A stretch of DNA of 64,000 bases from Arthrobacter sp. H16F315 (lineage in GTDB: Bacteria > Actinomycetota > Actinomycetes > Actinomycetales > Micrococcaceae): contig NZ_JAMXSS010000002.1 of NCBI RefSeq assembly GCF_024124825.1, positions 1,116,001-1,180,000 of the forward strand. The letters run 5' to 3'. The notes beneath the pieces were generated by a model. The model was not told the DNA's origin. It saw only the letters and a program-made list of their open reading frames with translations, and searched no databases. Position numbers and translations under genes: made by a program. This document shows, piece after piece, positions 1 to 64,000 of this stretch (its first letter is position 1; each line of letters starts with the position of its first letter).

Positions 1-1389
1 CCCGCGGTGGACCGGGTGATCCTCACCGGCGGCTACGAAACGGCCGAATTGTTCCGTTCGTTCCGCCCGGACCTGCCGCTGCTGGCCGAGACCAGCGGTA
101 AGAATGCCATTATTGTGACCCCGAGTGCGGACCTCGACCTCGCCGCCAAAGACGTCGCATACTCCGCGTTTGGCCACGCCGGGCAGAAGTGCTCCGCGGC
201 CTCGCTGGTGATTCTCGTCGGCTCGGTGGCGAAATCCAGGCGCTTCCACCACCAGTTGGTCGACGCCGTGACGTCCCTGCAGGTCGGGTACCCGGAGGAT
301 CCGGCCAGCCAGATGGGCCCGATCATCGAACCCGCCAACGGCAAGCTGCTGAGCGCCCTCACCACACTCGGCGAAGGCGAGTCCTGGGCAGTCGAGCCCC
401 GGAAACTTGATGACACCGGCAGGCTCTGGAGCCCGGGCGTGCGCAACGGCGTGCGCCGCGGCTCATATTTCCACCTCACCGAATTCTTCGGCCCCGTGCT
501 TGGGGTTATGACCGCGGACACCCTGGACGAGGCAATCGCGATCCAGAACCAGATCGACTACGGCCTGACGTCCGGTCTGCACTCCCTGGATCCGGAGGAA
601 GTGGGCTTGTGGCTTGACACCGTCCAGGCGGGCAACCTGTACGTCAACCGCGGCATCACCGGCGCCATTGTGCAGCGCCAGCCCTTCGGCGGCTGGAAGA
701 AATCCGCCGTCGGCGCCGGCACCAAGGCCGGCGGTCCGAACTACCTGACCGGACTCGGCACCTGGACCAGCAAGCCCAGCTCCGCAGCCCAAAGTACCGA
801 ACCCGGGCACCCCGGCGTCCAGCGGATCCTGCAGGCTGCCCGGAGCGAGATGGCCGCCGTCGAGTTCGAATCATTGCAGCGTGCACTGGGCTCGGACGCC
901 CGCGCCTGGGCGGACGAGTTTGGCACCGCCAAGGACGCCACCGGGCTGGCCGCCGAGCGGAACATCTTCCGCTACCGGCCCCTGCCCGTCACCATCCGCC
1001 GCTCCGACGCTGAACCCCTCACCCACCTTGTACGGACCGTCGCGGCCGGAGTCCTCGCCGGCTCAACCCTGACGGTGTCCACCGGCGAGGCGCTCCCCGC
1101 CAAGCTGCACACGGTCTTCTCCGGCCTCGGCATCGACACCACGGTGCAGAACGACGCCGACTGGCTCGCCGCCGCGAAGACAACAACAACCACAAGGATC
1201 AGGCTCCTTGGCGGCAACCACACAGTCCTGGCCCAGGCCACCGGCGGACGCCCCGATCTCGCCATCTACCACCAGCCGACTACCGAATCTGGACATGTTG
1301 ACCTGTTGCCCTTCCTGCACGAGCAAGCCATCAGCATCACCGCCCACCGGTTCGGCACCCCCAACCACATCACCGACGCACTGATCTAA
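1..1389 (+). CDS. putA: PutA, C-terminal part: glutamate-semialdehyde dehydrogenase half (5' end outside window)
   Basis: This is the C-terminal 462 residues of the bifunctional proline-utilisation enzyme, which oxidises proline to pyrroline-5-carboxylate (FAD) and then to glutamate (NAD). The frame is open through base 1, so the proline dehydrogenase half and the start lie upstream. Aldehyde dehydrogenase landmarks are visible: ETSGKNA, then QKCSA with the catalytic Cys encoded at 190-192, EFFGPVLG, and QPFGGWKKS near the end of the catalytic domain. About 190 further residues follow, the C-terminal extension found in long actinobacterial PutA proteins. A strong hairpin lies 30 bp after the stop. 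The identification is family knowledge; which regulator acts is not visible. Confidence 0.93.
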   Translation, partial: PAVDRVILTGGYETAELFRSFRPDLPLLAETSGKNAIIVTPSADLDLAAKDVAYSAFGHAGQKCSAASLVILVGSVAKSRRFHHQLVDAVTSLQVGYPEDPASQMGPIIEPANGKLLSALTTLGEGESWAVEPRKLDDTGRLWSPGVRNGVRRGSYFHLTEFFGPVLGVMTADTLDEAIAIQNQIDYGLTSGLHSLDPEEVGLWLDTVQAGNLYVNRGITGAIVQRQPFGGWKKSAVGAGTKAGGPNYLTGLGTWTSKPSSAAQSTEPGHPGVQRILQAARSEMAAVEFESLQRALGSDARAWADEFGTAKDATGLAAERNIFRYRPLPVTIRRSDAEPLTHLVRTVAAGVLAGSTLTVSTGEALPAKLHTVFSGLGIDTTVQNDADWLAAAKTTTTTRIRLLGGNHTVLAQATGGRPDLAIYHQPTTESGHVDLLPFLHEQAISITAHRFGTPNHITDALI

Positions 1390-1419
1390 GGCATTGCCTC
1401 CCGGGAGGCGGATTCGAAC

Positions 1420-1458
1420 GAGCCGGGCGACCACCCTCCAATAGTGGTCGCCCGGCTC
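1420..1458 (+). terminator. Intrinsic terminator after putA
   Basis: A perfect 15-bp stem (GAGCCGGGCGACCAC at 1420-1434, complement at 1444-1458) encloses a 9-nt loop. It is followed by ATTGATTTT, a modest U-run. It lies between the putA stop and the 3' end of the convergent zinc-ribbon gene, so it may insulate both. Confidence 0.8.
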
Positions 1459-1494
1459 ATTGATTTTGGGGGCGCGGATTACCCCGGACTGGAC

Positions 1495-1860
1495 TCAGCC
1501 GAAGTACCAGCCTGGCGGAACCCACGAGGCAGGAACCGCATGGGCGGAGAAGTCGTCGCATCCGGAGCAGAAGTAGGTGACTTCGCCCAGCTTGTTGATG
1601 GAGCCGTCCCTCCGGTGCGTGGCAGGAACAAATGTCTCAAGGTAGATGAACTCGTCGTTCCCGCAGCGTTCGCAGAACGGGCTGCCCACATAGTCGGCCT
1701 CAACAAGGGTGGGCGGGTGAGGGTTCAGCTGGCCCCCGCGGGGGTGGTGGGCGGCTGAGCCGCGGTGTACGGCTTGGGAGAGCGGGCTCGCAGTCTTCAG
1801 GCCACCGCCTGACGATACTGCGGTGAGCGGACTGTGGTGGGGGTTATTGGCTGGCGTCAT
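1495..1860 (-). CDS. Small zinc-ribbon protein, function unknown
   Basis: A predicted protein of 121 residues from an ATG at 1860. The frame stays open upstream to 2022, so the start is uncertain and the ribosome-binding site is weak. The C-terminal half carries two Cys pairs, FCERCG and YFCSGCD, separated by about 25 residues, the pattern of a treble-clef or zinc-ribbon fold. It ends in an aromatic tail, PPGWYFG. The first 50 residues are rich in His, Pro and Ser and look unstructured. I do not recognise the family. It converges on putA across the 1420-1458 hairpin. Confidence 0.55.
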   Translation of the reverse strand: MTPANNPHHSPLTAVSSGGGLKTASPLSQAVHRGSAAHHPRGGQLNPHPPTLVEADYVGSPFCERCGNDEFIYLETFVPATHRRDGSINKLGEVTYFCSGCDDFSAHAVPASWVPPGWYFG

Positions 1861-2127
1861 TGTCGGCCTATCCCGAACGCCTCCGGAAGTCGCCGTGCGG
1901 CAGACCCAAGGACAGCATCCGTATGTTGAATCGATGTTGTTGGCCGCTGCTTGACCGTTAACGTACTCAGGATATGCCACGAATCCGGGTGGATCAATGG
2001 CATGCGTAAGTATGCAATCCAAGTAGGTACAGCGCCGGGTCGCGTAGGCCGCAACGGATCGGCGCAGGCGCTGGGCAGGTATCCCCGGCTGCGCCGCTGC
2101 TTCCGGCCCCGACGCCGGCGGGTCCGT

Positions 2128-2982
2128 TCAGGCGGAGCGCTTCAGCGGCCGGCCCGCGATCGTCTGGGTCAAGGCCTCAATCACCTCGGTGTTGGCCAGC
2201 GGATTTCGGATCAGGGTGAAGTCCACGTCGCCCACCGGGGGCAGGTCGAAGCGCCGGGTGATGATCTTGAGGTCCTCCGGCACCAGCGAGGACGGCATGA
2301 CTGCCACCCCGATCCCGGCCCGGACCGCGGCCAGCACCCCGCTGATCTGCCGGGTTGTGCAGGTGATCCGCCAAGTCCTGCCAGCGGACTCCAACGCGTC
2401 GATGGCCAGCTTCCGGCTGAGGCTGGGGGCGGGGTAGGCAATCAGCGGCACCGGCTCGGTCGGATCCAGCGAGGTCTGCTCCAAGCCGACCCAGGCGAAC
2501 GAGTCCTGCTGCACGACCGTGCCGTCCTTGGCCCCGGCAACCCATTTGACGAAGACCAGGTCCAGTTGGCCGGCATTGAGCCGCTTGTAGAGCTGGTCGC
2601 TTTGGCCCACTGTCAGTTCCAGGTTGATCTGCGGATAGACCTGCCGAAACTCCCGCAGGATCCGCGGGAGCCCGGTGATGGCCAGGTCGTCGGCGGTACC
2701 GAAGCGCAGCCGCCCGCGCATGGCCGATCCGGAGAAATAGCGTGCCGCCGCATCATGGGCGGAGAGGATGCTCCGGGCGAAACCTGCCATCGCGTCCCCG
2801 TTGTCGGTGAGGCGCACGTCCCGGGTGTCCCGCGCCACGAGGACCCGTTTTGCGGCGGTCTCCAGCTTGCGGACATGCTGGCTGACCGTCGGCTGTGCCA
2901 GGCCCAGCCGTTCCGCGGCCTTGGTAAAGCTCAGAGTCTCAGCCACGGCCAGGAAGGACCGCAGCTGGGCAGGTTCAAACAT
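2128..2982 (-). CDS. LysR-family transcriptional regulator
   Basis: A 284-residue LysR regulator. The N-terminal winged HTH is clear (LRSFLAVAE, then TKAAERLGLAQPTVSQHV at about residues 17-34). It is followed by a periplasmic-binding-protein-like effector domain from about residue 85. I place the start at the ATG at 2982 (MFEPAQLRSF), as LysR proteins begin just before the HTH; the in-frame ATG at 3015 would add 11 atypical residues and run into the candidate operator. It is divergent from the MFS gene at 3126 with a 143-bp gap. That is the classic LysR arrangement, so the transporter is its probable target. The effector is unknown. Confidence 0.88.
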   Translation of the reverse strand: MFEPAQLRSFLAVAETLSFTKAAERLGLAQPTVSQHVRKLETAAKRVLVARDTRDVRLTDNGDAMAGFARSILSAHDAAARYFSGSAMRGRLRFGTADDLAITGLPRILREFRQVYPQINLELTVGQSDQLYKRLNAGQLDLVFVKWVAGAKDGTVVQQDSFAWVGLEQTSLDPTEPVPLIAYPAPSLSRKLAIDALESAGRTWRITCTTRQISGVLAAVRAGIGVAVMPSSLVPEDLKIITRRFDLPPVGDVDFTLIRNPLANTEVIEALTQTIAGRPLKRSA

Positions 2983-3017
2983 GAGGCCTCCCGGGCCGTG
3001 CGCGCGTTCCCGCATCC

Positions 3018-3034
3018 CATTGCGTTACGTAATG
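3018..3034. promoter_or_regulatory. Candidate LysR operator between the divergent genes
   Basis: The 17-bp imperfect palindrome CATTGCGTTACGTAATG lies in the LysR-MFS intergenic region. LysR proteins commonly bind such interrupted dyads with a T-N11-A core. Assignment to this regulator is inferred from position only. Confidence 0.4.
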
Positions 3035-3125
3035 CGAGTTATGCGGTGAATAAGCTTCCACAATCTATTGCGGCCAGCTTAGCGTTAAGGCATCCCCATT
3101 CACCCCGCTCCCTTGAGGACATTCC

Positions 3126-4526
3126 GTGGCACCCCCACCGCCGTTAGAGGCCACCGTCACCGCACTGCCAGACGCCGTTACCCAGCCTGTCGCCGTCGTA
3201 AGCCAAAGGCTGCCGTGGCGCCACACCTTCATATCGTTGAAGGTCCGCAATTTCCGCATCTTCGCGATCGGCCATTTCATCGCCGTCATCGCCCTCTGGA
3301 TGCAGCGGATTGCGCAGGACTGGCTGGTCCTCCAACTCTCCGGTTCCGTCACCGCCGTCGGGATCACCGTCGCCCTGCAGTTCCTGCCATCGCTGTTTCT
3401 GGGGCCGTGGGCAGGGATGATGGCGGATCGGTTCGCGAAGCGCAGGATCCTGATGCTGTGCCAGTCAGTGGCGGCGGCGCTGGCGGCCGTTCTCGCCGGA
3501 CTGGCGCTCAGCCAGCGGATTGAGGTGTGGCACGTCTACGTCATCGCCCTGGCGTTGGGCCTGGTGACCGTGCTGGACCAGCCCGCGCGGCAGGTCTTTG
3601 TCAACGAACTCGTGGGCCCGGCCTATCTCCGGAACGCCATCAGCGTGAATTCCACAACGTTCCAGCTCGGCGGGCTGATCGGACCCGCGCTCGCCGGCCT
3701 GCTGATCACCGCGGTGGGTGCCGGCTGGGCATTCGCCGCGAACGCCGTCGCGTGCTGCTCGACAGTTGCCATGCTGCTCACGTTGCGGAAGGACCAGCTG
3801 CACACCAGCGCACCCGTGCCCAAGCGCAAGGGAATGCTGCGTGAAGGGCTGAACTATGCGCTGAGCAAACCAACCATCTACTGGCCGTGGCTGATGGCGG
3901 CCTTCGTCGCTGTGTTCGCGATGAGCCTGCCGGTGTTGCTTGCCGCTTTCGCGGACCGGGTGTACGACGTCGGCGCCGGCGGCTACGGGGTGCTCAACGG
4001 GACGGTGGCCCTCGGGGCGCTGGCCGGGGCTATCACCTCCGCCCGCCGGCGTGAGCTGCGGCTGCGTTCGGTGATGCTCGCCGCAGGAATGTACGGGCTT
4101 ATGCTCTGCTTGGCGGCGCTGGCGCCTTCCATCGAATGGTTCGCGGCGGCGATGGTGCTGGCCGGGTTCTGGTGCCTGATGTTCCTGACCGCCGCCAACC
4201 AGTTGGTCCAGATCAGCTCAAACATGGCAATCCGTGGACGCGTGATGAGCCTGTACATTATGGTCCTGATCGGCGGGCAGGCCATTGGCGGGCCCATGCT
4301 CGGCTGGCTGGCAGAGCACGTGGATCCGCACACGGCCATCCTGGTTTCCGGCGCGGTACCGGCCCTGGCAGCCGCGACGGTCGCCGTTGTGCTGGCCCGC
4401 CGCGACCAGCTGATGCTCCGGGTGGACCTGCGGGACCGGCGCAGACTCGTCAAGATCGTCCGCAGGGCTGCCGGTCCGGCGACAGGGCAGTACCCGGGCG
4501 GGCGGCCGGCTGCCGCCACACCCTAA
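3126..4526 (+). CDS. MFS transporter (MFS_3/EntS-like exporter)
   Basis: A 466-residue major facilitator with about 12 hydrophobic segments. The first follows a roughly 40-residue hydrophilic N-terminus. The loop between helices 2 and 3 carries the MFS motif A variant GMMADRFAKRRIL. DQPARQVFVNELVG after helix 4 is typical of the EntS-like drug/siderophore exporter branch. The start is GTG at 3126 behind TTGAGGAC. A C-terminal cytosolic tail rich in Arg, Gly and Pro follows the last helix. A T-rich hairpin terminator follows. Divergent LysR control is likely; the substrate cannot be named from the sequence. Confidence 0.85.
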   Translation: MAPPPPLEATVTALPDAVTQPVAVVSQRLPWRHTFISLKVRNFRIFAIGHFIAVIALWMQRIAQDWLVLQLSGSVTAVGITVALQFLPSLFLGPWAGMMADRFAKRRILMLCQSVAAALAAVLAGLALSQRIEVWHVYVIALALGLVTVLDQPARQVFVNELVGPAYLRNAISVNSTTFQLGGLIGPALAGLLITAVGAGWAFAANAVACCSTVAMLLTLRKDQLHTSAPVPKRKGMLREGLNYALSKPTIYWPWLMAAFVAVFAMSLPVLLAAFADRVYDVGAGGYGVLNGTVALGALAGAITSARRRELRLRSVMLAAGMYGLMLCLAALAPSIEWFAAAMVLAGFWCLMFLTAANQLVQISSNMAIRGRVMSLYIMVLIGGQAIGGPMLGWLAEHVDPHTAILVSGAVPALAAATVAVVLARRDQLMLRVDLRDRRRLVKIVRRAAGPATGQYPGGRPAAATP

Positions 4527-4543
4527 CGTTGCGCACGGCAGAT

Positions 4544-4585
4544 CGAGGGCCGCTGCGTGGATCCGCGCAGCGGCCCTCGGTTTTT
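4544..4585 (+). terminator. Intrinsic terminator after the MFS gene
   Basis: A 14-bp perfect stem (CGAGGGCCGCTGCG at 4544-4557 with its complement at 4566-4579) has an 8-nt loop and is followed by GTTTTTG. The oligo-T is on the + strand side, so it terminates the MFS transcript just before the convergent dehydrogenase gene. Confidence 0.9.
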
Positions 4586-4605
4586 GTAGCGGAAACCCCG
4601 GCCGG

Positions 4606-5766
4606 TCAGCCTGCCAGCGGGCCGTGCGGGTACGCCGGATGCCGTTGCTGGAACTGAAGTACGTCCGGGTTGAGGACGACGCCGTCGCGGACCTCGATGG
4701 CGCGCCGGATGGTCTCGTTCGCGGCCCACTCCTCGGGTCCGCTGATCACGGTTTCCAGGAAGGGCAGCAGCGCCTCGCTGATTTCCCAACTGGCGGAATT
4801 CCACAGGTAGGACGGGCTGTGGTCCACGCCGTAGTAGGCGATATGGTCCCCGACGGTGAACATCGGCTCGGCAAACGTGGTGCTTTTCGCCCAGCTGAAG
4901 CCCATACCCTCATCGCAGGACACGTCCACGATCAGGCTCCCGGGCCGGAACTTGTCGAGATCCTCCGTGCGCAGATACGTCAGTGGTGCGTTCGGATCCT
5001 GGAGTGTGCAGTTGACGACGATGTCCGTCCCGGCGAGGAACGGTGCGAGCGGCACACGGCCGCGCTCGGTGATGACTTCGCTCAGAAACGGCGCCTTGTC
5101 GCTGTGGTCGAACTGCGCGATCCGCACCGAATGGATGGGGGAGCCAACCGCGGCAACCCCGCGGTTGGTCAGGACCTGGACGTCGTGTACGCCATGGGCG
5201 TTCAGCGCCGTGACCGCACCGCGCGCCGTGGCCCCGAAGCCGATCACCACTGCGCTCAGCCGGCGGCCGTAGTCTCCGGTGGAACCAGTTAGGCCCAGGG
5301 CGTGCAGCACCGAACAGTAACCGGCCAGTTCGTTGTTCTTGTGGAACACGTGCAAGCCGAAGCCGCCGTCGCTGGCCCAGTGGTTCATCGCCTCGAACGC
5401 TATCAGCGTGAGCTTTTTGTCGATCGCCAGTTGGGTGATGGCACGGTCCTGGACGCAGTGCGGCCAGCCCCAGAGGACCTGACCGTCCCGGAGTTCGGCA
5501 AGGTCTTCGGGCTGCGGTTTGGGCAACAGGACGACGTCGGCCTCGGCGAGAAGCTGGGCGCGTGGGACGATGCGCCCCACCAGTGGTGCCAGATGGGCAT
5601 CCGAGACGCCGAAGCGCTCGCCGTAGCCCTCCTCCAGAATGAGCTGCCGCTGGAGTTCCGGGGCTATGCGGTCCAGGTGGAGAGGGTGGATCGGGAGGCG
5701 CTGCTCGTCAGGTTTCCGGGTGCTGGCAAGCACTCCGAGGGTAAGACGGTTCGTCGGACCGCTCAC
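4606..5766 (-). CDS. N5-(carboxyethyl)ornithine synthase-like dehydrogenase (AlaDH/PNT family)
   Basis: A 386-residue member of the alanine dehydrogenase/pyridine nucleotide transhydrogenase family. The N-terminus (TRKPDEQRLPIHP) matches the substrate domain and VIGFGATARGAV near residue 193 is the NAD(P)-binding glycine-rich turn. Its closest remembered relative is carboxyethyl-ornithine synthase, which reductively condenses pyruvate with ornithine using NADPH. Bacterial lysine or saccharopine dehydrogenase-like activity is an alternative. The GTG start at 5766 overlaps by 4 bp the stop of the small basic gene, so the two are translationally coupled. Confidence 0.72.
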   Translation of the reverse strand: MSGPTNRLTLGVLASTRKPDEQRLPIHPLHLDRIAPELQRQLILEEGYGERFGVSDAHLAPLVGRIVPRAQLLAEADVVLLPKPQPEDLAELRDGQVLWGWPHCVQDRAITQLAIDKKLTLIAFEAMNHWASDGGFGLHVFHKNNELAGYCSVLHALGLTGSTGDYGRRLSAVVIGFGATARGAVTALNAHGVHDVQVLTNRGVAAVGSPIHSVRIAQFDHSDKAPFLSEVITERGRVPLAPFLAGTDIVVNCTLQDPNAPLTYLRTEDLDKFRPGSLIVDVSCDEGMGFSWAKSTTFAEPMFTVGDHIAYYGVDHSPSYLWNSASWEISEALLPFLETVISGPEEWAANETIRRAIEVRDGVVLNPDVLQFQQRHPAYPHGPLAG

Positions 5767-5912
5767 TTTTTCTTCGGACTGGCCGGCTTCGAGCCGGTCG
5801 CCTTGTCCAGGGAGCTTGGCGGCAAAGCGGCGGTCCTTTTATCGGCACGCTTTTCCTTCAGGGATTTCCCGGATTTCTTGGATGCTGCTTGACGGGGGGA
5901 CTTGTCAGCCAT
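5763..5912 (-). CDS. Small lysine-rich basic protein
   Basis: A 49-residue protein starting MADKSPRQ at the ATG at 5912. An in-frame upstream ATG at 5966 would add 18 hydrophobic residues that do not look native. The composition is almost wholly K, S, A, R and P (KSGKSLKEKRADKR, ending PKKK), with no hydrophobic core, so it is probably disordered and nucleic-acid binding. Its stop overlaps the GTG of the downstream dehydrogenase. Similar short basic proteins are common in actinobacteria, but no function is known to me. Confidence 0.6.
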   Translation of the reverse strand: MADKSPRQAASKKSGKSLKEKRADKRTAALPPSSLDKATGSKPASPKKK

Positions 5913-6013
5913 GATCGCTCCTGTAGCGGAACCGAAGAGGTTCCTGACTTCGAACCATACAGGCACGGACCTAACGGCCCGGAGGGGTCCAAGGCGCAGA
6001 AACCCTGGCGAAG

Positions 6014-6087
6014 TGGAGCGGCTGACGGGAATCGAACCCGCGTATCAAGCTTGGGAAGCTAGCGCTCTACCATTGAGCTACAGCCGC
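6014..6087 (-). tRNA. tRNA-Gly (anticodon CCC)
   Basis: Read on the minus strand, a 74-nt cloverleaf runs from GCGGCTG (6087) to an encoded CCA (6016-6014). The acceptor stem is 7 bp perfect. The D arm is GCTCAATGGTAGAGC and the T arm contains GGTTCGATTCC. The anticodon loop TTCCCAA gives anticodon CCC, decoding GGG. The anticodon stem (CTAGC with GCTTG) has one T-T mismatch. There is no neighbouring tRNA. Confidence 0.95.
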
Positions 6088-6437
6088 AGTGGGAACGGCC
6101 GAAATGCTGAAGCCGGTCCCGGGGAACAACGAGATTTACCTTACCCCAGCCACGCGCGTTCGCCGAACACGTCGCCCCTGCGACATCGTGGCCCGGCGCT
6201 CCCCGGCTGGCCACACCCAGTCGCTACACCGGCGGCAGAACGGCGTTCGCGTCAGATGGCAGGGAAGGCCTGAGGCTCCACTGAGCACTAAACAGCCTGG
6301 GGATTCCCATAACTGTTCGATAAAGGCCCGTTCCCGGAACCGTGCGGGCGGGGCCTTGCTGATTATCCTGAAGGGGTTAGCTGCAGTTCCGGGGAAGCGG
6401 GCTACGCCCATCAGCCGTCAGCGCAGCGAGGATTTCA
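6088..6437. other. Intergenic region upstream of tRNA-Gly and the SRPBCC gene
   Basis: 350 bp without a convincing gene. It must hold the tRNA promoter (minus strand) and the SRPBCC gene promoter (plus strand). A nested GC-rich inverted repeat lies around 6325-6360 (AAGGCCC paired with GGGCCTT, with GTTCCCGGAAC inside). No clear -35/-10 pair could be assigned. Confidence 0.4.
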
Positions 6438-6881
6438 GTGGCAATTGCAGAGTACGACGTCGTGATCCACCGGGACGCAATGTCCGTCTACGACTTCCTG
6501 CTCGATGCCCGCAATCTGCCGAGCTGGCGTGACGGCGTCCGCGGCGTTGAACTCGTATCGGGCGTGGCCGGGGCCAAGGGTGCCGTTTACCGGCAGAGCC
6601 TCGCTGCACCCGCCGGACGGACGGAATGCTGCGACGTCGAGATCACCGAGGCGCGGCCGGGGGCAGAGATCCGGTTCACCGTCCTGGCCGGACCGGAGCG
6701 GACCCGCGGCGGCTACTACCTGAGCACCGAAGGCACCAGTACCCGCGTCCGGTTTGCCTTGGAGGGCGAAGCACGGGGGCTCCTGGCCCGGTTGAGTTCC
6801 CGGTTCCGGCGTCGGATGAGGGCTGAAGTCGGCCAACTGGACCAGCTCAAGGCAGTGCTGGAGCAGGAACCGGAACTGTAA
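6438..6881 (+). CDS. SRPBCC (START-like) family protein
   Basis: A 147-residue protein with the helix-grip pattern of polyketide-cyclase/START-like ligand-binding proteins. It starts with a strand ([13 protein letters not shown]), has LPSWRDGV after helix 1, then alternating strands such as GYYLSTEG and [11 protein letters not shown], and ends with a long C-terminal helix ([16 protein letters not shown]). Such proteins bind hydrophobic ligands or act in stress; no specific ligand can be named. The GTG start is preceded by GAGG. It lies 50 bp upstream of dcd in the same direction and could share its transcript. Confidence 0.75.
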
Positions 6882-6931
6882 TACCGGGACGGCACACCAC
6901 TGTTCCCGGTGAGTACTGTAATTTTGACACT

Positions 6932-7507
6932 GTGCTGATCTCTGACCGCGACATTCGTGCCGAAATAGCTTCCCACCGGATTGTTCTTGAGCCGTTCGAC
7001 CCTGCCATGGTTCAGCCGTCCTCGGTTGACGTGCGGATCGATAAGTTCTTCCGACTCTTCGACAACCACAAGTACGCCCACATCGATCCGGCGGAGGAAC
7101 AACCCGAGCTGACCCGGCTGGTGGAGGTCGATTCCGGCGAACCCTTTATTCTGCACCCCGGGGAATTCGTGCTGGGCTCCACCTACGAGACAGTGACGCT
7201 CCCGGACGACATCGCCGCCCGGCTGGAAGGCAAGTCCTCGCTGGGCCGGCTCGGCCTGCTCACCCACTCCACGGCAGGATTCATCGACCCGGGCTTTTCC
7301 GGACACGTGACCCTTGAGCTGTCGAATATGGCGACGTTGCCCATCAAGCTCTGGCCGGGTATGAAGATTGGGCAGCTGTGCTTCTTCCGGCTGACCTCTG
7401 CCGCCGAGCACCCCTACGGATCCGGCGAGTACGGTAACCGCTATCAGGGCCAGCGCGGCCCGACGGCGAGCCGGAGCCATTTGAATTTCCACCGCACCGT
7501 CATTTGA
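6932..7507 (+). CDS. dcd: dCTP deaminase (actinobacterial bifunctional type)
   Basis: 191 residues matching dCTP deaminase. It converts dCTP to dUTP, and in the actinobacterial type on to dUMP, supplying the thymidylate pathway. Visible motifs are PSSVDVRID near residue 30, [12 protein letters not shown] near 110 with the catalytic Glu region, and [30 protein letters not shown] near the C-terminus is the nucleotide-closing tail. The length is as expected for the family. Translation begins at GTG 6932. It is a housekeeping cytosolic enzyme with no operon partner other than possibly the SRPBCC gene. Confidence 0.95.
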
Positions 7508-7550
7508 CCCGGCCCGCTGCGCGGACGCCCGTGCGGCAGCGGCGTCCAGC

Positions 7551-8747
7551 CTAGATGCCGTCCGCGGTCCGAACCCTGGACGGCTTGGCCGGGCGGCGCA
7601 GCATCGCCACAACCGGTTCCACAAACTTTGCTATCAGCGGGCCAGTGACTGCCATGATCAGCACGTAGGCGGTGGCCAAGGCAGCGAGTTCCTGGGGTAC
7701 GACGCCGGAGGCGACGGCGAGGCCGGCAATAACGATAGAGAATTCGCCGCGCGCGATTAGTGCTGCTCCGGCGCGGAAGCGCCCCGGCACGCCGATCCCG
7801 GCACGCTTCGCCGCCCAGATCCCGGTGAGCATCTTGGTGGCCGCGGTGACGATGGCCAGGAGCAACGCCCAGCCAAGGACGGGCGGGATGCTCGTTGGGT
7901 CCGTGTTGAGCCCGAAGACCACAAAGAATATGGCTGCGAAGAGATCCCGCAGCGGCTCAAGGATCCGGGTGGCGCTGTGCGCGGTGGCCCCGGAAATGGC
8001 GATCCCGAGCATAAAGGCACCCACCGCGGCCGAGACCTGCATGGCCGCTGCCAGTCCGGCCACCAGCAGGGCGGCGCCGAGCAGGTTCAGCAGGAACACC
8101 TCGGAGTTTTCGCTGTGCACGGCTTTGGACACGTGGTGCCCGTGTCGCAACGCCACAATCAGGACGATGGTCACGACGGCGAGCGAGATCCCGACCGTCT
8201 GCAGTCCGGCCACGAAACTCACGCCGGCCAGGGTTGCCGTCAGCACCGGCAGGTACACCGCCATGGCCAGGTCTTCGAAGACCAGGATCGAGAGCACCAC
8301 CGGAGTCTCGCGGTTACCGATTCGACCCAGGTCGGTGATCACCTTGGCAGCGATCCCGGAGGACGAAATGTAGGTGACGCCGCCCATCACCATCGCCCCT
8401 ACGACGCCCCAGCCCAACAGCGCCGCCAGCACGGCGCCCGGCAGGAAGTTCAGCACGAGGTCCAGGACACCGGCCTGCCAGGAACGCCGCAGCCCGGTGA
8501 CCAGCTCCGCCGCCGTATATTCCAATCCGAGCATAAGCAGGAGCAGGATAACGCCGATCTCGCTGGAGAGGTGCGCGAATTCGTGCATACCCTCGAGTTT
8601 GACCAGCCCGCCTGCACCGAAGAACAGGCCCCCGACCAAGTACAGCGGAATAGGGGACATCCCGATCCGCCCGGCCAGCCTCGCCAGCAGGCCGAGGCAA
8701 AAGACGACGGCCCCGAGTTCGATCAGGGTCAGTGCGAGCGGGTCCAT
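7551..8747 (-). CDS. khtU: Cation/proton antiporter, KhtU-like (CPA2)
   Basis: A 398-residue integral membrane protein with about 11-12 helices, of the Na+/H+ exchanger CPA2 family. The region FEDLAMAVYLPV carries the acidic pair of the ion-binding core helix. The TYISSSGIAAKV segment is also typical. There is no C-terminal RCK domain on this chain. That function is supplied by the gene immediately upstream (8752-9234, 4-bp gap), exactly the KhtT-KhtU arrangement of K+/H+ antiporters. The role inferred is K+ (or other monovalent cation) efflux in exchange for protons. Confidence 0.85.
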   Translation of the reverse strand: MDPLALTLIELGAVVFCLGLLARLAGRIGMSPIPLYLVGGLFFGAGGLVKLEGMHEFAHLSSEIGVILLLLMLGLEYTAAELVTGLRRSWQAGVLDLVLNFLPGAVLAALLGWGVVGAMVMGGVTYISSSGIAAKVITDLGRIGNRETPVVLSILVFEDLAMAVYLPVLTATLAGVSFVAGLQTVGISLAVVTIVLIVALRHGHHVSKAVHSENSEVFLLNLLGAALLVAGLAAAMQVSAAVGAFMLGIAISGATAHSATRILEPLRDLFAAIFFVVFGLNTDPTSIPPVLGWALLLAIVTAATKMLTGIWAAKRAGIGVPGRFRAGAALIARGEFSIVIAGLAVASGVVPQELAALATAYVLIMAVTGPLIAKFVEPVVAMLRRPAKPSRVRTADGI

Positions 8748-8751
8748 GCTG

Positions 8752-9234
8752 TCAGCCGTTGCGCAGGATGCTGGCCGCTGTGTCCAGGCCTTCTTGCGTT
8801 CCGACTGCTACGAGGAGGTCTCCGGGGTGCAGGACGACGTCGGGCCCGGGGGAGGGAAGAACTTCGCCTTCGCGCATGATCGCGACGATCGAGGCGCCGC
8901 TTCGGGTCCGGATGCAGGCTTTGCCCATCGGCTGGTTGTGGAAAGGGGAGTCGGCTGCGATGGAGAACTGCCGGGTGACGATTCCCGGAACCTCGCGGTG
9001 CGCCTCGGAGAGCTGCATTGCCAGCCGCTGGCCGCCCAGCAGGTTTCCGAGGGCGGCGGCTTCGTCGACTGTCAGCGGAACGGACGCCTGGCAGGTGTCC
9101 GGATCGTCCCAGGTCGAGACGATGAGTTCAGTCTGGCCTTCGCGGTGTTCCACGACGCCGATCCGCCGCCCGGAGGCGGTCATAAAGTCCTTGCGCCGGC
9201 CCAGTCCCGGAAGGTCTGTTTCATCCACATTCAT
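8752..9234 (-). CDS. khtT: K+/H+ antiporter regulatory subunit, KhtT-like (TrkA-C/RCK_C)
   Basis: A 160-residue soluble protein. The N-terminal 70 residues form a small alpha/beta domain beginning DLPGLGRRKDF. The C-terminal 75 residues are a TrkA-C (RCK_C) domain with PGDLLVAVGT, the ligand-binding dimer module that gates CPA2 antiporters. KhtT-type subunits respond to nucleotides such as c-di-AMP in other bacteria; that is family knowledge, not shown here. It starts at ATG 9234 and lies 4 bp before khtU, so it is clearly co-transcribed. Confidence 0.83.
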   Translation of the reverse strand: MNVDETDLPGLGRRKDFMTASGRRIGVVEHREGQTELIVSTWDDPDTCQASVPLTVDEAAALGNLLGGQRLAMQLSEAHREVPGIVTRQFSIAADSPFHNQPMGKACIRTRSGASIVAIMREGEVLPSPGPDVVLHPGDLLVAVGTQEGLDTAASILRNG

Positions 9235-9273
9235 CCCTCCAGCCTAGTGCGCCGCAGGGGATTCCGGGGAGGT

Positions 9274-10677
9274 TCAGGCTGCCGGGACGACGGCGATCTC
9301 GGTCCGGTCCGGTGCCTTGACCGGAAGAAGGAGCAACAGCCCTGCCAGGAGCACTACCATGATGCCAAGAATGCCCCAGCGCTGCGCCCCGCCGGGTTCC
9401 ACCAGCGGGGCCGCGACGGCGATGCACAGCGTAAACAGTGCGGGCGCGAGAAAGCTGACGGCCCGGCCCGTCGTGGCGTAGAGGCCAAACAGCTCACCGG
9501 ATTCCCCGTGCGGGGCAAGCCGGGCCAGGTAGGCCCGGGAGGAGGATTGTGCCGGTCCCACAAAGAGGCACAGGAACAGTCCGAAGATCCAGAACGTGGT
9601 GGTGCCGGCCCACTGTATGCCGAAGAGGGAATAGTTTCCGTTGCCGAGGACCAGGATCATCGAGCCGGCGACCAGAAGCCCTGCCAGCGAACCGGTGATG
9701 ACCGATTTAGGACCGATCCGGTCATCGAGGAAGCCGCCCACGATGGCACCCGCCGCGGCAACAACGTTTCCGAAAATCGCGAAAAAGATGACCTCCGTGA
9801 GTTCGAACCCGAACGTACCCGCGGCGATGATGCCGCCGAAGGTAAACACCGCTGCCAGCCCGTCCCTGAACACGGCACTGGCAAGAAGGAAATAGATGGT
9901 GTGCGGGCTGGTTCGGTAGATCGCCTTGATCCGCCGCAGCAACAGGCCGTAGGAGGCCAGGAATCCCAGCGCGGCGCCCTGCCTTGTTTTGGGCAGTTCC
10001 GGAACGGCGAACAGTACGGGCAACGCGAAAATGAAGAACCACAAGGCGGAGAACACCGCGACCAGCCGGATGTTCAGGCCGTCCGCAGTCGAGCCGCCGA
10101 ACCACTCGAAGCTGGGCTGGACAAAAAGCTGGAGCACAATCAGCAGTGCCACGATGCCGCCGAGGTATCCCATGCCCCAGCCGAAGCCGCTGACTTTGCC
10201 GATGTTCTTTGGGGTGGAGATCTGGGCGAGCATGGCGTTGTAGTTCACGCCGGCAAACTCAAAGAACACGTTGGCCAGCGCAATAAGTGCCACCCCTAGC
10301 AGCAGGAACTCAGGGCGCGGGAAAACAAAAAAGCACAGGGCGGTCAGGACCGCGACAGCGGCCGTGTTGACCCCAAGCCACAGCCGGCGCCGCCCACCGT
10401 TGTCCGAGCGCTGCCCGGTGACTGGTGCCAGCAACGCGATTGCGGCACCGGCGATCGCCAACGCGCCGCCCAGGACCGCGGAGGCATGGTCCTCGCCGCC
10501 GAAGGCCTTGGATGTCAGGTACACGGTGAAGACAAAGGTGGTCATCACAGCATTGAAGGCGGCCGAGCCCCAGTCCCAGGCCGCCCACGCGAGGATGCGC
10601 CCCTTGTGGGACGCCTGGTGCCCGGATTCAAGTTCCGATTCTGGGCGCATGGCCTCAGGGACGGCAGCGGAGTTCAT
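9274..10677 (-). CDS. MFS transporter, UMF1/Atg22-like family
   Basis: 467 residues with about 12 membrane helices. The opening ILAWAAWDWGSAAFNAV is characteristic of the UMF1 family (Atg22-like effluxers). The central loop ISTPKNIGKVSGFGWGMGYLGG is the family's conserved helix 4-5 segment. Eukaryotic relatives export amino acids from vacuoles. Bacterial members are uncharacterised, so the substrate is open. It stands alone, 40 bp upstream of khtT on the same strand, and could be read through into the kht pair. Confidence 0.82.
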   Translation of the reverse strand: MNSAAVPEAMRPESELESGHQASHKGRILAWAAWDWGSAAFNAVMTTFVFTVYLTSKAFGGEDHASAVLGGALAIAGAAIALLAPVTGQRSDNGGRRRLWLGVNTAAVAVLTALCFFVFPRPEFLLLGVALIALANVFFEFAGVNYNAMLAQISTPKNIGKVSGFGWGMGYLGGIVALLIVLQLFVQPSFEWFGGSTADGLNIRLVAVFSALWFFIFALPVLFAVPELPKTRQGAALGFLASYGLLLRRIKAIYRTSPHTIYFLLASAVFRDGLAAVFTFGGIIAAGTFGFELTEVIFFAIFGNVVAAAGAIVGGFLDDRIGPKSVITGSLAGLLVAGSMILVLGNGNYSLFGIQWAGTTTFWIFGLFLCLFVGPAQSSSRAYLARLAPHGESGELFGLYATTGRAVSFLAPALFTLCIAVAAPLVEPGGAQRWGILGIMVVLLAGLLLLLPVKAPDRTEIAVVPAA

Positions 10678-10829
10678 AGCGTGAATAATATCCGCAGTCC
10701 GCCCAGGACCCGGCCTACCGTGGGAAAAGAATTTGTCAACGCTTGGTAAACTGTCCGGACTGAACCGAACGAATACGCCGCCTGCTCCAACTTGTTGATA
10801 AATGAAATCCTGACGTTGCGGAGATACCA

Positions 10830-13800
10830 GTGATCACAGTCCTTGCCGCACACTTTGCGGCGGCTGCTGTGGCGCCATGGCTCTTCCGAAAATTCGGCCG
10901 GAACTCCTTCTACGCCCTCGCGGCAGTGCCTGCCGGTTCGTTCCTCTGGCTGGTCCTGCAGCACGGCGCCGTTTATGCCAACGCAGGTGCGGCCCAGGGC
11001 GGAGCTGCAGGAAACGGAACCGCCGAGGTCCTGCCATGGATCCCCGAGCTAAAGCTGGAGCTCGCCTTCCGGATGGATGCCCTGGCCTGGGTGATGTCCC
11101 TGCTGGTCCTCGGGGTCGGCGCGCTGGTCCTCGTCTACTGTGCCCGGTACTTCAAGGACAAAGACGAGTACCTCGGTGGATTTGGCGCCCAGTTGGTGGC
11201 CTTCGCCGGGGTGATGTTCGGACTCGTGACGGCAGATGACCTGCTCTTGATGTTCATCTTCTGGGAACTGACCACGGTCCTGTCCTACCTGCTGATCGGC
11301 TACGCCCGGGCCCGGCTGTCCGCTCGGCGCTCCGCCCTGCAGGCCTTGATTGTCACCACCGCCGGCGGCTTGGCCATGCTCGTGGGGCTGATCATCCTCG
11401 GTTTCAACGCCGGGACCTACCGGATCTCTACCATTCTGGGCTTGGCGCCTGAGCTCGTCACCGGTCCCGCCGCGGGCGCCGTTGCTGCCGCCGTCCTCCT
11501 CATCCTGGTGGGTGCGATCACCAAATCGGCGCTGGTTCCGTTCCACTTCTGGCTTCCCGGCGCGATGGCTGCTCCCACCCCGGTGAGCGCCTATTTGCAT
11601 GCCGCGGCCATGGTGAAGGCCGGCATCTACCTCGTGGCGCGGCTGGCGCCCGGGTTCACGGAGACCCCGTTCTGGCTGCCGGTGGTGCTTGGCCTCGGTC
11701 TGGCCACCATGCTGGTCGGCGGCTACCGGGCGCTGCGGCAAACGGACATAAAGCTCATCCTCGCTTACGGTACGGTCAGCCAACTCGGCTTCCTGACCAT
11801 GGTCGTGGGACTCGGCACCCCCGAGGCGGCCCTTGCCGGGCTCGCACTTCTCCTCGCCCACGGATTGTTCAAGGCCACGCTCTTCCTGGTGGTGGGCATC
11901 ATTGACCACCAGGCCGGAACCCGCGATATGCGCAAGCTCTCGGGCGTTTACCGTTCCTCCCGGGCGCTGGCCATTGTGGCCGCCGTCGGGGCCGCCTCAA
12001 TGGCCGGAATCCCGCCGCTGGCGGGTTTTGTCGCGAAAGAATCAGTCTTTGAAGCCTTCGTCCACTTCAGCGCCGACGCGTCGGCCGGTCCGTGGGGTCT
12101 GGTGCTCCTGGCCGGCCTGGTGCTGGGTTCCATCCTGACCTTCGCCTACAGCGCACGGTTTATGTGGGGCGCGTTCGCCGTCAAGTCCGGCGTCAGGACA
12201 ACGCCTTTCAAACCGATCAGGCCCGCTTTCCTGGCCGCCCCCGCCATCCTGAGCCTTTTGACCGTCGCCTACGGGTTGTGGCCTGCGCCGGTAGACGGCT
12301 GGATCCAGCCGTACGCTGCACTGTTTGTGCCCGACGGCGAGGATGCAGCGGCCGCTGCCGGCCATCTGGCGCTGTGGCACGGACTTACCCCCAGCCTGGG
12401 CCTGACCGCCATCACCTTCGCCCTGGGCCTGGCCATGTTTTACGGCCGGAACACCGTCTCCCGGCTCCAGGCACTGGTCCCCGGCTGGATTGACGGTGAC
12501 CGCAGCTATCAGCTGGCTATCGGCGCGCTCGACGACGCCGCAGTGTGGATTACCGGCCGGACCCAGCGCGGCTCGCTGTTCTTCTACCTCTCCGTCATCC
12601 TGACCGTGGCATTCGTCCTTCCGCTGACGGCCCTTGTGCTGGCGAACAAGCCCGTGCCCCCGAACCTCTACTTCATTGACCCCAATTCCCCGCTGCAGAT
12701 TGTGGCGGGCGCAGGAATTGTGATCGGGGCGTTGGCCGCGGTGCGGGCCAACAAACGCTTCCTGGCCGTCCTGATGGTGTCCGTTACCGGCTACGGAATC
12801 GCCCTGATGTTCGCGCTGCAGGGCGCTCCTGACCTGGCGCTGACCCAGATGCTGGTGGAATCGATCATCCTCGTGGCCTTTGTTCTGGCCATGCGCAGCC
12901 TCCCGGCGGAACTGCGCGACAGGACCGGCGGCAAATACCGGGTGGTCCGGGTGATTATCGGAGCGGCGTTTGGCATCACCATGGTCTTTGTCGCCATCTA
13001 CGCCCTCGGCGCCCGGGTGGCTGCACCCGTCTCGCTCGATTTCCCCAAACTGGCCTACGAGGGTGGCGGCGGGCTGAACATAGTCAACGTGACCCTCGTG
13101 GACATCCGGGCCTGGGACACCTTCGGGGAAATCTCCGTGCTGGCGCTGGCGGCCACAGGCGTTGCCAGCCTGATCTTCGTCCACAACCGCGGCGAGGGGA
13201 TCCGGGCATCCGCCACAGTGGCCGAAGGGTCCGTCGGCCGCCGCAATTCCGGAGGCGAACGCGGCAATACCCGTGACGAGGCGGCTTTGGCGATCAGCCG
13301 ACGTTTCGCCGCCTCGAGCCGTGATGCATGGCTTGTGGCCGGCCGGACCCTGGCCCCGGAACGCCGCTCGATCATCTTCGAAGTCGTCACGCGGCTGGTC
13401 TTCCACTCAATAATCGTCTTCTCGATCTACCTGCTGCTCGCGGGCCACAACTTTCCCGGCGGCGGCTTCGCCGGTGGCCTCACCGCCGGGCTGGCCCTCA
13501 CAGTCCGGTACCTCGCCGGCGGTCGTTTCGAGCTGCGCGAGGCGTCGCCCGTCAGCGCCGGCACCCTGCTCGGTATTGGCCTGGCCACCGCGGCGGCATC
13601 CGGCCTGGTACCGCTGCTGCTGGGCGGCCAGGTGTTCCAAAGCGCCATCATCGAGTTCTGGCTGCCGGTTTTCGGCGACGTCAAGTTCGTCACCTCCACG
13701 ATCTTCGATATCGGCGTCTACACGGTCGTCGTCGGCCTGGCCCTGGACGTGCTGCGCAGCCTGGGCGCCGAAATCGACGAACATTTCGAGGAACAGTCAC

Positions 13801-13868
13801 ACGAACCGGCCAGCGACCAGGAGCCCGGCGGAGTACCGGCCGAAACCACAGCCAAGGGAAAAGCATGA
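10830..13868 (+). CDS. mrpA: Mrp Na+/H+ antiporter subunit A (with fused MrpB domain)
   Basis: 1012 residues, the giant membrane subunit of the Mrp (Mnh) complex, related to the complex I antiporter-like subunits NuoL/NuoM. Helix 5 to 7 features appear as FIFWELTTVLSYLLIG, and HFWLPGAMAAPTPVSAYLHAAAMVKAG carries the conserved Lys/His region. From about residue 850, VTRLVFHSIIVFSIYLLLAG begins an MrpB (MnhB) domain, fused here as usual in actinobacteria and explaining the lack of a separate mrpB. The GTG start follows GGAGAT. The stop overlaps the mrpC ATG by 4 bp. Confidence 0.95.
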   Translation: MITVLAAHFAAAAVAPWLFRKFGRNSFYALAAVPAGSFLWLVLQHGAVYANAGAAQGGAAGNGTAEVLPWIPELKLELAFRMDALAWVMSLLVLGVGALVLVYCARYFKDKDEYLGGFGAQLVAFAGVMFGLVTADDLLLMFIFWELTTVLSYLLIGYARARLSARRSALQALIVTTAGGLAMLVGLIILGFNAGTYRISTILGLAPELVTGPAAGAVAAAVLLILVGAITKSALVPFHFWLPGAMAAPTPVSAYLHAAAMVKAGIYLVARLAPGFTETPFWLPVVLGLGLATMLVGGYRALRQTDIKLILAYGTVSQLGFLTMVVGLGTPEAALAGLALLLAHGLFKATLFLVVGIIDHQAGTRDMRKLSGVYRSSRALAIVAAVGAASMAGIPPLAGFVAKESVFEAFVHFSADASAGPWGLVLLAGLVLGSILTFAYSARFMWGAFAVKSGVRTTPFKPIRPAFLAAPAILSLLTVAYGLWPAPVDGWIQPYAALFVPDGEDAAAAAGHLALWHGLTPSLGLTAITFALGLAMFYGRNTVSRLQALVPGWIDGDRSYQLAIGALDDAAVWITGRTQRGSLFFYLSVILTVAFVLPLTALVLANKPVPPNLYFIDPNSPLQIVAGAGIVIGALAAVRANKRFLAVLMVSVTGYGIALMFALQGAPDLALTQMLVESIILVAFVLAMRSLPAELRDRTGGKYRVVRVIIGAAFGITMVFVAIYALGARVAAPVSLDFPKLAYEGGGGLNIVNVTLVDIRAWDTFGEISVLALAATGVASLIFVHNRGEGIRASATVAEGSVGRRNSGGERGNTRDEAALAISRRFAASSRDAWLVAGRTLAPERRSIIFEVVTRLVFHSIIVFSIYLLLAGHNFPGGGFAGGLTAGLALTVRYLAGGRFELREASPVSAGTLLGIGLATAAASGLVPLLLGGQVFQSAIIEFWLPVFGDVKFVTSTIFDIGVYTVVVGLALDVLRSLGAEIDEHFEEQSHEPASDQEPGGVPAETTAKGKA

Positions 13869-14443
13869 GCGTCAACCTGACACTGCTGACGGTCATGGGA
13901 GCCTTGTACGCCTGCGGCATCTACCTGATTCTCGAACGCAGCCTTACCCGGGTCCTGCTGGGCCTGATGTTGCTCACAAACGCCACAAACCTGCTGATTC
14001 TGACCACCGGCGGGTACGCCGGCCTGGCGCCGATGTTCAGCAAGGACACCGCGGCCGGAGACTACAACGATCCGCTGCCTCAGGCCCTCATCCTCACCTC
14101 GATCGTGATCTCCTTTGCCGTCACGGCCTTTATGCTCGGCATCATCTACCGGACCTGGGTGCTGGCCCGCGAGGATGAAATCCAGGACGACGCCGAGGAC
14201 CGCCGCGTGGCGCGGACCCCCAGCTTCGACGTCGAGGACGACTCCGTGATCCCGGTGGAAACCTCCGAGTTTCCGTTGACCATGATCGGTTCGGACGGCC
14301 AGGGGGTCTCCAACGTCCCAGCCGGCGCCGAAGCCACGGTCCAAGTGGCAGACCGTACGCTGAACGCCGAGCGGGCGGCGGCGGAGGAGCAACCGGGTTC
14401 CTTGAACGTCCAACTACCCAATCCGGAAGGAGACGGACAGTGA
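13865..14443 (+). CDS. mrpC: Mrp antiporter subunit C
   Basis: 192 residues. The first 110 form three membrane helices homologous to NuoK (GIYLILERSLTRVLLGLMLL, then NATNLLILTTGG, then LPQALILTSIVISFAVTAF). The remaining 80 residues are an acidic hydrophilic tail that is not part of the core fold. The ATG at 13865 overlaps the mrpA stop, and the TGA overlaps the GTG of mrpD. It is an essential partner of the A and D subunits in the Mrp complex. Confidence 0.93.
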   Translation: MSVNLTLLTVMGALYACGIYLILERSLTRVLLGLMLLTNATNLLILTTGGYAGLAPMFSKDTAAGDYNDPLPQALILTSIVISFAVTAFMLGIIYRTWVLAREDEIQDDAEDRRVARTPSFDVEDDSVIPVETSEFPLTMIGSDGQGVSNVPAGAEATVQVADRTLNAERAAAEEQPGSLNVQLPNPEGDGQ

Positions 14444-16054
14444 ACATTGCCAGTTTCGCCCCGCTCGCCGTCCTCCTTCCCATCCTCGGGGCGGCCCTCA
14501 CCTTCCTGCTGATCCGACATTCGCGTGCGCAACGGACGGTGAGCATCGCGCTGCTGTCCGTGACGCTGCTGCTGGAGTGTCTGCTGCTGGCCTCCGTCTG
14601 GGAAGGCGGAACGTCGGCGGTCAACCTCGGCGGCTGGCTCCCGCCATGGGGCATCGTGATGGTGGTGGACCAGTTTTCTTCGCTGATGCTGGTGGTCTCC
14701 TCCTCGGTGAGCCTCGCCGTGCTGATTTACGCCACCGGTCAGGGCATGGCCGACGGCGATCGGGATGCGCCGGTCTCGATCTTCCACCCCACCTACCTGA
14801 TCCTGGTAGCGGGGGGTGTCCAATGCGTTCCTCTCCGGTGACCTGTTCAACCTGTATGTGGGCTTCGAGATCCTCCTGACCGCCAGCTACGTGCTGATGA
14901 CCCTCGGCGGGACGGGCCCGCGGATCCGGGCAGGCGTGACCTACCTGGTGGTCTCGGTGGTGTCCTCAGTGCTCTTCCTGATGGCGATCGCGATGATCTA
15001 TGGCGCTACCGGCACCATCAACATGGCTGATCTCGCCATCAAGCTGGCGCAATTGGACCAGGGCACCCAAAACCTGCTGCACGTAATGCTCCTGGTGGCG
15101 TTTGGCATCAAAGCGGCGGTGTTCCCGCTGTCCTTTTGGCTCCCGGACTCCTACCCCACGGCCCCGGCTCCAGTCACCGCGGTGTTCGCAGGGCTGCTCA
15201 CCAAGGTGGGTGTCTACGCCATTGTCCGCACCGAAACATTGCTCTTCCCGGGCGACACTTTTAATGCGCCGCTGATGGTGGCCGCCTTGCTGACAATGAT
15301 TGTCGGAATCCTGGGCGCACTGGCCCAGAATGACATTAAGCGGCTGTTGTCCTTCACCCTGGTCAGCCACATCGGCTACATGGTGTTCGGGCTGGCGATG
15401 TCCTCGGTGGCAGGGCTGGGCGCCGCCGTCTTTTACGTCGTCCACCACATCACCATCCAGACCAGCCTGTTCCTGGTGACGGGCCTGATTGAGCGCCGTG
15501 GCGGAAGTTCCTCGGTGGACCGCCTGGCCGGGTTGGCCAAGTTGTCGCCCCTGCTGGCGGTGCTGTTTTTTGTCCCGGCAATGAACCTGGCCGGGATCCC
15601 GCCGTTCTCCGGCTTCCTGGGCAAGCTGGGTCTGCTTCAGGCCGGGGTGCAGCTGGGAACACCGCTGGCTTTCGCACTGATGGCCGGCGGAGTGCTGACC
15701 AGCCTGCTGACGCTGCTTGCCATCGCCAGGGTCTGGAACCGTGCGTTCTGGCGCAAACCGGAGGACGCGGAACACCCGGATCCGGTGCTGCTGGCTGCCC
15801 CGGAAGATTCGGCAACGGGGGACCGGGCGGGCAAGACCAACGTCACGCTGCTGCCGCGGACCATGGTGGGTTCCACGCTAGGCCTGGTGCTTTTCGGCGT
15901 CGGGCTGACCATCTTCGCCGGCCCGCTGTTCAAGGTCGCGGACCAGTCTGCCTTCGACATGTTGGACCGGACCTCGTACATCCAAGCGGTCCTGGGCGAA
16001 GATGCGCCGGTTCCGCCGAGGCCCGGGCCACAGCCGCAGGAGGCCTCCAAATGA
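14440..16054 (+). pseudogene. mrpD: Mrp antiporter subunit D, split by a +1 frameshift in a G6 run
   Basis: NuoN/NuoM-like antiporter subunit. Codons from GTG 14440 encode the N-terminal helices up to HPTYLILVAGG and then run out of frame to a stop at 14841. The expected continuation SNAFLSGDLFNLYVGFEIL is in the +1 frame and reaches a stop at 16054. The break lies in GGGGGG at 14811-14816, where five G would restore VAGVSNAFLSGD. The downstream part carries the conserved Lys/His helices (FGIKAAVFPLSFWLPDSYP). All other mrp genes are intact and 4-bp coupled, so a sequencing error in the homopolymer is more likely than a real loss. Confidence 0.88.
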
Positions 16055-16596
16055 GCCGGAAACGGATCTCGCTGCGGCAGGAACTGCCGCTGCTCGTATG
16101 GCTCGTAGTGGTTTGGGCCGCCCTCTGGCGGGACTTCAGCCCCGGTAACCTGCTCTTCGGAGCCCTGATTTCGGTTGTTGTCGCCCGGCTGTTCTACCTG
16201 CCGCCGGTGGAACTCGGCGGGCGCTTCAACCTGCTCCGTGCAGTGCCGTTTGTACTCGTGTTCCTGGCCAAAGTGGTGGCAGCGAGCTGCCAGGTCCTGT
16301 ACCTGGCAGCGGCCAAGGGACCCAAGGTGGTCAGTGCCGTTGTGGCCGTCCCGCTCCGGAGCCACTCTGACCTGCTGGTCACAGCGACCGGTCACGTCAC
16401 CGCGCTGATCCCCGGTTCCATGGTGGTGGAAGTGGATCGCTCCACATCCACGCTCTATGTGCACGGGATCAACGTCCGCAACGCAGCCGGCGCCGCGCAA
16501 CTGCGCAAGGACGTCCGCGACACGGAGGCCGGGCTGATCCGGATCATGGGGACCAAAGCCGAAGTGTCCGCACTCAACCAGGAGGTGGGGCCGTGA
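16051..16596 (+). CDS. mrpE: Mrp antiporter subunit E
   Basis: 181 residues with two or three N-terminal helices (LPLLVWLVVVWAALW) and a cytosolic C-terminal domain. LRSHSDLLVTATGHVTALIPGSMVVEVD is the conserved MrpE signature (quoted in parts: LLVTATGHVTALIPG). The ATG at 16051 overlaps the mrpD stop by 4 bp. MrpE is needed for assembly of the whole antiporter. Confidence 0.92.
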   Translation: MSRKRISLRQELPLLVWLVVVWAALWRDFSPGNLLFGALISVVVARLFYLPPVELGGRFNLLRAVPFVLVFLAKVVAASCQVLYLAAAKGPKVVSAVVAVPLRSHSDLLVTATGHVTALIPGSMVVEVDRSTSTLYVHGINVRNAAGAAQLRKDVRDTEAGLIRIMGTKAEVSALNQEVGP

Positions 16597-16871
16597 TGGC
16601 GCTAGTCCTGACCGTGACCGCGGTGGTGCTCTCGTTGGCCGCCGGCGGGGCGATCATCCGGATCGCGCGGGGTCCGTCGCTGCTGGACCGGGTGCTTGCC
16701 GCGGACGTGCTCCTGGCCATCGTGGGGGCGGCCATGTGCATCGACATGGCCGTGAACCGGCACCTGAACAACCTTATGCTGCTGGTGGCGGTATCCCTTA
16801 TCGGGTTCGTCGGCTCCGTCACGGTAGCCCGCTTCGTTGCCGACCGGAGGGAGAAAAGCAGTGCCTCCTGA
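16593..16871 (+). CDS. mrpF: Mrp antiporter subunit F
   Basis: 92 residues forming three hydrophobic helices with the conserved RGPSLLDRVLAADVL loop, diagnostic of MrpF/MnhF. Translation may start at GTG 16593, overlapping the mrpE stop, or at the ATG right after it at 16596; the overlap favours GTG. The 3' end overlaps mrpG by 11 bp. Confidence 0.9.
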   Translation: MMALVLTVTAVVLSLAAGGAIIRIARGPSLLDRVLAADVLLAIVGAAMCIDMAVNRHLNNLMLLVAVSLIGFVGSVTVARFVADRREKSSAS

Positions 16872-17274
16872 GACATTTTCCGCCGACACCGTGATCGACG
16901 CCGTCTCGGCTGTCTTTATGGTGGTCGGTGCCCTGATGTCCCTCGCTGCGGCGGTGGGATTGCTCCGCTTTCCCGACCTGATGACCCGGATGCACGCAGC
17001 CACCAAGCCCCAGGTGCTGGGACTGTTCCTGTTGCTGTTCGCGCTGGGCCTTCAAATGCGCACCTGGTGGGTCTGGCCGGTGCTGGTGGTGGCATGGATC
17101 TTCCAGCTGCTCACGGTTCCGGTTTCCGCGCATATGGTCGGCCGCGCCGGGTACCGGACCAAGCACCTCCACCCGGAGCTGCTCAGCACCGACGACCTGG
17201 AGGCCGTGGTGCAGCAGGCAGCCGGCACCCGGGGATTCACTGACGACGACGCCGGGGACACCGGCGGGCGGTGA
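16861..17274 (+). CDS. mrpG: Mrp antiporter subunit G
   Basis: 137 residues. Three helices contain the MrpG signature AAAVGLLRFPDLMTRMHAA. A hydrophilic tail of about 40 residues follows. I chose GTG 16861 (MPPETFSADT) because the longer frame from 16837 would extend deep into mrpF without a ribosome-binding site. It is the last gene of the mrp operon; the convergent DUF4235 gene begins 16 bp later. Confidence 0.9.
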   Translation: MPPETFSADTVIDAVSAVFMVVGALMSLAAAVGLLRFPDLMTRMHAATKPQVLGLFLLLFALGLQMRTWWVWPVLVVAWIFQLLTVPVSAHMVGRAGYRTKHLHPELLSTDDLEAVVQQAAGTRGFTDDDAGDTGGR

Positions 17275-17290
17275 AGCTAGAGGATGCGCC

Positions 17291-17554
17291 CTAGACCAGG
17301 TCCTGGGTTTTGGCGAAGCGTGCAACCGCCCGCTGGGTGCCGCGATTTGCGAGTACTTGGATGATGGCGCTGACGGACGCGGAGATCAGCGCAAAAGTCA
17401 GGGCCGAGCGCAGGGTGGTGGGGACATCGTCCTCGTGGCCCTTGGGCGGCTTATTGCCGGTGGACTTCTCCCAGACGGTGTCCACGAGCTTGGTGCCGAC
17501 GTAGCCGGCAAGCAGGCTGACGCCGGCGCCGAGCAGTTTGATGAAAATATTCAT
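17291..17554 (-). CDS. DUF4235 family small membrane protein
   Basis: 87 residues from ATG 17554, preceded by AAGGAG at a good distance; longer in-frame starts upstream lack coding character. Helix 1 is IFIKLLGAGVSLLAGYVGTKL and helix 2 ALTFALISASVSAIIQVL. They are separated by a short loop with WEKSTGNKPPKG, the pattern of the actinobacterial DUF4235 family. No function is known for this family. It is convergent with the mrp operon. Confidence 0.85.
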   Translation of the reverse strand: MNIFIKLLGAGVSLLAGYVGTKLVDTVWEKSTGNKPPKGHEDDVPTTLRSALTFALISASVSAIIQVLANRGTQRAVARFAKTQDLV

Positions 17555-17745
17555 TCTTCGCAACTCCTTGCGGGAGGGAAACAGGGCTTCCCCTAGCCTA
17601 GCGTTCCTCGCCCGACGGTCCAGTTCGGGACCTGCGGGCGGGGCCAACACCCCTGCCGTCGTCGGAGTCTTGGGTTTAACCTCGGCGTAACCCGGGGGTG
17701 GCCGGCGCTCCACGGGTGTAAACTGGGTCACGCCCACAAGGGCGA

Positions 17746-17779
17746 TTTTTAGATACGACAGGTTTTTAGATACGACAGG
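17746..17779 (+). repeat. Perfect 17-bp tandem duplication upstream of the TPP riboswitch
   Basis: The unit TTTTTAGATACGACAGG occurs twice head-to-tail (17746-17762 and 17763-17779), about 30 bp before the riboswitch. Each copy holds TAGATA, which could act as a -10 element, so the duplication may have doubled a promoter element. No good -35 was recognised. Confidence 0.8.
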
Positions 17780-17810
17780 GGAGCGCCGCCGTCGGGCATC
17801 ACCGGGGAAA

Positions 17811-17900
17811 TCCGGGGAGACCACAGGTGGGCGCTGAGAGTGCGGACAGCCGCAGACCCTCGAACCTGATCCGGTTAGTACCGGCGCAAGGGAGTCGAGT
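17811..17900 (+). promoter_or_regulatory. TPP riboswitch (THI element)
   Basis: The conserved thiamin-pyrophosphate aptamer cores are all present in order: GGGGAG (17814-17819), GCTGAGAG (17833-17840), ACCCTCGAACCTGATCCGG (17856-17874), and TACCGGCGCAAGGGAG closing the aptamer. It controls the ykoEDC operon that follows. TPP binding represses thiamin import and synthesis genes in this class. Confidence 0.95.
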
Positions 17901-17904
17901 TCTC

Positions 17905-17970
17905 AGAGTGGCCGGAGCGGCAGCGGAAGCTGCAGGCCCGGGCCACTCTCCCCTCCTGTTCCTCAGGAGG
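17905..17970 (+). promoter_or_regulatory. Riboswitch expression platform with Shine-Dalgarno-sequestering hairpin
   Basis: Two hairpins follow the aptamer. The first pairs AGAGTGGCC (17905-17913) with GGCCACTCT (17941-17949). The second pairs CCTCCTG (17952-17958) with CAGGAGG (17964-17970), and the latter contains the ribosome-binding site AGGAGG of ykoE (ATG 17976). No oligo-T follows either stem, so translational rather than transcriptional control is inferred. Confidence 0.7.
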
Positions 17971-17975
17971 ACGAT

Positions 17976-18662
17976 ATGACTGATACATCTGCCAAGCCCG
18001 GATCCGTACAACCCGGATCAGCCGGCGCGCCCATCCGGTACAGCCACAACTGGCGTGTGGTGGACATTGTGGTGGCGGCGCTCATTGCGGTTGCCGGCGG
18101 CGTGATCTTCTGGGCCTGGTCCCAGGGTGCCAACCTGGTTTCTGCCCCCGTTAATGCGTTCTATCCGCCGCTCACCGGGCTCTACGCCGGAGGCTGGATG
18201 CTTCCTGCCGTGCTGGGCATGCTGATCATCCGCAAGCCGGGTGCTGCACTGTTCTGCGAATCGGTGGCCGCCACCGGCGAGCTGATCATGGGCTCGCAGT
18301 ACGGCACCACAGTGCTGATCTCAGGCATCCTGCAGGGCCTCGGCGCCGAGCTGGTTTTTGCCGCTGTGCTCTACAAGAAGTTCAATGTGCCGTCCTTTCA
18401 CGGGAAATTCAACCTGCCGGTGGCACTGCTGGCCGGCGCCGGGGCGGGCCTGTTCTGCGGCTTGAATGACTCGTTCCTGCCCTGGGGCTGGAACATCGCT
18501 TATGCCTCCGGTGACAAGATGGCCTACATCGTTTTCACTGTGGTCTCCGGCGCCGTGATCGCCGGCGGCCTGTCCTGGCTCGCCACCCGGGCCCTGGCCA
18601 GGACCGGGGTGCTGGGCTCTTTCGCCTCCCGCAAGGCGGCCGCGGAGCCGGTCTTTTCCTGA
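17976..18662 (+). CDS. ykoE: ECF transporter S component YkoE (thiamin precursor uptake)
   Basis: 228 residues with about five or six membrane helices after a hydrophilic N-terminus. It resembles YkoE, the substrate-binding S component of the ECF transporter for hydroxymethylpyrimidine or thiamin. Landmarks are VNAFYPPLTGLYAGGWMLP and GELIMGSQYGTTVL. The start ATG 17976 has a perfect AGGAGG six bases upstream, inside the riboswitch hairpin. It is the first gene of ykoEDC; the TPP riboswitch directly supports the substrate class. Confidence 0.92.
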   Translation: MTDTSAKPGSVQPGSAGAPIRYSHNWRVVDIVVAALIAVAGGVIFWAWSQGANLVSAPVNAFYPPLTGLYAGGWMLPAVLGMLIIRKPGAALFCESVAATGELIMGSQYGTTVLISGILQGLGAELVFAAVLYKKFNVPSFHGKFNLPVALLAGAGAGLFCGLNDSFLPWGWNIAYASGDKMAYIVFTVVSGAVIAGGLSWLATRALARTGVLGSFASRKAAAEPVFS

Positions 18663-18678
18663 CCCGCGCACACGGCTG

Positions 18679-20382
18679 ATGACATCCTCCGACCGGGTCC
18701 GCCCGGCTGCGATCACCGCGCGTGGCTGGGGCTGGTGGCACGCGGGCCGGACCCGGCCCGCAGTCCGCGGCCTTGACCTGGACATTCAGGCAGGGGAACG
18801 TGTGCTGCTGCTGGGACCATCCGGTGCCGGCAAATCCACGCTCCTCCACGCCCTGGCCGGTGTACTCGGCGACTCGCCCGGCGGGGACGCCGGGCGAGCC
18901 GCCGAGCGTGCCGCTGGCCGCGGGCCGGCAGACGACGGGGATGCCGAGGAGGCCGGCAGCTTGCTGATCGACGGGGCATCACCCCGGGAGCGGCGCGGCC
19001 GGGCCGGGCTGATGCAGCAGGACCCGGAGACGCAGGTGGTGCTCTCGCGTCTGGGCGACGACGTCGCCTTCGGGGCGGAAAACTTGTCAGTGCCCCCGGC
19101 CGACATCTGGACCCGGGCAGCGGAAGCGCTCGACGACGTCGGACTCGGCCGCCTGCCGCTGGACCACCCGACGTCGGCGCTGTCCGGCGGCGAGAAGCAG
19201 CGCCTGGCCCTCGCCGGCATCCTGGCGATGCGCCCCGGACTGATTCTCCTCGACGAGCCCACCGCCAACCTGGACCCGGCCGGAGTGCTGGAGCTTCGTG
19301 ATGCCGTCGGCCGCTGCCTGGACAAGACCGGCGCTACCCTGGTGGTCGTGGAGCACAGGGTTTCCGTCTGGAAAGACCTCGTGAACCGGATTGTGGTGCT
19401 GCAGCCGGGCTCGGCGACGGACGCCGCGGTGCTGATCGACGGACCGCCGGACCAGGTCCTGGACCAGGCGCGGGACATGCTCACCGCGGCGGGTGTTTGG
19501 GTGCCTGGTTACGTGCCGCAGACCCGGACGCGCCGCCGGCCGCGGCCCGCCGGCCTGGCATCCTCCGCCGCCGCCTCGGCCGCCGCCTCGACCGCGGGCG
19601 GGGCGTCCGGTGGCCAGATTGCCCGCACCCCGACAGCGGGACTGCTGCTTGCCGCGGAGGACCTGGCCGTGTCCCGCGAACGGCGGCGCCGGGCGGGCCT
19701 CCGGGGCGGTTTTCGACCCATTCCGCCGGCGCCCGTCCAGTCCGGCATTGTTGCCCGGGTCCGCGCCGGGGAGGCCTTGACCATTACCGGCCCCAACGGC
19801 TCGGGAAAGTCCACCTTCGCCCTGACGCTTGCGGGCCTGCTCGCGCCGGTCTCCGGCACGGTCTCGGCCACCCCGGAACTCAGCTCCGGTGCCGGGAGCG
19901 ATCCGTACAAGTGGAAGGCCCGGCAGCTGATCTCAAGGATCGGCACGGTGTTCCAGGAACCTGAGCACCAGTTCGTCACGGGGCGGGTACTTGATGAGCT
20001 GATGTTCGGCCCCCGGCACCTGGGCCGCGGCGAGGAACGCGTCGACGAACTGCTCGAGCGGCTCCGGCTGGCGGAGCTCGTGGACGCGAACCCGTACACA
20101 CTCTCCGGGGGCGAGAAACGTCGCCTGTCGGTGGCCACCGTCCTGGCAGCCCATCCGGACGTCCTCATCCTCGACGAACCAACCTTCGGCCAGGATGCCA
20201 ACACCTGGGCCGAACTGGCCTCGTTCCTTTCCGAACTCCTCGACGCCGGCACCGCCGTCGTCTCGGTGACGCACGACGCCGAATTCAGCCACGTCCTCGG
20301 AGGGACCGAACTCAGCCTCGAGGTCCCCGATCAAGTGGCGCCCGATCAGCTGGCCCCCGTGCGCCGCCGGCCGGGACGTTGA
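18679..20382 (+). CDS. ykoD: ECF transporter duplicated ATPase YkoD
   Basis: 567 residues containing two ABC ATPase domains in one chain. Domain 1 has Walker A GPSGAGKS, signature LSGGEKQR and Walker B LILLDEPT. Domain 2 has GPNGSGKS, LSGGEKRR and VLILDEPT. An Ala/Gly/Arg-rich linker of about 60 residues joins them, and a short acidic insertion sits after the first Walker A (from about residue 68). It energises uptake through YkoE and YkoC. It lies 16 bp after ykoE and 7 bp before ykoC. Confidence 0.93.
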   Translation: MTSSDRVRPAAITARGWGWWHAGRTRPAVRGLDLDIQAGERVLLLGPSGAGKSTLLHALAGVLGDSPGGDAGRAAERAAGRGPADDGDAEEAGSLLIDGASPRERRGRAGLMQQDPETQVVLSRLGDDVAFGAENLSVPPADIWTRAAEALDDVGLGRLPLDHPTSALSGGEKQRLALAGILAMRPGLILLDEPTANLDPAGVLELRDAVGRCLDKTGATLVVVEHRVSVWKDLVNRIVVLQPGSATDAAVLIDGPPDQVLDQARDMLTAAGVWVPGYVPQTRTRRRPRPAGLASSAAASAAASTAGGASGGQIARTPTAGLLLAAEDLAVSRERRRRAGLRGGFRPIPPAPVQSGIVARVRAGEALTITGPNGSGKSTFALTLAGLLAPVSGTVSATPELSSGAGSDPYKWKARQLISRIGTVFQEPEHQFVTGRVLDELMFGPRHLGRGEERVDELLERLRLAELVDANPYTLSGGEKRRLSVATVLAAHPDVLILDEPTFGQDANTWAELASFLSELLDAGTAVVSVTHDAEFSHVLGGTELSLEVPDQVAPDQLAPVRRRPGR

Positions 20383-20389
20383 GCACACC

Positions 20390-21193
20390 ATGAGACAGGA
20401 ACTGACGCTGCGCGGCAATCATGCCCTGCTGACCCGGGCCAACCCGCTCTCGAAGTTCGCCGCCGTTGTGTTCATTACCCTGGCCCTGGCGCTGTCCATC
20501 GACTGGGTGTCGGCCTCGGTGGCATTGGTCCTGGTACTGGCACTTCTTCCGCTGGCCGGGCTGCGACCCGGGTTACTCTGGCTCCGCGGCTGGCCCTTGA
20601 TCCTGGCCGCGGCGCTAGGCGGCTGGAGTACCACCATCCTGGCGCCGGACAGCGGCAGTATTCTGCTTGATGCCAGGATTTGGTCCATCAGCGACGGTTC
20701 CCTGGAGCTAGGGGTCGGCTTTATGGTCCGCGGGCTGGCCATCGCGCTGCCGGCGGTGCTGCTGATGAGTTGTACGGATCCCACGGACCTGGCGGACGCC
20801 CTCGCGCAGAACGCGAAACTCCCGCACCGCTTTGTCCTCGGAACGCTTGCCGCGATGCGTCTTGTGGGATTGATGGCCGAAGAGTGGCACACCATTGGGA
20901 TGGCCCGCCGTGCCCGCGGTGTGGGTTCCCACGGGAACCCACTGCAGCGGCTCCGCGCCACCTTGGGGCAGAGCTTCGGGCTGCTGGTGCAGGCCGTCCG
21001 GCGCGCCTCCCGCCTCGCTGTCACCATGGAGGCCCGCGGCTTCGGCGATGCGCCGCGGACCTGGGCACGGAAATCCACCTTCAGCGCCCTGGACGTCTGG
21101 GTGGTTCTCGGCGGGCTGCTGATCGCCGGTTCCGCCGTCGCGGCGTCGTTGGCGGCAGGCACCTGGAACATGGTCTTCCTTGCCCGGCAATAG
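20390..21193 (+). CDS. ykoC: ECF transporter T component YkoC
   Basis: 267 residues, an ECF T (CbiQ-like) transmembrane coupling subunit. The N-terminus has ANPLSKFAAVVF, typical of the family. The two Ala-Arg-Gly coupling motifs are ARRARGVG and MEARGFG, the short helices that dock on the ATPases. It completes the ykoEDC thiamin-precursor importer. The ATG at 20390 is close behind ykoD. Confidence 0.93.
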   Translation: MRQELTLRGNHALLTRANPLSKFAAVVFITLALALSIDWVSASVALVLVLALLPLAGLRPGLLWLRGWPLILAAALGGWSTTILAPDSGSILLDARIWSISDGSLELGVGFMVRGLAIALPAVLLMSCTDPTDLADALAQNAKLPHRFVLGTLAAMRLVGLMAEEWHTIGMARRARGVGSHGNPLQRLRATLGQSFGLLVQAVRRASRLAVTMEARGFGDAPRTWARKSTFSALDVWVVLGGLLIAGSAVAASLAAGTWNMVFLARQ

Positions 21194-21288
21194 CGCTGAT
21201 TATCGCACGGAACGGGTATCGCAGCCAGCTTTTCGGCGTTTCATCTGAAATGACCGGAGGAATACGTCACCCATGATATTTTTGCGGG

Positions 21289-22812
21289 ATGACTCAACAG
21301 ACTGCTGAACACGTTGGTGCGTTACTCCGCGATGCCCGCGGGCAAAAAGGCTGGACCCAGGGCCAGCTGGCCGCCGAGCTGGGAACCAGCCAGAGCGCCA
21401 TCGCCCGAATGGAACAAGGCAAGCAGAATCTGAGCCTGAAAATGATCCAGCGTCTTGAGGCTATTTTTGACCGGAGCATCGTTAAGGTGGGGCGGCCCGC
21501 CATGACGCATCTGCGGGTGGAAGGCGGCCGGACCCTGTCCGGTTCGGTGGACGTCAACAGCAGCAAAAACGCAGGTGTCGCCCTGCTGTGCGCCAGCCTG
21601 ATCAACCGCGGCACCACCACCCTGCGCCGGCTCGCTCGCATCGAAGAAGTGAACAGGATCGTCGAGGTGCTGACGAGTATCGGCGTCGAATGCGTTTGGC
21701 TCAACGCCAGTGATCTTCAGATCCGGCGCCCCGCGGCCCTGGACCTTGACGCGATGGACATCGAGGCGGCCCGCCGGACCCGCAGCGTCATTATGTTGCT
21801 GGGCCCGCTCCTGGACGAATCCGCCGAATACCGGCTGCCCTATGCCGGCGGCTGCGACCTTGGCACCCGCACGGTGCAGCCGCACATGCAGGCGCTGCGC
21901 CAGTTCGGCCTCAGCGTGGACGCCAAATCCGGCTACTACGCCGTGCAGGCGCCGCCCGCAGACGCGGCGGACCGGTCCTTTGTGCTCAGCGAACGCGGCG
22001 ACACCGTTACCGAAAACGCCATCATGGCAGCCGCCCACCGCGGCGGGACCACCGTCATCCGCAACGCCAGCCCCAACTACATGGTGCAGGACCTTTGCTT
22101 CTACCTGGAGATGCTGGGGGTCCGGATCGACGGCGTAGGAACCACCACGCTGAAGATCACCGGCCGCCCTTCCGTCGACGTCGATGTTGAATATTTCCCG
22201 TCCGAAGATCCGATCGAGGCGATGAGCCTGATCACCGCCGGCATTGTCACAAACTCGGAAGTGACCGTCCGGCGCGTCCCGATCGAATTTATGGAAATCG
22301 AGCTCGCGACGCTGGAACAGATGGGTCAGCAGCTGGAAGTGTCCGGGGAGTATCTGGCCCGCAACGCGCGCACCCGGCTGGTGGATGTCACCACCCGGCC
22401 CTCGGAACTGCGGGCACCCGAGGACAAGATCCACCCCATGCCGTTCCCCGGGCTGAACATCGACAACCTGCCCTTCTTCGCGGTCATCGCCGCGAATGCC
22501 CAGGGCCAGACGATGATCCACGACTGGGTCTATGACAACCGGGCGATCTACCTGACGGAGCTGAACAAACTCGGCGCTCAGGTGCAGCTGCTGGACCCGC
22601 ACCGGATCTACGTCAACGGCCCCACCAAATGGCGTGCGGCAGAGGTGGGCTGCCCTCCGGCCCTCCGGCCCGCTGCTTGCCTGCTGCTGGCGATGCTCGC
22701 CGCGCGCGGCGTCTCGGAACTGCGCAATATCTATGTGATCGAACGTGGCTACGAGGACTTGGCCGAGCGGCTCAACACCCTCGGCGCCAAAATCGAGTAC
22801 TTCCAGGACTGA
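21289..22812 (+). CDS. XRE helix-turn-helix domain fused to a MurA-type enolpyruvyl transferase
   Basis: 507 residues. Residues 6-66 form a Cro/C1-type HTH (ARGQKGWTQGQLAAELGTSQS). From about 72 to the end is a UDP-GlcNAc 1-carboxyvinyltransferase (EPSP synthase-like) fold. MurA active-site positions are kept: SSKNAG with Lys93-Asn94 (MurA K22-N23), GGCDLGTRTV with Cys189 (MurA C115), an Asp in FPSEDPIEA (MurA D305) and YDNRAIYLTELNKLGA (R397 region). It therefore looks catalytically able to transfer enolpyruvate to UDP-GlcNAc, the first step of peptidoglycan synthesis. No normal ribosome-binding site precedes the ATG; TATTTT seven bases upstream suggests a leaderless mRNA. Whether it is the cell's main MurA or a regulated paralogue is not visible. 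Confidence 0.9.
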   Translation: MTQQTAEHVGALLRDARGQKGWTQGQLAAELGTSQSAIARMEQGKQNLSLKMIQRLEAIFDRSIVKVGRPAMTHLRVEGGRTLSGSVDVNSSKNAGVALLCASLINRGTTTLRRLARIEEVNRIVEVLTSIGVECVWLNASDLQIRRPAALDLDAMDIEAARRTRSVIMLLGPLLDESAEYRLPYAGGCDLGTRTVQPHMQALRQFGLSVDAKSGYYAVQAPPADAADRSFVLSERGDTVTENAIMAAAHRGGTTVIRNASPNYMVQDLCFYLEMLGVRIDGVGTTTLKITGRPSVDVDVEYFPSEDPIEAMSLITAGIVTNSEVTVRRVPIEFMEIELATLEQMGQQLEVSGEYLARNARTRLVDVTTRPSELRAPEDKIHPMPFPGLNIDNLPFFAVIAANAQGQTMIHDWVYDNRAIYLTELNKLGAQVQLLDPHRIYVNGPTKWRAAEVGCPPALRPAACLLLAMLAARGVSELRNIYVIERGYEDLAERLNTLGAKIEYFQD

Positions 22813-22866
22813 GCGAGCCCGCAGCGAGGCGGCGCGTTTCACCGAATCCTGCCGCACAATAGAATC

Positions 22867-24051
22867 ATGCGCACCTTCGGTGTGGAGGAAGAACTGCTCA
22901 TCGTGGACCCCGAAACCGGGATGCTGCTTCCCCTCGCCGACGCCATTTTGCCCCGGCTGGAACCCCCGAAGCGGGCCTCCGGCCAGGCAGATTCCGCGCA
23001 GCTTCCGGTCTATGAGGAACCGAACTTCAGCTATGAGCTCAAGCTGGAACAGCTTGAATCCCGGACGCGGCCGTGCCTGGAGTACGCCGAGTTGCTCCGG
23101 CAGCTCAGGCAGGGCCGTGCCCTCGCGGACCGCGCCGCCAGGGTGCATGGCGGCCGGATCGCCGCCCTCGGCACGTCGCCGCTCGGCTCGGCAACCCACC
23201 TGACGCCGAAGCAGCGGTACCAGACCATGCAGCAGCGTTTTGGGCGCACCGTCCGGAACCAGCTCACCTGCGGCCTGCACGTCCACACCCTTGTGGAGTC
23301 TCCGGAAGAGGGTGTGGCAGTGATGGACCGGATCCGTGACAAACTTGCTGTGCTAATTGCCCTGAGCGCAAATTCGCCCTACTGGAACGGTGCTGAGACA
23401 GGATTCGAAAGCTACCGCACCCAGGCTTGGAATCGCTGGCCGGGATCGGGCCCCACCATGATCTTCGGCAGCCTTCCGGTCTACCGCCGCGTCGTAAACC
23501 GTCTGGTGGAAAGCGGCGTCCTGATGGATGAAGGAATGGTCTACTTCGACTCGAGGCTGTGCCGGCACTATCCCACATTGGAGGTCCGGGTCGCCGACGT
23601 TTGCCTGCGGGCCGAGGACGCCGCGCTGATCGCCGTGCTGGTGCGTGCGCTTGTGGAGTCCGCGTCCCGGGAATGGCACGACGGCGTTGATCCCGCCCCG
23701 GTGCCGACGCTGCTGCTGCGGATGGCCGCCTGGCAGGCCAGCAACTGCGGACTGCGCGGGCAGCTGCTGGACTTCGGGACCTTCGTCCCTGCCCCGGCTG
23801 CCGAAGTGGTCCATGCCCTGGTGGACTTCGTAGCGCCCGTGCTGGTGGATCAGGGCGAGCTGGACTTGGTGCGCCATGGTGTTAGCCGGATGCTCGCCGA
23901 GGGCACCGGGTCGCAGCTGCAAAGGGAACCGTTCGACGCCGGCGGCCTGTCCGCCGTCGTTGAACGCGCCGTTGCGGCGACCGTGCCGGGACCGGACACC
24001 GGGGAACCCGCCGACGGGAGCACAACGCTGGGCCCGGTCCGGCGGCGCTGA
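22867..24051 (+). CDS. YbdK-type carboxylate-amine ligase (GCS2 family)
   Basis: 394 residues of the glutamate-cysteine ligase family 2. The opening [13 protein letters not shown] and the segments [24 protein letters not shown] and [20 protein letters not shown] are the family's ATP/Mg and substrate motifs. YbdK-like enzymes have weak gamma-glutamylcysteine synthetase activity. In actinobacteria, which use mycothiol, the physiological product is uncertain. It is transcribed with the XRE-MurA gene (54-bp gap) or independently. Confidence 0.88.
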
Positions 24052-24121
24052 GTGTGCAGTTCACGGCAGTTTTCCGCCAAGACATCGCCGCTATCTGCCA
24101 ACTCAAGCACCGCAAACGGGG

Positions 24122-25330
24122 CTAGCGAGCTTTGAGCGCCTGCCCGAGGTCGCGGATCAGGTCCGCAATATCCTCGAGTCCCACCGAGAGGCGCACCACG
24201 CCGTCACTGAGCCCGATCGCCGCACGGCCCTCCGGCCCCATGGCGCGGTGCGTCGTGGTGGCGGGATGGGTGATCAGCGACTTCGAATCGCCGAGGTTGT
24301 TGGAGATATCGATGATCCGCAACCCGTCCAGCAGCGCGAACGCGGCCTCCTTCGCCGAATGCCCGACGGACGCGGCGAGCTCGAAGGTCAGCACGGTGCC
24401 GCCGGCTTTCATCTGCCGGGCGGCCAGCTGATGCTGCGGGTGGGACTGCAGCAGCGGGTACTTGACCCAGCTGACCGCGGGTTGCTCCTCAAGCCACTCG
24501 GCCAGCCGCAGCGCGGAGGCACAGGAGTGGTTCACCCGCAGGGCCATCGTCTCCAGGCCCTTGGTCAGCACCCATGCGTTGAAGGCCGAGAGCGCCGGGC
24601 CGGTATGGCGCATCAGCTGCTTGACCGGGCCCTCGATGAAATCCTTGGTGCCCAGGATCGCGCCGCCAAGGACGCGGCCCTGGCCGTCGATGTGCTTGGT
24701 GCCGGAGTAGACGATCACGTCCGCGCCGAGCTCCCCGCAGCGCTGCAGCAGGGGAGTGGCAAAGACATTATCGACGACGACCGTCGCCCCGGCCGCGTGC
24801 GCCAGTTCGCTCACGGCCGCGATATCCACGATTTCCTGCATTGGGTTCGAGGGCGACTCGAAGAAGACAGCAGTGGTGGGTTTGGCGAGCGCCTCGCGCC
24901 ACTGCACCAGGTCCGGGCCGTCAACGAAGACCGTCTCGACGCCCCAGCGGGGCAGGATCTCGTTCAGGATCACGAAGCATGAGCCGAACAGCGATCGGGC
25001 CGCCACCACCCTGTCGCCGGCGGCCAACAGGGCACCCAGGGCAGTAAAGACAGCGGACATGCCCGACGCCGTGGCAAAGCAGGCCTCGGTGCCTTCGAGC
25101 AGCCGGAGCCGCTCCTGGAACGTCGCCACAGAGGGATTGCCGTAGCGGGAGTAGACGAAACGCTCGTCGTGGCCGGCGAAGGCGCGTTCCGCGGCGGCCG
25201 CCGATTCGTAGACGAAGCCGGAGTTCAGGAAGATCGGTTCTGACGTCTCCTGAAATCCGGTGCGGTCGAGTCCGCCCCGGACGGCCTGGGTGTCGGCGCT
25301 CCAGCCGGCGGCATCAGGGTTGAATGTCAC
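24122..25330 (-). CDS. metZ: O-succinylhomoserine sulfhydrylase
   Basis: 402 residues, a PLP-dependent Cys/Met metabolism enzyme that makes homocysteine directly from O-succinylhomoserine (or the acetyl ester) and sulfide. Visible: RYGNPSVATFQERL, ATASGMSAVF, VVDNVFATPLLQ, and VYSGTKHIDGQGR with the PLP-binding Lys. The GTG start directly abuts the rhodanese stop. As last gene of a three-gene operon under a SAM-IV-like riboswitch it belongs to methionine biosynthesis. Confidence 0.94.
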   Translation of the reverse strand: MTFNPDAAGWSADTQAVRGGLDRTGFQETSEPIFLNSGFVYESAAAAERAFAGHDERFVYSRYGNPSVATFQERLRLLEGTEACFATASGMSAVFTALGALLAAGDRVVAARSLFGSCFVILNEILPRWGVETVFVDGPDLVQWREALAKPTTAVFFESPSNPMQEIVDIAAVSELAHAAGATVVVDNVFATPLLQRCGELGADVIVYSGTKHIDGQGRVLGGAILGTKDFIEGPVKQLMRHTGPALSAFNAWVLTKGLETMALRVNHSCASALRLAEWLEEQPAVSWVKYPLLQSHPQHQLAARQMKAGGTVLTFELAASVGHSAKEAAFALLDGLRIIDISNNLGDSKSLITHPATTTHRAMGPEGRAAIGLSDGVVRLSVGLEDIADLIRDLGQALKAR

Positions 25331-25741
25331 TTAGTGTCTTCCGAGGTTGGTGGGGAGGCCGCGGTTTTTCCAGCCGTTGACAGTGCGTTGGCCCTCGCCG
25401 TCCGGTTCGCCCTCAAAGCCCTCAAGGATGTTAAAGGACGTAAAACCGGCCTCGGTGGCCACGATTGCGGCCGCGACGGAGCGCGCGCCCGAGCGGCAAA
25501 GGAACAACAATTCGGTGCCGCCGGCTTCGGGGGCCTGTTGTCTCAGTTGCGCCAAAAACTGTGAATTGGGGATACCGCCGGCGAGGCTCCACTGGATGAA
25601 GAGCGGATCATTCTCCGTCGCCTTGGTGTCCGGAATTCCGGCGCTGGCCCATTCACCCTCGGTGCGGACGTCCACCAGGATGGCGCCGTCCCCGAGCTTG
25701 GACCAGGCCTCCTGCGGGCTGAGGTCCCCGGCGTAGCTCAC
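25331..25741 (-). CDS. Rhodanese-like sulfurtransferase
   Basis: 136 residues, a single rhodanese domain. LVDVRTEGEWASAGIPD is the CH2A-like motif, and LFLCRSGARS holds the catalytic Cys in a CRSGAR loop. The C-terminus is GWKNRGLPTN. It transfers sulfane sulfur, so it probably feeds sulfide or persulfide to MetZ, the next gene. The GTG start overlaps the upstream DUF1737 stop by 4 bp. Confidence 0.92.
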   Translation of the reverse strand: MSYAGDLSPQEAWSKLGDGAILVDVRTEGEWASAGIPDTKATENDPLFIQWSLAGGIPNSQFLAQLRQQAPEAGGTELLFLCRSGARSVAAAIVATEAGFTSFNILEGFEGEPDGEGQRTVNGWKNRGLPTNLGRH

Positions 25742-26058
25742 GCGTGGCCCCCGCCGTCGAAGTCGAGATCGTCCACAGCGCTGGCGACGGCCGCATCGGC
25801 GTTGGCGATCGCCGCCGGCAGCACAAGGGCCTGGGCCACGACGACGTTGCTGCCGTTGAACGTGACAGCCGGGCCGCCGTGCAGAACGTAGCCCTCGGTG
25901 AGGGCGGCCGATACACGCTCGCAGAAGGCGCGGTCATCGGCTCCGGTGAACAGACGGTACAGCAGTTTCTGCTCGGCGGCACCGGCGACTGCGGGGGACG
26001 GGGCCGGGGCTTTGTTCGCTGCTGTCCGGGGGACAGCAGCGGTGGACGCGTCAGGCAT
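25738..26058 (-). CDS. DUF1737 domain protein, first gene of the metZ operon
   Basis: 106 residues from ATG 26058, which has AAGGAGAT in front; the frame continues upstream into the riboswitch and is non-coding there. After about 30 Ala/Pro-rich residues comes KLLYRLFTGADDRAFCERV, then ALTEGYVLHGGPAVTFNG, the DUF1737 fold. The function is unknown to me. Its 4-bp overlap with the rhodanese gene and the riboswitch in front tie it to methionine or sulfur assimilation. Confidence 0.82.
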   Translation of the reverse strand: MPDASTAAVPRTAANKAPAPSPAVAGAAEQKLLYRLFTGADDRAFCERVSAALTEGYVLHGGPAVTFNGSNVVVAQALVLPAAIANADAAVASAVDDLDFDGGGHA

Positions 26059-26104
26059 GACGGATCTCCTTCTTTCACGCTTGCAGCTCGAATGGTCGAT
26101 ATGC

Positions 26105-26189
26105 CGAGTACTCACCTGAGGCACCCCGCCGCGAAAGGGAGGGTTGCCGACCGGCCAGTCAGGGCTTGGCGCCGGTTCTCATTACTCCC
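26105..26189 (-). promoter_or_regulatory. SAM-IV-like riboswitch upstream of DUF1737-rhodanese-metZ
   Basis: Read on the minus strand, the leader matches the SAM-IV aptamer known mainly from actinomycetes. In order it has GGGAGTAATGAG, CGCCAAGCCC, TCGGCAACCCTCC, CGCGGCGGGGTGCC and CAGGTGAGTACTC. The ends pair (GAGTA with TACTC) as helix P1. It ends about 45 nt before the start codon at 26058, leaving room for a translational switch on AAGGAGAT. SAM is expected to repress the operon. Confidence 0.85.
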
Positions 26190-26565
26190 AAAGAACGTAA
26201 CACCTGCGACGCCGGACCGCACGGCGGCGGCCGTCATGTTAAGGAGCGGGGTGGAAACGGAGGTTTGTTCAAAAGCCATTCGCCAGCGTTCATGCCAGCG
26301 TCCCCATCCACGTACTCGGGGGATTGCACACAGGTACAAACCCCCGGGGCCTCGAATTCGAACCGGGGAGGCTTTCGGGTAGTTCCTACTCGGGACTTTT
26401 GGTAGTCGGCGCGACTTTACTGAAGGACCAGCTCCAAGGACGTCACCAGGCCCTAAAACGCCATCCGAGGATCGCTCAGTTTTGCGGCCGGCTCTGATGA
26501 TCCAGCCAGTTAGGCCGGTGCGGCGCCGTCGACTGCCGGGCCTTTAACAAGGGAAGGGGATTGCC
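26190..26565. other. Intergenic region with candidate DosR-like response-regulator boxes
   Basis: 376 bp without a gene, between the divergent SAM-riboswitch leader and the small membrane protein gene. It must hold two promoters. At 26372-26408 are overlapping repeats: GTAGTTCCTAC (a perfect 4-3-4 dyad at 26379-26389), TCGGGACT (26390-26397) and GGTAGTC (26401-26407). TCGGGACT equals the left half of the mycobacterial DosR box; the right half is degenerate. A dyad CTCGAATTCGAACC lies just upstream. No structured RNA was recognised. Confidence 0.35.
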
Positions 26566-26733
26566 ATGGCCGCGATATATGTTCTACTCATTATTCTCCT
26601 GAGCACGGCCTTCGCCGCTGTTATCAGCACGCCCGGTCGCCAGGTAACGGAAGGGTTGATTCCGAACCGGCCCTCCGGTCCGGATGCCCGCGGCGATGGC
26701 CGGGGCCGGGCTGCCAGGACGGCACAGCGGTGA
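26566..26733 (+). CDS. Small single-pass membrane protein upstream of the ATP-grasp gene
   Basis: 55 residues from ATG 26566 with AAGGGGA in front. An N-terminal hydrophobic helix (IYVLLIILLSTAFAAVI) is followed by a hydrophilic Gly/Arg-rich tail of about 35 residues. Its TGA overlaps the GTG of the ATP-grasp gene by 4 bp, which argues that it is a translated gene and coupled to it. It has no recognisable family. It could be an anchor or regulatory subunit for the ATP-grasp or glycosyltransferase. Confidence 0.6.
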   Translation: MAAIYVLLIILLSTAFAAVISTPGRQVTEGLIPNRPSGPDARGDGRGRAARTAQR

Positions 26734-27674
26734 GGCCGCGCGTATTGGTCACCGGCGCCTGCGGCCCTGCGGGCAAGGCCATCGCGGCCCAACTGAAAGC
26801 GCGCGGCATTCCTGTCCTCGGGACGGATATCCGCGAGCTGCCGGACGGGGCAGGATTCACGGTGCTCCCCGTCCCGCACGCGACGGACGCGGAACGGGTA
26901 TCAGCACTTCGGCGACTGGTTAGCCAGGAAGGCATCAATCTGGTCATTCCCACGGTCAGCGAGGAACTGCCGCAGCTCGCCGCGTTCCGGGCGGCGTTCG
27001 GAGCGGACGTGCGTGTGATGATCGGCGATCCGGGCCCGGTGGCGCTGGCCCATGACAAGCTCTTTACGGCCTGGCAACTACATGCAGCGGGCGTTCCCGT
27101 GCCCCGGTTCGGTGTGCCCAGCGACTTCGCCGATGCGGACGCTGCAATGGCCGCGCTGGGCGGACCGGTCGTCGTCACACCCCGGGCGTCCCGGGGCGGC
27201 CGGGGCGTGACAGTCGTCGATGGCGGCACGGAAATGGACTGGCAGCGCCTGCCGGACAGCCACATCGTCCAGGAATTCATCCCCGGAAACGAGTATCGGC
27301 CCATGGTTTTCGGCACACCGGCGCACAACGGTGCCGCGCCGTTTGTGGTTGTTGTGGCGAAGGTTGGGCCGGCGGACCGCATCCTTGGCAACGCCGTGAC
27401 CACTCGCCGGGCCGAGGCGGGCGAAGCGATCGACGTGGGCAACGTGGCGATGGCTGCGGTCCGCGCGCTGGGCCTCACGGGGCCTGTGGAGGTGGACGTT
27501 CGTCGACGCGCCGACGGGACACCCGTGGTCCTGACGGTGAACGCCCGATTCGGATCGAACAGCGGACTCGCGCCGGAGCTGCTCGATGCCGTGCTGGCAT
27601 CCTTTATCCTGCCCTCCTTCAACCCGGCGTCCTTCCGGCACTGCATGGGGCCGTTCGCCGATGCCATGGGTTGA
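26730..27674 (+). CDS. ATP-grasp domain protein (carbamoyl-phosphate synthase large subunit-like)
   Basis: 314 residues. The N-terminus RPRVLVTGACGPAGKAIA is a Rossmann-like pre-ATP-grasp domain. VVVTPRASRGGRGVTVV carries the ATP-grasp Lys/Arg and glycine loop. HIVQEFIPGNEYRPMVF and LTVNARFGSNSGLAPEL supply the Mg-ATP acidic/Asn positions. It should activate a carboxylate as acyl-phosphate and join it to an amine or other nucleophile. It is coupled to the small membrane gene (4-bp overlap) and ends just before the GT2 gene, hinting that it prepares or decorates the glycosyltransferase product. Substrates are unknown. Confidence 0.8.
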   Translation: MRPRVLVTGACGPAGKAIAAQLKARGIPVLGTDIRELPDGAGFTVLPVPHATDAERVSALRRLVSQEGINLVIPTVSEELPQLAAFRAAFGADVRVMIGDPGPVALAHDKLFTAWQLHAAGVPVPRFGVPSDFADADAAMAALGGPVVVTPRASRGGRGVTVVDGGTEMDWQRLPDSHIVQEFIPGNEYRPMVFGTPAHNGAAPFVVVVAKVGPADRILGNAVTTRRAEAGEAIDVGNVAMAAVRALGLTGPVEVDVRRRADGTPVVLTVNARFGSNSGLAPELLDAVLASFILPSFNPASFRHCMGPFADAMG

Positions 27675-27675
27675 A

Positions 27676-28956
27676 ATGAACGTCACCGCAGCGCTCCCGG
27701 CGGCCCAGCTCCCGCTCGTCCTCCTCGGGCTGCCGGTCCTGGTGTTCGGGCTGGTGAAACTGCTCGTTGTGCCGCTTGCCGTCTGGTTCGAACTTCGGAG
27801 CGCCCATCGCCGACGCCGCGAAGTCCCCACGTTGTTCGATGCGTGGCCCCGTGTGTCGATAATTGTCCCGGCATTCAACGAGGCAGCCGCTATTGAGGAC
27901 TGCGTCCGATCGATTCAGCGCACCCGCTACGACCGGTACGAGCTGATCCTGGTGGATGACGGTTCAACGGACTGCACCGCCACGATTATGTCGGCTCTCG
28001 CTGCCAGGGATCCCCGGATTAAGGTTCTGGCGCAGGCCAACGCCGGCAAGGCGGCAGCCTTGAACTTCGGGATCCGCAACGCCGCCGGCGAGGTCCTGAT
28101 GTTTATCGATGCGGACGTCATTCTTTCCCGGCACACCGTCGAGATGATGCTCCGCGGCTTTGACGACGAGCGAACCGGCGCGGTCTGTGGTGATGGCCGG
28201 CCGGTGAAGGTCAAAGGGGTCCAGGGCCGGGTGCTGGCTTTCACCGGCCACATCGGCGGCGGCCTGGTCCGGCGCGCCCTGGCGGTACTCGGCTGTATAC
28301 CCACCGACGTGGGTGCCATCGGCGCCTTCCCGCGAAGTGTGCTCGAACACGTGGGACTGTTCCGGCAGGACACGGTGGGCGAAGACCTGGAACTGGCCTG
28401 GCGGGTTCACAAGGCAGGCTACCGGGTGGTATTCGCCCCGAGGGCTGTTGTCCTGGCGGAGTCTCCCTTGACCGTTGGCGGCCTCTGGCGCCGACGGGTC
28501 CGCAGGTACCGCGGCCTGTTGCAGACCATGGCCTTGCACAAAGATCTGATCGGCAATCTCCGGTACGGACCGTTCGGAACGCAGCTGGTGTTCCACGCCA
28601 TTACCATGGTGGTCCTTCCGGCGGTTCAGATCCTGTTGCTCCTCGGCGTGGCCGTCCTCCTTGCGGCCGGCTACCGCCCGCCGGCCGGCGTCGACTGGGT
28701 GGTCCTGGCCTGGTTGGGCCTGCTTGTGTCGTTGGTCCTGCCGGTGTGCGCGCTGGGCGCCAACCGGGCGTGGAAAGACTTGCGGCATGTATGGGCGCTG
28801 CCGCTGATGCCGTTGTATTCGTTGTTTATGAGCCTGGCCGTGATCGCCGCACTGGTCCAGGAAATCCGGGAGAGGGTACTCCGCCGGAACAATCCCGTCC
28901 GAACGGGATCAGGTACCGCCGGCGCCCAGCGGCCACGCGCGCAACTCGGGGCCTGA
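27676..28956 (+). CDS. Membrane GT2 family glycosyltransferase
   Basis: 426 residues (an in-frame ATG at 27661 is an alternative start). One N-terminal helix precedes a GT-A domain: VSIIVPAFNEAAAIEDCV, LILVDDGSTDCT, VLMFIDADVIL (DxD), VGEDLELAWRVHKAGY (ED acid base). RRRVRRYRGLLQ follows, similar to the RxxRW motif of processive synthases. Three or more C-terminal helices follow. This is the architecture of hyaluronan/poly-GlcNAc/cellulose-type polymerases. It is predicted to polymerise or transfer sugar at the membrane. The linkage to an ATP-grasp enzyme is unusual. Confidence 0.87.
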   Translation: MNVTAALPAAQLPLVLLGLPVLVFGLVKLLVVPLAVWFELRSAHRRRREVPTLFDAWPRVSIIVPAFNEAAAIEDCVRSIQRTRYDRYELILVDDGSTDCTATIMSALAARDPRIKVLAQANAGKAAALNFGIRNAAGEVLMFIDADVILSRHTVEMMLRGFDDERTGAVCGDGRPVKVKGVQGRVLAFTGHIGGGLVRRALAVLGCIPTDVGAIGAFPRSVLEHVGLFRQDTVGEDLELAWRVHKAGYRVVFAPRAVVLAESPLTVGGLWRRRVRRYRGLLQTMALHKDLIGNLRYGPFGTQLVFHAITMVVLPAVQILLLLGVAVLLAAGYRPPAGVDWVVLAWLGLLVSLVLPVCALGANRAWKDLRHVWALPLMPLYSLFMSLAVIAALVQEIRERVLRRNNPVRTGSGTAGAQRPRAQLGA

Positions 28957-28977
28957 AAGCTGCCCCGATCACTGTGC

Positions 28978-29940
28978 CTACCCGATGGTGGCGTACAGCG
29001 CGTTGAGCTCCGCGGTGAGTTGCTTGCGCTGTTCCGGGGTGCCGATTTCCCTGCTGTCGATGTGGTTGACGGGCGCCAGCAGCCGGATGCTCGAGATGAG
29101 CCACACGGCGTCGGCGTCGTAGAGGTCGCGGGGCTCAAGCGGTCCGTAGCCCAGCTCCCAGCCGGCGGCCTTCGCCGCGGTAAACAGGGCACCCTGCGAG
29201 GTGCCGGGCAGGATCCCGCTGTCGAGCTGCGGGGTTATGAGCCGCCGGAGGGTCCGCACGCCGCCGGCACCGTCGTCGGCGGTTTCCAGATGGGCAAGCA
29301 GGACAGTCGACGTCGGGCCCTCCAGGACCTTGCCGTCCGCGGAGGTGAAGATAACGTCGTCGGCACCCTGGGCATGCGCGTAGCGCAGCGCGGCCATGTT
29401 GACGGCGTAGGAGAGCGTCTTGGCGCCCATGAGCAGCCAGGGCGCCCGTTCAGCGACTTCACTGTCATAGCCGCGGTCCAGCAGGATGACGTCGATCCCG
29501 GTCTCGCGTTGGCGCCGGCCGATGGCGCCGGGGACGGAGGCCTGGACCCAGCAGGTTGGCCCGGCGGCGCCTTCAACGCCCCGGGTCACGAGCAGTTTAA
29601 CAACGAGTTCGTCGTCCGCTGAGTCTCCGGCGCCGGGTACGTGCTGGCCCCGGTACTCGCTGATGGCCGTCGTGATCGCCCGGCGCCAGCGATCCTCCGC
29701 CGGGAGGTCAAGCTCCAGCAACCCGGCGGAACCGGCCAGCCGATTCAGGTGCGCCTGAAGCTTCCGGGGCTGCCCGCCAACGGCCAGCAGCGACTCGAAA
29801 ACACCGTCGCCGCGAGTGGCCCCTTGGTCCGTCGCCATCAATTGCGGCTTCGTGGCATCGGCCACCCGGCCGCCGTCGAACGCGGTATCCAGGAAGACCA
29901 GCACCGGGGCCGGGCCGGGAACACCGGCAGGAGAATTCAT
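28978..29940 (-). CDS. pabC: Aminotransferase class IV (aminodeoxychorismate lyase-like)
   Basis: 320 residues of PLP fold-type IV. The motifs are TRGDGVFESLLAVGG, a Lys in LLMGAKTLSYAVNMAALRYA (PLP Schiff base), ADDVIFTSADGKVLEGPTSTV and LPGTSQGALF. 4-Amino-4-deoxychorismate lyase makes p-aminobenzoate for folate. The presence of a PabB gene 1.6 kb away (31526-33586) supports this over D-amino-acid or branched-chain aminotransferase. It is separated from pabB by the oppositely oriented cls gene. Confidence 0.8.
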   Translation of the reverse strand: MNSPAGVPGPAPVLVFLDTAFDGGRVADATKPQLMATDQGATRGDGVFESLLAVGGQPRKLQAHLNRLAGSAGLLELDLPAEDRWRRAITTAISEYRGQHVPGAGDSADDELVVKLLVTRGVEGAAGPTCWVQASVPGAIGRRQRETGIDVILLDRGYDSEVAERAPWLLMGAKTLSYAVNMAALRYAHAQGADDVIFTSADGKVLEGPTSTVLLAHLETADDGAGGVRTLRRLITPQLDSGILPGTSQGALFTAAKAAGWELGYGPLEPRDLYDADAVWLISSIRLLAPVNHIDSREIGTPEQRKQLTAELNALYATIG

Positions 29941-30033
29941 GACTTCAGCTTAGCGCCGCGGACCACGGGATAGGATTTGACGGTTGCCCGTTCCGGAAAG
30001 GTTCCGCGGGTCTGGAACTTGAGGGGTTCGCCT

Positions 30034-31509
30034 GTGCTGTGGCCATTTTCGCTGGCGGAGACACTCCCGCCCTGGATGCTGCTGATCCTGTCCGTGGTGG
30101 ACCTGGGGATCCGGGTGCTGGCACTGGGCATCATCCCCGGAAACCGACGCCCCACCACGGCCATGGCCTGGCTCCTGATCATCTTTTTTGTCCCCGCATT
30201 GGGCCTGGTCCTGTTCCTGCTTTTTGGCAACTTCAGGCTGTCCCGCAGGCGCCGTGCGCAGCAGGACGCTGTGAATACCCGGGTACGGGCCGGCACCTCC
30301 GATCTGGCGATGCAGGAAAGCCGGTACAGCGGCCCGGAATGGGTGGCCTCCGCAGCGGAGCTGAACCAAACCCTCGGTTCACTGCCGATGGTGGACGGCA
30401 ACCAGGTGGAGCTCCTGCCCGGCTACCCGGACTCGATCAAGGCGATGGCAGCGGCCGTCCGTAAAGCAGAGTCATTTGTCAACGCCGAGTTCTATATCCT
30501 GAGCTCCGACCACGTCACCGACGATCTGCTGACCGCGATGGAAGAGGCGGCCGAGCGCGGCGTCGAAGTCCGGCTCCTGTTCGACCACCTCGGCACCTTG
30601 CGCATCAAGGGTTACAGCAAGCTGATCGCCCGGCTCAAGGCCAGCAAAATCCGCTGGCGGCCGATGTTGCCGCTGCGGCCTGTGCACGGTCAATGGCGCC
30701 GGCCGGACCTGCGCAACCACCGCAAGATCATGGTGATCGACGGCGAGCTTGCCTTCACCGGGTCGCAGAACCTGATCGAGCCCTCCTACAACAACCCCAG
30801 GCACCGCAAAGTCGGCCGCGAATGGGTCGAACTGATGGCGAGCCTGCGCGGGCCGATTGTCACCACCCTCAACGTCGTCTTCGCCACGGACTGGCTCAGT
30901 GAAACGGACGAGTCCCTCGAGGATCAGCTCGCGCACCGGCCCGAAACACACGCAGGCGACGTGACGGCGCAGGTGGTTCCCAGCGGCCCCGGCTTCATCA
31001 CGGAAAACAACCTGCGGCTTTTCAACACATTGATTTACTCGGCCCAGCACAATATTTCGATCTGCAGCCCCTATTTCGTCCCGGACGATTCACTGCTGTA
31101 CGCCGTGACGACGGCAGCCCAGCGCGGCGTGGAGGTCGAGCTGTTCGTCTCGGAAAAGGGCGACCAGTTCCTCGTCCACCACGCCCAGCAGTCCTACTAT
31201 GAGGCGCTCCTCGAAGCCGGGGTACGCATCTACCTGTACAAGGCGCCGTTTGTGCTGCACGCCAAGCACTTCACCATCGATGACGAGGTCGCCGTGCTGG
31301 GCTCCAGCAACATGGACATGCGCTCCTTCTCGCTGAACCTTGAGGTTTCAGTGATGCTCCTGGGCGCGGACGTGGTGCGACGCGTCAGCGCCGTGGCGGA
31401 CACCTACCGGGGGCTCTCGCGCGAACTGACGCTCGAGGACTGGATGCGGCGGCCCGTGGGGGTTAAGTATGTGGACAATGTGGCCCGCCTGACGGCCACG
31501 TTGCAGTAG
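30034..31509 (+). CDS. cls: Cardiolipin synthase (PLD superfamily)
   Basis: 491 residues. Two N-terminal membrane helices (MLLILSVVDLGIRVLAL and AMAWLLIIFFVPALGLVLF) precede two phospholipase D repeats. Each has an HKD motif: NHRKIMVIDGELAFTGSQN and HAKHFTIDDEVAVLGSSNMD. It joins two phosphatidylglycerols into cardiolipin in the membrane. I chose GTG 30034 because GAGGGG lies seven bases before it. A TTG at 29977 would add 19 residues without a ribosome-binding site. Confidence 0.92.
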   Translation: MLWPFSLAETLPPWMLLILSVVDLGIRVLALGIIPGNRRPTTAMAWLLIIFFVPALGLVLFLLFGNFRLSRRRRAQQDAVNTRVRAGTSDLAMQESRYSGPEWVASAAELNQTLGSLPMVDGNQVELLPGYPDSIKAMAAAVRKAESFVNAEFYILSSDHVTDDLLTAMEEAAERGVEVRLLFDHLGTLRIKGYSKLIARLKASKIRWRPMLPLRPVHGQWRRPDLRNHRKIMVIDGELAFTGSQNLIEPSYNNPRHRKVGREWVELMASLRGPIVTTLNVVFATDWLSETDESLEDQLAHRPETHAGDVTAQVVPSGPGFITENNLRLFNTLIYSAQHNISICSPYFVPDDSLLYAVTTAAQRGVEVELFVSEKGDQFLVHHAQQSYYEALLEAGVRIYLYKAPFVLHAKHFTIDDEVAVLGSSNMDMRSFSLNLEVSVMLLGADVVRRVSAVADTYRGLSRELTLEDWMRRPVGVKYVDNVARLTATLQ

Positions 31510-31525
31510 CGCCGCAGCGCACGAG

Positions 31526-33586
31526 TCAGCCGGCCGGGAACTGCGCGCCCAGCGCAGTGAGAACGCCGAAGGCCTTGGTCCGGATCTCTTCGTACTCCGC
31601 CTGGGGTGAGGAGCCTGCCGTAATGGCACCGCCGACGCCGAGGCTGAGCCCGGTGCGGCCGCCGGGCAGCTGAGTGAGAACGAGGGCCCGGATGGCGACG
31701 GCCAGGTCGGTCGCGCCGTTGAGCGAGAAATAGCCGATCGCGCCGGAGTACACGCCCCGGGGTGCTCCCTCAAGCCGGTCGAGGATGGCCATGGTGCTGA
31801 CCTTGGGGGCGCCCGTCATGGAGCCGGCGGGGAAACACGCCGCAACGGCCTCGGCCCGGGGCATCCCCGGTTTGAGGCGGGCATCGATGGTGCTGACCAG
31901 CTGGTGCACTGTTGCGTAGCTTTCGATCGCGCATAGCCTGCTGACCGATACCGAGCCCGGCACGGCGAAGTGGCTGAGGTCGTTGCGGAGCAGGTCCACG
32001 ATCATGATGTTCTCGGCGCGGTCCTTCGGGGAGGACTCGAGCTCGTGCCGCAGCAACGCGTCCCGTGCCGGATCCGCATCCCGGGGCCGGGTGCCCTTGA
32101 TCGGCTCGGCGCGCATGGCACCGTCGGGCGCGATCCGCAGGAACCGCTCCGGCGAGGTGCTCGCCACAGTGAGGTCACCGAAGCGCAGGTAGCTGGCGAA
32201 CGGCGCGGGATTGCCCCGCCGCAGCATCAGGTACGCCTGCCAAGGCTCGAGGGTCGCGGCGGGAAGATTGGCGGTCAGTGCAGTGGTCAGGCAGACCTCG
32301 TAGCTGTTGCCTTCGGTAATCTCGTGCTGCGCCCGGCTGATTTTGAACTTATAGGATGCTTCCGAGTCCCGGGCCGTAAAGTCCGGGCCGCCGTGGCCTG
32401 GTGCGCGGGGTTCGAGGACGTGGCCGGCGCCGGCCGGCTTTCGGTTGCTTGCCTCGGTGATGGCGGAGCGGGCAGTAGCCAGCCAGTCTCCGGCGTCTGC
32501 GGCGCCCAGCGCCAGCAGCCAGACCGTGCGCTCCACGTGGTCCAGGACCACTGCGCGACCGGCGAAAAGCAGGCAGGCATCCGGGGTCCCGGCCGATACG
32601 TCGCTGCCGCCGGTCTCACGTTTGAGTTCGTAGCCGAGGTAGCCGAGCCAGCCCAAAGTGAACCCGCACGGATAGTCCTCGGGGCCGCGGAGTGTGGGCT
32701 GGCCCCAGACGCCGTCGAGCCAGCGGAAGAACGGCCCCTCGGTCGTGACGCTGGCGTTTCCGACGCTCACACAAGTTGTCCCCGAGTTGTGCCGGACCGA
32801 CTGTCCGTAAGGGCCGCCGTCGTCCGCCAGGATGCTGAAGCGGCTGCGTTCCGCCGCCGCACCGCCGTCGGGCGCCACGGGCGTCAGCGATGAGTCGAGC
32901 CAGACGGCATTGGCCGAGCCGCCGAAGAGGGCTTCGAACACCAGGACCGGGTCCGGGACGGCGTCGATCCGTTCGGCCTGCAGCTCCAGCCCGGTGCGTG
33001 CACTGCGTTCGGGCAGCAGCACCGGAGCCAGGGCCGGCAGGTACAAGAGGGACTGCAGTACTTCCGCAGGGGCGGCGCCGTCGGCACGGTTGAGCACCCG
33101 GACATCGGCGCGGGCCGGAACGTCATCCCCGGCCAGCCACTCCTGCTCCTGGGCGGCCCACTGGTCCCAGAACGGTTCGTACGTTTCACCGTCGCGGGCC
33201 AGGGCCCTGCTGCGCCGGTCTTGTTCGGGCGAATCGGCCCAGATCACGGCGGCAAGGAAGGGGAGGGCGGCTGCGGCGGCAGCACCCACGCCTTCCACCA
33301 GGACGATTTCAGCGGGCTGGGTGGTGCGGGTGGCGCCGTCGTAGTGGGCTGTCCAGTCCCAACTGACCCATTCGGCGGGCTCGCTGCGGTGCAGCGGGGC
33401 CAGGACCGTGGAGACGTAACGCTCGACGCCGGCCACAAGCCCGTTCCAGCCGGGATAGATGTCTTCCAGATGGAAGAGGGAGACCTTGTGGTGTTCGCGG
33501 AGAGTCGCCGCCAGCTCGATCGCCAAGGTGGTCTTGCCGGCGCCGGATCGTCCGTCGATGGCGATGATGACGGGTGCGGGACTCAT
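31526..33586 (-). CDS. pabB: Fusion: P-loop kinase domain + aminodeoxychorismate synthase component I (PabB)
   Basis: 686 residues. Residues 1-190 are a uridine-kinase-like P-loop domain with Walker A GRSGAGKT (12-19) and EIVLVEGVGAAA. The rest is a chorismate-binding enzyme: EGNSYEVCLTTALTA, STSPERFLRI, EPIKGTRPRD, AENIMIVDLLRNDL, FPAGSMTGAPKVSTM and RGVYSGAIGYFS. The PIKGT Lys favours aminodeoxychorismate synthase. PabB aminates chorismate with ammonia from a PabA glutaminase, which is absent here; actinobacterial PabA-PabB fusions are commoner. The kinase domain's role is unknown. It overlaps the phosphatase stop by 4 bp. Confidence 0.86.
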   Translation of the reverse strand: MSPAPVIIAIDGRSGAGKTTLAIELAATLREHHKVSLFHLEDIYPGWNGLVAGVERYVSTVLAPLHRSEPAEWVSWDWTAHYDGATRTTQPAEIVLVEGVGAAAAAALPFLAAVIWADSPEQDRRSRALARDGETYEPFWDQWAAQEQEWLAGDDVPARADVRVLNRADGAAPAEVLQSLLYLPALAPVLLPERSARTGLELQAERIDAVPDPVLVFEALFGGSANAVWLDSSLTPVAPDGGAAAERSRFSILADDGGPYGQSVRHNSGTTCVSVGNASVTTEGPFFRWLDGVWGQPTLRGPEDYPCGFTLGWLGYLGYELKRETGGSDVSAGTPDACLLFAGRAVVLDHVERTVWLLALGAADAGDWLATARSAITEASNRKPAGAGHVLEPRAPGHGGPDFTARDSEASYKFKISRAQHEITEGNSYEVCLTTALTANLPAATLEPWQAYLMLRRGNPAPFASYLRFGDLTVASTSPERFLRIAPDGAMRAEPIKGTRPRDADPARDALLRHELESSPKDRAENIMIVDLLRNDLSHFAVPGSVSVSRLCAIESYATVHQLVSTIDARLKPGMPRAEAVAACFPAGSMTGAPKVSTMAILDRLEGAPRGVYSGAIGYFSLNGATDLAVAIRALVLTQLPGGRTGLSLGVGGAITAGSSPQAEYEEIRTKAFGVLTALGAQFPAG

Positions 33587-34164
33587 GATTTAGAGCGTAC
33601 CCGCTGCCCTGCATTGGGTTGATCACTGCCCGGTTGTTGCCCGCCCGGCCGTTGACGCCGGGCGAGCTCCGTTCGGACATGCGCCACGATCCCGGGCAGT
33701 GCGGCGCGGATCAGGTCCCAGGTGAGGTCGAAGTCCGCGTGGCCGCCGTACCAGGGGTCGTCGATGCCCTGGTCGAGGGGATCCTTGCCCGCGACGGCCG
33801 GATCGAAGCTGCGCAGCATCCGGATCTTGGACCCGGATTCGCGGTCCGGTGCGGCCTGCTGCAACCAGCCGAAATGGTCCACGTCCAGGGCAAGGATGAG
33901 GTCGCGGTTGTGGAACCATCTGGTGTCCCATTCGCGTGCCACGTGACGTTCCGAGGAAATGCCGTTGGCGGTGAGTTTGCGGGCGGCCCGCGGATCAATC
34001 GGGCGGCCCACTTCGTAGGCCGTGATCCCCGCCGAGTCAACGACGGCGCCGGCCAGGCCATCCGCGGCGATGGCCTCCGCCAGCATCAGTTCGGCCATCG
34101 GCGACCGGCAGATGTTCCCGGTGCAGACCGCGATGATCCGGTACTGGCTCGACGGTGAGGTCAT
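33583..34164 (-). CDS. Low-molecular-weight protein-tyrosine phosphatase
   Basis: 193 residues. The N-terminal P-loop CTGNICRS (Cys14, Arg20) is the CX5R active site. The acid loop DDPWYGG near residue 138 supplies the general-acid Asp. The C-terminal 30 residues are Gln/Arg/Pro-rich and disordered. It dephosphorylates tyrosine, or in some families acts as arsenate reductase; the length and DPWYGG favour phosphatase. It overlaps the start of the pabB fusion by 4 bp (ATGA). Confidence 0.92.
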   Translation of the reverse strand: MTSPSSQYRIIAVCTGNICRSPMAELMLAEAIAADGLAGAVVDSAGITAYEVGRPIDPRAARKLTANGISSERHVAREWDTRWFHNRDLILALDVDHFGWLQQAAPDRESGSKIRMLRSFDPAVAGKDPLDQGIDDPWYGGHADFDLTWDLIRAALPGIVAHVRTELARRQRPGGQQPGSDQPNAGQRVRSKS

Positions 34165-34253
34165 AGTGCAAGCATGGATTATGCGGCTCCGCTTGGCTAG
34201 TTCCCGGCGGTGGATGTTACAGGCTTTGTCACATCATATTTGCAAGGTTTGAA

Positions 34254-34748
34254 CTATTGGCCTGCGGGACTCCCGGACCAGACGGCCTTGCGGAGAATGG
34301 ACCGCAGAGACGCCACCTCCTCGCCGGTAAGCATGACCAGCTGTCGCGCCTCGGCGGCCTGGGTTGCCTTCTGGGCGGCAGCGTGGAGGGTGCGGCCTGC
34401 TTTTGTGGCGGACACCAGTTTCTGCCGCCGGTCTGAGGGTCCCGGCTTTCTTTCCACGAGGCCGCGCTGTTCCAGCTCATCAATGAGTGCCACGATCTGG
34501 CTGGGATCCAGGCTGAGGAACTCGGCCAGTTCGCGTTGGGTGGGTCCCAGATTGCCGCAGGCCAGCGCCAGCACGGAGTAGGACCGCTCCTTCAGCCCGA
34601 ACTCTGCAAGGGCCGCGTTGTTGAGCACGCTGCCGGCGGCGTGCAGCTTGGCCAGCAGGAAGCCTATGTCAGTGCTGATGCTTGATTCCGCCAGCCGGGT
34701 GGAAGCCTCGCCGGAGCTTTCGGCGGCGAGGTGTACCTGTTGTGTCAT
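34254..34748 (-). CDS. phdR: MarR-family regulator of the phenylpropanoid (phd/cou-like) cluster
   Basis: 164 residues from ATG 34748. A winged HTH (TQRELAEFLSLDPSQIVALIDELEQRGLVER) and wing (GPSDRRQKLVSATKAG) are clear. It is divergent from a CoA-dependent catabolic operon with the same content as C. glutamicum phdBCDE-phdT-phdA and Rhodococcus cou, whose MarR repressors (PhdR, CouR) release DNA on binding phenylpropanoid-CoA. Two 13-bp TTGA-N5-TCAA sites lie in the shared intergenic region. The symbol rests on synteny and regulator family, not on alignment. Confidence 0.75.
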   Translation of the reverse strand: MTQQVHLAAESSGEASTRLAESSISTDIGFLLAKLHAAGSVLNNAALAEFGLKERSYSVLALACGNLGPTQRELAEFLSLDPSQIVALIDELEQRGLVERKPGPSDRRQKLVSATKAGRTLHAAAQKATQAAEARQLVMLTGEEVASLRSILRKAVWSGSPAGQ

Positions 34749-34780
34749 GGTGCCTTTCGGGCGGGTAGCCAGCCGGGTCG

Positions 34781-34793
34781 TTGAATTATTCAA
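34781..34793. promoter_or_regulatory. Candidate PhdR operator 1
   Basis: TTGAATTATTCAA, an inverted repeat TTGA-N5-TCAA, 33 bp upstream of phdR. The same 13-bp architecture recurs at 34885-34897 (TTGACATTCTCAA). Position and symmetry fit an autoregulatory MarR site; binding is inferred. Confidence 0.55.
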
Positions 34794-34884
34794 TGATCCC
34801 ACGTGCACCGCGCCTGCGAAAAGCGTGCACCGGGAGCGGTGAATGCGGCGGGTGGGGAAGCTGATTGGATGCAGAAATAAATCA

Positions 34885-34913
34885 TTGACATTCTCAAGGA
34901 TTAAGTTTCTAAT
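34885..34913 (+). promoter_or_regulatory. Promoter of the phd-like operon with overlapping operator 2
   Basis: TTGACA (34885-34890), a 17-bp spacer and TCTAAT (34908-34913) make a near-consensus sigma-70-type promoter 78 bp before the first gene. The second TTGA-N5-TCAA dyad (34885-34897) covers the -35 hexamer, so MarR binding should block RNA polymerase. Confidence 0.72.
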
Positions 34914-34991
34914 TGAAGCAGTCAAGGGAGATGTGCATCACACGCAGGCTCCCTGGGATATCCGCCGCAAGGCGCAGTGCAAAGGAGCAGC

Positions 34992-35927
34992 ATGAGCCTG
35001 TCAGGGAAAGTAGCAATCGTCACCGGAAGCGGCCGCGGCCTGGGTCTGGCGTACGCCCGGGAACTCGCCCGCCAGGGCGCCGCCGTCGTGATCAACGATG
35101 TGGATGCCGACGTGGCCGCTGAAGCGGTCCGGACCATTGAGGCCGACGGCGGCCGCGTCGTCGCCGTCGTCGCTCCGGTGGGCAGCACCGAAGCCGCCCG
35201 GCAGCTCGTGCAGAAAGCGGTGGAGGCTTTCGGCCGGCTCGACATCCTGGTCACCAACGCCGGCATCCTGCGGGACAAGTCCCTGCTGAAGATGACGGAC
35301 GAGGACTTTGACCTCGTCATTAACGTCCACCTCAAGGGCACCTTCACCTGCGCCCGCGAAGCGTTCACCTACTTCAAGGAAAACGGTATCGCCGGCCGCA
35401 TCATCACCATCGGATCGCCCACCGGCCAGCGCGGCAACTTCGGCCAGACCAACTACGCCGCCGCCAAGGCCGGAATCGTCGGCATGGTCCGCACCTGGGC
35501 GCTGGAAATGAAGAAGGCCGGCGTCACCGCCAACGCCGTCATCCCGGTGGCCGCCACCGCCATGACCAAGACCGTCCCGTACTTCCAGAAGGCCGTCGAA
35601 GCGGACGAACGCGGCGAGGCCATGCCGGCCTTCTTCCGTCACGATCTGGGGTTCGGAACCGCCGACGACGTCGCCGGACTCGTTGCCTTCCTCGCCTCCG
35701 ACGCAGCTGCCGGCATCACCGGCCAGGCGATCGGCGCCGGCGGGGACCGTCTGCAGCTCTGGACCCACCCGGGGGCTGCCGTTACCGAGTACCGCGAAGG
35801 TGGCTGGGGCTATGCCGACCTGATCGAAAACTTTGGCAAGCTCTTCGGCGACAAGCTGCAAAGCGTCGGCGAGGAATTCCTGCCGCTTCCGGAAGAGCTC
35901 AAGCCCGAACCGGCAGAGGTCCGCTGA
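34992..35927 (+). CDS. phdB: SDR 3-hydroxyacyl-CoA dehydrogenase-type enzyme, phenylpropanoid cluster
   Basis: 311 residues of the short-chain dehydrogenase family. The NAD-binding TGSGRGLG is at residues 11-18, NAG is at about 90, and the active-site YAAAK lies in FGQTNYAAAKAGIVG. Its C-terminal 60 residues extend past the usual fold. In the proposed pathway it oxidises the 3-hydroxyacyl-CoA made by the MaoC hydratase to a beta-keto thioester. It is the first gene behind TTGACA/TCTAAT, with AAGGAG in front of ATG 34992. The symbol follows the order SDR-amidohydrolase-ACAD-MaoC. Confidence 0.8.
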   Translation: MSLSGKVAIVTGSGRGLGLAYARELARQGAAVVINDVDADVAAEAVRTIEADGGRVVAVVAPVGSTEAARQLVQKAVEAFGRLDILVTNAGILRDKSLLKMTDEDFDLVINVHLKGTFTCAREAFTYFKENGIAGRIITIGSPTGQRGNFGQTNYAAAKAGIVGMVRTWALEMKKAGVTANAVIPVAATAMTKTVPYFQKAVEADERGEAMPAFFRHDLGFGTADDVAGLVAFLASDAAAGITGQAIGAGGDRLQLWTHPGAAVTEYREGGWGYADLIENFGKLFGDKLQSVGEEFLPLPEELKPEPAEVR

Positions 35928-35928
35928 C

Positions 35929-36822
35929 ATGGCCTCCCAGCGCTATGAACTCGGCATCGACGCGGCAAAGCTCGACGCGATCGACATGCACGTCCACCTT
36001 GAGGTGGACGGCCACGGCCACGAATCCCTGCCGTCGGCCCTCAGCGAAGCGTCCGCCAAGTACTTCAAGTCCGAGGACCGCGCCCCGTCGCTGGACCGGA
36101 TCGCCGAGGTCTACCGCGAACTGAACATGGCCGCCGTCGTGTTCACCGTCGATGCCCGCACCCAGCTCAAACACGAGCCGAACAGCATCGAAGACCTCGT
36201 CGCCGGCGCCGCGCGGAACAACGACGTGCTGATCCCGTTTGGCAGCGTGGACCCACGGACCGGCGCCGAGGCCATCCAGGGCGCCAAGCACCAGGCCATC
36301 GACCTGGGTGCCCGCGGGTTCAAGTTCCACCCGTCCCTACAGGGTTTTGACCCCTCCAACGAACAGTTCTACCCGATCTGGGCCGCCCTGCAGGAACTCG
36401 GCCTCCCGGCGATTTTCCACACCGGACAAAACGGCATGGGCGCCGGGCTCCCGGGCGGCTACGGCATCAAGCTGGGCTACTCCAACCCGCTGCTGCTGGA
36501 CGCCGTCGCGGCGGACTTCCCGGAACTGCAGATCATCATGGCCCACCCCTCGGTGCCGTGGCAGGACGAGGCGAACTCCATCGCCACGCACAAGTCCAAC
36601 GTCTTCATCGACCTCTCCGGCTGGTCCCCGAAGTACTTCCCGGAATCGCTGGTGAAGATGGCCAACTCCGTGCTGCAGGACAAGGTCCTTTTCGGCACCG
36701 ACTTCCCGCTGATCACCCCGCAGAAGTGGCTGCGCGCCTTTGCGGACCTGCCGCTCAAGGACGAGGTCCGGCCCAAGATCCTCAAGCACAACGCCGTCCG
36801 CCTGCTCGGACTGGGAGGCTGA
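35929..36822 (+). CDS. phdC: Amidohydrolase-family enzyme, phenylpropanoid cluster
   Basis: 297 residues of the ACMSD-like amidohydrolase superfamily. The metal motif is IDMHVHLEVDG near residue 20, IFHTGQNG follows near 160, IIMAHPSVPW near 200, and VLFGTDFPLIT near 250 carries the metal Asp. In the syntenic cou/phd clusters this enzyme hydrolytically cleaves the aryl beta-keto acyl-CoA, releasing the aromatic acid and acetyl-CoA. It starts one base after the upstream TGA. Confidence 0.8.
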   Translation: MASQRYELGIDAAKLDAIDMHVHLEVDGHGHESLPSALSEASAKYFKSEDRAPSLDRIAEVYRELNMAAVVFTVDARTQLKHEPNSIEDLVAGAARNNDVLIPFGSVDPRTGAEAIQGAKHQAIDLGARGFKFHPSLQGFDPSNEQFYPIWAALQELGLPAIFHTGQNGMGAGLPGGYGIKLGYSNPLLLDAVAADFPELQIIMAHPSVPWQDEANSIATHKSNVFIDLSGWSPKYFPESLVKMANSVLQDKVLFGTDFPLITPQKWLRAFADLPLKDEVRPKILKHNAVRLLGLGG

Positions 36823-36823
36823 G

Positions 36824-38029
36824 ATGACTGTCGATACCGAACAACAAACCCGGCTGTACGGCGTCTGCGACTACTACGACGCCGAGTCCCTGTTGACCGC
36901 GGGGGAACGCCGCGTGCTGGGCAGGCTGCGGACCTTCCTCGACGAGAAGGCCCGGCCGCTGCTGGCGGACTATTGGGAACGCGGCGAGTTCCCGGATGAG
37001 CTCGCCGAGCCGCTGATCGGCCTGGACCTGATGGAGCCGGCCGAACTGCGCGGCCCGGAGGGCAGCCCGGCCCGGGGAATCTACCAGGGCTTCCGGATCT
37101 TCGAGCTCGCCCGCACCGACGCCTCGCTCGCCACCTTCTACACAGCCCAGGCCGGACTGTTCCGGACCGCGATCCGGGTCGGTGCCTCCGCGGAACAGCA
37201 GGCCGAATGGATGCCGAAGGTCATCGACTTCTCGCTCAAGGGGGTCTTCTCGCTGACCGAGCCGGAGTCCGGTTCCGACATCGCCGGCGGGCTCTCCACC
37301 ACCGCCCGCCGTGAGGGCGACACCTGGATCCTCGACGGCGCCAAGCGCTGGATCGGCGGCGCCGCCACCGCGGACGTCCTGGCCGTGTTTGCCCGCGACG
37401 TGGCCGACGGCCAGGTCAAGGCCTTCCTCGTCGAGCGGGAAGCCCCTGGCGTGACGCTGGAGAAGATCCACGGCAAGACCGCGTTACGGATGATGCAGAA
37501 CGCCCACATCACCCTCGAGGGCGTACGGGTGCCCGAATCGATGCGCCTGCACAACGTGGAGTCCTTCCGGGGCGTCGCGGCAATGCTGCGCGCGATGCGC
37601 TCGGACGTCGCCTGGATTGCCGCCGGGATCGCGGCCGGTGCATTCGAGGCGGCCCTGCGCTACGTCACGGAACGCCGGCAGTTCGGCCGCACGCTCGGAT
37701 CCTTCCAGCTGGTCCAGGAAAAACTGGCCCGGATGCTCGGAAACGTCACCTCGGCGCTGTCTCTCGTGGTGCGGCTCACCGAGCAGCAGTCCAAAGGCAT
37801 CTACCGGGACCAGGACTCCGCCCTGGCCAAGATGCAGACATCCCTGCTGATGCGCGAAACCGTGGCCCTGGCCCGCGAAGTGGTCGGCGGCAACGGCATC
37901 ACCCTTGAAACCGATGTCGCACGCTTCCACGCCGACGCCGAGGCCGTCTACTCCTACGAAGGCACCCACGAAATCAACGCCCTCATCGTCGGCCGGGCCC
38001 TGACCGGCGAAAGCGCCTTCACCCGCTGA
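36824..38029 (+). CDS. phdD: Acyl-CoA dehydrogenase, phenylpropanoid cluster
   Basis: 401 residues with all acyl-CoA dehydrogenase marks: FSLTEPESGSDIAGGLSTTA (FAD/substrate loop), RQFGRTLGSFQLVQ, VVGGNGITLETDVARFHADA and YSYEGTHEINALIVGRAL with the catalytic-Glu region. It presumably desaturates (hydroxy)phenylpropionyl-CoA to the cinnamoyl-CoA, which lets the cluster accept saturated side chains. It lies one base after the amidohydrolase stop (ATG 36824). Confidence 0.9.
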   Translation: MTVDTEQQTRLYGVCDYYDAESLLTAGERRVLGRLRTFLDEKARPLLADYWERGEFPDELAEPLIGLDLMEPAELRGPEGSPARGIYQGFRIFELARTDASLATFYTAQAGLFRTAIRVGASAEQQAEWMPKVIDFSLKGVFSLTEPESGSDIAGGLSTTARREGDTWILDGAKRWIGGAATADVLAVFARDVADGQVKAFLVEREAPGVTLEKIHGKTALRMMQNAHITLEGVRVPESMRLHNVESFRGVAAMLRAMRSDVAWIAAGIAAGAFEAALRYVTERRQFGRTLGSFQLVQEKLARMLGNVTSALSLVVRLTEQQSKGIYRDQDSALAKMQTSLLMRETVALAREVVGGNGITLETDVARFHADAEAVYSYEGTHEINALIVGRALTGESAFTR

Positions 38030-38116
38030 CCCCGGCACCCACCAAATCCAACACACCCCGCTCCGGCACCGCCGTCGGACAGTTCCCTGCCCCACCCAGC
38101 CCTCCAGGAGGACATC

Positions 38117-38572
38117 ATGCCCAATCTCGTCGTCGATTTCGACAAACTGCTCACGCTCGCCGGCACCGATCTCGGGGTCACCGAGTACCGCGAAATCACC
38201 CAGGAACAGATCAACAAGTTCGCCGACGCCACCGGTGACGACCAGTGGATCCACGTTGACCCGGAACGCGCCAAGGACGGCCCGTTCGGCGCCCCCATCG
38301 CCCACGGCTTCCTCACCCTCTCGCTCATCATCCCTTTCTGGGGCGAGCTGTTCGACGTCGACGGCGTCACCACGAAGGTCAACTACGGACTGGACAAAGT
38401 CCGCTTCACGTCCCCGGTCAAGGTGGGCGCGCGGATCCGGATGCGGTCCACCATCAGCGAAGTGACCGAGGTCAAGGGCGGTGCCCAGATCAAGGTCGCC
38501 AACACCATCGAGATCGAAGGCCAGGAGCGGCCCGCCGTCGTCGCCGAGTTCCTCGCCCGCTTCTACAAGTAA
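38117..38572 (+). CDS. phdE: MaoC-family (R)-enoyl-CoA hydratase, phenylpropanoid cluster
   Basis: 151 residues, a single hot-dog MaoC domain. The hydratase-2 motif is FADATGDDQWIHVD (Asp/His pair) followed by GAPIAHGFLTLSL. It adds water to the cinnamoyl-CoA-type double bond, giving the substrate of the SDR enzyme. It is 87 bp after the dehydrogenase, with CCAGGAGG in front of the ATG. Confidence 0.9.
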   Translation: MPNLVVDFDKLLTLAGTDLGVTEYREITQEQINKFADATGDDQWIHVDPERAKDGPFGAPIAHGFLTLSLIIPFWGELFDVDGVTTKVNYGLDKVRFTSPVKVGARIRMRSTISEVTEVKGGAQIKVANTIEIEGQERPAVVAEFLARFYK

Positions 38573-38615
38573 AAAGCCCCCTCTACGAACCCTCCCTCTG
38601 TTCAAAGGAACAACC

Positions 38616-39980
38616 ATGTCAGGACTCACTCAGCTTCAAGCGATGGGCACCGCCGAGCGACGCAAGGAAGCGCGCACCGTCATTGCCTCCAGCTACCTGG
38701 GCAGCACCATCGAGTACTACGACTTCCTCCTCTACGCCACGGCCGCGGCGATCGTCTTCCCGAAGGTCTTCTTCAGCGGCATGGACGACTGGGTAGGCGT
38801 GGTGGCCGCCTACGGCACGTTTGCCGCGGGCTACGTGGCCCGCCCGGTTGGCGGCATCATCTTCGGCCACTTCGGCGACCGGATGGGCCGCAAGAACATG
38901 CTGATCATCTCGATGCTGGTCATGGGCGTGTCCTCAACCCTGATCGGGCTGGTCCCGGGTGCCTCGGTGGCCGGCCCCTGGGGTGCGGTGCTCCTCGTGA
39001 TTCTTCGTGTCTTCCAGGGCATCGCCGTCGGCGGTGAATGGGGCGGGGCCGCCCTCATGGCGCTGGAGCACTCCGAATCAGGCAAACGCGGTTTTGCCGC
39101 CTCGTTCGTCAACGCCGGGGCGCCCACCGGCGCCGTCCTTGGCACCCTGATCATGGGCGCGTTCTCAGCGCTCCCGAACGATCAGTTCCTCGCCTGGGGT
39201 TGGCGGGTGCCGTTCCTGCTCTCCTTCGTGCTGCTGGGCGTGGGCATGTTCGTCCGGCTCAAGGTTTCCGAAAGCCCTATCTTCAAAGCCGCCATTGAAC
39301 AGGAAAAAGCTGAGCGGGAGAGCGCGGCGCAGGCAAACGGCGCCGGAATCACGGCAAAGCCGGCCGCGCCCCTGGTACAGGTCCTGCGGCGGCCCAAGAC
39401 CCTGATTTTCACTATGCTCGCCGGCGCCGCAGGCTTCGCGCTCCAGGTGGTCCTGGCCACGTTCTCGGTGACCTACGCCGTCTCCAAGGGCGCCGACCGC
39501 CAGGGCGTGCTGTACGCCTTTGCTGCTGCCTCCCTGATCTCCATCGTGTTCGTGATCATGGGCGGCCGGCTTTCCGACAAGGTGGGCAGGCGGCCGGTGA
39601 TGATCGGCGGACTGGTTCTCTTCATCATCTACCTGGTGCCGATGTTCCAGCTGCTCTCCTCCAACAACATCATGCTGATCTTCGTGGCGTTCGCCATCGG
39701 CCTGATGATCCACTCCACACTGTTCGGTCCATTGGCGGCCTTCGTGTCCGAGCAGTTCGGCACGACCTCCCGCTACACCGGGGCGTCCCTGGGCTACCAG
39801 CTGGCAACCCTGCTTGGGGCCGGGTTCACTCCGGGCATCGTGGCCCAGATCTTCAAGGACTCAGGCCAGGACACGGCATCAGTGGTCTGGTATCTGGCGA
39901 TCATGTCGGTCGTCTCCATCGTCTTCATCCTGCTGACCCGGGAACCGAAGAACAACGACCTCCGCACCGTCCGGGCCTGA
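38616..39980 (+). CDS. phdT: MFS (MHS family) transporter, phenylpropanoid cluster
   Basis: 454 residues, 12 helices, of the metabolite:H+ symporter family (proline/shikimate-like). SSYLGSTIEYYDFLLYATAA is the MHS opening, GHFGDRMGRKNMLI is motif A, and RVFQGIAVGGEWGGAALMALEH is the helix 5 signature. By context it imports the phenylpropanoid acid used by the cluster, as PhdT does in C. glutamicum. It has AAAGGAA before ATG 38616. Confidence 0.88.
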   Translation: MSGLTQLQAMGTAERRKEARTVIASSYLGSTIEYYDFLLYATAAAIVFPKVFFSGMDDWVGVVAAYGTFAAGYVARPVGGIIFGHFGDRMGRKNMLIISMLVMGVSSTLIGLVPGASVAGPWGAVLLVILRVFQGIAVGGEWGGAALMALEHSESGKRGFAASFVNAGAPTGAVLGTLIMGAFSALPNDQFLAWGWRVPFLLSFVLLGVGMFVRLKVSESPIFKAAIEQEKAERESAAQANGAGITAKPAAPLVQVLRRPKTLIFTMLAGAAGFALQVVLATFSVTYAVSKGADRQGVLYAFAAASLISIVFVIMGGRLSDKVGRRPVMIGGLVLFIIYLVPMFQLLSSNNIMLIFVAFAIGLMIHSTLFGPLAAFVSEQFGTTSRYTGASLGYQLATLLGAGFTPGIVAQIFKDSGQDTASVVWYLAIMSVVSIVFILLTREPKNNDLRTVRA

Positions 39981-40033
39981 CCCTTCATCGGGTCCCCTCA
40001 CACGGGCTAACCTCACAGTAGAAAGGATTCGCC

Positions 40034-41605
40034 GTGGAAAATTTTGGCATCGGTTCGTGGCTGCAACGTCGCCGCCCGAAGTCCGGCAACAAGACCGCCC
40101 TGATCAGCGGTGACCGGGAACTTAGTTATGAACAGTTCGCGGACCGGACCGTCCGCCTCGCCAACGCCCTGGGGGACCGCGGCGTGGCCAAGGGCGACAG
40201 GGTTGCCTACCTGGGCGAGAACCACCCGTCCTTCCTGGAAACCCTCTTTGCGTGCGGCACCCTGGGTGCCATTTTCGTCCCGCTCAACACGCGGCTGGCA
40301 CCCCCGGAAATCCAGTTCCAGCTGCAGGACTGCGGCGCCGGGGTACTGGTCCATGCAGGCAGCCTCGGCGACCTGGCAGCCCGCGGGTCGGCCGGCACGG
40401 CAGTGGCAAGGCTCGTCGTCGTAGACGATGCCGGCGCCGGCAATAACCCGGCGGTGCGCATTGGAGCCGCCGGGGGCCCGACGGCGGTGGAGGACTTTGC
40501 GGACCTGGTGGCCTCCGGTTCGGACCAGCCGGTCGACGAACCGGTCACGCTGGACGACGGTGCCATGATCCTCTACACCTCCGGGACTACGGGCCGGCCC
40601 AAAGGGGCCCTGCTGACCCACGGCAACGTCACGTGGAACTGCATCAACGTGATCGTTGATTTCGACTTCTCCTCGCAAGACGTGGCGCTGATGATTTCGC
40701 CGATGTTCCACGTGGCGTCGCTGGACATGGGCGTCCTGCCCACCCTCCTCAAGGGAGGAACTGTGGTGCTGGAGCCGAAGTTCGACCCCGGCCGGACACT
40801 GGAACTCATTGAGCGGCACCGGGCGACCACCATCAGCGGGGTGCCGACCACCTATCAGATGCTCGCCGAGCACCCGGCGTGGGCCACGGCGGACCTCAGC
40901 TCCTTGAACAAGCTCACCTGTGGCGGGTCAGCGGTGCCGATGCGGGTGCTGGAGGCGTATGAAGCGCGCGGCATGCGGTTCTCCAATGGCTACGGCATGA
41001 CCGAGACTGCGCCGGGCGCCACCACCCTGCCGGCGGCCCGGTCCAGGGATAAGGCTGGATCGGCCGGACTTCCGCAGTTCTTCACCGATGTGCGAATCGC
41101 CGGCTTCGACGGGGACACCGCTGCGCCGGGGACGGCCGGCGAGATCCAGATAAAGGGCCCGAACGTGATCCCCGAGTACTGGAACCGCGCGGACGCCACC
41201 GCCGAGTCCTATGCAGAGGGCGGTTGGTTCAAGTCAGGCGATATGGGATACAAGGATGACGACGGGTTCCTCTTCGTCTCGGACCGGATCAAGGACATGA
41301 TCATCTCCGGCGGCGAGAACATTTATCCCGCAGAAGTGGAGCAGGCCATCACGGAACTCGAGGCGGTGGGAAGCGTGGCCGTGATTGGCGTGCCGGATGA
41401 GAAATGGGGTGAAGTGCCCCGGGCTGTGGTTCTGCTGCGCGAGGGTGCCCACCTCACGGAAGAGCAGCTCAGACGGTACCTGGATGGACGCCTGGCACGT
41501 TACAAGATTCCCAAGTCCGTGCTGTTTGTCGATGAGATGCCCCGGACCGCCAGCGGCAAGATCAGGAAGGCCGACCTTCGGAAGCTGAGCGCCATCCAGC
41601 CATAA
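40034..41605 (+). CDS. phdA: Acyl-CoA synthetase (AMP-forming), phenylpropanoid cluster
   Basis: 523 residues of the ANL superfamily. P-loop ILYTSGTTGRPKGALLTH, A5 motif NGYGMTETAPG, A7 GGWFKSGDMGYKDDDGFLF, A8 hinge RIKDMIISGGENIYPAE and the catalytic Lys in RTASGKIRK are complete. It activates the imported acid to its CoA ester, the entry step of the cluster and the source of the CoA thioester expected to relieve MarR repression. GTG start at 40034 behind AGAAAGGA. Confidence 0.9.
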   Translation: MENFGIGSWLQRRRPKSGNKTALISGDRELSYEQFADRTVRLANALGDRGVAKGDRVAYLGENHPSFLETLFACGTLGAIFVPLNTRLAPPEIQFQLQDCGAGVLVHAGSLGDLAARGSAGTAVARLVVVDDAGAGNNPAVRIGAAGGPTAVEDFADLVASGSDQPVDEPVTLDDGAMILYTSGTTGRPKGALLTHGNVTWNCINVIVDFDFSSQDVALMISPMFHVASLDMGVLPTLLKGGTVVLEPKFDPGRTLELIERHRATTISGVPTTYQMLAEHPAWATADLSSLNKLTCGGSAVPMRVLEAYEARGMRFSNGYGMTETAPGATTLPAARSRDKAGSAGLPQFFTDVRIAGFDGDTAAPGTAGEIQIKGPNVIPEYWNRADATAESYAEGGWFKSGDMGYKDDDGFLFVSDRIKDMIISGGENIYPAEVEQAITELEAVGSVAVIGVPDEKWGEVPRAVVLLREGAHLTEEQLRRYLDGRLARYKIPKSVLFVDEMPRTASGKIRKADLRKLSAIQP

Positions 41606-41625
41606 CTGGCCGTAGCCTGGGCCCG

Positions 41626-42248
41626 TCAGTGGATAAGGGCCAGCATGACGCCGACGGCCATGAACAGCACGCCGAACGTCCGGTTGAGGATGCGCTGGCC
41701 GCGGGCGTCGTGGGTGAAACGCTGGAAGGTCTTGGCTGCGGCCGCGAAGAAGAACCACATGACCAGGATGTCGATCACGATCACCGTGGCTGACAGGGTC
41801 AGGTACTGCGGCAGGAGCGGGTTCTCCGGGCGGATGAACTGCGGCATAAAAGCCAGGAAGAACACGATCGCCTTGGGGTTCAACAGGTTGACCCACAGGC
41901 CGCGGCGGAACATGGAGAATGCCGGCTCGTTGCGCAGCGCGGCGGCCTTTTCCTGGTCCAGGTCGGGTTTGTGCCGGAACTGCTGGATGCCCAGGTAGAC
42001 AAGGTAGGCGGCGCCTGCGTAGCGGATCACGTTGAAGGCGACCGGAGAGCTGGCCACCAGCACCCCCACGCCGAGGGCCACGATCACGATGTGCACCACC
42101 AGCGCGGCCTGCTGCCCGAGGATCCCCAGATGGAACGCCGGAAGCCGGAGTTCAGGGAATTGCTCATCGTGTTGATGGCGCCCGCGCCGGGCGTAAAGCT
42201 GATCAGGACACCGGCGCCGGCCAGGGCCAGCCAAAGGGAGGGTTGCAC
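41626..42248 (-). pseudogene. LysE/RhtB-family exporter, frameshifted near residue 42
   Basis: An amino-acid exporter of about 207 residues. GTG 42248 gives LALAGAGVLISFTPGAGAI and NTMSNSLNSGF, the LysE N-terminus, then the frame breaks. The remainder (ILGQQAALVVHIVIVALGVG to the stop at 41626) is in another frame and includes ALGVGVLVASSPVAF and AGAAYLVYLGIQQF. One base is missing in the C run at 42124-42127 (G on the coding strand). Five G in place of four restores RRSIWGILGQQ. Six helices are predicted overall. Convergent with phdA. Confidence 0.8.
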
Positions 42249-42331
42249 TGATTCAGTTTACGGCCGCGGACGCCCCTTTCACGCCGGGTGCTGCCGGCCG
42301 TCGGGAGGTTATCGGGAGCCAGGCTCTCCCC

Positions 42332-42883
42332 TCAGCTGCCGCGCAGGCCGTAGCTCAGAATCATGTTGCCCTTGCTCGTCTGCTGGGACGACTGCAGCTC
42401 AAGCCGGGTCAGCGGATCGCCGTCGGCGAAGAGCCTGCGGCCATTGCCCGCGATCACGGGATGGACGATCAGCATCAGGCTGTCGAGCAGCCCGGCGAAG
42501 AACAGTTGGCGGGCCAGCGAGATGCTACTGAACACGCCGATGTCGCCGCCGTCGCCGTCCTTCAGGCCCGCGACGAAATCCTCCAGCGGCCCCGCGATCA
42601 GCTGCGAGTTCTGCCACGCCAGCTCGCCGGTCAGGGTGCGGGACGCCACATATTTGGGCAGCGGGTTGATGAACCCGCCGAAGTCGGCGTCGGCTTCGGC
42701 GTTCGGCCAGTACTCCGCCCATTGCTGGTACCCGACGCGGCCCAGGAGCCCGGTATCGATCCGGCCCATCATCTCGTTCATCCCCGCGCCCAGCTCCTCA
42801 TCGAAGCTGTCGAATTGCCACAGGAACGGGTCTTCCACCACGCCGTCCACGGAACTGAACAGGCCGGCCGTCACGTTGCGCAT
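42332..42883 (-). CDS. Dihydrofolate-reductase-family (RibD C-terminal) protein
   Basis: 183 residues, of the large family annotated as dihydrofolate reductase-like or RibD C-domain. GLFSSVDGVVEDP, a TGLLGRVGYQQWAEYWP segment, KYVASRTL, and HPVIAGNGRRLFADGD are its typical nucleotide-binding and dimer motifs. It is unlikely to be the main DHFR. Such genes are common in actinobacteria and uncharacterised. It stands alone. Confidence 0.83.
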   Translation of the reverse strand: MRNVTAGLFSSVDGVVEDPFLWQFDSFDEELGAGMNEMMGRIDTGLLGRVGYQQWAEYWPNAEADADFGGFINPLPKYVASRTLTGELAWQNSQLIAGPLEDFVAGLKDGDGGDIGVFSSISLARQLFFAGLLDSLMLIVHPVIAGNGRRLFADGDPLTRLELQSSQQTSKGNMILSYGLRGS

Positions 42884-42983
42884 GCTTCCTCCTCGTCACA
42901 GGGTGTCTGAGTGCACCCTAGCGGCTGATCCGCCGGCGGGGAATGGCTGGTGTGAACCCGGAAGATCCGGCATGCGCAAGGGC

Positions 42984-43361
42984 TCAGCCACACCTGCCAT
43001 GCTTTGAATGCGACCAGTGGAACATGGTCCTTGGCAGGTCCGCGTGACGCGGATACTGGTCGAAGTACGAGCGGGCTCGGGCCGACATGTAGCCTGTTTC
43101 GTCGATGGCGAAGTGGCCGATCAGCTGCATGCCTTGTCCGGCTGCTTTCGATTCCAGTTCCCGGGCCTCGTCCAGAATCGGATCCGGATAGCCGTAGGCT
43201 TCACCAAAGCTGCCCGGGTGGGCGATGGCAAAGTACCTTGTGTCCTGCGGGTCCAGTCCCGCGAGGACGGCATCCTGGAAAGGGACCAGGCAGCCCGCGA
43301 AATCCCCGGGGACGACATCCACGTCGCTTAGTTGCATCTCCGCGTCCAGGCAGATCAGCAC
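42984..43361 (-). CDS. Uncharacterised small protein, weak RadC/JAB resemblance
   Basis: About 125 residues visible from an internal Met at 43361. FAIAHPGSFGE, a later acidic/Ala helix (DEARELESKAAGQGMQLIGHF) and TGYMSARARSYF resemble the RadC/JAB C-terminal region, but the first His of HxHP is missing. A stretch from ATG 43442 (MIIQAGFDLEILARPL) looks like its N-terminus in another frame, suggesting a further indel at about 43385-43400. The identification is weak. Confidence 0.42.
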   Translation of the reverse strand: MLICLDAEMQLSDVDVVPGDFAGCLVPFQDAVLAGLDPQDTRYFAIAHPGSFGEAYGYPDPILDEARELESKAAGQGMQLIGHFAIDETGYMSARARSYFDQYPRHADLPRTMFHWSHSKHGRCG

Positions 43362-43511
43362 GAGCCGGGCATGGGCCTGGCGTGCTGGAGGATGAGCGGG
43401 CGGGCCAGTATCTCTAAGTCAAAGCCTGCTTGGATGATCATGTTTTGATGCTAGGAAACCTGCCCTTCGAGCTCCAGAGCCAGCCCGGCTATGTGGACAA
43501 CGGGCCGCCGC

Positions 43512-44327
43512 TCACGCCCGGGCGATCACTTCGCCGTTGGGGATCAGGAACCAGCCGTCGTCCGTGGAACCCCAGCGGTGCCAGCCGGCCGAAATCCGGG
43601 CAAGGTCGGCGGCGTTGGCGAAGCCGTATTCGAGTGCTTGGTCCGCGAATGCCGAGTGCAGCACGCGTTCGCCCCACACCCGGGCCTGCCAACGGCGCTG
43701 CTGGCCGGTGGCGTAGAGCCAGTTGCTGCTGGAGGGCGCGACGTCGGTGAACCCGGCGGACTGGGCCCACGAAACCAGGCGGCGGCCAGCGTCGGGCTCC
43801 GCCCCGTTGCGTCGTGCGATCCGTTGGTAGAGCTCCATCCATTCATCCAGCTCGGGGACGGCCGGGTACCAGCTCATGCCGTGGAAATCGGCGTCGCGCA
43901 CCGCCACGATCCCGCCGGGCTTGGCGACGCGGCGCATTTCCCGCAGGGCGGCCACCGGGTCCGTGAGGTGCTGCAGGACCTGGTGGGCGTGCACAACGTC
44001 GAACGTCTCGTCCTCGAAGTCCAGGTCGTAGATGTTGCCGGCCACGAACTCGACGTTCTGCACACCGCGCTCCGCAGCGAGGGCGGTCGCCTGGCTGACC
44101 ACCTCGGGCGAGCGGTCCAGCCCGGTGACCTTCCCGGGGGCGGCGAGTCCGGCGAAATCGCACGTGATGCTGCCCGGCCCGCAGCCGACGTCGAGCACCG
44201 AAACCCCCGGGGTCAGGTGCGGGATCACAAACGCTGCGGAGTTCTCCGCCGTCCGGGAGGCGTGGGCGCGGACCACCGACTCGTGGTGGCCGTGGCTGTA
44301 CACATCTTCAGGCTGCTGCGCACTCAT
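43512..44327 (-). CDS. SAM-dependent methyltransferase (UbiE/Methyltransf_11-like)
   Basis: 271 residues, class I methyltransferase. Motif I is VLDVGCGPGS, motif II DLDFEDETFDVVHAHQVL, and post-II RRVAKPGGIVAV. The N-terminus (YSHGHHESVVRAH) and the C-terminal half resemble the actinobacterial 270-residue methyltransferases of unknown substrate. Divergent from the APC permease. No cofactor or substrate context. Confidence 0.87.
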   Translation of the reverse strand: MSAQQPEDVYSHGHHESVVRAHASRTAENSAAFVIPHLTPGVSVLDVGCGPGSITCDFAGLAAPGKVTGLDRSPEVVSQATALAAERGVQNVEFVAGNIYDLDFEDETFDVVHAHQVLQHLTDPVAALREMRRVAKPGGIVAVRDADFHGMSWYPAVPELDEWMELYQRIARRNGAEPDAGRRLVSWAQSAGFTDVAPSSSNWLYATGQQRRWQARVWGERVLHSAFADQALEYGFANAADLARISAGWHRWGSTDDGWFLIPNGEVIARA

Positions 44328-44447
44328 AATAAAACGCTACCGCCCCGCACCGACAAATCCGCGAATGCGGGGGAAACGGCCGGGAAGACGGCAGGATTTC
44401 GCGCGCAGCCGTCCGTTTTGCCGCTTCCGGCCGGGTCGGTTCAGCGG

Positions 44448-45802
44448 ATGATTAGAGGAGTGAAAACCAACAGCATCAAGCAGGCAGGGCTCGGCCTGTT
44501 CCGGGCCACCGGCATCTACGTCGGGGCAATCCTGGGCTCGGGCATCCTGGTCCTTCCGGCCATCGCCGCCAAGGAGGCCGGGCCGGCGTCGCTCCTGGCC
44601 TGGACCTTGCTGCTGGTGTTCTGCACCCCCGTGGCCTTCAGTTTCGCTGAGATGAGCCGCCAGCAGCCCGACGCCGGCGGAATTGCCCACTTCGTCACGC
44701 GTGCCTACGGGCGCCGCGCCTCGGCCGTGGCGGGCTACCTCTTCTACTTCGCCATTCCGTTCGGTGCCCCGGCGACGGCCTTGATTGGCGGCAACTACAT
44801 CGCCCACGCGCTGGGCGGCGGCCGCGGGACGGCGTTGGTGGCCGCTGCCTTGCTGCTGGCCGCCGCCTTCGCGAGCAACGCCGTCGGGATCCGGATGTCC
44901 AGCGGCATCCAGTTGGTGCTGATGGTGCTGCTCGTCGGACTGCTGGCACTGGCCATCGCGCTGGCTGCGCCTTTTGCCCGGGCGGAGAACTTCGAACCGT
45001 TCGCGCCGCACGGCTACTGGGCCGTGGGCGGCGTGGCCAGCCTGCTCTTCTTCTGCTTCGCCGGCTGGGAGGCGGTCACGCACATCGCCGGGGAGTTCCG
45101 CCACCCGGACCGTGACCTCAAACGGGCCACCTGGCTCACCCTGATCGTGGTCGGTGTGGTCTATCTCGGCGTCGTTTCGGCCTCGCTCGCCGTGCTGGGT
45201 CCAGCCCTTCCGGGCAGCGACGTGCCGATCGCGCAACTGCTTGAGAAGGGACTCGGCGGACTCGCGGCGCCGCTGACCGCCGTCGCCGCCGCGGTGCTGA
45301 CTTTCGGCCCGGTCAACACCTTTGTTGCCGGCGCCAGCCGGCTGGGGGCAAGCCTGGCGTCCGACGGCGTTCTGCCGCGGCTCCTTGCGCGGGGTGCCGG
45401 TCCGGGGAGGTGCCCACGGCCAGCCTGGCACTGCTGGGCGTGATGACGTTGCTGTCCTTCGGGGCGGCGGCAGCCGGGCTGGGCGACATGCAGTTCCAGA
45501 TCGGGGCGGCGTCGGCCTGTTTCACCGCCGTGACCGCGTTTGGACTGTTCGCCGGGATTCGTTTGCTGCCCGCACGGACGCCGGCCTGGTGCGGGGTTAT
45601 TGTGGCCGCTGCTGTGATGCTGGCCGTGCTGCTTTTCAGCGGCTGGGCACTGGTGGCCCCGCTCGGGCTGGCCGTGGCCGCCATCTTGGCCGGCAGGCGG
45701 GCCGGCCCGGAGGTGTTGCCGATGGGGCGCTCGAAAATGCCAACTAGCGCGGGTCGGCGGGAGACGGTGCCGGCTGTTGCGCGGCCTCTTGGCCGGCCCT
45801 GA
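44448..45802 (+). pseudogene. APC-family amino acid permease, frameshifted near residue 320
   Basis: About 451 residues once the frame is repaired. The N-terminal helices (GIYVGAILGSGILVLPAI, then PVAFSFAEMSRQQPDAGG) and FFCFAGWEAVTHIAGEF are typical of APC transporters, in the YjeH-like group. The frame from ATG 44448 runs off at GAGPGRCPR; the continuation ASLALLGVMTLLSFGAA to the stop at 45802 is one base over. A missing G in GGGG (45404-45407) explains it. The last 59 bp overlap the convergent MarR gene. Confidence 0.82.
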
Positions 45803-46259
45803 CCGTCGCCTCGATCATCGAGGCCATGAACCGCGTCGCGACGTCCAGTTCCGCCGGAGTGAATTCGGCCATCGCGGCCGCCATCTGCCGGGCCAGCGGC
45901 TGGAACATGGCGCCGCCGTCGCGGTAGGCCTTGGGGGTCATCCTGAGCTGGACCTGGCGGCGGTCCGGGCCTTGCCGTTCGCGGACCACGTGGCCGGAAC
46001 TGTGCAGCCGATCAATCAGGGCGGTGGTGGCGGGTGAGCTCAGGTGGAGTTCCTTGCGGAGCACTCCGGGCGTGACAATCTGGTTCCTCGCGGTGTGCTG
46101 CATGATCACACCCAAGGCATTGAGGTCCGTCCGGTGCATGTCGTTGCGGCCGCCGGCGGAATCCACATAGCGGTTGGCCTCGAGGCTGAACTCCTGAAGG
46201 AGACGCACCAGCGGAGGCGGACCCTGGGGCCCGGGGAGTTCCGGCGGGTCAACTCTCAC
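45744..46259 (-). CDS. MarR-family regulator of the adjacent MMPL transporter
   Basis: 171 residues with a winged HTH: TPGVLRKELHLSSPATTALIDRLHSSGHVVRE and the wing GPDRRQVQLRMTPKA. It is divergent from the MMPL gene at 46460. The gap between them holds three perfect dyads of MarR type, so it probably represses both. Longer N-terminal Pro/Gly-rich segment of 14 residues. Ligand unknown, likely a lipophilic compound. Confidence 0.87.
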   Translation of the reverse strand: MRVDPPELPGPQGPPPLVRLLQEFSLEANRYVDSAGGRNDMHRTDLNALGVIMQHTARNQIVTPGVLRKELHLSSPATTALIDRLHSSGHVVRERQGPDRRQVQLRMTPKAYRDGGAMFQPLARQMAAAMAEFTPAELDVATRFMASMIEATVRAGQEAAQQPAPSPADPR

Positions 46260-46373
46260 GCGAACCTTCCTCTCTCCTTTGCCTTGCCCACTGCTTCGCA
46301 GCAGGCGCCTTCCGGAGTTTACTTCAGCAGCCCGTGGCGCCGTAGCTTTGCTGATTCCGCGCTGACGCTCGGG

Positions 46374-46422
46374 AAGTTAACTTTCAGGGTTATCTCCATT
46401 GTGGAGATAGTCTATTATAGAC
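46374..46422. promoter_or_regulatory. Cluster of perfect palindromes between the MarR gene and the MMPL gene
   Basis: Three perfect dyads in 49 bp: AAGTTAACTT (46374-46383), TATCTCCA-TTG-TGGAGATA (46391-46409), and GTCTA-TTA-TAGAC (46410-46422). The AT-rich block TATTATAG in the third can be a -10 element. Their position upstream of ATG 46460 fits MarR control of the divergent pair. Confidence 0.7.
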
Positions 46423-46459
46423 TCAATTGCATTGATCCAGGCCCGTTCGAGAAGGAACC

Positions 46460-48679
46460 ATGAACAAGACATCACAGGGCAGTACCCGCGTCCCCTTCTG
46501 GCTGCGCTGGCTGGTTCCCGTCCTCCTTGTTATTACCTGGCTGGCCATCGCCGGGATCGGCGGTCCGACCTTTGGCCGGCTGAGCGAGGTCTCCTCGAAT
46601 GACCAGGCCTCCTTCCTGCCGGCGGGAGCCGAAGCCACGGAGGCCCAGGACTGGCAGGCCAAGTTCCGGGACTCCAAGGAAATACCGGCAGTCATCGTCA
46701 TTGAGAACGACGCGGCCTTCACCCCGGCCCAGCTCGGCGAGGCGGCGGCGCTTAAGGGCAAGCTGGAAGCGCTGGGCGCCGGCAGCACAGTCGTGGGGCC
46801 CATCCCGTCAAAGGATGCCAAGGCGGTGCAGTTTGTGGTGCCGATCGGCTCATCCGACGAGGTGAAGCAAGTGGTCCAGGAACTCCGCGACGAAGTACAG
46901 GCATCTGCTCCGGCGGGAATGCGGACCTTCGTCACCGGACCGGCCGGGCTTACCGCGGACCTGGTCAGCGCCTTCGCCGGCATTGACGGCATTCTGCTGC
47001 TCGTGGCCCTTGGCGCGGTGTTCCTGATCCTGCTGATTGTCTACCGCTCGCTGCTGCTGCCGATCACGGTGCTGTTCACGTCGGTTTTTGCCCTCACCGC
47101 CGCTATCCTGCTCGTCTTCGGCATGGCCAAACTCGGCTGGATCCAGCTCAACGGGCAGAGCCAGGGCATCCTGTCCATCCTGGTGATCGGTGCAGCCACG
47201 GACTATGCGCTGCTCTATGTGGCGCGCTTCCGGGAGGCCCTGACGCACACCACCAACCGCACTGCCGCCGCCCTCACCGCGTGGAAGGCGGCCTGGGAGC
47301 CGATCCTGGCGTCCGGCGCCACGGTTATCATCGCCCTCCTGTGCCTGCTGTTCTCGGACCTTAACTCGAACAAGGCCCTCGGCCCGGTGGCGGCGGCCGG
47401 CATCCTGTGCTCGCTCCTGGCGGCCCTGACCCTGCTCCCCGCGCTGATGGCGCTGCTGGGCCGGACTGCGTTCTGGCCTTTCCGGCCCAAGCTGCTGCCG
47501 GAGACCGAGCGCGAGCCCGAGCTCGTCACGGGACTTGAGGGCCAGAAGGGCCTGTGGCGCGCGACCGGTTCTCTTGTTTCACGCCGGCCCCGGGCCGTCT
47601 GGATCACCTCTGTGCTGCTGCTGCTGGCAGCATCCGCCGGCGTCCTGCAGCTCAAGGCAAACGGCGTCCCGCAGACCGACGTCATCCTCACTGCCTCCAA
47701 CGCGGTGGACGGGCAGGACGCCCTGGCGCGGCACTTCGACGCCGGTTCCGGCAGTCCCGCCGTGATCGTCGCCGACGAATCGAAGGCCCAGGACGTACTG
47801 GACAAGACCAAAGCCACTGACGGTGTGGGGGATGCCTACCTGCTGGCCGACGGCGGAGTGCCGATCACCGGCGCGCCAGCGGCCCCGGGTGCGCCCGCGG
47901 CACCGTCGACTCCTTCGGTCCGGGACGGCAAGGTCCTGATCAACGCGACACTGAACTTCGCGGCGGACTCCAACGAGGCCGAGAACGTTGTTGTCGATCT
48001 GCGCCGGGAGCTCAAGAAGACCGACGCCGGTGCACTCGTCGGCGGCGTCACCGCGACGGCCCTGGACACCAACACCACGGCCCAGCGCGACCTCGTCACC
48101 ATCATCCCGGTGGTCCTTGCGGTCATCCTCGTGATCCTGATGCTGCTGCTGCGCTCGGTGCTGGCGCCGGTCCTGCTGGTCGCCTCGGTGGTCCTGTCCT
48201 ATGGCGCCGCGATGGGAGTCTCCGCCTTCGTGTTCAACAACATCTTCGGATTCCCGGGAGCAGACGCCACCGTTCCGCTGTTCGGCTTCGTTTTCCTCGT
48301 GGCACTGGGTGTTGACTACAACATCTTCCTGATGAGCCGGGTCCGCGAGGAATCCCTTAAACACGGCACCCGGGCCGGCATCCTGCGCGGCCTGGCCGTC
48401 ACGGGCGGCGTTATCACCTCTGCCGGCGTGGTGCTTGCTGCCACCTTCGCCGCCTTGGGCATCATCCCGATCATGTTCCTGGCGCAGTTGGCCTTCATCG
48501 TGGCCTTCGGAGTGCTGCTGGACACCATTCTGGTCCGCTCACTCCTGATCCCCGCCCTGGCCTACGACATCGGCCCGCGAATCTGGTGGCCAGGCAAGCT
48601 GGGACGCGCCGGGACGCACTCTGCCGCTTCGGAGCCGGCCGCCCCCGAGGCGGCGTCCGCGGAGGCAGGAATCCGCTAG
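46460..48679 (+). CDS. MMPL (RND) family membrane transporter
   Basis: 739 residues. Two MMPL halves, each with one helix, a large extracytoplasmic loop, then five helices. GAATDYALLYVARFREAL and VALGVDYNIFLMSRVREESLKHG are the paired proton-relay helix 4 segments. An Ala/Pro-rich insert (GAPAAPGAPAAP) lies in loop 2. It exports lipids or lipophilic drugs using the proton gradient. It is divergent from a MarR gene and probably repressed by it. Substrate not deducible. Confidence 0.9.
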   Translation: MNKTSQGSTRVPFWLRWLVPVLLVITWLAIAGIGGPTFGRLSEVSSNDQASFLPAGAEATEAQDWQAKFRDSKEIPAVIVIENDAAFTPAQLGEAAALKGKLEALGAGSTVVGPIPSKDAKAVQFVVPIGSSDEVKQVVQELRDEVQASAPAGMRTFVTGPAGLTADLVSAFAGIDGILLLVALGAVFLILLIVYRSLLLPITVLFTSVFALTAAILLVFGMAKLGWIQLNGQSQGILSILVIGAATDYALLYVARFREALTHTTNRTAAALTAWKAAWEPILASGATVIIALLCLLFSDLNSNKALGPVAAAGILCSLLAALTLLPALMALLGRTAFWPFRPKLLPETEREPELVTGLEGQKGLWRATGSLVSRRPRAVWITSVLLLLAASAGVLQLKANGVPQTDVILTASNAVDGQDALARHFDAGSGSPAVIVADESKAQDVLDKTKATDGVGDAYLLADGGVPITGAPAAPGAPAAPSTPSVRDGKVLINATLNFAADSNEAENVVVDLRRELKKTDAGALVGGVTATALDTNTTAQRDLVTIIPVVLAVILVILMLLLRSVLAPVLLVASVVLSYGAAMGVSAFVFNNIFGFPGADATVPLFGFVFLVALGVDYNIFLMSRVREESLKHGTRAGILRGLAVTGGVITSAGVVLAATFAALGIIPIMFLAQLAFIVAFGVLLDTILVRSLLIPALAYDIGPRIWWPGKLGRAGTHSAASEPAAPEAASAEAGIR

Positions 48680-48698
48680 CCAGAGCCCGCAGCCGCCG

Positions 48699-49661
48699 CT
48701 ACCGTTCCTGGTCCCCCCACCAGGCAATGGTGGCGGCGGCTGCTTCCTCCAGCGGCGTGGGCCGCAGTCCCATGGCCGCCTCGCTGGCGTGTGAGTCCAG
48801 CACGAACGGCTGCTCAAACTGGTAAAGGGTTTCGACCAGTTCCTGCGTTCCCGGGGAAAACCGGCCAATGATCCGCAGAGCCCAGCCGGGCACAGCGGCC
48901 ACCCGCGGCGCCCGACCGCCGGCGGCTGCGGCGAACGCGCGGGCGATCTGCCGCTGGCTCACAGCGGTGCCGGTGGGTGCATGCCACACCCGGTTCCACA
49001 GCGCTGGGTCCTTCGCCGCCCGGATCATCGCGGCGGCAAGGTCGGGCACGTAGGTGAAGGAGTGCGGTAGGGATGCCTTGCCGATGACCACCAGCGGTGT
49101 GCCTGCCAGCACCGGCTTCACCATTCGCTCGCCCGCATGTGCGCCGCGCACCCGGGGGCCGAAGAAGTCGCTTGCCACCACGCTCACGGTGTCCGTCTCG
49201 GACGCCGCCCGGGCGGCCAGAAGTGCGGTCCGCACCCCGCGCTTGCCGCCCTCAGCCGCGCGGGGGCCGTCCTCCGTCATCGGGCGCTCCGGAGCGCTGT
49301 AGGAGTACAGGCTTTCCGGAAAAACGACGACGGCGCCAGCCTCGCCCGCGGCGGCAAGAACCGTCTGCTCTGCGCCCGGCAATTCCTCCGCCCATGCCTT
49401 TGCGCTGTATTGGGAGCCGTGGATGCAGTGGAACACGGCGTGGGCGCCGCGGAACAGTTCGCCAAGTTGCGCCGGATTGGCCACGTTCACGGCCATCTTT
49501 TCGATCCGGGGATGGTCGGGTCCGCTGCCGGACCGGGTAAGCACCCGAACCCGGTGGCCTTCCGCTGCAAGCTGTTCGGCAACCGTCCAGCCGACCGGCC
49601 CGGCGCCGGTGACGACAAATAAGGTGGGGGCTTCTGCCTCCGGGGATGCGTGCTGGGACAT
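48699..49661 (-). CDS. NAD-dependent epimerase/dehydratase-like (extended SDR) protein
   Basis: 320 residues from ATG 49661. VVTGAGPVGWTVAEQL is the Rossmann glycine turn (GxxGxxG-like), ESLYSYSAPERPM, RTALLAARAA and SVVASDFFGPRVRG are atypical-SDR features. The Tyr/Lys catalytic pair of true epimerases is not clear (no YxxxK; YSYSAPER), so it may bind NAD without epimerase chemistry. An in-frame start at 49814 would include the operators and is rejected. It is divergent from the TetR gene, likely its target. Confidence 0.8.
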   Translation of the reverse strand: MSQHASPEAEAPTLFVVTGAGPVGWTVAEQLAAEGHRVRVLTRSGSGPDHPRIEKMAVNVANPAQLGELFRGAHAVFHCIHGSQYSAKAWAEELPGAEQTVLAAAGEAGAVVVFPESLYSYSAPERPMTEDGPRAAEGGKRGVRTALLAARAASETDTVSVVASDFFGPRVRGAHAGERMVKPVLAGTPLVVIGKASLPHSFTYVPDLAAAMIRAAKDPALWNRVWHAPTGTAVSQRQIARAFAAAAGGRAPRVAAVPGWALRIIGRFSPGTQELVETLYQFEQPFVLDSHASEAAMGLRPTPLEEAAAATIAWWGDQER

Positions 49662-49738
49662 CGATTTCTCGCTTTCATTCCGGTCGGACGGCGGGTGTCC
49701 GGGCGCGGCCGCCTTCTCTAGGGGCAACATCCGGAACT

Positions 49739-49820
49739 GAGAGCAGTGCTCTCTCACCTCAGGATGCGGCCGATCCTTGGCTAAGTCAAGAGCGGTGCTC
49801 TCATTTGTTGACACTGCTCT
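49739..49820. promoter_or_regulatory. Three TetR-type operator sites between the divergent pair
   Basis: GAGAGCAGTGCTCTC (49739-49753, 7-bp perfect arms), AGAGC-GGT-GCTCT (49789-49801, 5-bp perfect arms), and a partial third site CACTGCTCT (49812-49820). The shared core is AGAGC-N3-GCTCT. They precede both divergent genes and fit TetR autoregulation. Confidence 0.72.
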
Positions 49821-49830
49821 GGTTTATGGA

Positions 49831-50634
49831 ATGCTGGAGCCATGCCGCAATCCGCCACCGCACCATCCGGCAAGCCGACCACGCCCCGGGGAGCGGGCCC
49901 GGGCCCGGACCGTTGAGGATATTGTGCGCCTGGGGCGGGAGCATTTGGCAGTTCACGGGGCGGCCGCGCTGTCCCTCCGCGCCGTTGCCCGGGACCTTGG
50001 CGTCGTCTCCTCGGCGGTCTACCGGTACGTGGAGAACCGCGAAGAGCTGCTGACCCTGCTGCTTATCGATGCCTACAACGAGCTCGCCGACGAAGTCGAC
50101 GCCGCCGTGGCCGCAGCACCCGCGGCCGACTTTTGCGGGCAGTTCGGGGCCCTGGGTGCCGCGGTCCGCAGCTGGGCGCTGCGCGAGCCGGCGCGCTACG
50201 GCCTCCTTTTCGGCAGTCCTGTGCCCGGGTACCAGGCGCCTGCCGAGCGAACAACGGGGCCGGGCACCAGGGTGGTCTACGCCCTGATGGCGGTACTGGA
50301 CGGCGCCTACCGCGCCGGCGGGCTGGTCGCGCCAGGCGGTCAGGGCGCCGTCTTGTCCGGGCTCGCCGCAGACCTGCAGCGCATCCGCAGCGAGATGGGA
50401 CTGGCGGTCCCGGACACCCTGCTGGCACGCGGCGCACTGGTCTGGAGCGCCTTGTTCGGCACCATCAGCTTCGAGGTCTTTGGGCAGTACGGCGAGGGAA
50501 CCTTTGCCGCTCCGGATGAATTGTTCGCCTTGCACCTGGCTGCCCTGGCGGAACTCGCCGGCCTTGCCGGCGCCGCGCCGCAACCGGACCTGCCGGCAGG
50601 GCCGCAAGCCGCCGCCCCCGGGAATAGCCGATGA
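49831..50634 (+). CDS. TetR-family regulator
   Basis: 267 residues from ATG 49831. After a Pro/Arg-rich start comes the TetR HTH (ARTVEDIVRLGREHLAVHGAA, then LSLRAVARDLGVVSSAVYRYVENREELLTLLL) and a ligand-binding domain of the TetR_C type. GYQAPAERTTGPGTRVVYALMAV is typical of the actinobacterial WHG-like branch. An earlier frame start at 49777 would run through operator 2. A different-frame ATG at 49842 encodes a more usual leader, so a further indel or a start problem here is possible. Confidence 0.82.
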   Translation: MLEPCRNPPPHHPASRPRPGERARARTVEDIVRLGREHLAVHGAAALSLRAVARDLGVVSSAVYRYVENREELLTLLLIDAYNELADEVDAAVAAAPAADFCGQFGALGAAVRSWALREPARYGLLFGSPVPGYQAPAERTTGPGTRVVYALMAVLDGAYRAGGLVAPGGQGAVLSGLAADLQRIRSEMGLAVPDTLLARGALVWSALFGTISFEVFGQYGEGTFAAPDELFALHLAALAELAGLAGAAPQPDLPAGPQAAAPGNSR

Positions 50635-50729
50635 TCCTGGTTCAGTTCACCCTGTTGCCTCCCGGTGGTGGTCGATAGACTGCCCCTGCGCCTGACTGGC
50701 GCGCCGAGGCTTCCGGAAAGGATCCAAAC

Positions 50730-51188
50730 ATGTCCGAAAACAGCGAGTTTGATCGAACGGCCGCGGAGCCCGAAGACCCGGCCGCGGAGGGCCAGTATGT
50801 CGAAGGCGACTACGGCACGGCAGGCGCCGCCGGGGACAATCCGCTAGAGGCCGAAGAAGGCGAATACTCCAGCGGCGACTACGGCAATGCCGGCGTCAGC
50901 GGCGCCACGGCCGTTGGTGTGGAAGAGGGCGACTATCCCGAGGGCGACTATGGCGCGGCAGGTACCGTCGGCGTGCCGGCCTCCGCAGTGAACGAGGGCG
51001 AGTATCCGGATGGTGACTACGGCGCCGCCGGCACCCCGGTGCGGACCGCGGCGCCGCCGGCTCGGCGCCCGTTCGGAAGGAATCCACGGGCGAGCCGGAC
51101 CGCGGGGACGGCTAAGCGGCAGGTCCGCACCCGGCGGCGGCCTTCGCGGACAGCGAAATTCGCCGCCGGTGGACAGGCGGCCGCGTAA
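50730..51188 (+). CDS. Acidic repeat protein, four 23-residue repeats; C-terminus probably frameshifted
   Basis: The frame as given encodes 152 residues. Residues 20-101 hold four copies of E-G-x-Y-x-x-G-D-Y-G-x-A-G, starting at 20, 43, 66 and 89, exactly 23 residues apart. The whole repeat region is acidic, Gly/Ala/Tyr-rich and probably disordered. After residue 102 the sequence turns suddenly Arg-rich. Adding one G near 51034-51039 instead gives an acidic end GEPDRGDG with a stop at 51115 (about 128 residues). The family is unknown to me. AGGATCC-type spacing before ATG 50730; a terminator follows. Confidence 0.65.
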   Translation: MSENSEFDRTAAEPEDPAAEGQYVEGDYGTAGAAGDNPLEAEEGEYSSGDYGNAGVSGATAVGVEEGDYPEGDYGAAGTVGVPASAVNEGEYPDGDYGAAGTPVRTAAPPARRPFGRNPRASRTAGTAKRQVRTRRRPSRTAKFAAGGQAAA

Positions 51189-51213
51189 AACTCCCGGAAT
51201 TCCGGGAGTTTTT
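51188..51213 (+). terminator. Intrinsic terminator after the repeat protein
   Basis: AAACTCCCGGAA pairs with TTCCGGGAGTTT as a perfect 12-bp self-complementary stem (51188-51211), followed by more T. It separates the repeat gene from the dnaK promoter. Confidence 0.85.
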
Positions 51214-51243
51214 GCTGTCTGCGGTGTGTTCCTTGTGCAAGTT

Positions 51244-51280
51244 AATCCAAGGTTGAGCGGATGACGCTCAACCTTGGATT
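51244..51280. promoter_or_regulatory. HAIR element 1 (HspR operator) of the dnaK operon
   Basis: The arms AATCCAAGGTTGAGC (51244-51258) and GCTCAACCTTGGATT (51266-51280) are perfectly complementary around GGATGAC. The inner TTGAGC-N7-GCTCAA matches the HAIR consensus CTTGAGT-N7-ACTCAAG bound by HspR, which is encoded at the end of this operon. It overlaps the -35. Confidence 0.9.
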
Positions 51281-51306
51281 GACTTTGCCCCGGGCCGGAG
51301 TAAAGT
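51279..51306 (+). promoter_or_regulatory. dnaK operon promoter
   Basis: TTGACT (51279-51284), 16-bp spacer, TAAAGT (51301-51306). The -35 begins inside HAIR 1 and the -10 abuts HAIR 2. The leader to dnaK ATG 51390 is about 75 nt. Confidence 0.75.
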
Positions 51307-51324
51307 TGAGTGCAGATCGCTCAT
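51306..51324. promoter_or_regulatory. HAIR element 2 (HspR operator)
   Basis: TTGAGTGCAGATCGCTCAT: TTGAG and CTCAT flank 9 nt, a second, weaker HAIR copy directly downstream of the -10. With element 1 it brackets the promoter. Confidence 0.65.
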
Positions 51325-51389
51325 ATCGGTCGGATCCCAGTGGTCTGCAGCGATTTCAGCTAGATTCCCCGGAAAGAAGGAAGCAACAC

Positions 51390-53243
51390 ATGTCACGTGC
51401 AGTAGGTATTGACCTCGGAACAACCAACTCCGTCGTCTCCGTTCTCGAAGGTGGCGAGCCCACCGTTATTGCCAACGCCGAGGGTGGACGCACCACGCCG
51501 TCGGTTGTTGCATTTTCCAAGTCCGGCGAAGTGCTGGTTGGCGAGATCGCCAAGCGCCAGGCCGTCAACAACATTGACCGCACCATTGCTTCGGTCAAGC
51601 GCCACATGGGCACCGACTGGAACGTCGCGGTGGACGACAAGAAGTACACGGCGCAGGAAATCTCCGCACGTATCCTGATGAAGCTCAAGAACGACGCCGA
51701 GTCCTACCTCGGTGAGAAGGTCACCGACGCTGTGATCACCGTTCCCGCGTACTTCAATGACGCAGAGCGCCAGGCCACCAAGGAAGCCGGCGAAATCGCT
51801 GGCCTTAAGGTCCTGCGCATCGTCAACGAGCCCACCGCTGCAGCGTTGGCCTATGGCCTGGACAAGGGCAAGGAAGACGAGCTCATCCTCGTCTTCGACC
51901 TCGGCGGCGGAACCTTCGACGTTTCCCTCCTTGAGGTCGGCAAGGACGAAGACAACTTCTCCACCATTCAGGTCCGCTCCACCGCAGGCGACAACCGCCT
52001 CGGCGGCGACGACTGGGACCAGCGCGTTGTCGACTACCTGCTGAACCAGCTCAAGGTCAAGGGCATCGACCTGTCCAAGGACAAGATCGCCCTGCAGCGC
52101 CTGCGTGAAGCAGCCGAGCAGGCCAAGAAGGAACTCTCCTCCTCGTCCAGCACCAATGTCTCCCTGCAGTACCTCTCCGTCACCCCCGACGGTCCGGTGC
52201 ACCTGGATGAGCAGCTGACCCGCGCCAAGTTCCAGGACCTCACCAAGGACCTGCTTGAGCGCACCAAAAAGCCGTTCCATGACGTCATCAAGGAAGCCGG
52301 CATCCAGCTTTCCCAGATCGACCACATCGTGCTGGTCGGCGGTTCCACCCGGATGCCTGCCGTCTACGACCTGGTCAAGGACCTGGCCGGCGGCAAGGAG
52401 CCGAACAAGGGCGTCAACCCGGACGAGGTCGTCGCCGTCGGCGCCGCACTGCAGGCCGGTGTCCTCAAGGGCGAGCGTAAAGACGTCCTCCTGATCGACG
52501 TCACCCCGCTCTCCCTCGGTATTGAAACCAAGGGCGGCATCATGACGCACCTGATCGAGCGCAACACGGCCATCCCGACTAAGCGCTCGGAAACCTTCAC
52601 CACTGCCGATGACAACCAGCCCTCGGTAGCCATCCAGGTCTTCCAGGGCGAGCGCGAGTTCACCCGGGACAACAAGCCGTTGGGTACCTTTGAACTGACC
52701 GGCATCGCACCGGCGCCGCGCGGCATGCCGCAGGTCGAGGTTACCTTCGACATCGACGCCAACGGCATTGTGCACGTCTCGGCGAAGGACAAGGGCACCG
52801 GCAAGGAACAGTCCATGACCATCACCGGCGGTTCCAGCCTCTCCAAGGAAGACATCGACCGCATGGTCAAGGACGCCGAAGAGCACGCAGCCGAGGACAA
52901 GGCCCGCCGAGAGGCAGCGGACACCCGCAACACCTCCGAGCAGCTGGCCTACTCCGTGGACAAGTTGATCGCTGACAACGCAGACAAGCTGCCTGAAGAG
53001 GTCAAGACCGAGGTCCAGGCCGACGTCGACGCCCTGAAGGCTGCCCTCGAAGGAACCGATGACTCGGCCGTCAAGACGGCGTTTGAGAAGCTGCAGGCTT
53101 CCCAGACCAAGCTCGGCGAGGCCATCTACGCCCAGGCCGGTTCCCCGGACGGCGCCGAGGGTGCCGCTGCCGGCGAGCCTGCAGCGGGAGCCGACGAGGA
53201 CATCGTCGACGCCGAGATCGTTGACGAAGACGAGAAGAAGTAA
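51390..53243 (+). CDS. dnaK: Chaperone Hsp70
   Basis: 617 residues. The ATPase domain opens with [37 protein letters not shown] and [17 protein letters not shown] are Hsp70 phosphate and adenosine motifs. Peptide-binding domain from about 380, Glu/Asp-rich end EIVDEDEKK. It folds and protects proteins with DnaJ and GrpE. I use ATG 51390 (GAAGGAAGC in front); earlier in-frame codons lie in the HAIR/promoter region. First gene of the heat-shock operon. Confidence 0.97.
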
Positions 53244-53245
53244 TC

Positions 53246-53920
53246 ATGCCGCATCACGGTAACGAAGAAGAGCACGGTTCTTCCGGGAGCCGTGGCGACG
53301 GTCAGCAGCGGGAGAACGAGCCGCAGAAACCGATCATCCACGACAACCGCAAGGTTGACCCGAAGACCGGCCAGGCCCGCCACCCCGACCAGGAGCGCGC
53401 CGCCGCACGGGACTCCGACTCCGGGGACGCGCTGTCCCAGGCGGAGGACATCCTCAACGGCGTTGACGTACCGGCCGCGGATTCCGTAGCCCAGGGCGCC
53501 GACGGTGCTGAGGCGGAGGAGCTCAGAAATGACCTGCGCCGCCTGCAGGCTGAGTATGTCAACTACCGCAAGCGCGTCGAACGTGACCGCGCCGTGGCAG
53601 GGGAGATGGCCGTCATTGGCGTCCTGAACTCCGTGCTCCCGGTGCTCGACGACGTCGACGCCGCCCGGCAGCACGGTGACCTTACGGACGGCCCGTTCGC
53701 CGCCATTGCCGCCAAGCTGGAGAATGCGCTGAAGACCTACGGTCTGGTGCGCATTGACGAGACCGGCGTGGAGTTCGACCCCACGATCCACGAGGCCCTC
53801 ATCCAGCAGCCCGGCACGGATGTCGAAATTGACACCGTCAGCCAGGTCCTGCGCTCGGGCTACAAGTCCGGCGACAGGGTCCTGCGGGCAGCCCAGGTCA
53901 TCGTGGCGGTCCCGGCTTAG
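53246..53920 (+). CDS. grpE: Nucleotide exchange factor GrpE
   Basis: 224 residues. A long acidic/basic disordered N-terminus of about 90 residues is followed by the coiled coil EELRNDLRRLQAEYVNYRKRVERD and the beta domain with LPVLDDVDAARQHGDL, GVEFDPTIHEALIQQPG and the C-term VLRAAQVIVAVP. It releases ADP from DnaK. ATG 53246 begins two bases after the dnaK stop. Confidence 0.95.
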   Translation: MPHHGNEEEHGSSGSRGDGQQRENEPQKPIIHDNRKVDPKTGQARHPDQERAAARDSDSGDALSQAEDILNGVDVPAADSVAQGADGAEAEELRNDLRRLQAEYVNYRKRVERDRAVAGEMAVIGVLNSVLPVLDDVDAARQHGDLTDGPFAAIAAKLENALKTYGLVRIDETGVEFDPTIHEALIQQPGTDVEIDTVSQVLRSGYKSGDRVLRAAQVIVAVPA

Positions 53921-53940
53921 CGTCACCTTCGGCGCTACGC

Positions 53941-53998
53941 CGGATAGGGGGCGGTGCCCGCTTCGCGGTGCCCTCCACACCGCCGCCCCCTATCCGGC
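53941..53998. repeat. Inverted repeat between grpE and dnaJ
   Basis: CGGATAGGGGGCGGTG at 53941-53956 pairs with CACCGCCGCCCCCTATCCG (ending 53997) as a long GC-rich stem with a 3-nt bulge and a loop of about 20 nt. No oligo-T follows, so it is not an obvious terminator. It could be a processing or stability element within the operon mRNA. Confidence 0.65.
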
Positions 53999-54093
53999 CT
54001 CCGCGCCAGCGTTTTGCTCACCTAAGGTGAGTGGACAAACAGGGCCCATCATCTGCGAAGCGCACTCTGCACAACTTTTGAAAGGAAACGCCA

Positions 54094-55085
54094 TTGGCTA
54101 GCCAGGATTGGGTGGACAAGGACTTTTACAAGATCCTTGGTGTCGCCAAGGACGCTTCCGACGCGGACATCAAAAAGGCCTACCGGAAGCTCGCGCGCCA
54201 GCACCACCCGGATACCAACTCGGGGAACGTCGCCTCGGAGAAGAAGTTCAAGGACATCTCCGAGGCGTACTCCGTGCTCTCCGATGCCGACGAGCGCCAG
54301 CAGTATGACGCCATCCGGGCTATGGGCGGCGGCGCGCGTTTCGCCCCGGGCGGCGGCGGCCCGGGGCCGGCGGAGCCGGTTTTGAAGACCTTTTCGGCGG
54401 ACTCTTTACCGGTGGTGGTGGCGGCCGTCAGTCCGGCGGCTACGGCGCCGGCGGCGGGCTTCCTCCTGAGTTTGCGGACTTGTTCGGCGGCGGTGCCGGC
54501 GGCGGCTTCGGCGGCGGCCAGTCCTTCCAGCGTGCCCCGCAAAAGGGTGCGGACCGGACGGCGTCCACCTCGATCTCCTTCGCGGGGTCCATCCGCGGAA
54601 CCACCATCGGGCTGCGGGAACCGGACGGCGAAGTCATCGACGTCCGCATTCCCGCAGGCATCAAGGACGGCCAGAAAGTCCGCGTCCGCGGCAAGGGCCA
54701 GTACGGGCCGGCCGGGTATGGGGACCTGATGGTGACCGTCTCGGTAAAGCCGCACGATTTCTACGTCCGCGACGGGGACAACCTGCGAATCCACGTACCG
54801 GTTACGTTCCCGGAGGCAACCCTGGGCGCGGACATCGAGGTTCCGACCATCGACGGCGACAAGGTAAAGGTGCGCGTGCCTGCCGGCACCCCGTCCGGCC
54901 GCACGCTTCGTGTTAAGGGACGCGGAGTCAAGCACACCAAGGCCACCGGTGACCTGCTGGTCGTCATCGACCTCGCCGTCCCGCGGAAGCTGAACAAGGA
55001 GGCCGAAGAGGCTGTCAAGTCCTTCGCTACGGCCACCGCCGGTGAGGATGTCCGCGCCGAACTGGCAGCCAGGGCCCGGCTCTAG
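54094..55085 (+). pseudogene. dnaJ: Chaperone DnaJ, frameshifted in the Gly-rich region
   Basis: About 330 residues after repair. TTG 54094 (AAAGGAAA in front) begins the J domain [23 protein letters not shown] with the HPD motif in [11 protein letters not shown]. Frame is lost in the Gly-rich linker at about 54357-54366 (GGCCCGGGG); the continuation ([16 protein letters not shown], then the C-terminal peptide-binding domain, ending at 55085) is one base over. No zinc-finger Cys repeats are present, so it is a type II/CbpA-like DnaJ as in hspR operons. Its neighbours are intact; a consensus error is likely. Confidence 0.9.
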
Positions 55086-55091
55086 GAACGG

Positions 55092-55523
55092 ATGCCTGCC
55101 ATGGCCATCGACTTCGAGCAGCCGATCTTCGTCATCTCCGTCGCTGCGGAGTTGGCGGACATGCACCCGCAGACCCTGCGACAGTATGACCGGCTGGGCA
55201 TAGTGTCCCCGAGCCGGGCCCCCGGCAAGTCACGGCGCTATTCGCAGCGGGACATCACCATGCTCCGCGAGGTACAGCGGCTCTCGCAGGAGGGCGTCTC
55301 CCTCGAGGGCATCAAGCGGATCCTCCAACTGGAGAACCAGGTGGCGGCCCTGCAGCGGCGCGTCGCCGAGCTGAGCGGCGAACTCGAACGCCGCTCCCGC
55401 CCCCTCGACGCCCGCATCTTCGCGGCGGGAGCCGCTGGCGACGTCGTCAGCCTGGCCCGCGGCAAACGCCCCCGGGCCAGGTCCCAGGCGCTGGTCGTGT
55501 GGCGGCCGCGCGGAACCGATTAG
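55092..55523 (+). CDS. hspR: Heat-shock repressor HspR (MerR family)
   Basis: 143 residues (or 140 from the ATG at 55101). The MerR HTH is [30 protein letters not shown], then [31 protein letters not shown] (shown in parts). A coiled coil [20 protein letters not shown] follows. HspR represses its own operon through HAIR sites, using DnaK as co-repressor. The HAIR copies at 51244 and 51306 confirm this. It lies six bases after dnaJ. Confidence 0.95.
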
Positions 55524-55524
55524 C

Positions 55525-55564
55525 AAAAAGCTGTGCCCGGGACCTTGGCGGTCCCGGGCATAGC
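55525..55564 (-). terminator. Bidirectional terminator between hspR and the hpa operon
   Basis: A 16-bp stem with one G-T mismatch (AGCTGTGCCCGGGACC at 55529-55544; partner at 55549-55564) and loop TTGGC. On the minus strand it is followed by TTTTT, so it terminates the hpa operon; for hspR it lacks a U-run but may still act. Confidence 0.85.
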
Positions 55565-55580
55565 TGTGTTCGCGGGCAGG

Positions 55581-56395
55581 CTAGTAGCTGGCGGGTTGCT
55601 GGCCGGCGGAATCACCCGCCGGAATAAATGCCTGGGCAAAGCCCTCCGAGGCCCGGGCCAGCACGGCGACGTCCGCGCCGACCAGGATAAACGATGCCCC
55701 GGCGGCCAGATAGTGCCGCGCGGTGTCCGGGTTGAAGGCGTTGACGCCGGCGGGTTTGCCGGCCGTCGCGGCGGCCGCAAGGCAGTGTTCGACGGCGGCG
55801 CGCACCTCGGAATGTTCCTGCTGTCCGAGCAGTCCCATGGAGGCGGCGAGGTCGGAGGGTCCAAGGAAGATGGCGTCCACTCCGTCGACCGCCAGGATGT
55901 CCTCAACGGCGGCGACGGCGGCAGTTGATTCAATCTGCACGGTGAGGCTGATGGTCTGCCCGGCTCGGGCGAGGTAATCCGGGATCCGGTTCCAGCGGCC
56001 GGAGCGGGCCAGCGCGGAGCCGACCCCCGGACACCGTGCGGAGGGTACCGGGTGGCGGCGACGGCGGCCCGTGCCTCAGCCGCGGAGTTCACCATCGGCA
56101 CCAGCAGGTTCTGGGCGCCAAGGTCCAGGTACTGCTTGATCAGCACGGTGTCGTTGACCGGAGGCCGGACCAGCACCTGCCCCGGGTAACCGTGGACGGC
56201 CTGGAGCTGGGCCAGGACGGATTCGAGTCCGTTGGGGCTGTGTTCGGCGTCGATGAGGAGCCAGTCCAGGCCCGCGCCGGCGCAGATTTCGGCGACGAGC
56301 GGGCTGCCGGAGCAGACCCACATACCCGCCAGCGGCCGGCCCGCCGCGGCCAGCGCGTCGCGGAATGTGCTCTCCGGTGCTACTCGAAGCGGCAT
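55581..56395 (-). pseudogene. hpcH: HpcH/HpaI aldolase (4-hydroxy-2-oxoheptanedioate aldolase), frameshifted
   Basis: About 271 residues when repaired. ATG 56395 gives [31 protein letters not shown] (metal/substrate) and [16 protein letters not shown]. After HGVRG the frame is lost. The rest ([41 protein letters not shown]) is one base over, ending at 55581. One base is missing in the C run 56024-56028; six G on the coding strand restores [12 protein letters not shown]. It cleaves the heptanedioate to pyruvate and succinate semialdehyde, the last step of the hpa pathway. It overlaps hpaH by 16 bp. Confidence 0.87.
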
Positions 56396-57165
56396 GTAAC
56401 GACTCCTAGCGGTCCGTAGTCTGCGTGGATGGTATCGCCAGCGTAGACCCAGACGGGGCGGGTGAAGGAGCCGGCCAGGATGATGTCCCCGGCCTTCAGG
56501 CTGTCCCCGTGTGCGGCAATCTTGTTGGCAAGCCAGTGCACCCCGTTCGCGGGGTGGTCCAGGACGCCGGCTGCGACGCCGGTCTCTTCCACTGTCTGGT
56601 TCTTGTACAGGATCGCGGAGACCCAGCGCAGGTCCACGGCATCCGGCCGGACCGGGTTGCCGCCCAGCACCATGGCCCCCATCGCTGCGTTGTCCGCGAT
56701 GGTGTCCACGATGGTCCGGCCCTCCATTTCGATCCTGGAGTCCAGGATCTCCAGGGCCGGAACCACATAGTCGGTCGCGTTCAGCACGTCGAAGACTGTG
56801 CAGCCGGGACCGGCCAGGTCTTTCTTCAGCACAAACGCGAGTTCCACCTCCACCCGGGGGTGCGTGTACTTCTCCCACGGCACCGAGCAGCCGGTTTCCA
56901 GGACCATGTCATCGAATATCGCCCCGTAGTCCGGTTCCGTGATGCCGGTAGCCACCTGCATCGCCCGGGAGGTGAGCCCGATCTTACGGCCCACCAGGGA
57001 GCGGCCGGCGTCCTCGTTCCGGCGGCGCCAGAGCTGCTGGACGGCGTAGGAGTCCTCCACTGTCATGCCCGGGTGGCGGGAAGTGAGGCGGGGTACCGGG
57101 GTCCGGCTGCGGCCCGCCTCCAGCAGTTCGTCGGCGATGGCCTCGATCGTCTTGGCATCCAGCAT
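56380..57165 (-). CDS. hpaH: 2-oxo-hept-4-ene-1,7-dioate hydratase
   Basis: 261 residues of the FAH-like hydratase family (HpaH/MhpD). [56 protein letters not shown] (metal Glu) and [17 protein letters not shown] are visible. It hydrates the dienoate/heptenedioate in homoprotocatechuate degradation. ATG 57165 follows hpaD by two bases. Confidence 0.93.
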
Positions 57166-57167
57166 GG

Positions 57168-58244
57168 CTACAGCTGCGCCCCGAGCTTAAAGCCCTCCGC
57201 TTCGGCCCCTGCTGCGCGGGTGTAGGAGAATCCGTCGGCGCCCACCGTGACTGCCATCTCGGAGGCGTCCGTCCGTTCGATGACGGGCTGCGGGTTGCCG
57301 TCCAGGTCCAGGACCAGTGAGGCCTCGGTGTACCAGGAGGGGACCACTGCGTTGCCCCACCAGTCGCGTCGCTGGTTGTCGTGCACGTCCCAGGTGATGG
57401 TGGGATTGTCAGGATCGCCGGTGTAGTAGTCCTGCGTGTAGATCTCGATCCGGTGCCCGTCGGGGTCCAGGATGTAGAGGTAGAAGGCGTTGGACACGCC
57501 GTGCCGGCCGGGACCGCGTTCGATCCGGTCCGAGATCCGCAGGGCGCCCATCTTGTCGCAGATCTGGATGATGTTGTGCTTCTCGTGCGTGGCGAATGCG
57601 ACATGGTGCATCCGGGGGCCGTTGCCGCCGGTCAGGGCGGTGTCATGCACTGTCTGCTTGCGGTGCATCCAGGCAGCGTAGGTGACGCCGTCGGAGTCCT
57701 GGATGTCCTCGGAGACGCGGAAGCCGAGATCCTCGAGGTACTTCCGGCCGCGCGGGACGTCCGGAGTGACCTGGTTGAAGTGGTCCAGGCGGACCAGTTC
57801 CCCGGCCGAGTAGAGGTCGTAGCGCTGGGTGAGGCGTTCGACGTGCTCGGTCTCGTAAAAGAACTCGTAGGGGAAGCCCAGCGGATCCTCGACGCGGACA
57901 GAATCACCGATGCCTTTGGTGAATCCGTCCTTGCGGCGTTCGGTCCGGCAGCCGAGTTCCTTGTAGTAGGCCTCTGCGGCATCCACCTCGGCCGGGGACT
58001 TCACCCGGTACGCGAATGCGGCAACTGCTGCGATGGGGCCTTTGCGCAGCACCAGGTTGTGGTGGATGAACTCCTCCAGGGAACGCAGGTAGATGTTGTT
58101 TTCATCTTCCTCGGTCACGTGCAGGCCAAGCAGGTCGACGTAGAAGGCGCGGGACCTGGCGAGGTCCGTGACGACGATCTCCATGTAGGCGCAGCGGACG
58201 ATGTCGGGGGCTGGAACGGAGGGGGTGGGGACAAAGGTGCTCAT
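57168..58244 (-). CDS. hpaD: 3,4-dihydroxyphenylacetate 2,3-dioxygenase (extradiol)
   Basis: 358 residues from ATG 58244. Two vicinal-oxygen-chelate domains: YMEIVVTDLARSRAFYVDLLGLHV and RLDHFNQVTPDVPRGRKYLEDLGF with the iron His, RMHHVAFATHEKHNI (iron His), and the Glu in YLYILDPDGHRIEIYT. This is the Arthrobacter-type Fe/Mn HPCD that opens the homoprotocatechuate ring by meta-cleavage. The earlier in-frame start at 58391 lies within hpaE and is rejected. Confidence 0.95.
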   Translation of the reverse strand: MSTFVPTPSVPAPDIVRCAYMEIVVTDLARSRAFYVDLLGLHVTEEDENNIYLRSLEEFIHHNLVLRKGPIAAVAAFAYRVKSPAEVDAAEAYYKELGCRTERRKDGFTKGIGDSVRVEDPLGFPYEFFYETEHVERLTQRYDLYSAGELVRLDHFNQVTPDVPRGRKYLEDLGFRVSEDIQDSDGVTYAAWMHRKQTVHDTALTGGNGPRMHHVAFATHEKHNIIQICDKMGALRISDRIERGPGRHGVSNAFYLYILDPDGHRIEIYTQDYYTGDPDNPTITWDVHDNQRRDWWGNAVVPSWYTEASLVLDLDGNPQPVIERTDASEMAVTVGADGFSYTRAAGAEAEGFKLGAQL

Positions 58245-58272
58245 GGTCTTCTCTCTTCGTTGAGGAGGCTGG

Positions 58273-59793
58273 TTAGGCGCCGAATTTGGGCGTGTGGACG
58301 GTGCCGAGGGTGATGTGAACGGCCTGCTGGTCGGTGTAGAAGTCGATGGAGCGGTAGCCGCCTTCGTGGCCCAGGCCGGAGGCCTTGACACCGCCGAAGG
58401 GGGTGCGGAGGTCCCGGACGTTGTGGCTGTTGAGCCAGACCATTCCAGCCTCCACGTTCTGCGCGAAGTTGTGGGCGCGCGTCAGGTTCTGCGTCCAGAT
58501 ATAGGCGGCCAGGCCGTACCTGGTGTTGTTCGCCAAAGCCAGCGCTTCGTCGTCGTCATCGAACGGGGTGATCGCGACGACGGGACCGAAGATCTCCTCC
58601 TGGAAGATCCGCGCCTCAGGGGCGACGTCGGCGAAGACGGTGGGGGCGATGTAGTTCCCGTGCGGCAGTCCCTCCGGTCGTCCGCCGCCGGCCAGGAGCC
58701 GGCCCTCGGACTTGCCGATCTCCACGTAGGAGGCCACCTTCGCGAAGTGCTCCGGGTGCACGAGCGCGCCGACTTCGGTGGCGGGATCGTGCGGATCGCC
58801 GACGACGATGTTTTTCGCCCGGGCGGCGTACTTTTCGCAGAACTCCGCGTACACCGTACGCTCCACGAGGATACGGGAACCTGCGGTGCAGCGCTCGCCG
58901 TTGAGCGAGAAGACCCCGAACAGGGCGGAGTCGATCGCGGCGTCCAGATCGGCGTCCGCGAACACCACGCACGGGGACTTCCCGCCCAGCTCCATCGACA
59001 GGCCCTTGAGGTTCGCCGCGGCGTTGCGGAAGATCGTCTGCCCGGTGGTGGTTTCGCCGGTGAACGAAATCAGCGGGACGTCCGGATGCTTGACCAGGGC
59101 GTCGCCGGCTTCCTCGCCGAGGCCGTTGACCAGGTTGAAGACGCCGTCAGGAAGCCCGGCATCCTTGAAGATCTGCGCCCACAGCGACGCGGACAGCGGC
59201 GTGAACTCGGCGGGCTTGAGTACCACTGTGTTGCCGGTGGCCAGGGCCGGGGCGAGCTTCCAGGACTCCAGCATAAACGGGGTGTTCCAGGGCGTGATGA
59301 GGCCTGCGACGCCGATCGGCTTCCGGTTGACGTAGTTGATTTGCGAGCCCGGAACCTTCATGGCGTCATCGAACTGGGCCACGATCAGGTCCGCGAAGAA
59401 GCGGAAGTTCTCTGCTGCCCGGAGCGCCTGGCCCCGGGACTGGGTGATCGGCAGGCCGGTGTCGAACGTCTCCAGTTCGGCGAGGCGTGCCTCCTGGGCC
59501 TCGACGGCGTCGGCAATCCTGTTCAGGATGCGGGCGCGGTCCCGGGGCTTCATTTTCGGCCACGGGCCGTTGACGAACGCTGCGCGGGCGGCGGCGACGG
59601 CGAGTTCGATGTCTTCCTTCTGGCCGGCCGCAGCGGTGGCATAATTTTCGTTCGATACCGGGTCGAGCACATCAAAGGTCGCCCCGCCGACGGAGTCGAC
59701 GAACTCCCCGTTAATGTAGTGCTGGATGTGGCTGGGCAGGTCCTGCGGAACGTAGTGGGCGGTGGTCGCGGCGGCGGGGGCAGTAAACGTCAT
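58273..59793 (-). CDS. hpaE: 5-carboxymethyl-2-hydroxymuconate semialdehyde dehydrogenase
   Basis: 506 residues from ATG 59793. Aldehyde dehydrogenase marks: PWNTPFMLESWKLAPALATG, FTGETTTGQTIFRNAA, SMELGGKSPCVVFADAD (Glu), LNGERCTAGSRILVER (catalytic Cys) and QEEIFGPVVAITPFDDD. Its place next to hpaD names the substrate, the ring-cleavage semialdehyde. An extra N-terminal in-frame stretch to 59898 is intergenic/GntR. Confidence 0.93.
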   Translation of the reverse strand: MTFTAPAAATTAHYVPQDLPSHIQHYINGEFVDSVGGATFDVLDPVSNENYATAAAGQKEDIELAVAAARAAFVNGPWPKMKPRDRARILNRIADAVEAQEARLAELETFDTGLPITQSRGQALRAAENFRFFADLIVAQFDDAMKVPGSQINYVNRKPIGVAGLITPWNTPFMLESWKLAPALATGNTVVLKPAEFTPLSASLWAQIFKDAGLPDGVFNLVNGLGEEAGDALVKHPDVPLISFTGETTTGQTIFRNAAANLKGLSMELGGKSPCVVFADADLDAAIDSALFGVFSLNGERCTAGSRILVERTVYAEFCEKYAARAKNIVVGDPHDPATEVGALVHPEHFAKVASYVEIGKSEGRLLAGGGRPEGLPHGNYIAPTVFADVAPEARIFQEEIFGPVVAITPFDDDDEALALANNTRYGLAAYIWTQNLTRAHNFAQNVEAGMVWLNSHNVRDLRTPFGGVKASGLGHEGGYRSIDFYTDQQAVHITLGTVHTPKFGA

Positions 59794-59803
59794 TGTTGTT
59801 TTC

Positions 59804-60517
59804 CTAACTGCTAAGGGGGGTCTGGTCGGCAGGTGCTGCTGCCTGGGCGAGGTACGCGTCAAGGGTGGCGCTGCGGTGGCTGCGGGCCGCCTTTTCAATG
59901 GCGTCGGCGCCGGCCCGGGTCTCGATCAGCCGCAGCAGGGCCTCATGTTCGGCCACGGATTCGTGGGCGCGGCCGGGGACAAAACGGAACGTGGAGGACC
60001 GCAGCGAGGCCAGCCGGTTCCAGCCGCGGTGGACGAGGTCCAGGATGTGCGGGTTGGGGCAGTGCTCGAACAGGACGCTGTGGAAGTCCTGGTTAAGCCG
60101 GGTAAAGCTGTCGGGATCGAAGTGTTCCAGGCAGTCCCGCATTTCCGCATTGACCGCCCGTGCCCTGGCAATGTCCGCCGCCCCGATCAGCGGAGCTGAC
60201 AGGGCGGTGGCGGCCCCCTCGACGATGCTCAGGGTCTGCATCGTGTAGAGGTATTCGGTGGGGTCGATGCCGGAAACGGTGGCCCCGACGTTCCGCTCGA
60301 ACGTCACCAGCCCTTCAGCTTCGAGCCGGCGGATAGCCTCGCGGACCGGGACCACACTGACCCCGAGATGCTCGGCGATCTTGGCCAGTACCAGGCGGTA
60401 GCCGGGGGAGTACGTACCGTCCACGATCCGGGCTTTCACCACTGCGTACGCCATTTCTGACTTGCTGGCCGCGCTCCCTGTTCCGGCTGCATTTCCGGCG
60501 GTGGCAGTCTCAGTCAT
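59804..60517 (-). CDS. GntR-family (FCD) regulator of the hpa operon
   Basis: 237 residues from ATG 60517. The N-terminal winged HTH is VKARIVDGTYSPGYRLVLAKI and AEHLGVSVVPVREAIRRLEAEGLV. The FCD ligand domain has the metal-site pattern DFHSVLFEHCPN. It lies inside the operon, overlapping hpaG by 8 bp, and is probably its pathway-specific repressor acting at 62010-62021. Ligand likely an hpa-pathway aromatic. Confidence 0.88.
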   Translation of the reverse strand: MTETATAGNAAGTGSAASKSEMAYAVVKARIVDGTYSPGYRLVLAKIAEHLGVSVVPVREAIRRLEAEGLVTFERNVGATVSGIDPTEYLYTMQTLSIVEGAATALSAPLIGAADIARARAVNAEMRDCLEHFDPDSFTRLNQDFHSVLFEHCPNPHILDLVHRGWNRLASLRSSTFRFVPGRAHESVAEHEALLRLIETRAGADAIEKAARSHRSATLDAYLAQAAAPADQTPLSS

Positions 60518-61985
60518 GGGCTTTGCCTGCTTCCCACTCTTCGTAGCGGGCCCGCCAGGCGGCGTTGAGCGGGTAAAGCCCGTCCACGCTGTGGCCTTGC
60601 TGAACCGTCTCGAAAATGAAGACTTCCTCCCGTTCCTGTGCGATGGAATCGTCTGCGAGTTCCGCCGCGAGGGCCGGCGGGATGACCAGGATGCCGTCCG
60701 CATCGGCGACGATGATGTCGCCGGGCTGGACAGTGGTGCCGCCGCAGGCGACGGTGACGTCAGTATCCCAGGGAATGTGGCGCCGTCCCAGCACTGCCGG
60801 ATGCGGGTTGGCGTAGTAGGTGGGCATGTCCATCGCGGCGACGGCGGCGAAGTCCCGCACGCCGCCGTCGGTGATGATTGCTGCGGCGCCTCGGACCTGG
60901 GCGCGCAGGGCCAGGATATCGCCGATGGTTCCGGTGCCCTTTTCGCCGCGGGCTTCCATCACCAGGATTTCGCCCGGTTTCACCGAATCGATGGCGCGCT
61001 TCTGCGCGTTGAAGCCGCCACCATGGGTCTTGAAAAGATCTTCGCGGTTCGGCACAAACCGCAGAGTCCGGGCCAGGCCCACGATCCGCTTGTCCGGGCG
61101 GGTGGCCTGCAGGCCGTCGATGCTGACGTTATTCAAGCCCCGTTTGCGCAGCTGGGAGGACAGGGTAGCGGTACTCACGCTCTCAAGCTTTGCCTTCAGC
61201 TCCGGCGTTAACGCCGGTTCCGGCGCAGTCCCGCCGACGTCGGGCAGCCCGGCGGCGGCGCGGGACCCGTAGGCCTCCTCGCGCTGGAGATCGTCAGTCT
61301 TCGGTTGCGCGCCGAAGTCCGCGAACGGCGTCAGACCGTCCACGACAGTGGTCACGAGCCGGCCGGTGGTCAGTTCACCGGCGCTGACTTCTACTTCGAC
61401 GACGTCGCCGGGCTTGGCAACGGAGGCGCCGGCCGGAGTGCCGGTCAGGATGATGTCGCCCGTTTCGAGCGTGAGCAGCTGGGACAGATCCGCGACCAGC
61501 TGGGCGAACGGGAACAGCAGGTCCCCGGTGGTGTCGTCCTGGACCAGTTCGCCGTTGTGCCAGGTGCGGATCCGCAGGCCGGCCGGGTCCACGGCGTCCG
61601 CGGCGAGCAGTCCGGGGCCGACGGGGGTGAAGCCGTCGCCGCCCTTGGACCGGAGGTTGGAGCCCTTGTCGGCGTAGCGGAGGTCATAGACGCCGAGGTC
61701 ATTGCTGGCCGTGACCCGCTCGACGTGGCTCCAGGCGTCCTCGATGCCCACCCGTCGGGCGGGCTTGCCGATAATCAGCGCAATCTCGCCCTCGTAGCCG
61801 AGGAGTTCGCACCCGGCCGGACGCTCCACCGTTGAACCGCTGAGGGCCAGGGAGGACGATGGCTTCAGGAAGTAGGACGGCTGCTCGGGGGTGCGGCCGC
61901 GCTGGGCTGCCCGGCTGGGGTAGTTAATATGCACCGCGATGACTTTGCGGGCCGCGGCCAGGGTGTGGTCGGTGACCTGTTCCAA
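60510..61985 (-). CDS. hpaG: Fusion: fumarylacetoacetate-hydrolase-family isomerase/decarboxylase (HpaG-like) + RraA-like domain
   Basis: 491 residues. The N-terminal half is FAH-fold: KVIAVHINYPSRAAQRG, LLGYEGEIALIIGK (metal Glu), LGVYDLRYADKGSNLRSKGGDG and GDIILTGTPAGAS. A linker at about 255-280 leads to an RraA/HMG-aldolase-like domain with VSTATLSSQLRKRGL, GTIGDILALRAQVRGAAAIITDGGVRD. E. coli HpaG uses two FAH domains for decarboxylation and isomerisation; here RraA may be the decarboxylase. Start: TTG 61985, with GAGGAG six bases before. ATG 62027 would put the operator inside the gene. Confidence 0.82.
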   Translation of the reverse strand: MEQVTDHTLAAARKVIAVHINYPSRAAQRGRTPEQPSYFLKPSSSLALSGSTVERPAGCELLGYEGEIALIIGKPARRVGIEDAWSHVERVTASNDLGVYDLRYADKGSNLRSKGGDGFTPVGPGLLAADAVDPAGLRIRTWHNGELVQDDTTGDLLFPFAQLVADLSQLLTLETGDIILTGTPAGASVAKPGDVVEVEVSAGELTTGRLVTTVVDGLTPFADFGAQPKTDDLQREEAYGSRAAAGLPDVGGTAPEPALTPELKAKLESVSTATLSSQLRKRGLNNVSIDGLQATRPDKRIVGLARTLRFVPNREDLFKTHGGGFNAQKRAIDSVKPGEILVMEARGEKGTGTIGDILALRAQVRGAAAIITDGGVRDFAAVAAMDMPTYYANPHPAVLGRRHIPWDTDVTVACGGTTVQPGDIIVADADGILVIPPALAAELADDSIAQEREEVFIFETVQQGHSVDGLYPLNAAWRARYEEWEAGKAHD

Positions 61986-62009
61986 AAGTAGCTCCTCATC
62001 GAGTACGAA

Positions 62010-62051
62010 ATCGTATACGATAAGCATGCCCCGCAGTGGACATGTCGTCAA
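62010..62051 (-). promoter_or_regulatory. hpa operon promoter with GntR palindrome
   Basis: Read on the minus strand: TTGACG (62051-62046), 17-bp spacer, CATGCT (62028-62023), and next to it the perfect palindrome ATCGTATACGAT (62021-62010), which fits VanR/FCD-type GntR operators. It would sit at about +1. Confidence 0.7.
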
Positions 62052-62118
62052 CCCCTGCGTCCGGATCTTTTTGGGCACTTGTAACCTGCGTCATAGGTGC
62101 CGTAGAGTGAGGAATCAG

Positions 62119-62161
62119 TGTTCGAGTTCTATTATCGAACAGTCTATTCTAATATCGAACA
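62119..62161. promoter_or_regulatory. Three TCGAAC half-sites upstream of the monooxygenase
   Basis: TGTTCGA (62119-62125) and TCGAACA (62135-62141) form a perfect 7-bp inverted repeat with a 9-bp spacer. A third TCGAACA (62155-62161) lies 20 bp on, in direct orientation. Such an array suits an IclR-type aromatic regulator and differs from the hpa palindrome. Confidence 0.55.
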
Positions 62162-62205
62162 CCGCCTCGGCGAGAGTCCGCCACACAACGAAGTGAGGAA
62201 AGCCC

Positions 62206-64000
62206 GTGCAGTTCCACCACCACGGTTACGTATCCGGTGACCCACGAGTCCAGCCGGCCGCCGGCGTCGGGATCGAACGCCCCGCCGAGCTTCCCGAGCA
62301 CGTTGACGTCCTCATCGTGGGAACGGGGCCCGCCGGGATGCTCGCGGCAGCCCAGCTATCCCAGTTCCCGGCAGTGACCACGAGGATCGTGGAGCGCCGC
62401 GGTGGCAGGCTCGCCATCGGCCAGGCTGACGGTATCCAGGCCCGGAGCGTAGAGACCTTCCAAGCCTTTGGTTTCGCCGAACGGATCATCGCCGAGGCCT
62501 TCCGCATTACCGAGATGGCGTTTTGGAAGCCGGACCCGAAAGATTCGTCCCGCATCGTCCGGGCGGCCCGTGCCGCCGACGATCCTGCCGGCATCAGCGA
62601 GTTCCCGCACCTGATCGTCAACCAGGCCCGGGTGCTGGACTACTTCGCCGAGTTTATGGCCAATGCGCCCACACGCATGGCCCCCGATTTTGGCCTGGAA
62701 TTCCAGGGCCTTGAGGTCGCCGGCGACGGCGAATACCCCGTCAGTGTGACGCTGCTGCATACTGATGGTCCCGACGAAGGCACCGAGCGGATTGTCCGTG
62801 CCAAGTACGTTGTGGGGGCAGATGGGGCCCGGAGCAAAGTCCGCGACTCGATCGGCTGCACGCTCGCCGGCGACAAAGCCAATCACGCGTGGGGGGTTAT
62901 GGACGTTGTTGCCGGCACGGACTTCCCCGACATCCGGACCAAGTGCGCCATCCAGTCCGGTTCGGGTGGCAGCATCCTGCTCATCCCGCGCGAGGGCGGC
63001 CACCTGTTCCGAATGTACGTCGACCTCGGCGAAGTAGACCCGGCTGACAACGGCGCCGTGCGCAACACCACCATCGAGCAAATCATCGCCAAGGCCGGCG
63101 CAATCCTCCACCCCTACGTTCTCGACGTGCGCAATGTCGCCTGGCACAGTGTGTACGAGGTGGGCCACCGCCTTACCGACCGGTTCGACGACGTCCTTCC
63201 GGCGGAGCTCGGCATCCGCACGCCGCGCGTGTTCATCACCGGCGATGCCTGCCACACACACAGTGCCAAGGCCGGCCAGGGCATGAACGTCTCCATGCAG
63301 GACGGCTTTAATATCGGCTGGAAACTCGGTCACGTACTTGACGGCCGCAGCCCAGAGGGCCTGCTCTCCACCTACTCGGCCGAACGGCAGGTTGTTGCGA
63401 AGAACCTCATCGACTTCGACAAGTTGTGGTCGTCCCTGATGGCGAAGAAGCCCGAAGAGTTCGAGAACCCCTCCGAGCTCGAGGACTTCTACGTGCGCAC
63501 GGCAGAGTTTCCTGCGGGCTTTATGACCGAGTACTCGCCCTCGATGATCGTCGGCGAAGCGACCCACCAGGGCCTGGCTACCGGATTTCCTGTCGGCAAA
63601 CGCTTCAAATCCGCGCCGGTGGAGCGGGTCTGCGACACAAACCCGCTTCAGCTCGGCCACCAGGCCGCGGCGGATGGCCGGTGGCGTATCTACGTCTTCG
63701 CGGATCAGGCTGCGGCCGGCGCTCCGTCGCCAACGACGGAGCTGGCCGCCTGGTTGGCCAACGCGCCGGAATCGCCGCTGGCAGCTACCCCGGACGGAGC
63801 GGACGCCGACGCCTGGTTCGACGTGAAAGTGATCTACCAGCAGGACCACACGGGTGTGGACATCACGGCTGTTCCGGCGGTGTTTACCCCGGAAGTCGGC
63901 CCGTTCCGGCTCACCTATCTGGAGAAGGTTTACGGCACCGACCCGACGGCGGACATCTTCGAACTGCGCGGCCTGGACCGCGGCGGCGTCATCGTGATCG
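62206..64000 (+). CDS. FAD-dependent aromatic hydroxylase (3-hydroxybenzoate/phenol-type monooxygenase), 3' end outside window
   Basis: The first 598 codons are present. GTG 62206 has GAGGA six bases upstream. VDVLIVGTGPAGMLAAAQL is the GxGxxG FAD site, VVGADGARSKVRDSIG the DG motif, and GDACHTHSAKAGQGMN the GD motif (each quoted in part). A thioredoxin-fold C-terminal dimer domain begins near residue 450 (PSMIVGEATHQG). This is the phenol hydroxylase/MobA branch, which hydroxylates an aromatic ring. By context it may make a catechol-type acid for the hpa operon, though 3-hydroxybenzoate is the substrate for the closest type I recall. Divergent from the hpa operon. Confidence 0.85.
   Translation, partial: MQFHHHGYVSGDPRVQPAAGVGIERPAELPEHVDVLIVGTGPAGMLAAAQLSQFPAVTTRIVERRGGRLAIGQADGIQARSVETFQAFGFAERIIAEAFRITEMAFWKPDPKDSSRIVRAARAADDPAGISEFPHLIVNQARVLDYFAEFMANAPTRMAPDFGLEFQGLEVAGDGEYPVSVTLLHTDGPDEGTERIVRAKYVVGADGARSKVRDSIGCTLAGDKANHAWGVMDVVAGTDFPDIRTKCAIQSGSGGSILLIPREGGHLFRMYVDLGEVDPADNGAVRNTTIEQIIAKAGAILHPYVLDVRNVAWHSVYEVGHRLTDRFDDVLPAELGIRTPRVFITGDACHTHSAKAGQGMNVSMQDGFNIGWKLGHVLDGRSPEGLLSTYSAERQVVAKNLIDFDKLWSSLMAKKPEEFENPSELEDFYVRTAEFPAGFMTEYSPSMIVGEATHQGLATGFPVGKRFKSAPVERVCDTNPLQLGHQAAADGRWRIYVFADQAAAGAPSPTTELAAWLANAPESPLAATPDGADADAWFDVKVIYQQDHTGVDITAVPAVFTPEVGPFRLTYLEKVYGTDPTADIFELRGLDRGGVIVI

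Follow-up and report, generated by a model that had tools for sequence, protein, structure and literature searches.

A Probable Decayed Copy of a Deacetylase, ATP-Grasp, and Glycosyltransferase Operon in Arthrobacter

The Cassette and Its First Reading Frame

The three-gene cassette located in a 64,000-nucleotide stretch of Arthrobacter sp. H16F315 (contig NZ_JAMXSS010000002.1; hereafter the window) is most likely what remains of a decayed four-gene operon, with its pathway very probably off and its ATP-grasp protein probably kept for a second role. An earlier note had read these genes as a trio of a small membrane protein, a carboxylate-amine-ligase-type enzyme, and a polymerase-like GT2 glycosyltransferase. 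The coupling of ligase and GT2 is borne out and the association is widespread, whereas the trio with the 55-residue protein is not supported and the conserved partner is instead a PIG-L de-N-acetylase.

All three reading frames were confirmed on the plus strand (table 1), the ATP-grasp frame starting with GTG and the GT2 frame with ATG. The tight packing described before holds, with a 4-bp overlap at 26730–26733 and a 1-bp gap at 27675. The arrangement is identical in a second genome marked as the same species (G336, locus L047), with 100% identity in the 55-codon frame and 99.4% in the other two, and thus an assembly error is ruled out. Of 206 genomes of the genus searched, 50 carry the ATP-grasp gene, and two of these, both of the window's species, show the 55-mer form; the trio as first drawn is not supported. 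A scan of positions 26100–29000 gave no sigma-70-type promoter, and a known riboswitch ahead of the cassette was rejected, the only hit being a SAM-IV on the opposite strand.

Table 1. Features of the Cassette and Its Upstream Region
Feature	Position	Strand	Basis
Near-palindrome CGGGTAGttcCTACTCGGG, candidate operator or short RNA hairpin	26376..26394	+	Kept upstream at site A
55-codon stub of membrane-anchored PIG-L de-N-acetylase gene	26566..26733	+	Alignment with intact relatives
ATP-grasp ligase-fold protein, 314 aa, altered active site	26730..27674	+	PF02655, AlphaFold model, fold matches
Codon 150, Thr; Lys in 62/62 PIG-L-linked relatives	27177..27179	+	Alignment
Codon 269, Thr; Glu in 61/62 PIG-L-linked relatives, Asp in one (L143)	27534..27536	+	Alignment
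Membrane GT2, 426 aa, PgaC/NodC/HAS-like	27676..28956	+	PF00535, model scores, motifs

Judged by alignment, the 55-mer is the remnant of a PIG-L de-N-acetylase, the rest of which has been deleted. Only its first 18 codons or so, those of the first hydrophobic segment, align with intact PIG-L relatives, and this match with PIG-L N-termini is found at the protein and the DNA level. The PIG-L proteins of relatives have about 300 residues, and the other 250–280 codons or so are absent from the stub; the deletion took all of the gene but this segment. The position of the stub and its 4-bp overlap are those of the 301-codon PIG-L gene of locus L012, and the PIG-L genes of sister loci share the same overlap. 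In detail, all five first-gene proteins of relatives that were scanned scored for the PIG-L family and none for CE4.

As a gene of its own the 55-mer fails. A protein search returned a single cluster of three sequences, 98% identical, and no wider homologues, in a search limited to proteins of comparable length with exact words in common. Only the PIG-L N-terminus aligns. A simple hydropathy analysis places one hydrophobic segment at residues 2–20. A conserved family of small membrane proteins was rejected, since this cluster is the sole match in that search and no comparable transmembrane frame was recognised by eye among the upstream frames of other PIG-L-less loci. A further copy of such a PIG-L in the genome was also rejected, the genome search giving one distant match of 34 bits (assembly 95.6% complete). 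The case cautions that a tidy small frame in a packed operon may be the stub of a larger gene.

The Whole Operon in Relatives

PIG-L, ATP-grasp, and GT2 genes occur together in several phyla. In its intact form the operon would encode a membrane-anchored PIG-L, an ATP-grasp ligase, a processive membrane GT2, and, usually, an exported lipoprotein with a PgaB-hydrolase-like fold. The lipoprotein gene is present in 23 of the 26 PIG-L-bearing loci of the family versus none of the 28 PIG-L-less ones; the window has neither this gene nor more of PIG-L than the stub. The lipoprotein model (pLDDT 92.9) has the hydrolase domains of BpsB and PgaB as top fold matches (6au1, TM 0.77; 4p7o, TM 0.75), without a PDB sequence match at E ≤ 0.01. 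The fold is of TIM-barrel type, and the next matches are beta-amylases and other hydrolases. Gram-negative loci carry a probable outer-membrane barrel protein and a TPR-PIG-L. The link is looser for some of the 36 named loci: 10 have PIG-L roughly 3 kb off on the opposite strand, and three have a different order.

Families, folds, and operon logic suggest how the intact relatives would work. At the membrane, the GT2 would most likely build a polymer of N-acetylhexosamine units, PIG-L would free amino groups, the ATP-grasp ligase would join a carboxylate (an amino acid or other acid) to the freed amines as an amide, and the lipoprotein would trim the polymer outside. The operon thus reads as PNAG-like, with PIG-L as the deacetylase and an amide ligase added. 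This is a resemblance only, because the window's GT2 scores below the PgaC/IcaA cut-off and the fourth protein combines a TIM-barrel fold with the lack of a PDB sequence match.

Within the genus, 28 of the 50 genomes with the ATP-grasp gene have no PIG-L, and 3 of the 25 with PIG-L have no ATP-grasp gene. As the selection of genomes by ATP-grasp could make this gene seem the most persistent, reverse searches were made. The three exceptions are G293, G225, and G343, the last two with PIG-L matches of 41–43%; a 19-kb stretch of G293 holds PIG-L and only distant GT2s, with no ATP-grasp gene. A broken GT2 stands alone in G309. Among 131 plasmid records, the best match is an Arthrobacter one (50.5%), and the later ones among the matches listed are distant (27–35%).

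ATP-Grasp and GT2 Proteins of the Window

The second protein belongs to the ATP-grasp ligases by family score (PF02655, 45.2 bits vs. a cut-off of 23.2), predicted model (mean pLDDT 86.7), and fold, the best matches being 2pn1, Ddl, PylC, and L-amino-acid ligases. Compared with PIG-L-linked relatives it carries K150T, D254E, and E269T, and Asn 271 is kept. By alignment with carbamoyl-phosphate synthetase, we take position 150 to be the phosphate-binding position and 269 to be that of a metal ligand. The basic phosphate-binding residue and the Glu/Asn metal ligands are kept, by a stricter residue set, in 60 of the 62 PIG-L-linked relatives and not all in the window, whose ATP-grasp has probably lost its catalytic residues. 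In lacking this Lys and Glu it differs from PylC, Ddl, the L-amino-acid ligases, and the carbamoyl-phosphate-synthase-like 2pn1.

The GT2 (PF00535, 118.9 bits vs. a cut-off of 23.3) shows four hydrophobic segments by simple hydropathy. Its best NCBIfam match is PgaC/IcaA (TIGR03937), with 188.4 bits, below the equivalog cut-off of 422.3, and the NodC model gives 73 bits against a cut-off of 550. Two motifs are changed, QRVRW to RRVRR and VDADG to IDADV. QRVRW is kept in 27/27 GT2s of PIG-L-bearing loci and lost in 9/9 of PIG-L-less loci, some of them partial.

With PIG-L deleted, the lipoprotein gene absent, and key residues of both remaining proteins changed, the pathway of the window is very probably off. 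Residues conserved in relatives with a complete operon are gone from both proteins, and this copy has thus probably ceased to make the product that had been proposed for it.

Residue Changes and the Loss of PIG-L

At 34 near-invariant positions, each of 62 PIG-L-linked ATP-grasps has at most one change, and all 32 PIG-L-less copies have 2–14 (14 in the truncated frame of L090). Because these positions were chosen from the PIG-L-linked rows, the low counts of that set are in part built in; a leave-one-out count, in which 59 of the 62 show 0–1 changes and the others 2, 4, and 5, makes a fairer comparison. The 62 draw on the 57 loci of one search less 15 repeat genomes and six others: L112 and L122, L138 and L140 (no PIG-L, altered motif), and the distant L146 and L147. 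The tree and the 30-row PIG-L-less set exclude L047, the near copy of the window, and the truncated L090; a 31% partial ATP-grasp in L019 failed a length filter.

There are counter-cases on both sides. PIG-L-less L018, L081, and L082 keep K150, R155–R158, E269, and N271, and PIG-L-linked L132 and L143 do not keep the full set. In L112 and L122 the ATP-grasp motif is intact and the stretch covered, short or truncated, shows no PIG-L; they may be counter-examples, or PIG-L may lie beyond the contig end. Changes of PIG-L on the tree are few (five by parsimony, at least three on well-supported branches), and the independent pairs agree with the link between PIG-L and residue loss but are too few for significance.

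Loss of the ligase active site along with the deacetylase is expected if the deacetylase makes the substrate of the ligase. The decay series would be a natural experiment, with the ligase active site lost when the deacetylase is and the scaffold left in place, and a tractable example of the passage from enzyme to pseudoenzyme.

Selection on the Remaining Genes

Two post-loss clades of PIG-L-less ATP-grasps, to neither of which the window belongs, show dN/dS of 0.10–0.23 (10 members, 45 pairs) and 0.16–0.26 (7 members, 21 pairs), and the lowest value in 600 neutral simulations was 0.45. Residue loss and low dN/dS coincide in these clades of relatives; the window itself offers only 14 differences. 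Some PIG-L-less pairs across clades are higher, for instance L013–L055 with 0.44. A simple counting procedure underlies the values, and a single mutation model the simulations. The first set of pairwise comparisons, which gave this last value, left out pairs with dS ≥ 2 or undefined dS (one intact group, for example, kept 48 of its 78 pairs). The GT2 of four decaying relatives is relaxed (0.36–0.50).

A comparison of the window's genes with those of G336 counts 8 synonymous against 6 nonsynonymous changes (P = 0.019; a milder null gives 0.047). The neighboring metZ gives 3 and 5, which indicates that the test has little power. These counts weakly suggest retention of the window's own genes by selection. 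The low dN/dS of the two clades, together with the palindrome persisting at the window's site, is an indication that the ligase probably persists as a pseudoenzyme or in a repurposed form. Its probable second role is perhaps the binding of a sugar, nucleotide, or partner without ligation.

The Upstream Palindrome

The near-palindrome that lies upstream of the operon is still recognisable at the window's site, followed by TTTACT at 26416–26421. At site A it lies upstream in 8/8 PIG-L-linked copies (0–2 mismatches) and, among 20 PIG-L-less copies, has 0–4 mismatches in 19 and 5 in one, scored with a consensus derived from these very loci. Control stretches of the same loci (n = 279) have 5–9 mismatches, three of them 5; simple shuffles average about 7, with single shuffles down to 3–4 in four rows. 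No such element was seen upstream at site B, nor in the loci of other genera. Its exact sequence occurs once in the genome, and a palindrome regulon was rejected, as matches with up to two mismatches number 7 (one exact) versus 10 in the control.

Alternative Explanations

A working three-gene system, in which the 55-mer is a PgaD-like subunit regulating the GT2 and all three proteins make an amide-modified polysaccharide, would account for the tight packing, the hydrophobic segment, and a frame unchanged between both genomes of the species; the stub also retains a start and a stop–start overlap by which the ATP-grasp gene could be translationally coupled. Nevertheless it is very improbable, as the sole homologues, within the reach of the search, form one near-identical cluster, the 37 residues beyond the hydrophobic segment have no counterpart, other PIG-L-less loci hold no such frame recognisable by eye, and the active sites of both enzymes are altered. 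Plain neutral decay, with frames still open owing to few stops in GC-rich DNA and a young age, fits the deleted PIG-L, the missing fourth gene, the lost motifs of both proteins, and the relaxed GT2 of the four relatives, and the pattern of the few substitutions between the two strains is weak evidence on this point. It is judged unlikely in view of the two post-loss clades lying below the neutral minimum, although neither includes the window, and of the upstream element kept at site A. A decayed operon with a retained ATP-grasp is thus preferred.

The product of the intact relatives is a separate matter. Mycothiol and Nod factors are made by a glycosyltransferase, a de-N-acetylase, and then N-acylation. 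The same order of chemistry, and the match of the window's GT2 with the NodC model (below its cut-off), would suit a short glycolipid or small molecule. A polymer is preferred and such a product is rather doubtful, because intact copies keep the processive-synthase motif QxxRW, the PgaB-hydrolase-like lipoprotein accompanies most PIG-L-bearing loci, and the barrel and TPR-PIG-L of Gram-negative loci point to an exported glycan.

Comparison with Known Systems

The operons pga (PgaABCD) and ica (IcaADBC) serve poly-beta-1,6-N-acetylglucosamine (PNAG). The relatives' operon shares with them a processive membrane GT2, a de-N-acetylase, a lipoprotein whose predicted fold comes closest to the PgaB/BpsB hydrolase domain, and, in Gram-negative loci, TPR and probable outer-membrane barrel proteins. 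It differs in its deacetylase, which is PIG-L and not CE4, in the added ATP-grasp ligase, in gene order, in the window's GT2 lying far below the PgaC cut-off, and in a hydrolase-like protein without a PDB sequence match.

Mycothiol (MshA-B-C) and bacillithiol (BshA-B-C) synthesis employs a GT4 glycosyltransferase, and the mycothiol-type ligase is an aaRS-like cysteine ligase. The likeness lies in a glycosyltransferase, a PIG-L de-N-acetylase, and then an amide on the freed amine. On the contrary, a GT2 and an ATP-grasp ligase are found here in place of GT4 and the cysteine ligase, with membrane anchoring and an exported hydrolase-like protein. The yaiO, yaiP, and yaiS genes of E. coli encode an outer-membrane protein, a GT2, and a PIG-L; they resemble the relatives' GT2, PIG-L, and barrel combination, and are not known to include an ATP-grasp gene or to have an assigned product.

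If the reading of the intact operon is true, ligase-made amides on an amino-sugar polymer would be new chemistry for PNAG-like systems, reaching across several phyla and possibly archaea, and would supply a function for the "carbamoyl-phosphate synthase-like" proteins encoded next to GT2 genes. A wider proposal is put forward tentatively: a new type of exopolysaccharide operon may re-acylate freed amines by an ATP-grasp, and upon its breakdown in Arthrobacter the ligase may repeatedly have been kept alone, stripped of its catalytic residues and maintained by selection as a pseudoenzyme that binds or regulates in a new way.

In the open PMC literature, with subscription papers mostly outside its scope, no description of a PIG-L/ATP-grasp/GT2/lipoprotein operon was recognised, and no paper joining yaiP, yaiS, and the deacetylase was found. 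The predicted ATP-grasp gene PA1766 of Pseudomonas aeruginosa is listed among the suppressor hits of an exopolysaccharide study (PMC7314104).

Cassette and neighboring genes

The three frames, which the earlier note had described as tightly packed, are confirmed on the 3.8-Mb contig carrying the window (G000:C2:1116001-1180000), and two of them match family profiles. To judge by its named relatives, the genome belongs to the Arthrobacter group. The cassette is flanked on one side by divergent genes for a DUF1737 protein, a rhodanese-like protein and O-succinylhomoserine sulfhydrylase, preceded by a riboswitch, and on the other by genes for aminodeoxychorismate lyase and cardiolipin synthase. 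Elsewhere in the window, a 507-residue ORF seemingly fuses an XRE-type helix-turn-helix (~75 residues) to a MurA-like enolpyruvyl transferase; proteins 93-94% identical to it are found at corresponding places in the relative loci L012 and L013.

Features of the cassette and its surroundings in the window
Feature	Position	Strand	Remark
First frame, 55-codon ORF	26566-26733	+	
Second frame, ATP-grasp protein	26730-27674	+	family profile matches
Third frame, GT2	27676-28956	+	family profile matches
SAM-IV riboswitch	26072-26186	-	86.8 bits; ahead of the DUF1737, rhodanese-like and O-succinylhomoserine sulfhydrylase genes
TPP riboswitch	17767-17910	+	60 bits
XRE/MurA-like ORF	21289-22812	+	507 residues

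In sister loci, the first gene at the same place has ~300 codons and encodes a PIG-L (PF02585) de-N-acetylase, with a 4-bp overlap with the ATP-grasp gene identical to that of the 55-codon ORF. In L012, two hydrophobic segments precede the PIG-L domain. BLASTN of the window against L012 aligned the upstream element and then the start region (68/92 bases; leader and first codons), with no alignment from there to the ATP-grasp start. About 18 residues of the 55-mer match PIG-L, and the ORF, previously regarded as a small membrane protein of its own, is on sequence grounds a PIG-L stub. It is present in both genomes of the window's species and in one 98% database cluster. L055 carries a different 38-codon ORF with a PIG-L-like start (judged by eye) and the same kind of overlap with the ATP-grasp start, possibly an independent cut of PIG-L.

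The intact operon

The ATP-grasp gene is present in 50/206 genomes of the genus and in 10 of the 197 sampled genomes of the family. The 54 loci compared (the window, each of the 49 further genomes of the genus that gave a match, and four from the rest of the family) include 26 with PIG-L and 28 without. A fourth, lipoprotein-like gene (~340-390 residues) is found in 23 of the 26 and in none of the 28. Scanning named genomes yielded 57 loci, and 36 of these (PIG-L-bearing, non-redundant) were retained. The order is PIG-L, ATP-grasp, GT2 in 23 of them, PIG-L is on the opposite strand ~3 kb away in ten, and three Gram-negative loci show ATP-grasp, a putative outer-membrane barrel, TPR-PIG-L and GT2; the fourth gene occurs in 23/36, one of these partial. 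In the Gram-negative versions (L127, L135, L137) the probable barrel adjoins the ATP-grasp gene; the one barrel scanned had no Pfam match, and the TPR-PIG-L fusion comes from Pfam scans of L127 and L135.

Carriers include Cellulomonas, Isoptericola, Flexivirga and Pseudoclavibacter, as well as Corynebacterium MAGs, Chloroflexota, Nitrospirota, one Nitrosomonadales MAG and two Methanosarcina MAGs. The latter cluster with Chloroflexota in the tree (37% GC in the one measured) and may be a binning error. The operon may be mobile: a 1-Mb Arthrobacter plasmid (NZ_AP024649.1, 817570-818454) carries a gene related to that of the ATP-grasp protein, 50.5% identical over 92%, and P0064 is named as plasmid-borne. 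In four genomes (L048, L050, L051 and L052), metZ has the intact operon on one side and, ~5 kb from it, an ATP-grasp without PIG-L on the other. L019 (8648-16722) holds one intact and one diverged partial ATP-grasp with two tandem PIG-L-GT2 pairs.

The operon GT2 contains processive-synthase motifs, whose roles in GT2 enzymes are known. Among PDB entries its family profile matched chondroitin, cellulose and hyaluronan synthases, and PgaC/IcaA is the best NCBIfam model for the window GT2, though far under the cut-off. PIG-L enzymes strip N-acetyl groups off amino sugars. In structure searches the ATP-grasp protein shares its fold with the amide-forming Ddl, PylC and L-amino-acid ligases. The fourth protein found no PDB match by sequence; among five members scanned against families, two from Chloroflexota fell below the GHL10 cut-off (26.2 and 24.9 vs. 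27.9 bits) and the other three matched none. In fold, its model from L014 (pLDDT 92.9) is closest to two hydrolase domains, those of BpsB (E 9.5e-13, TM 0.77) and PgaB (E 3.7e-12, TM 0.75), followed by beta-amylases. In the poly-N-acetylglucosamine (PNAG) system, the PgaB-fold hydrolase acts on de-N-acetylated PNAG. From these families, motifs and folds we infer that GT2 would polymerise the chain, PIG-L would deacetylate it and the ATP-grasp ligase would re-acylate it by ligation; the chain would then be exported, and trimmed by the fourth protein. The intact operon is plausibly a new variant of PNAG-like systems; no description of it was found in the literature searched.

Probable decay of the window copy

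The sequence of the window copy shows four breaks. PIG-L is reduced to its first segment, the fourth gene is absent, the ATP-grasp carries K150T and E269T (also D254E), and in GT2 QRVRW has become RRVRR, VDADG IDADV and VSGN DVGA. QRVRW is intact in 27/27 GT2s of PIG-L-bearing loci and gone from 9/9 (some partial) of PIG-L-less loci. The window's genome yielded neither a second PIG-L of the operon type (one match, 34 bits) nor a second close GT2 (next match 54 bits). As a pathway, the copy is very probably off.

Across relatives, each of the 62 PIG-L-linked ATP-grasps has at most one change at 34 positions near-invariant in those same proteins, and all 32 PIG-L-less ones have 2-14, the value 14 being a truncated frame. 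With leave-one-out (34-38 positions), 59 PIG-L-linked proteins show 0-1 changes, one Propionibacteriaceae row two and two Nitrospirae rows 4-5. A stricter catalytic set (K150, R155-R158, E269, N271) is intact in 60/62 PIG-L-linked versus 3/30 PIG-L-less proteins. The tree requires PIG-L to have been gained or lost five times, with no fewer than three of these events on well-supported branches, and places the window on its own branch within a set also containing intact copies. The independent pairs on supported branches, too few for statistical significance, agree in 3/3 cases for the 34 positions and in 2/3 for the stricter set, one being undecided. At the second genomic site (site B, between a sigma-factor-like gene and ppc), N271 recurrently becomes Glu in 8 of 12 PIG-L-less loci (L018, L020, L081-L090), mostly as EVNARFG to EVEARFG.

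At the cassette's own site (site A), a near-palindrome precedes the intact operon and also the PIG-L-less copies. Against a consensus derived from the same loci, 19/20 of these copies have 0-4 mismatches and one has five; 279 control stretches have 5-9, and single shuffles come down to 3-4 in four rows.

Retention of the ligase

The ligase outlives its operon, and this retained gene is the part of greatest interest. Among the 206 genus genomes, PIG-L is missing from 28 of the 50 bearing ATP-grasp, and ATP-grasp from just 3 of the 25 bearing PIG-L. Pairwise dN/dS is 0.10-0.23 in a ten-member PIG-L-less clade at site A (45 pairs) and 0.16-0.26 in a seven-member clade at site B (21 pairs); the medians for ATP-grasp in intact groups are 0.134 and 0.139, and the lowest single value in 600 neutral simulations was 0.45. 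Looser PIG-L-less groups have medians of 0.20-0.21, with single pairs reaching at least 0.44. To judge from these substitution patterns, the evolution of PIG-L-less ATP-grasps does not look neutral.

For the window's own copy the signal of selection is weak: 8 synonymous and 6 nonsynonymous differences separate it from that of G336, the second genome of the species (p 0.019-0.047), and the intact neighbor metZ shows 3 and 5, respectively. In four decaying relatives, selection on GT2 is relaxed (dN/dS 0.36-0.50). Most members of the site-A clade share a derived ATP-grasp motif, GVCATLGENS, in place of EVNARFGANS.
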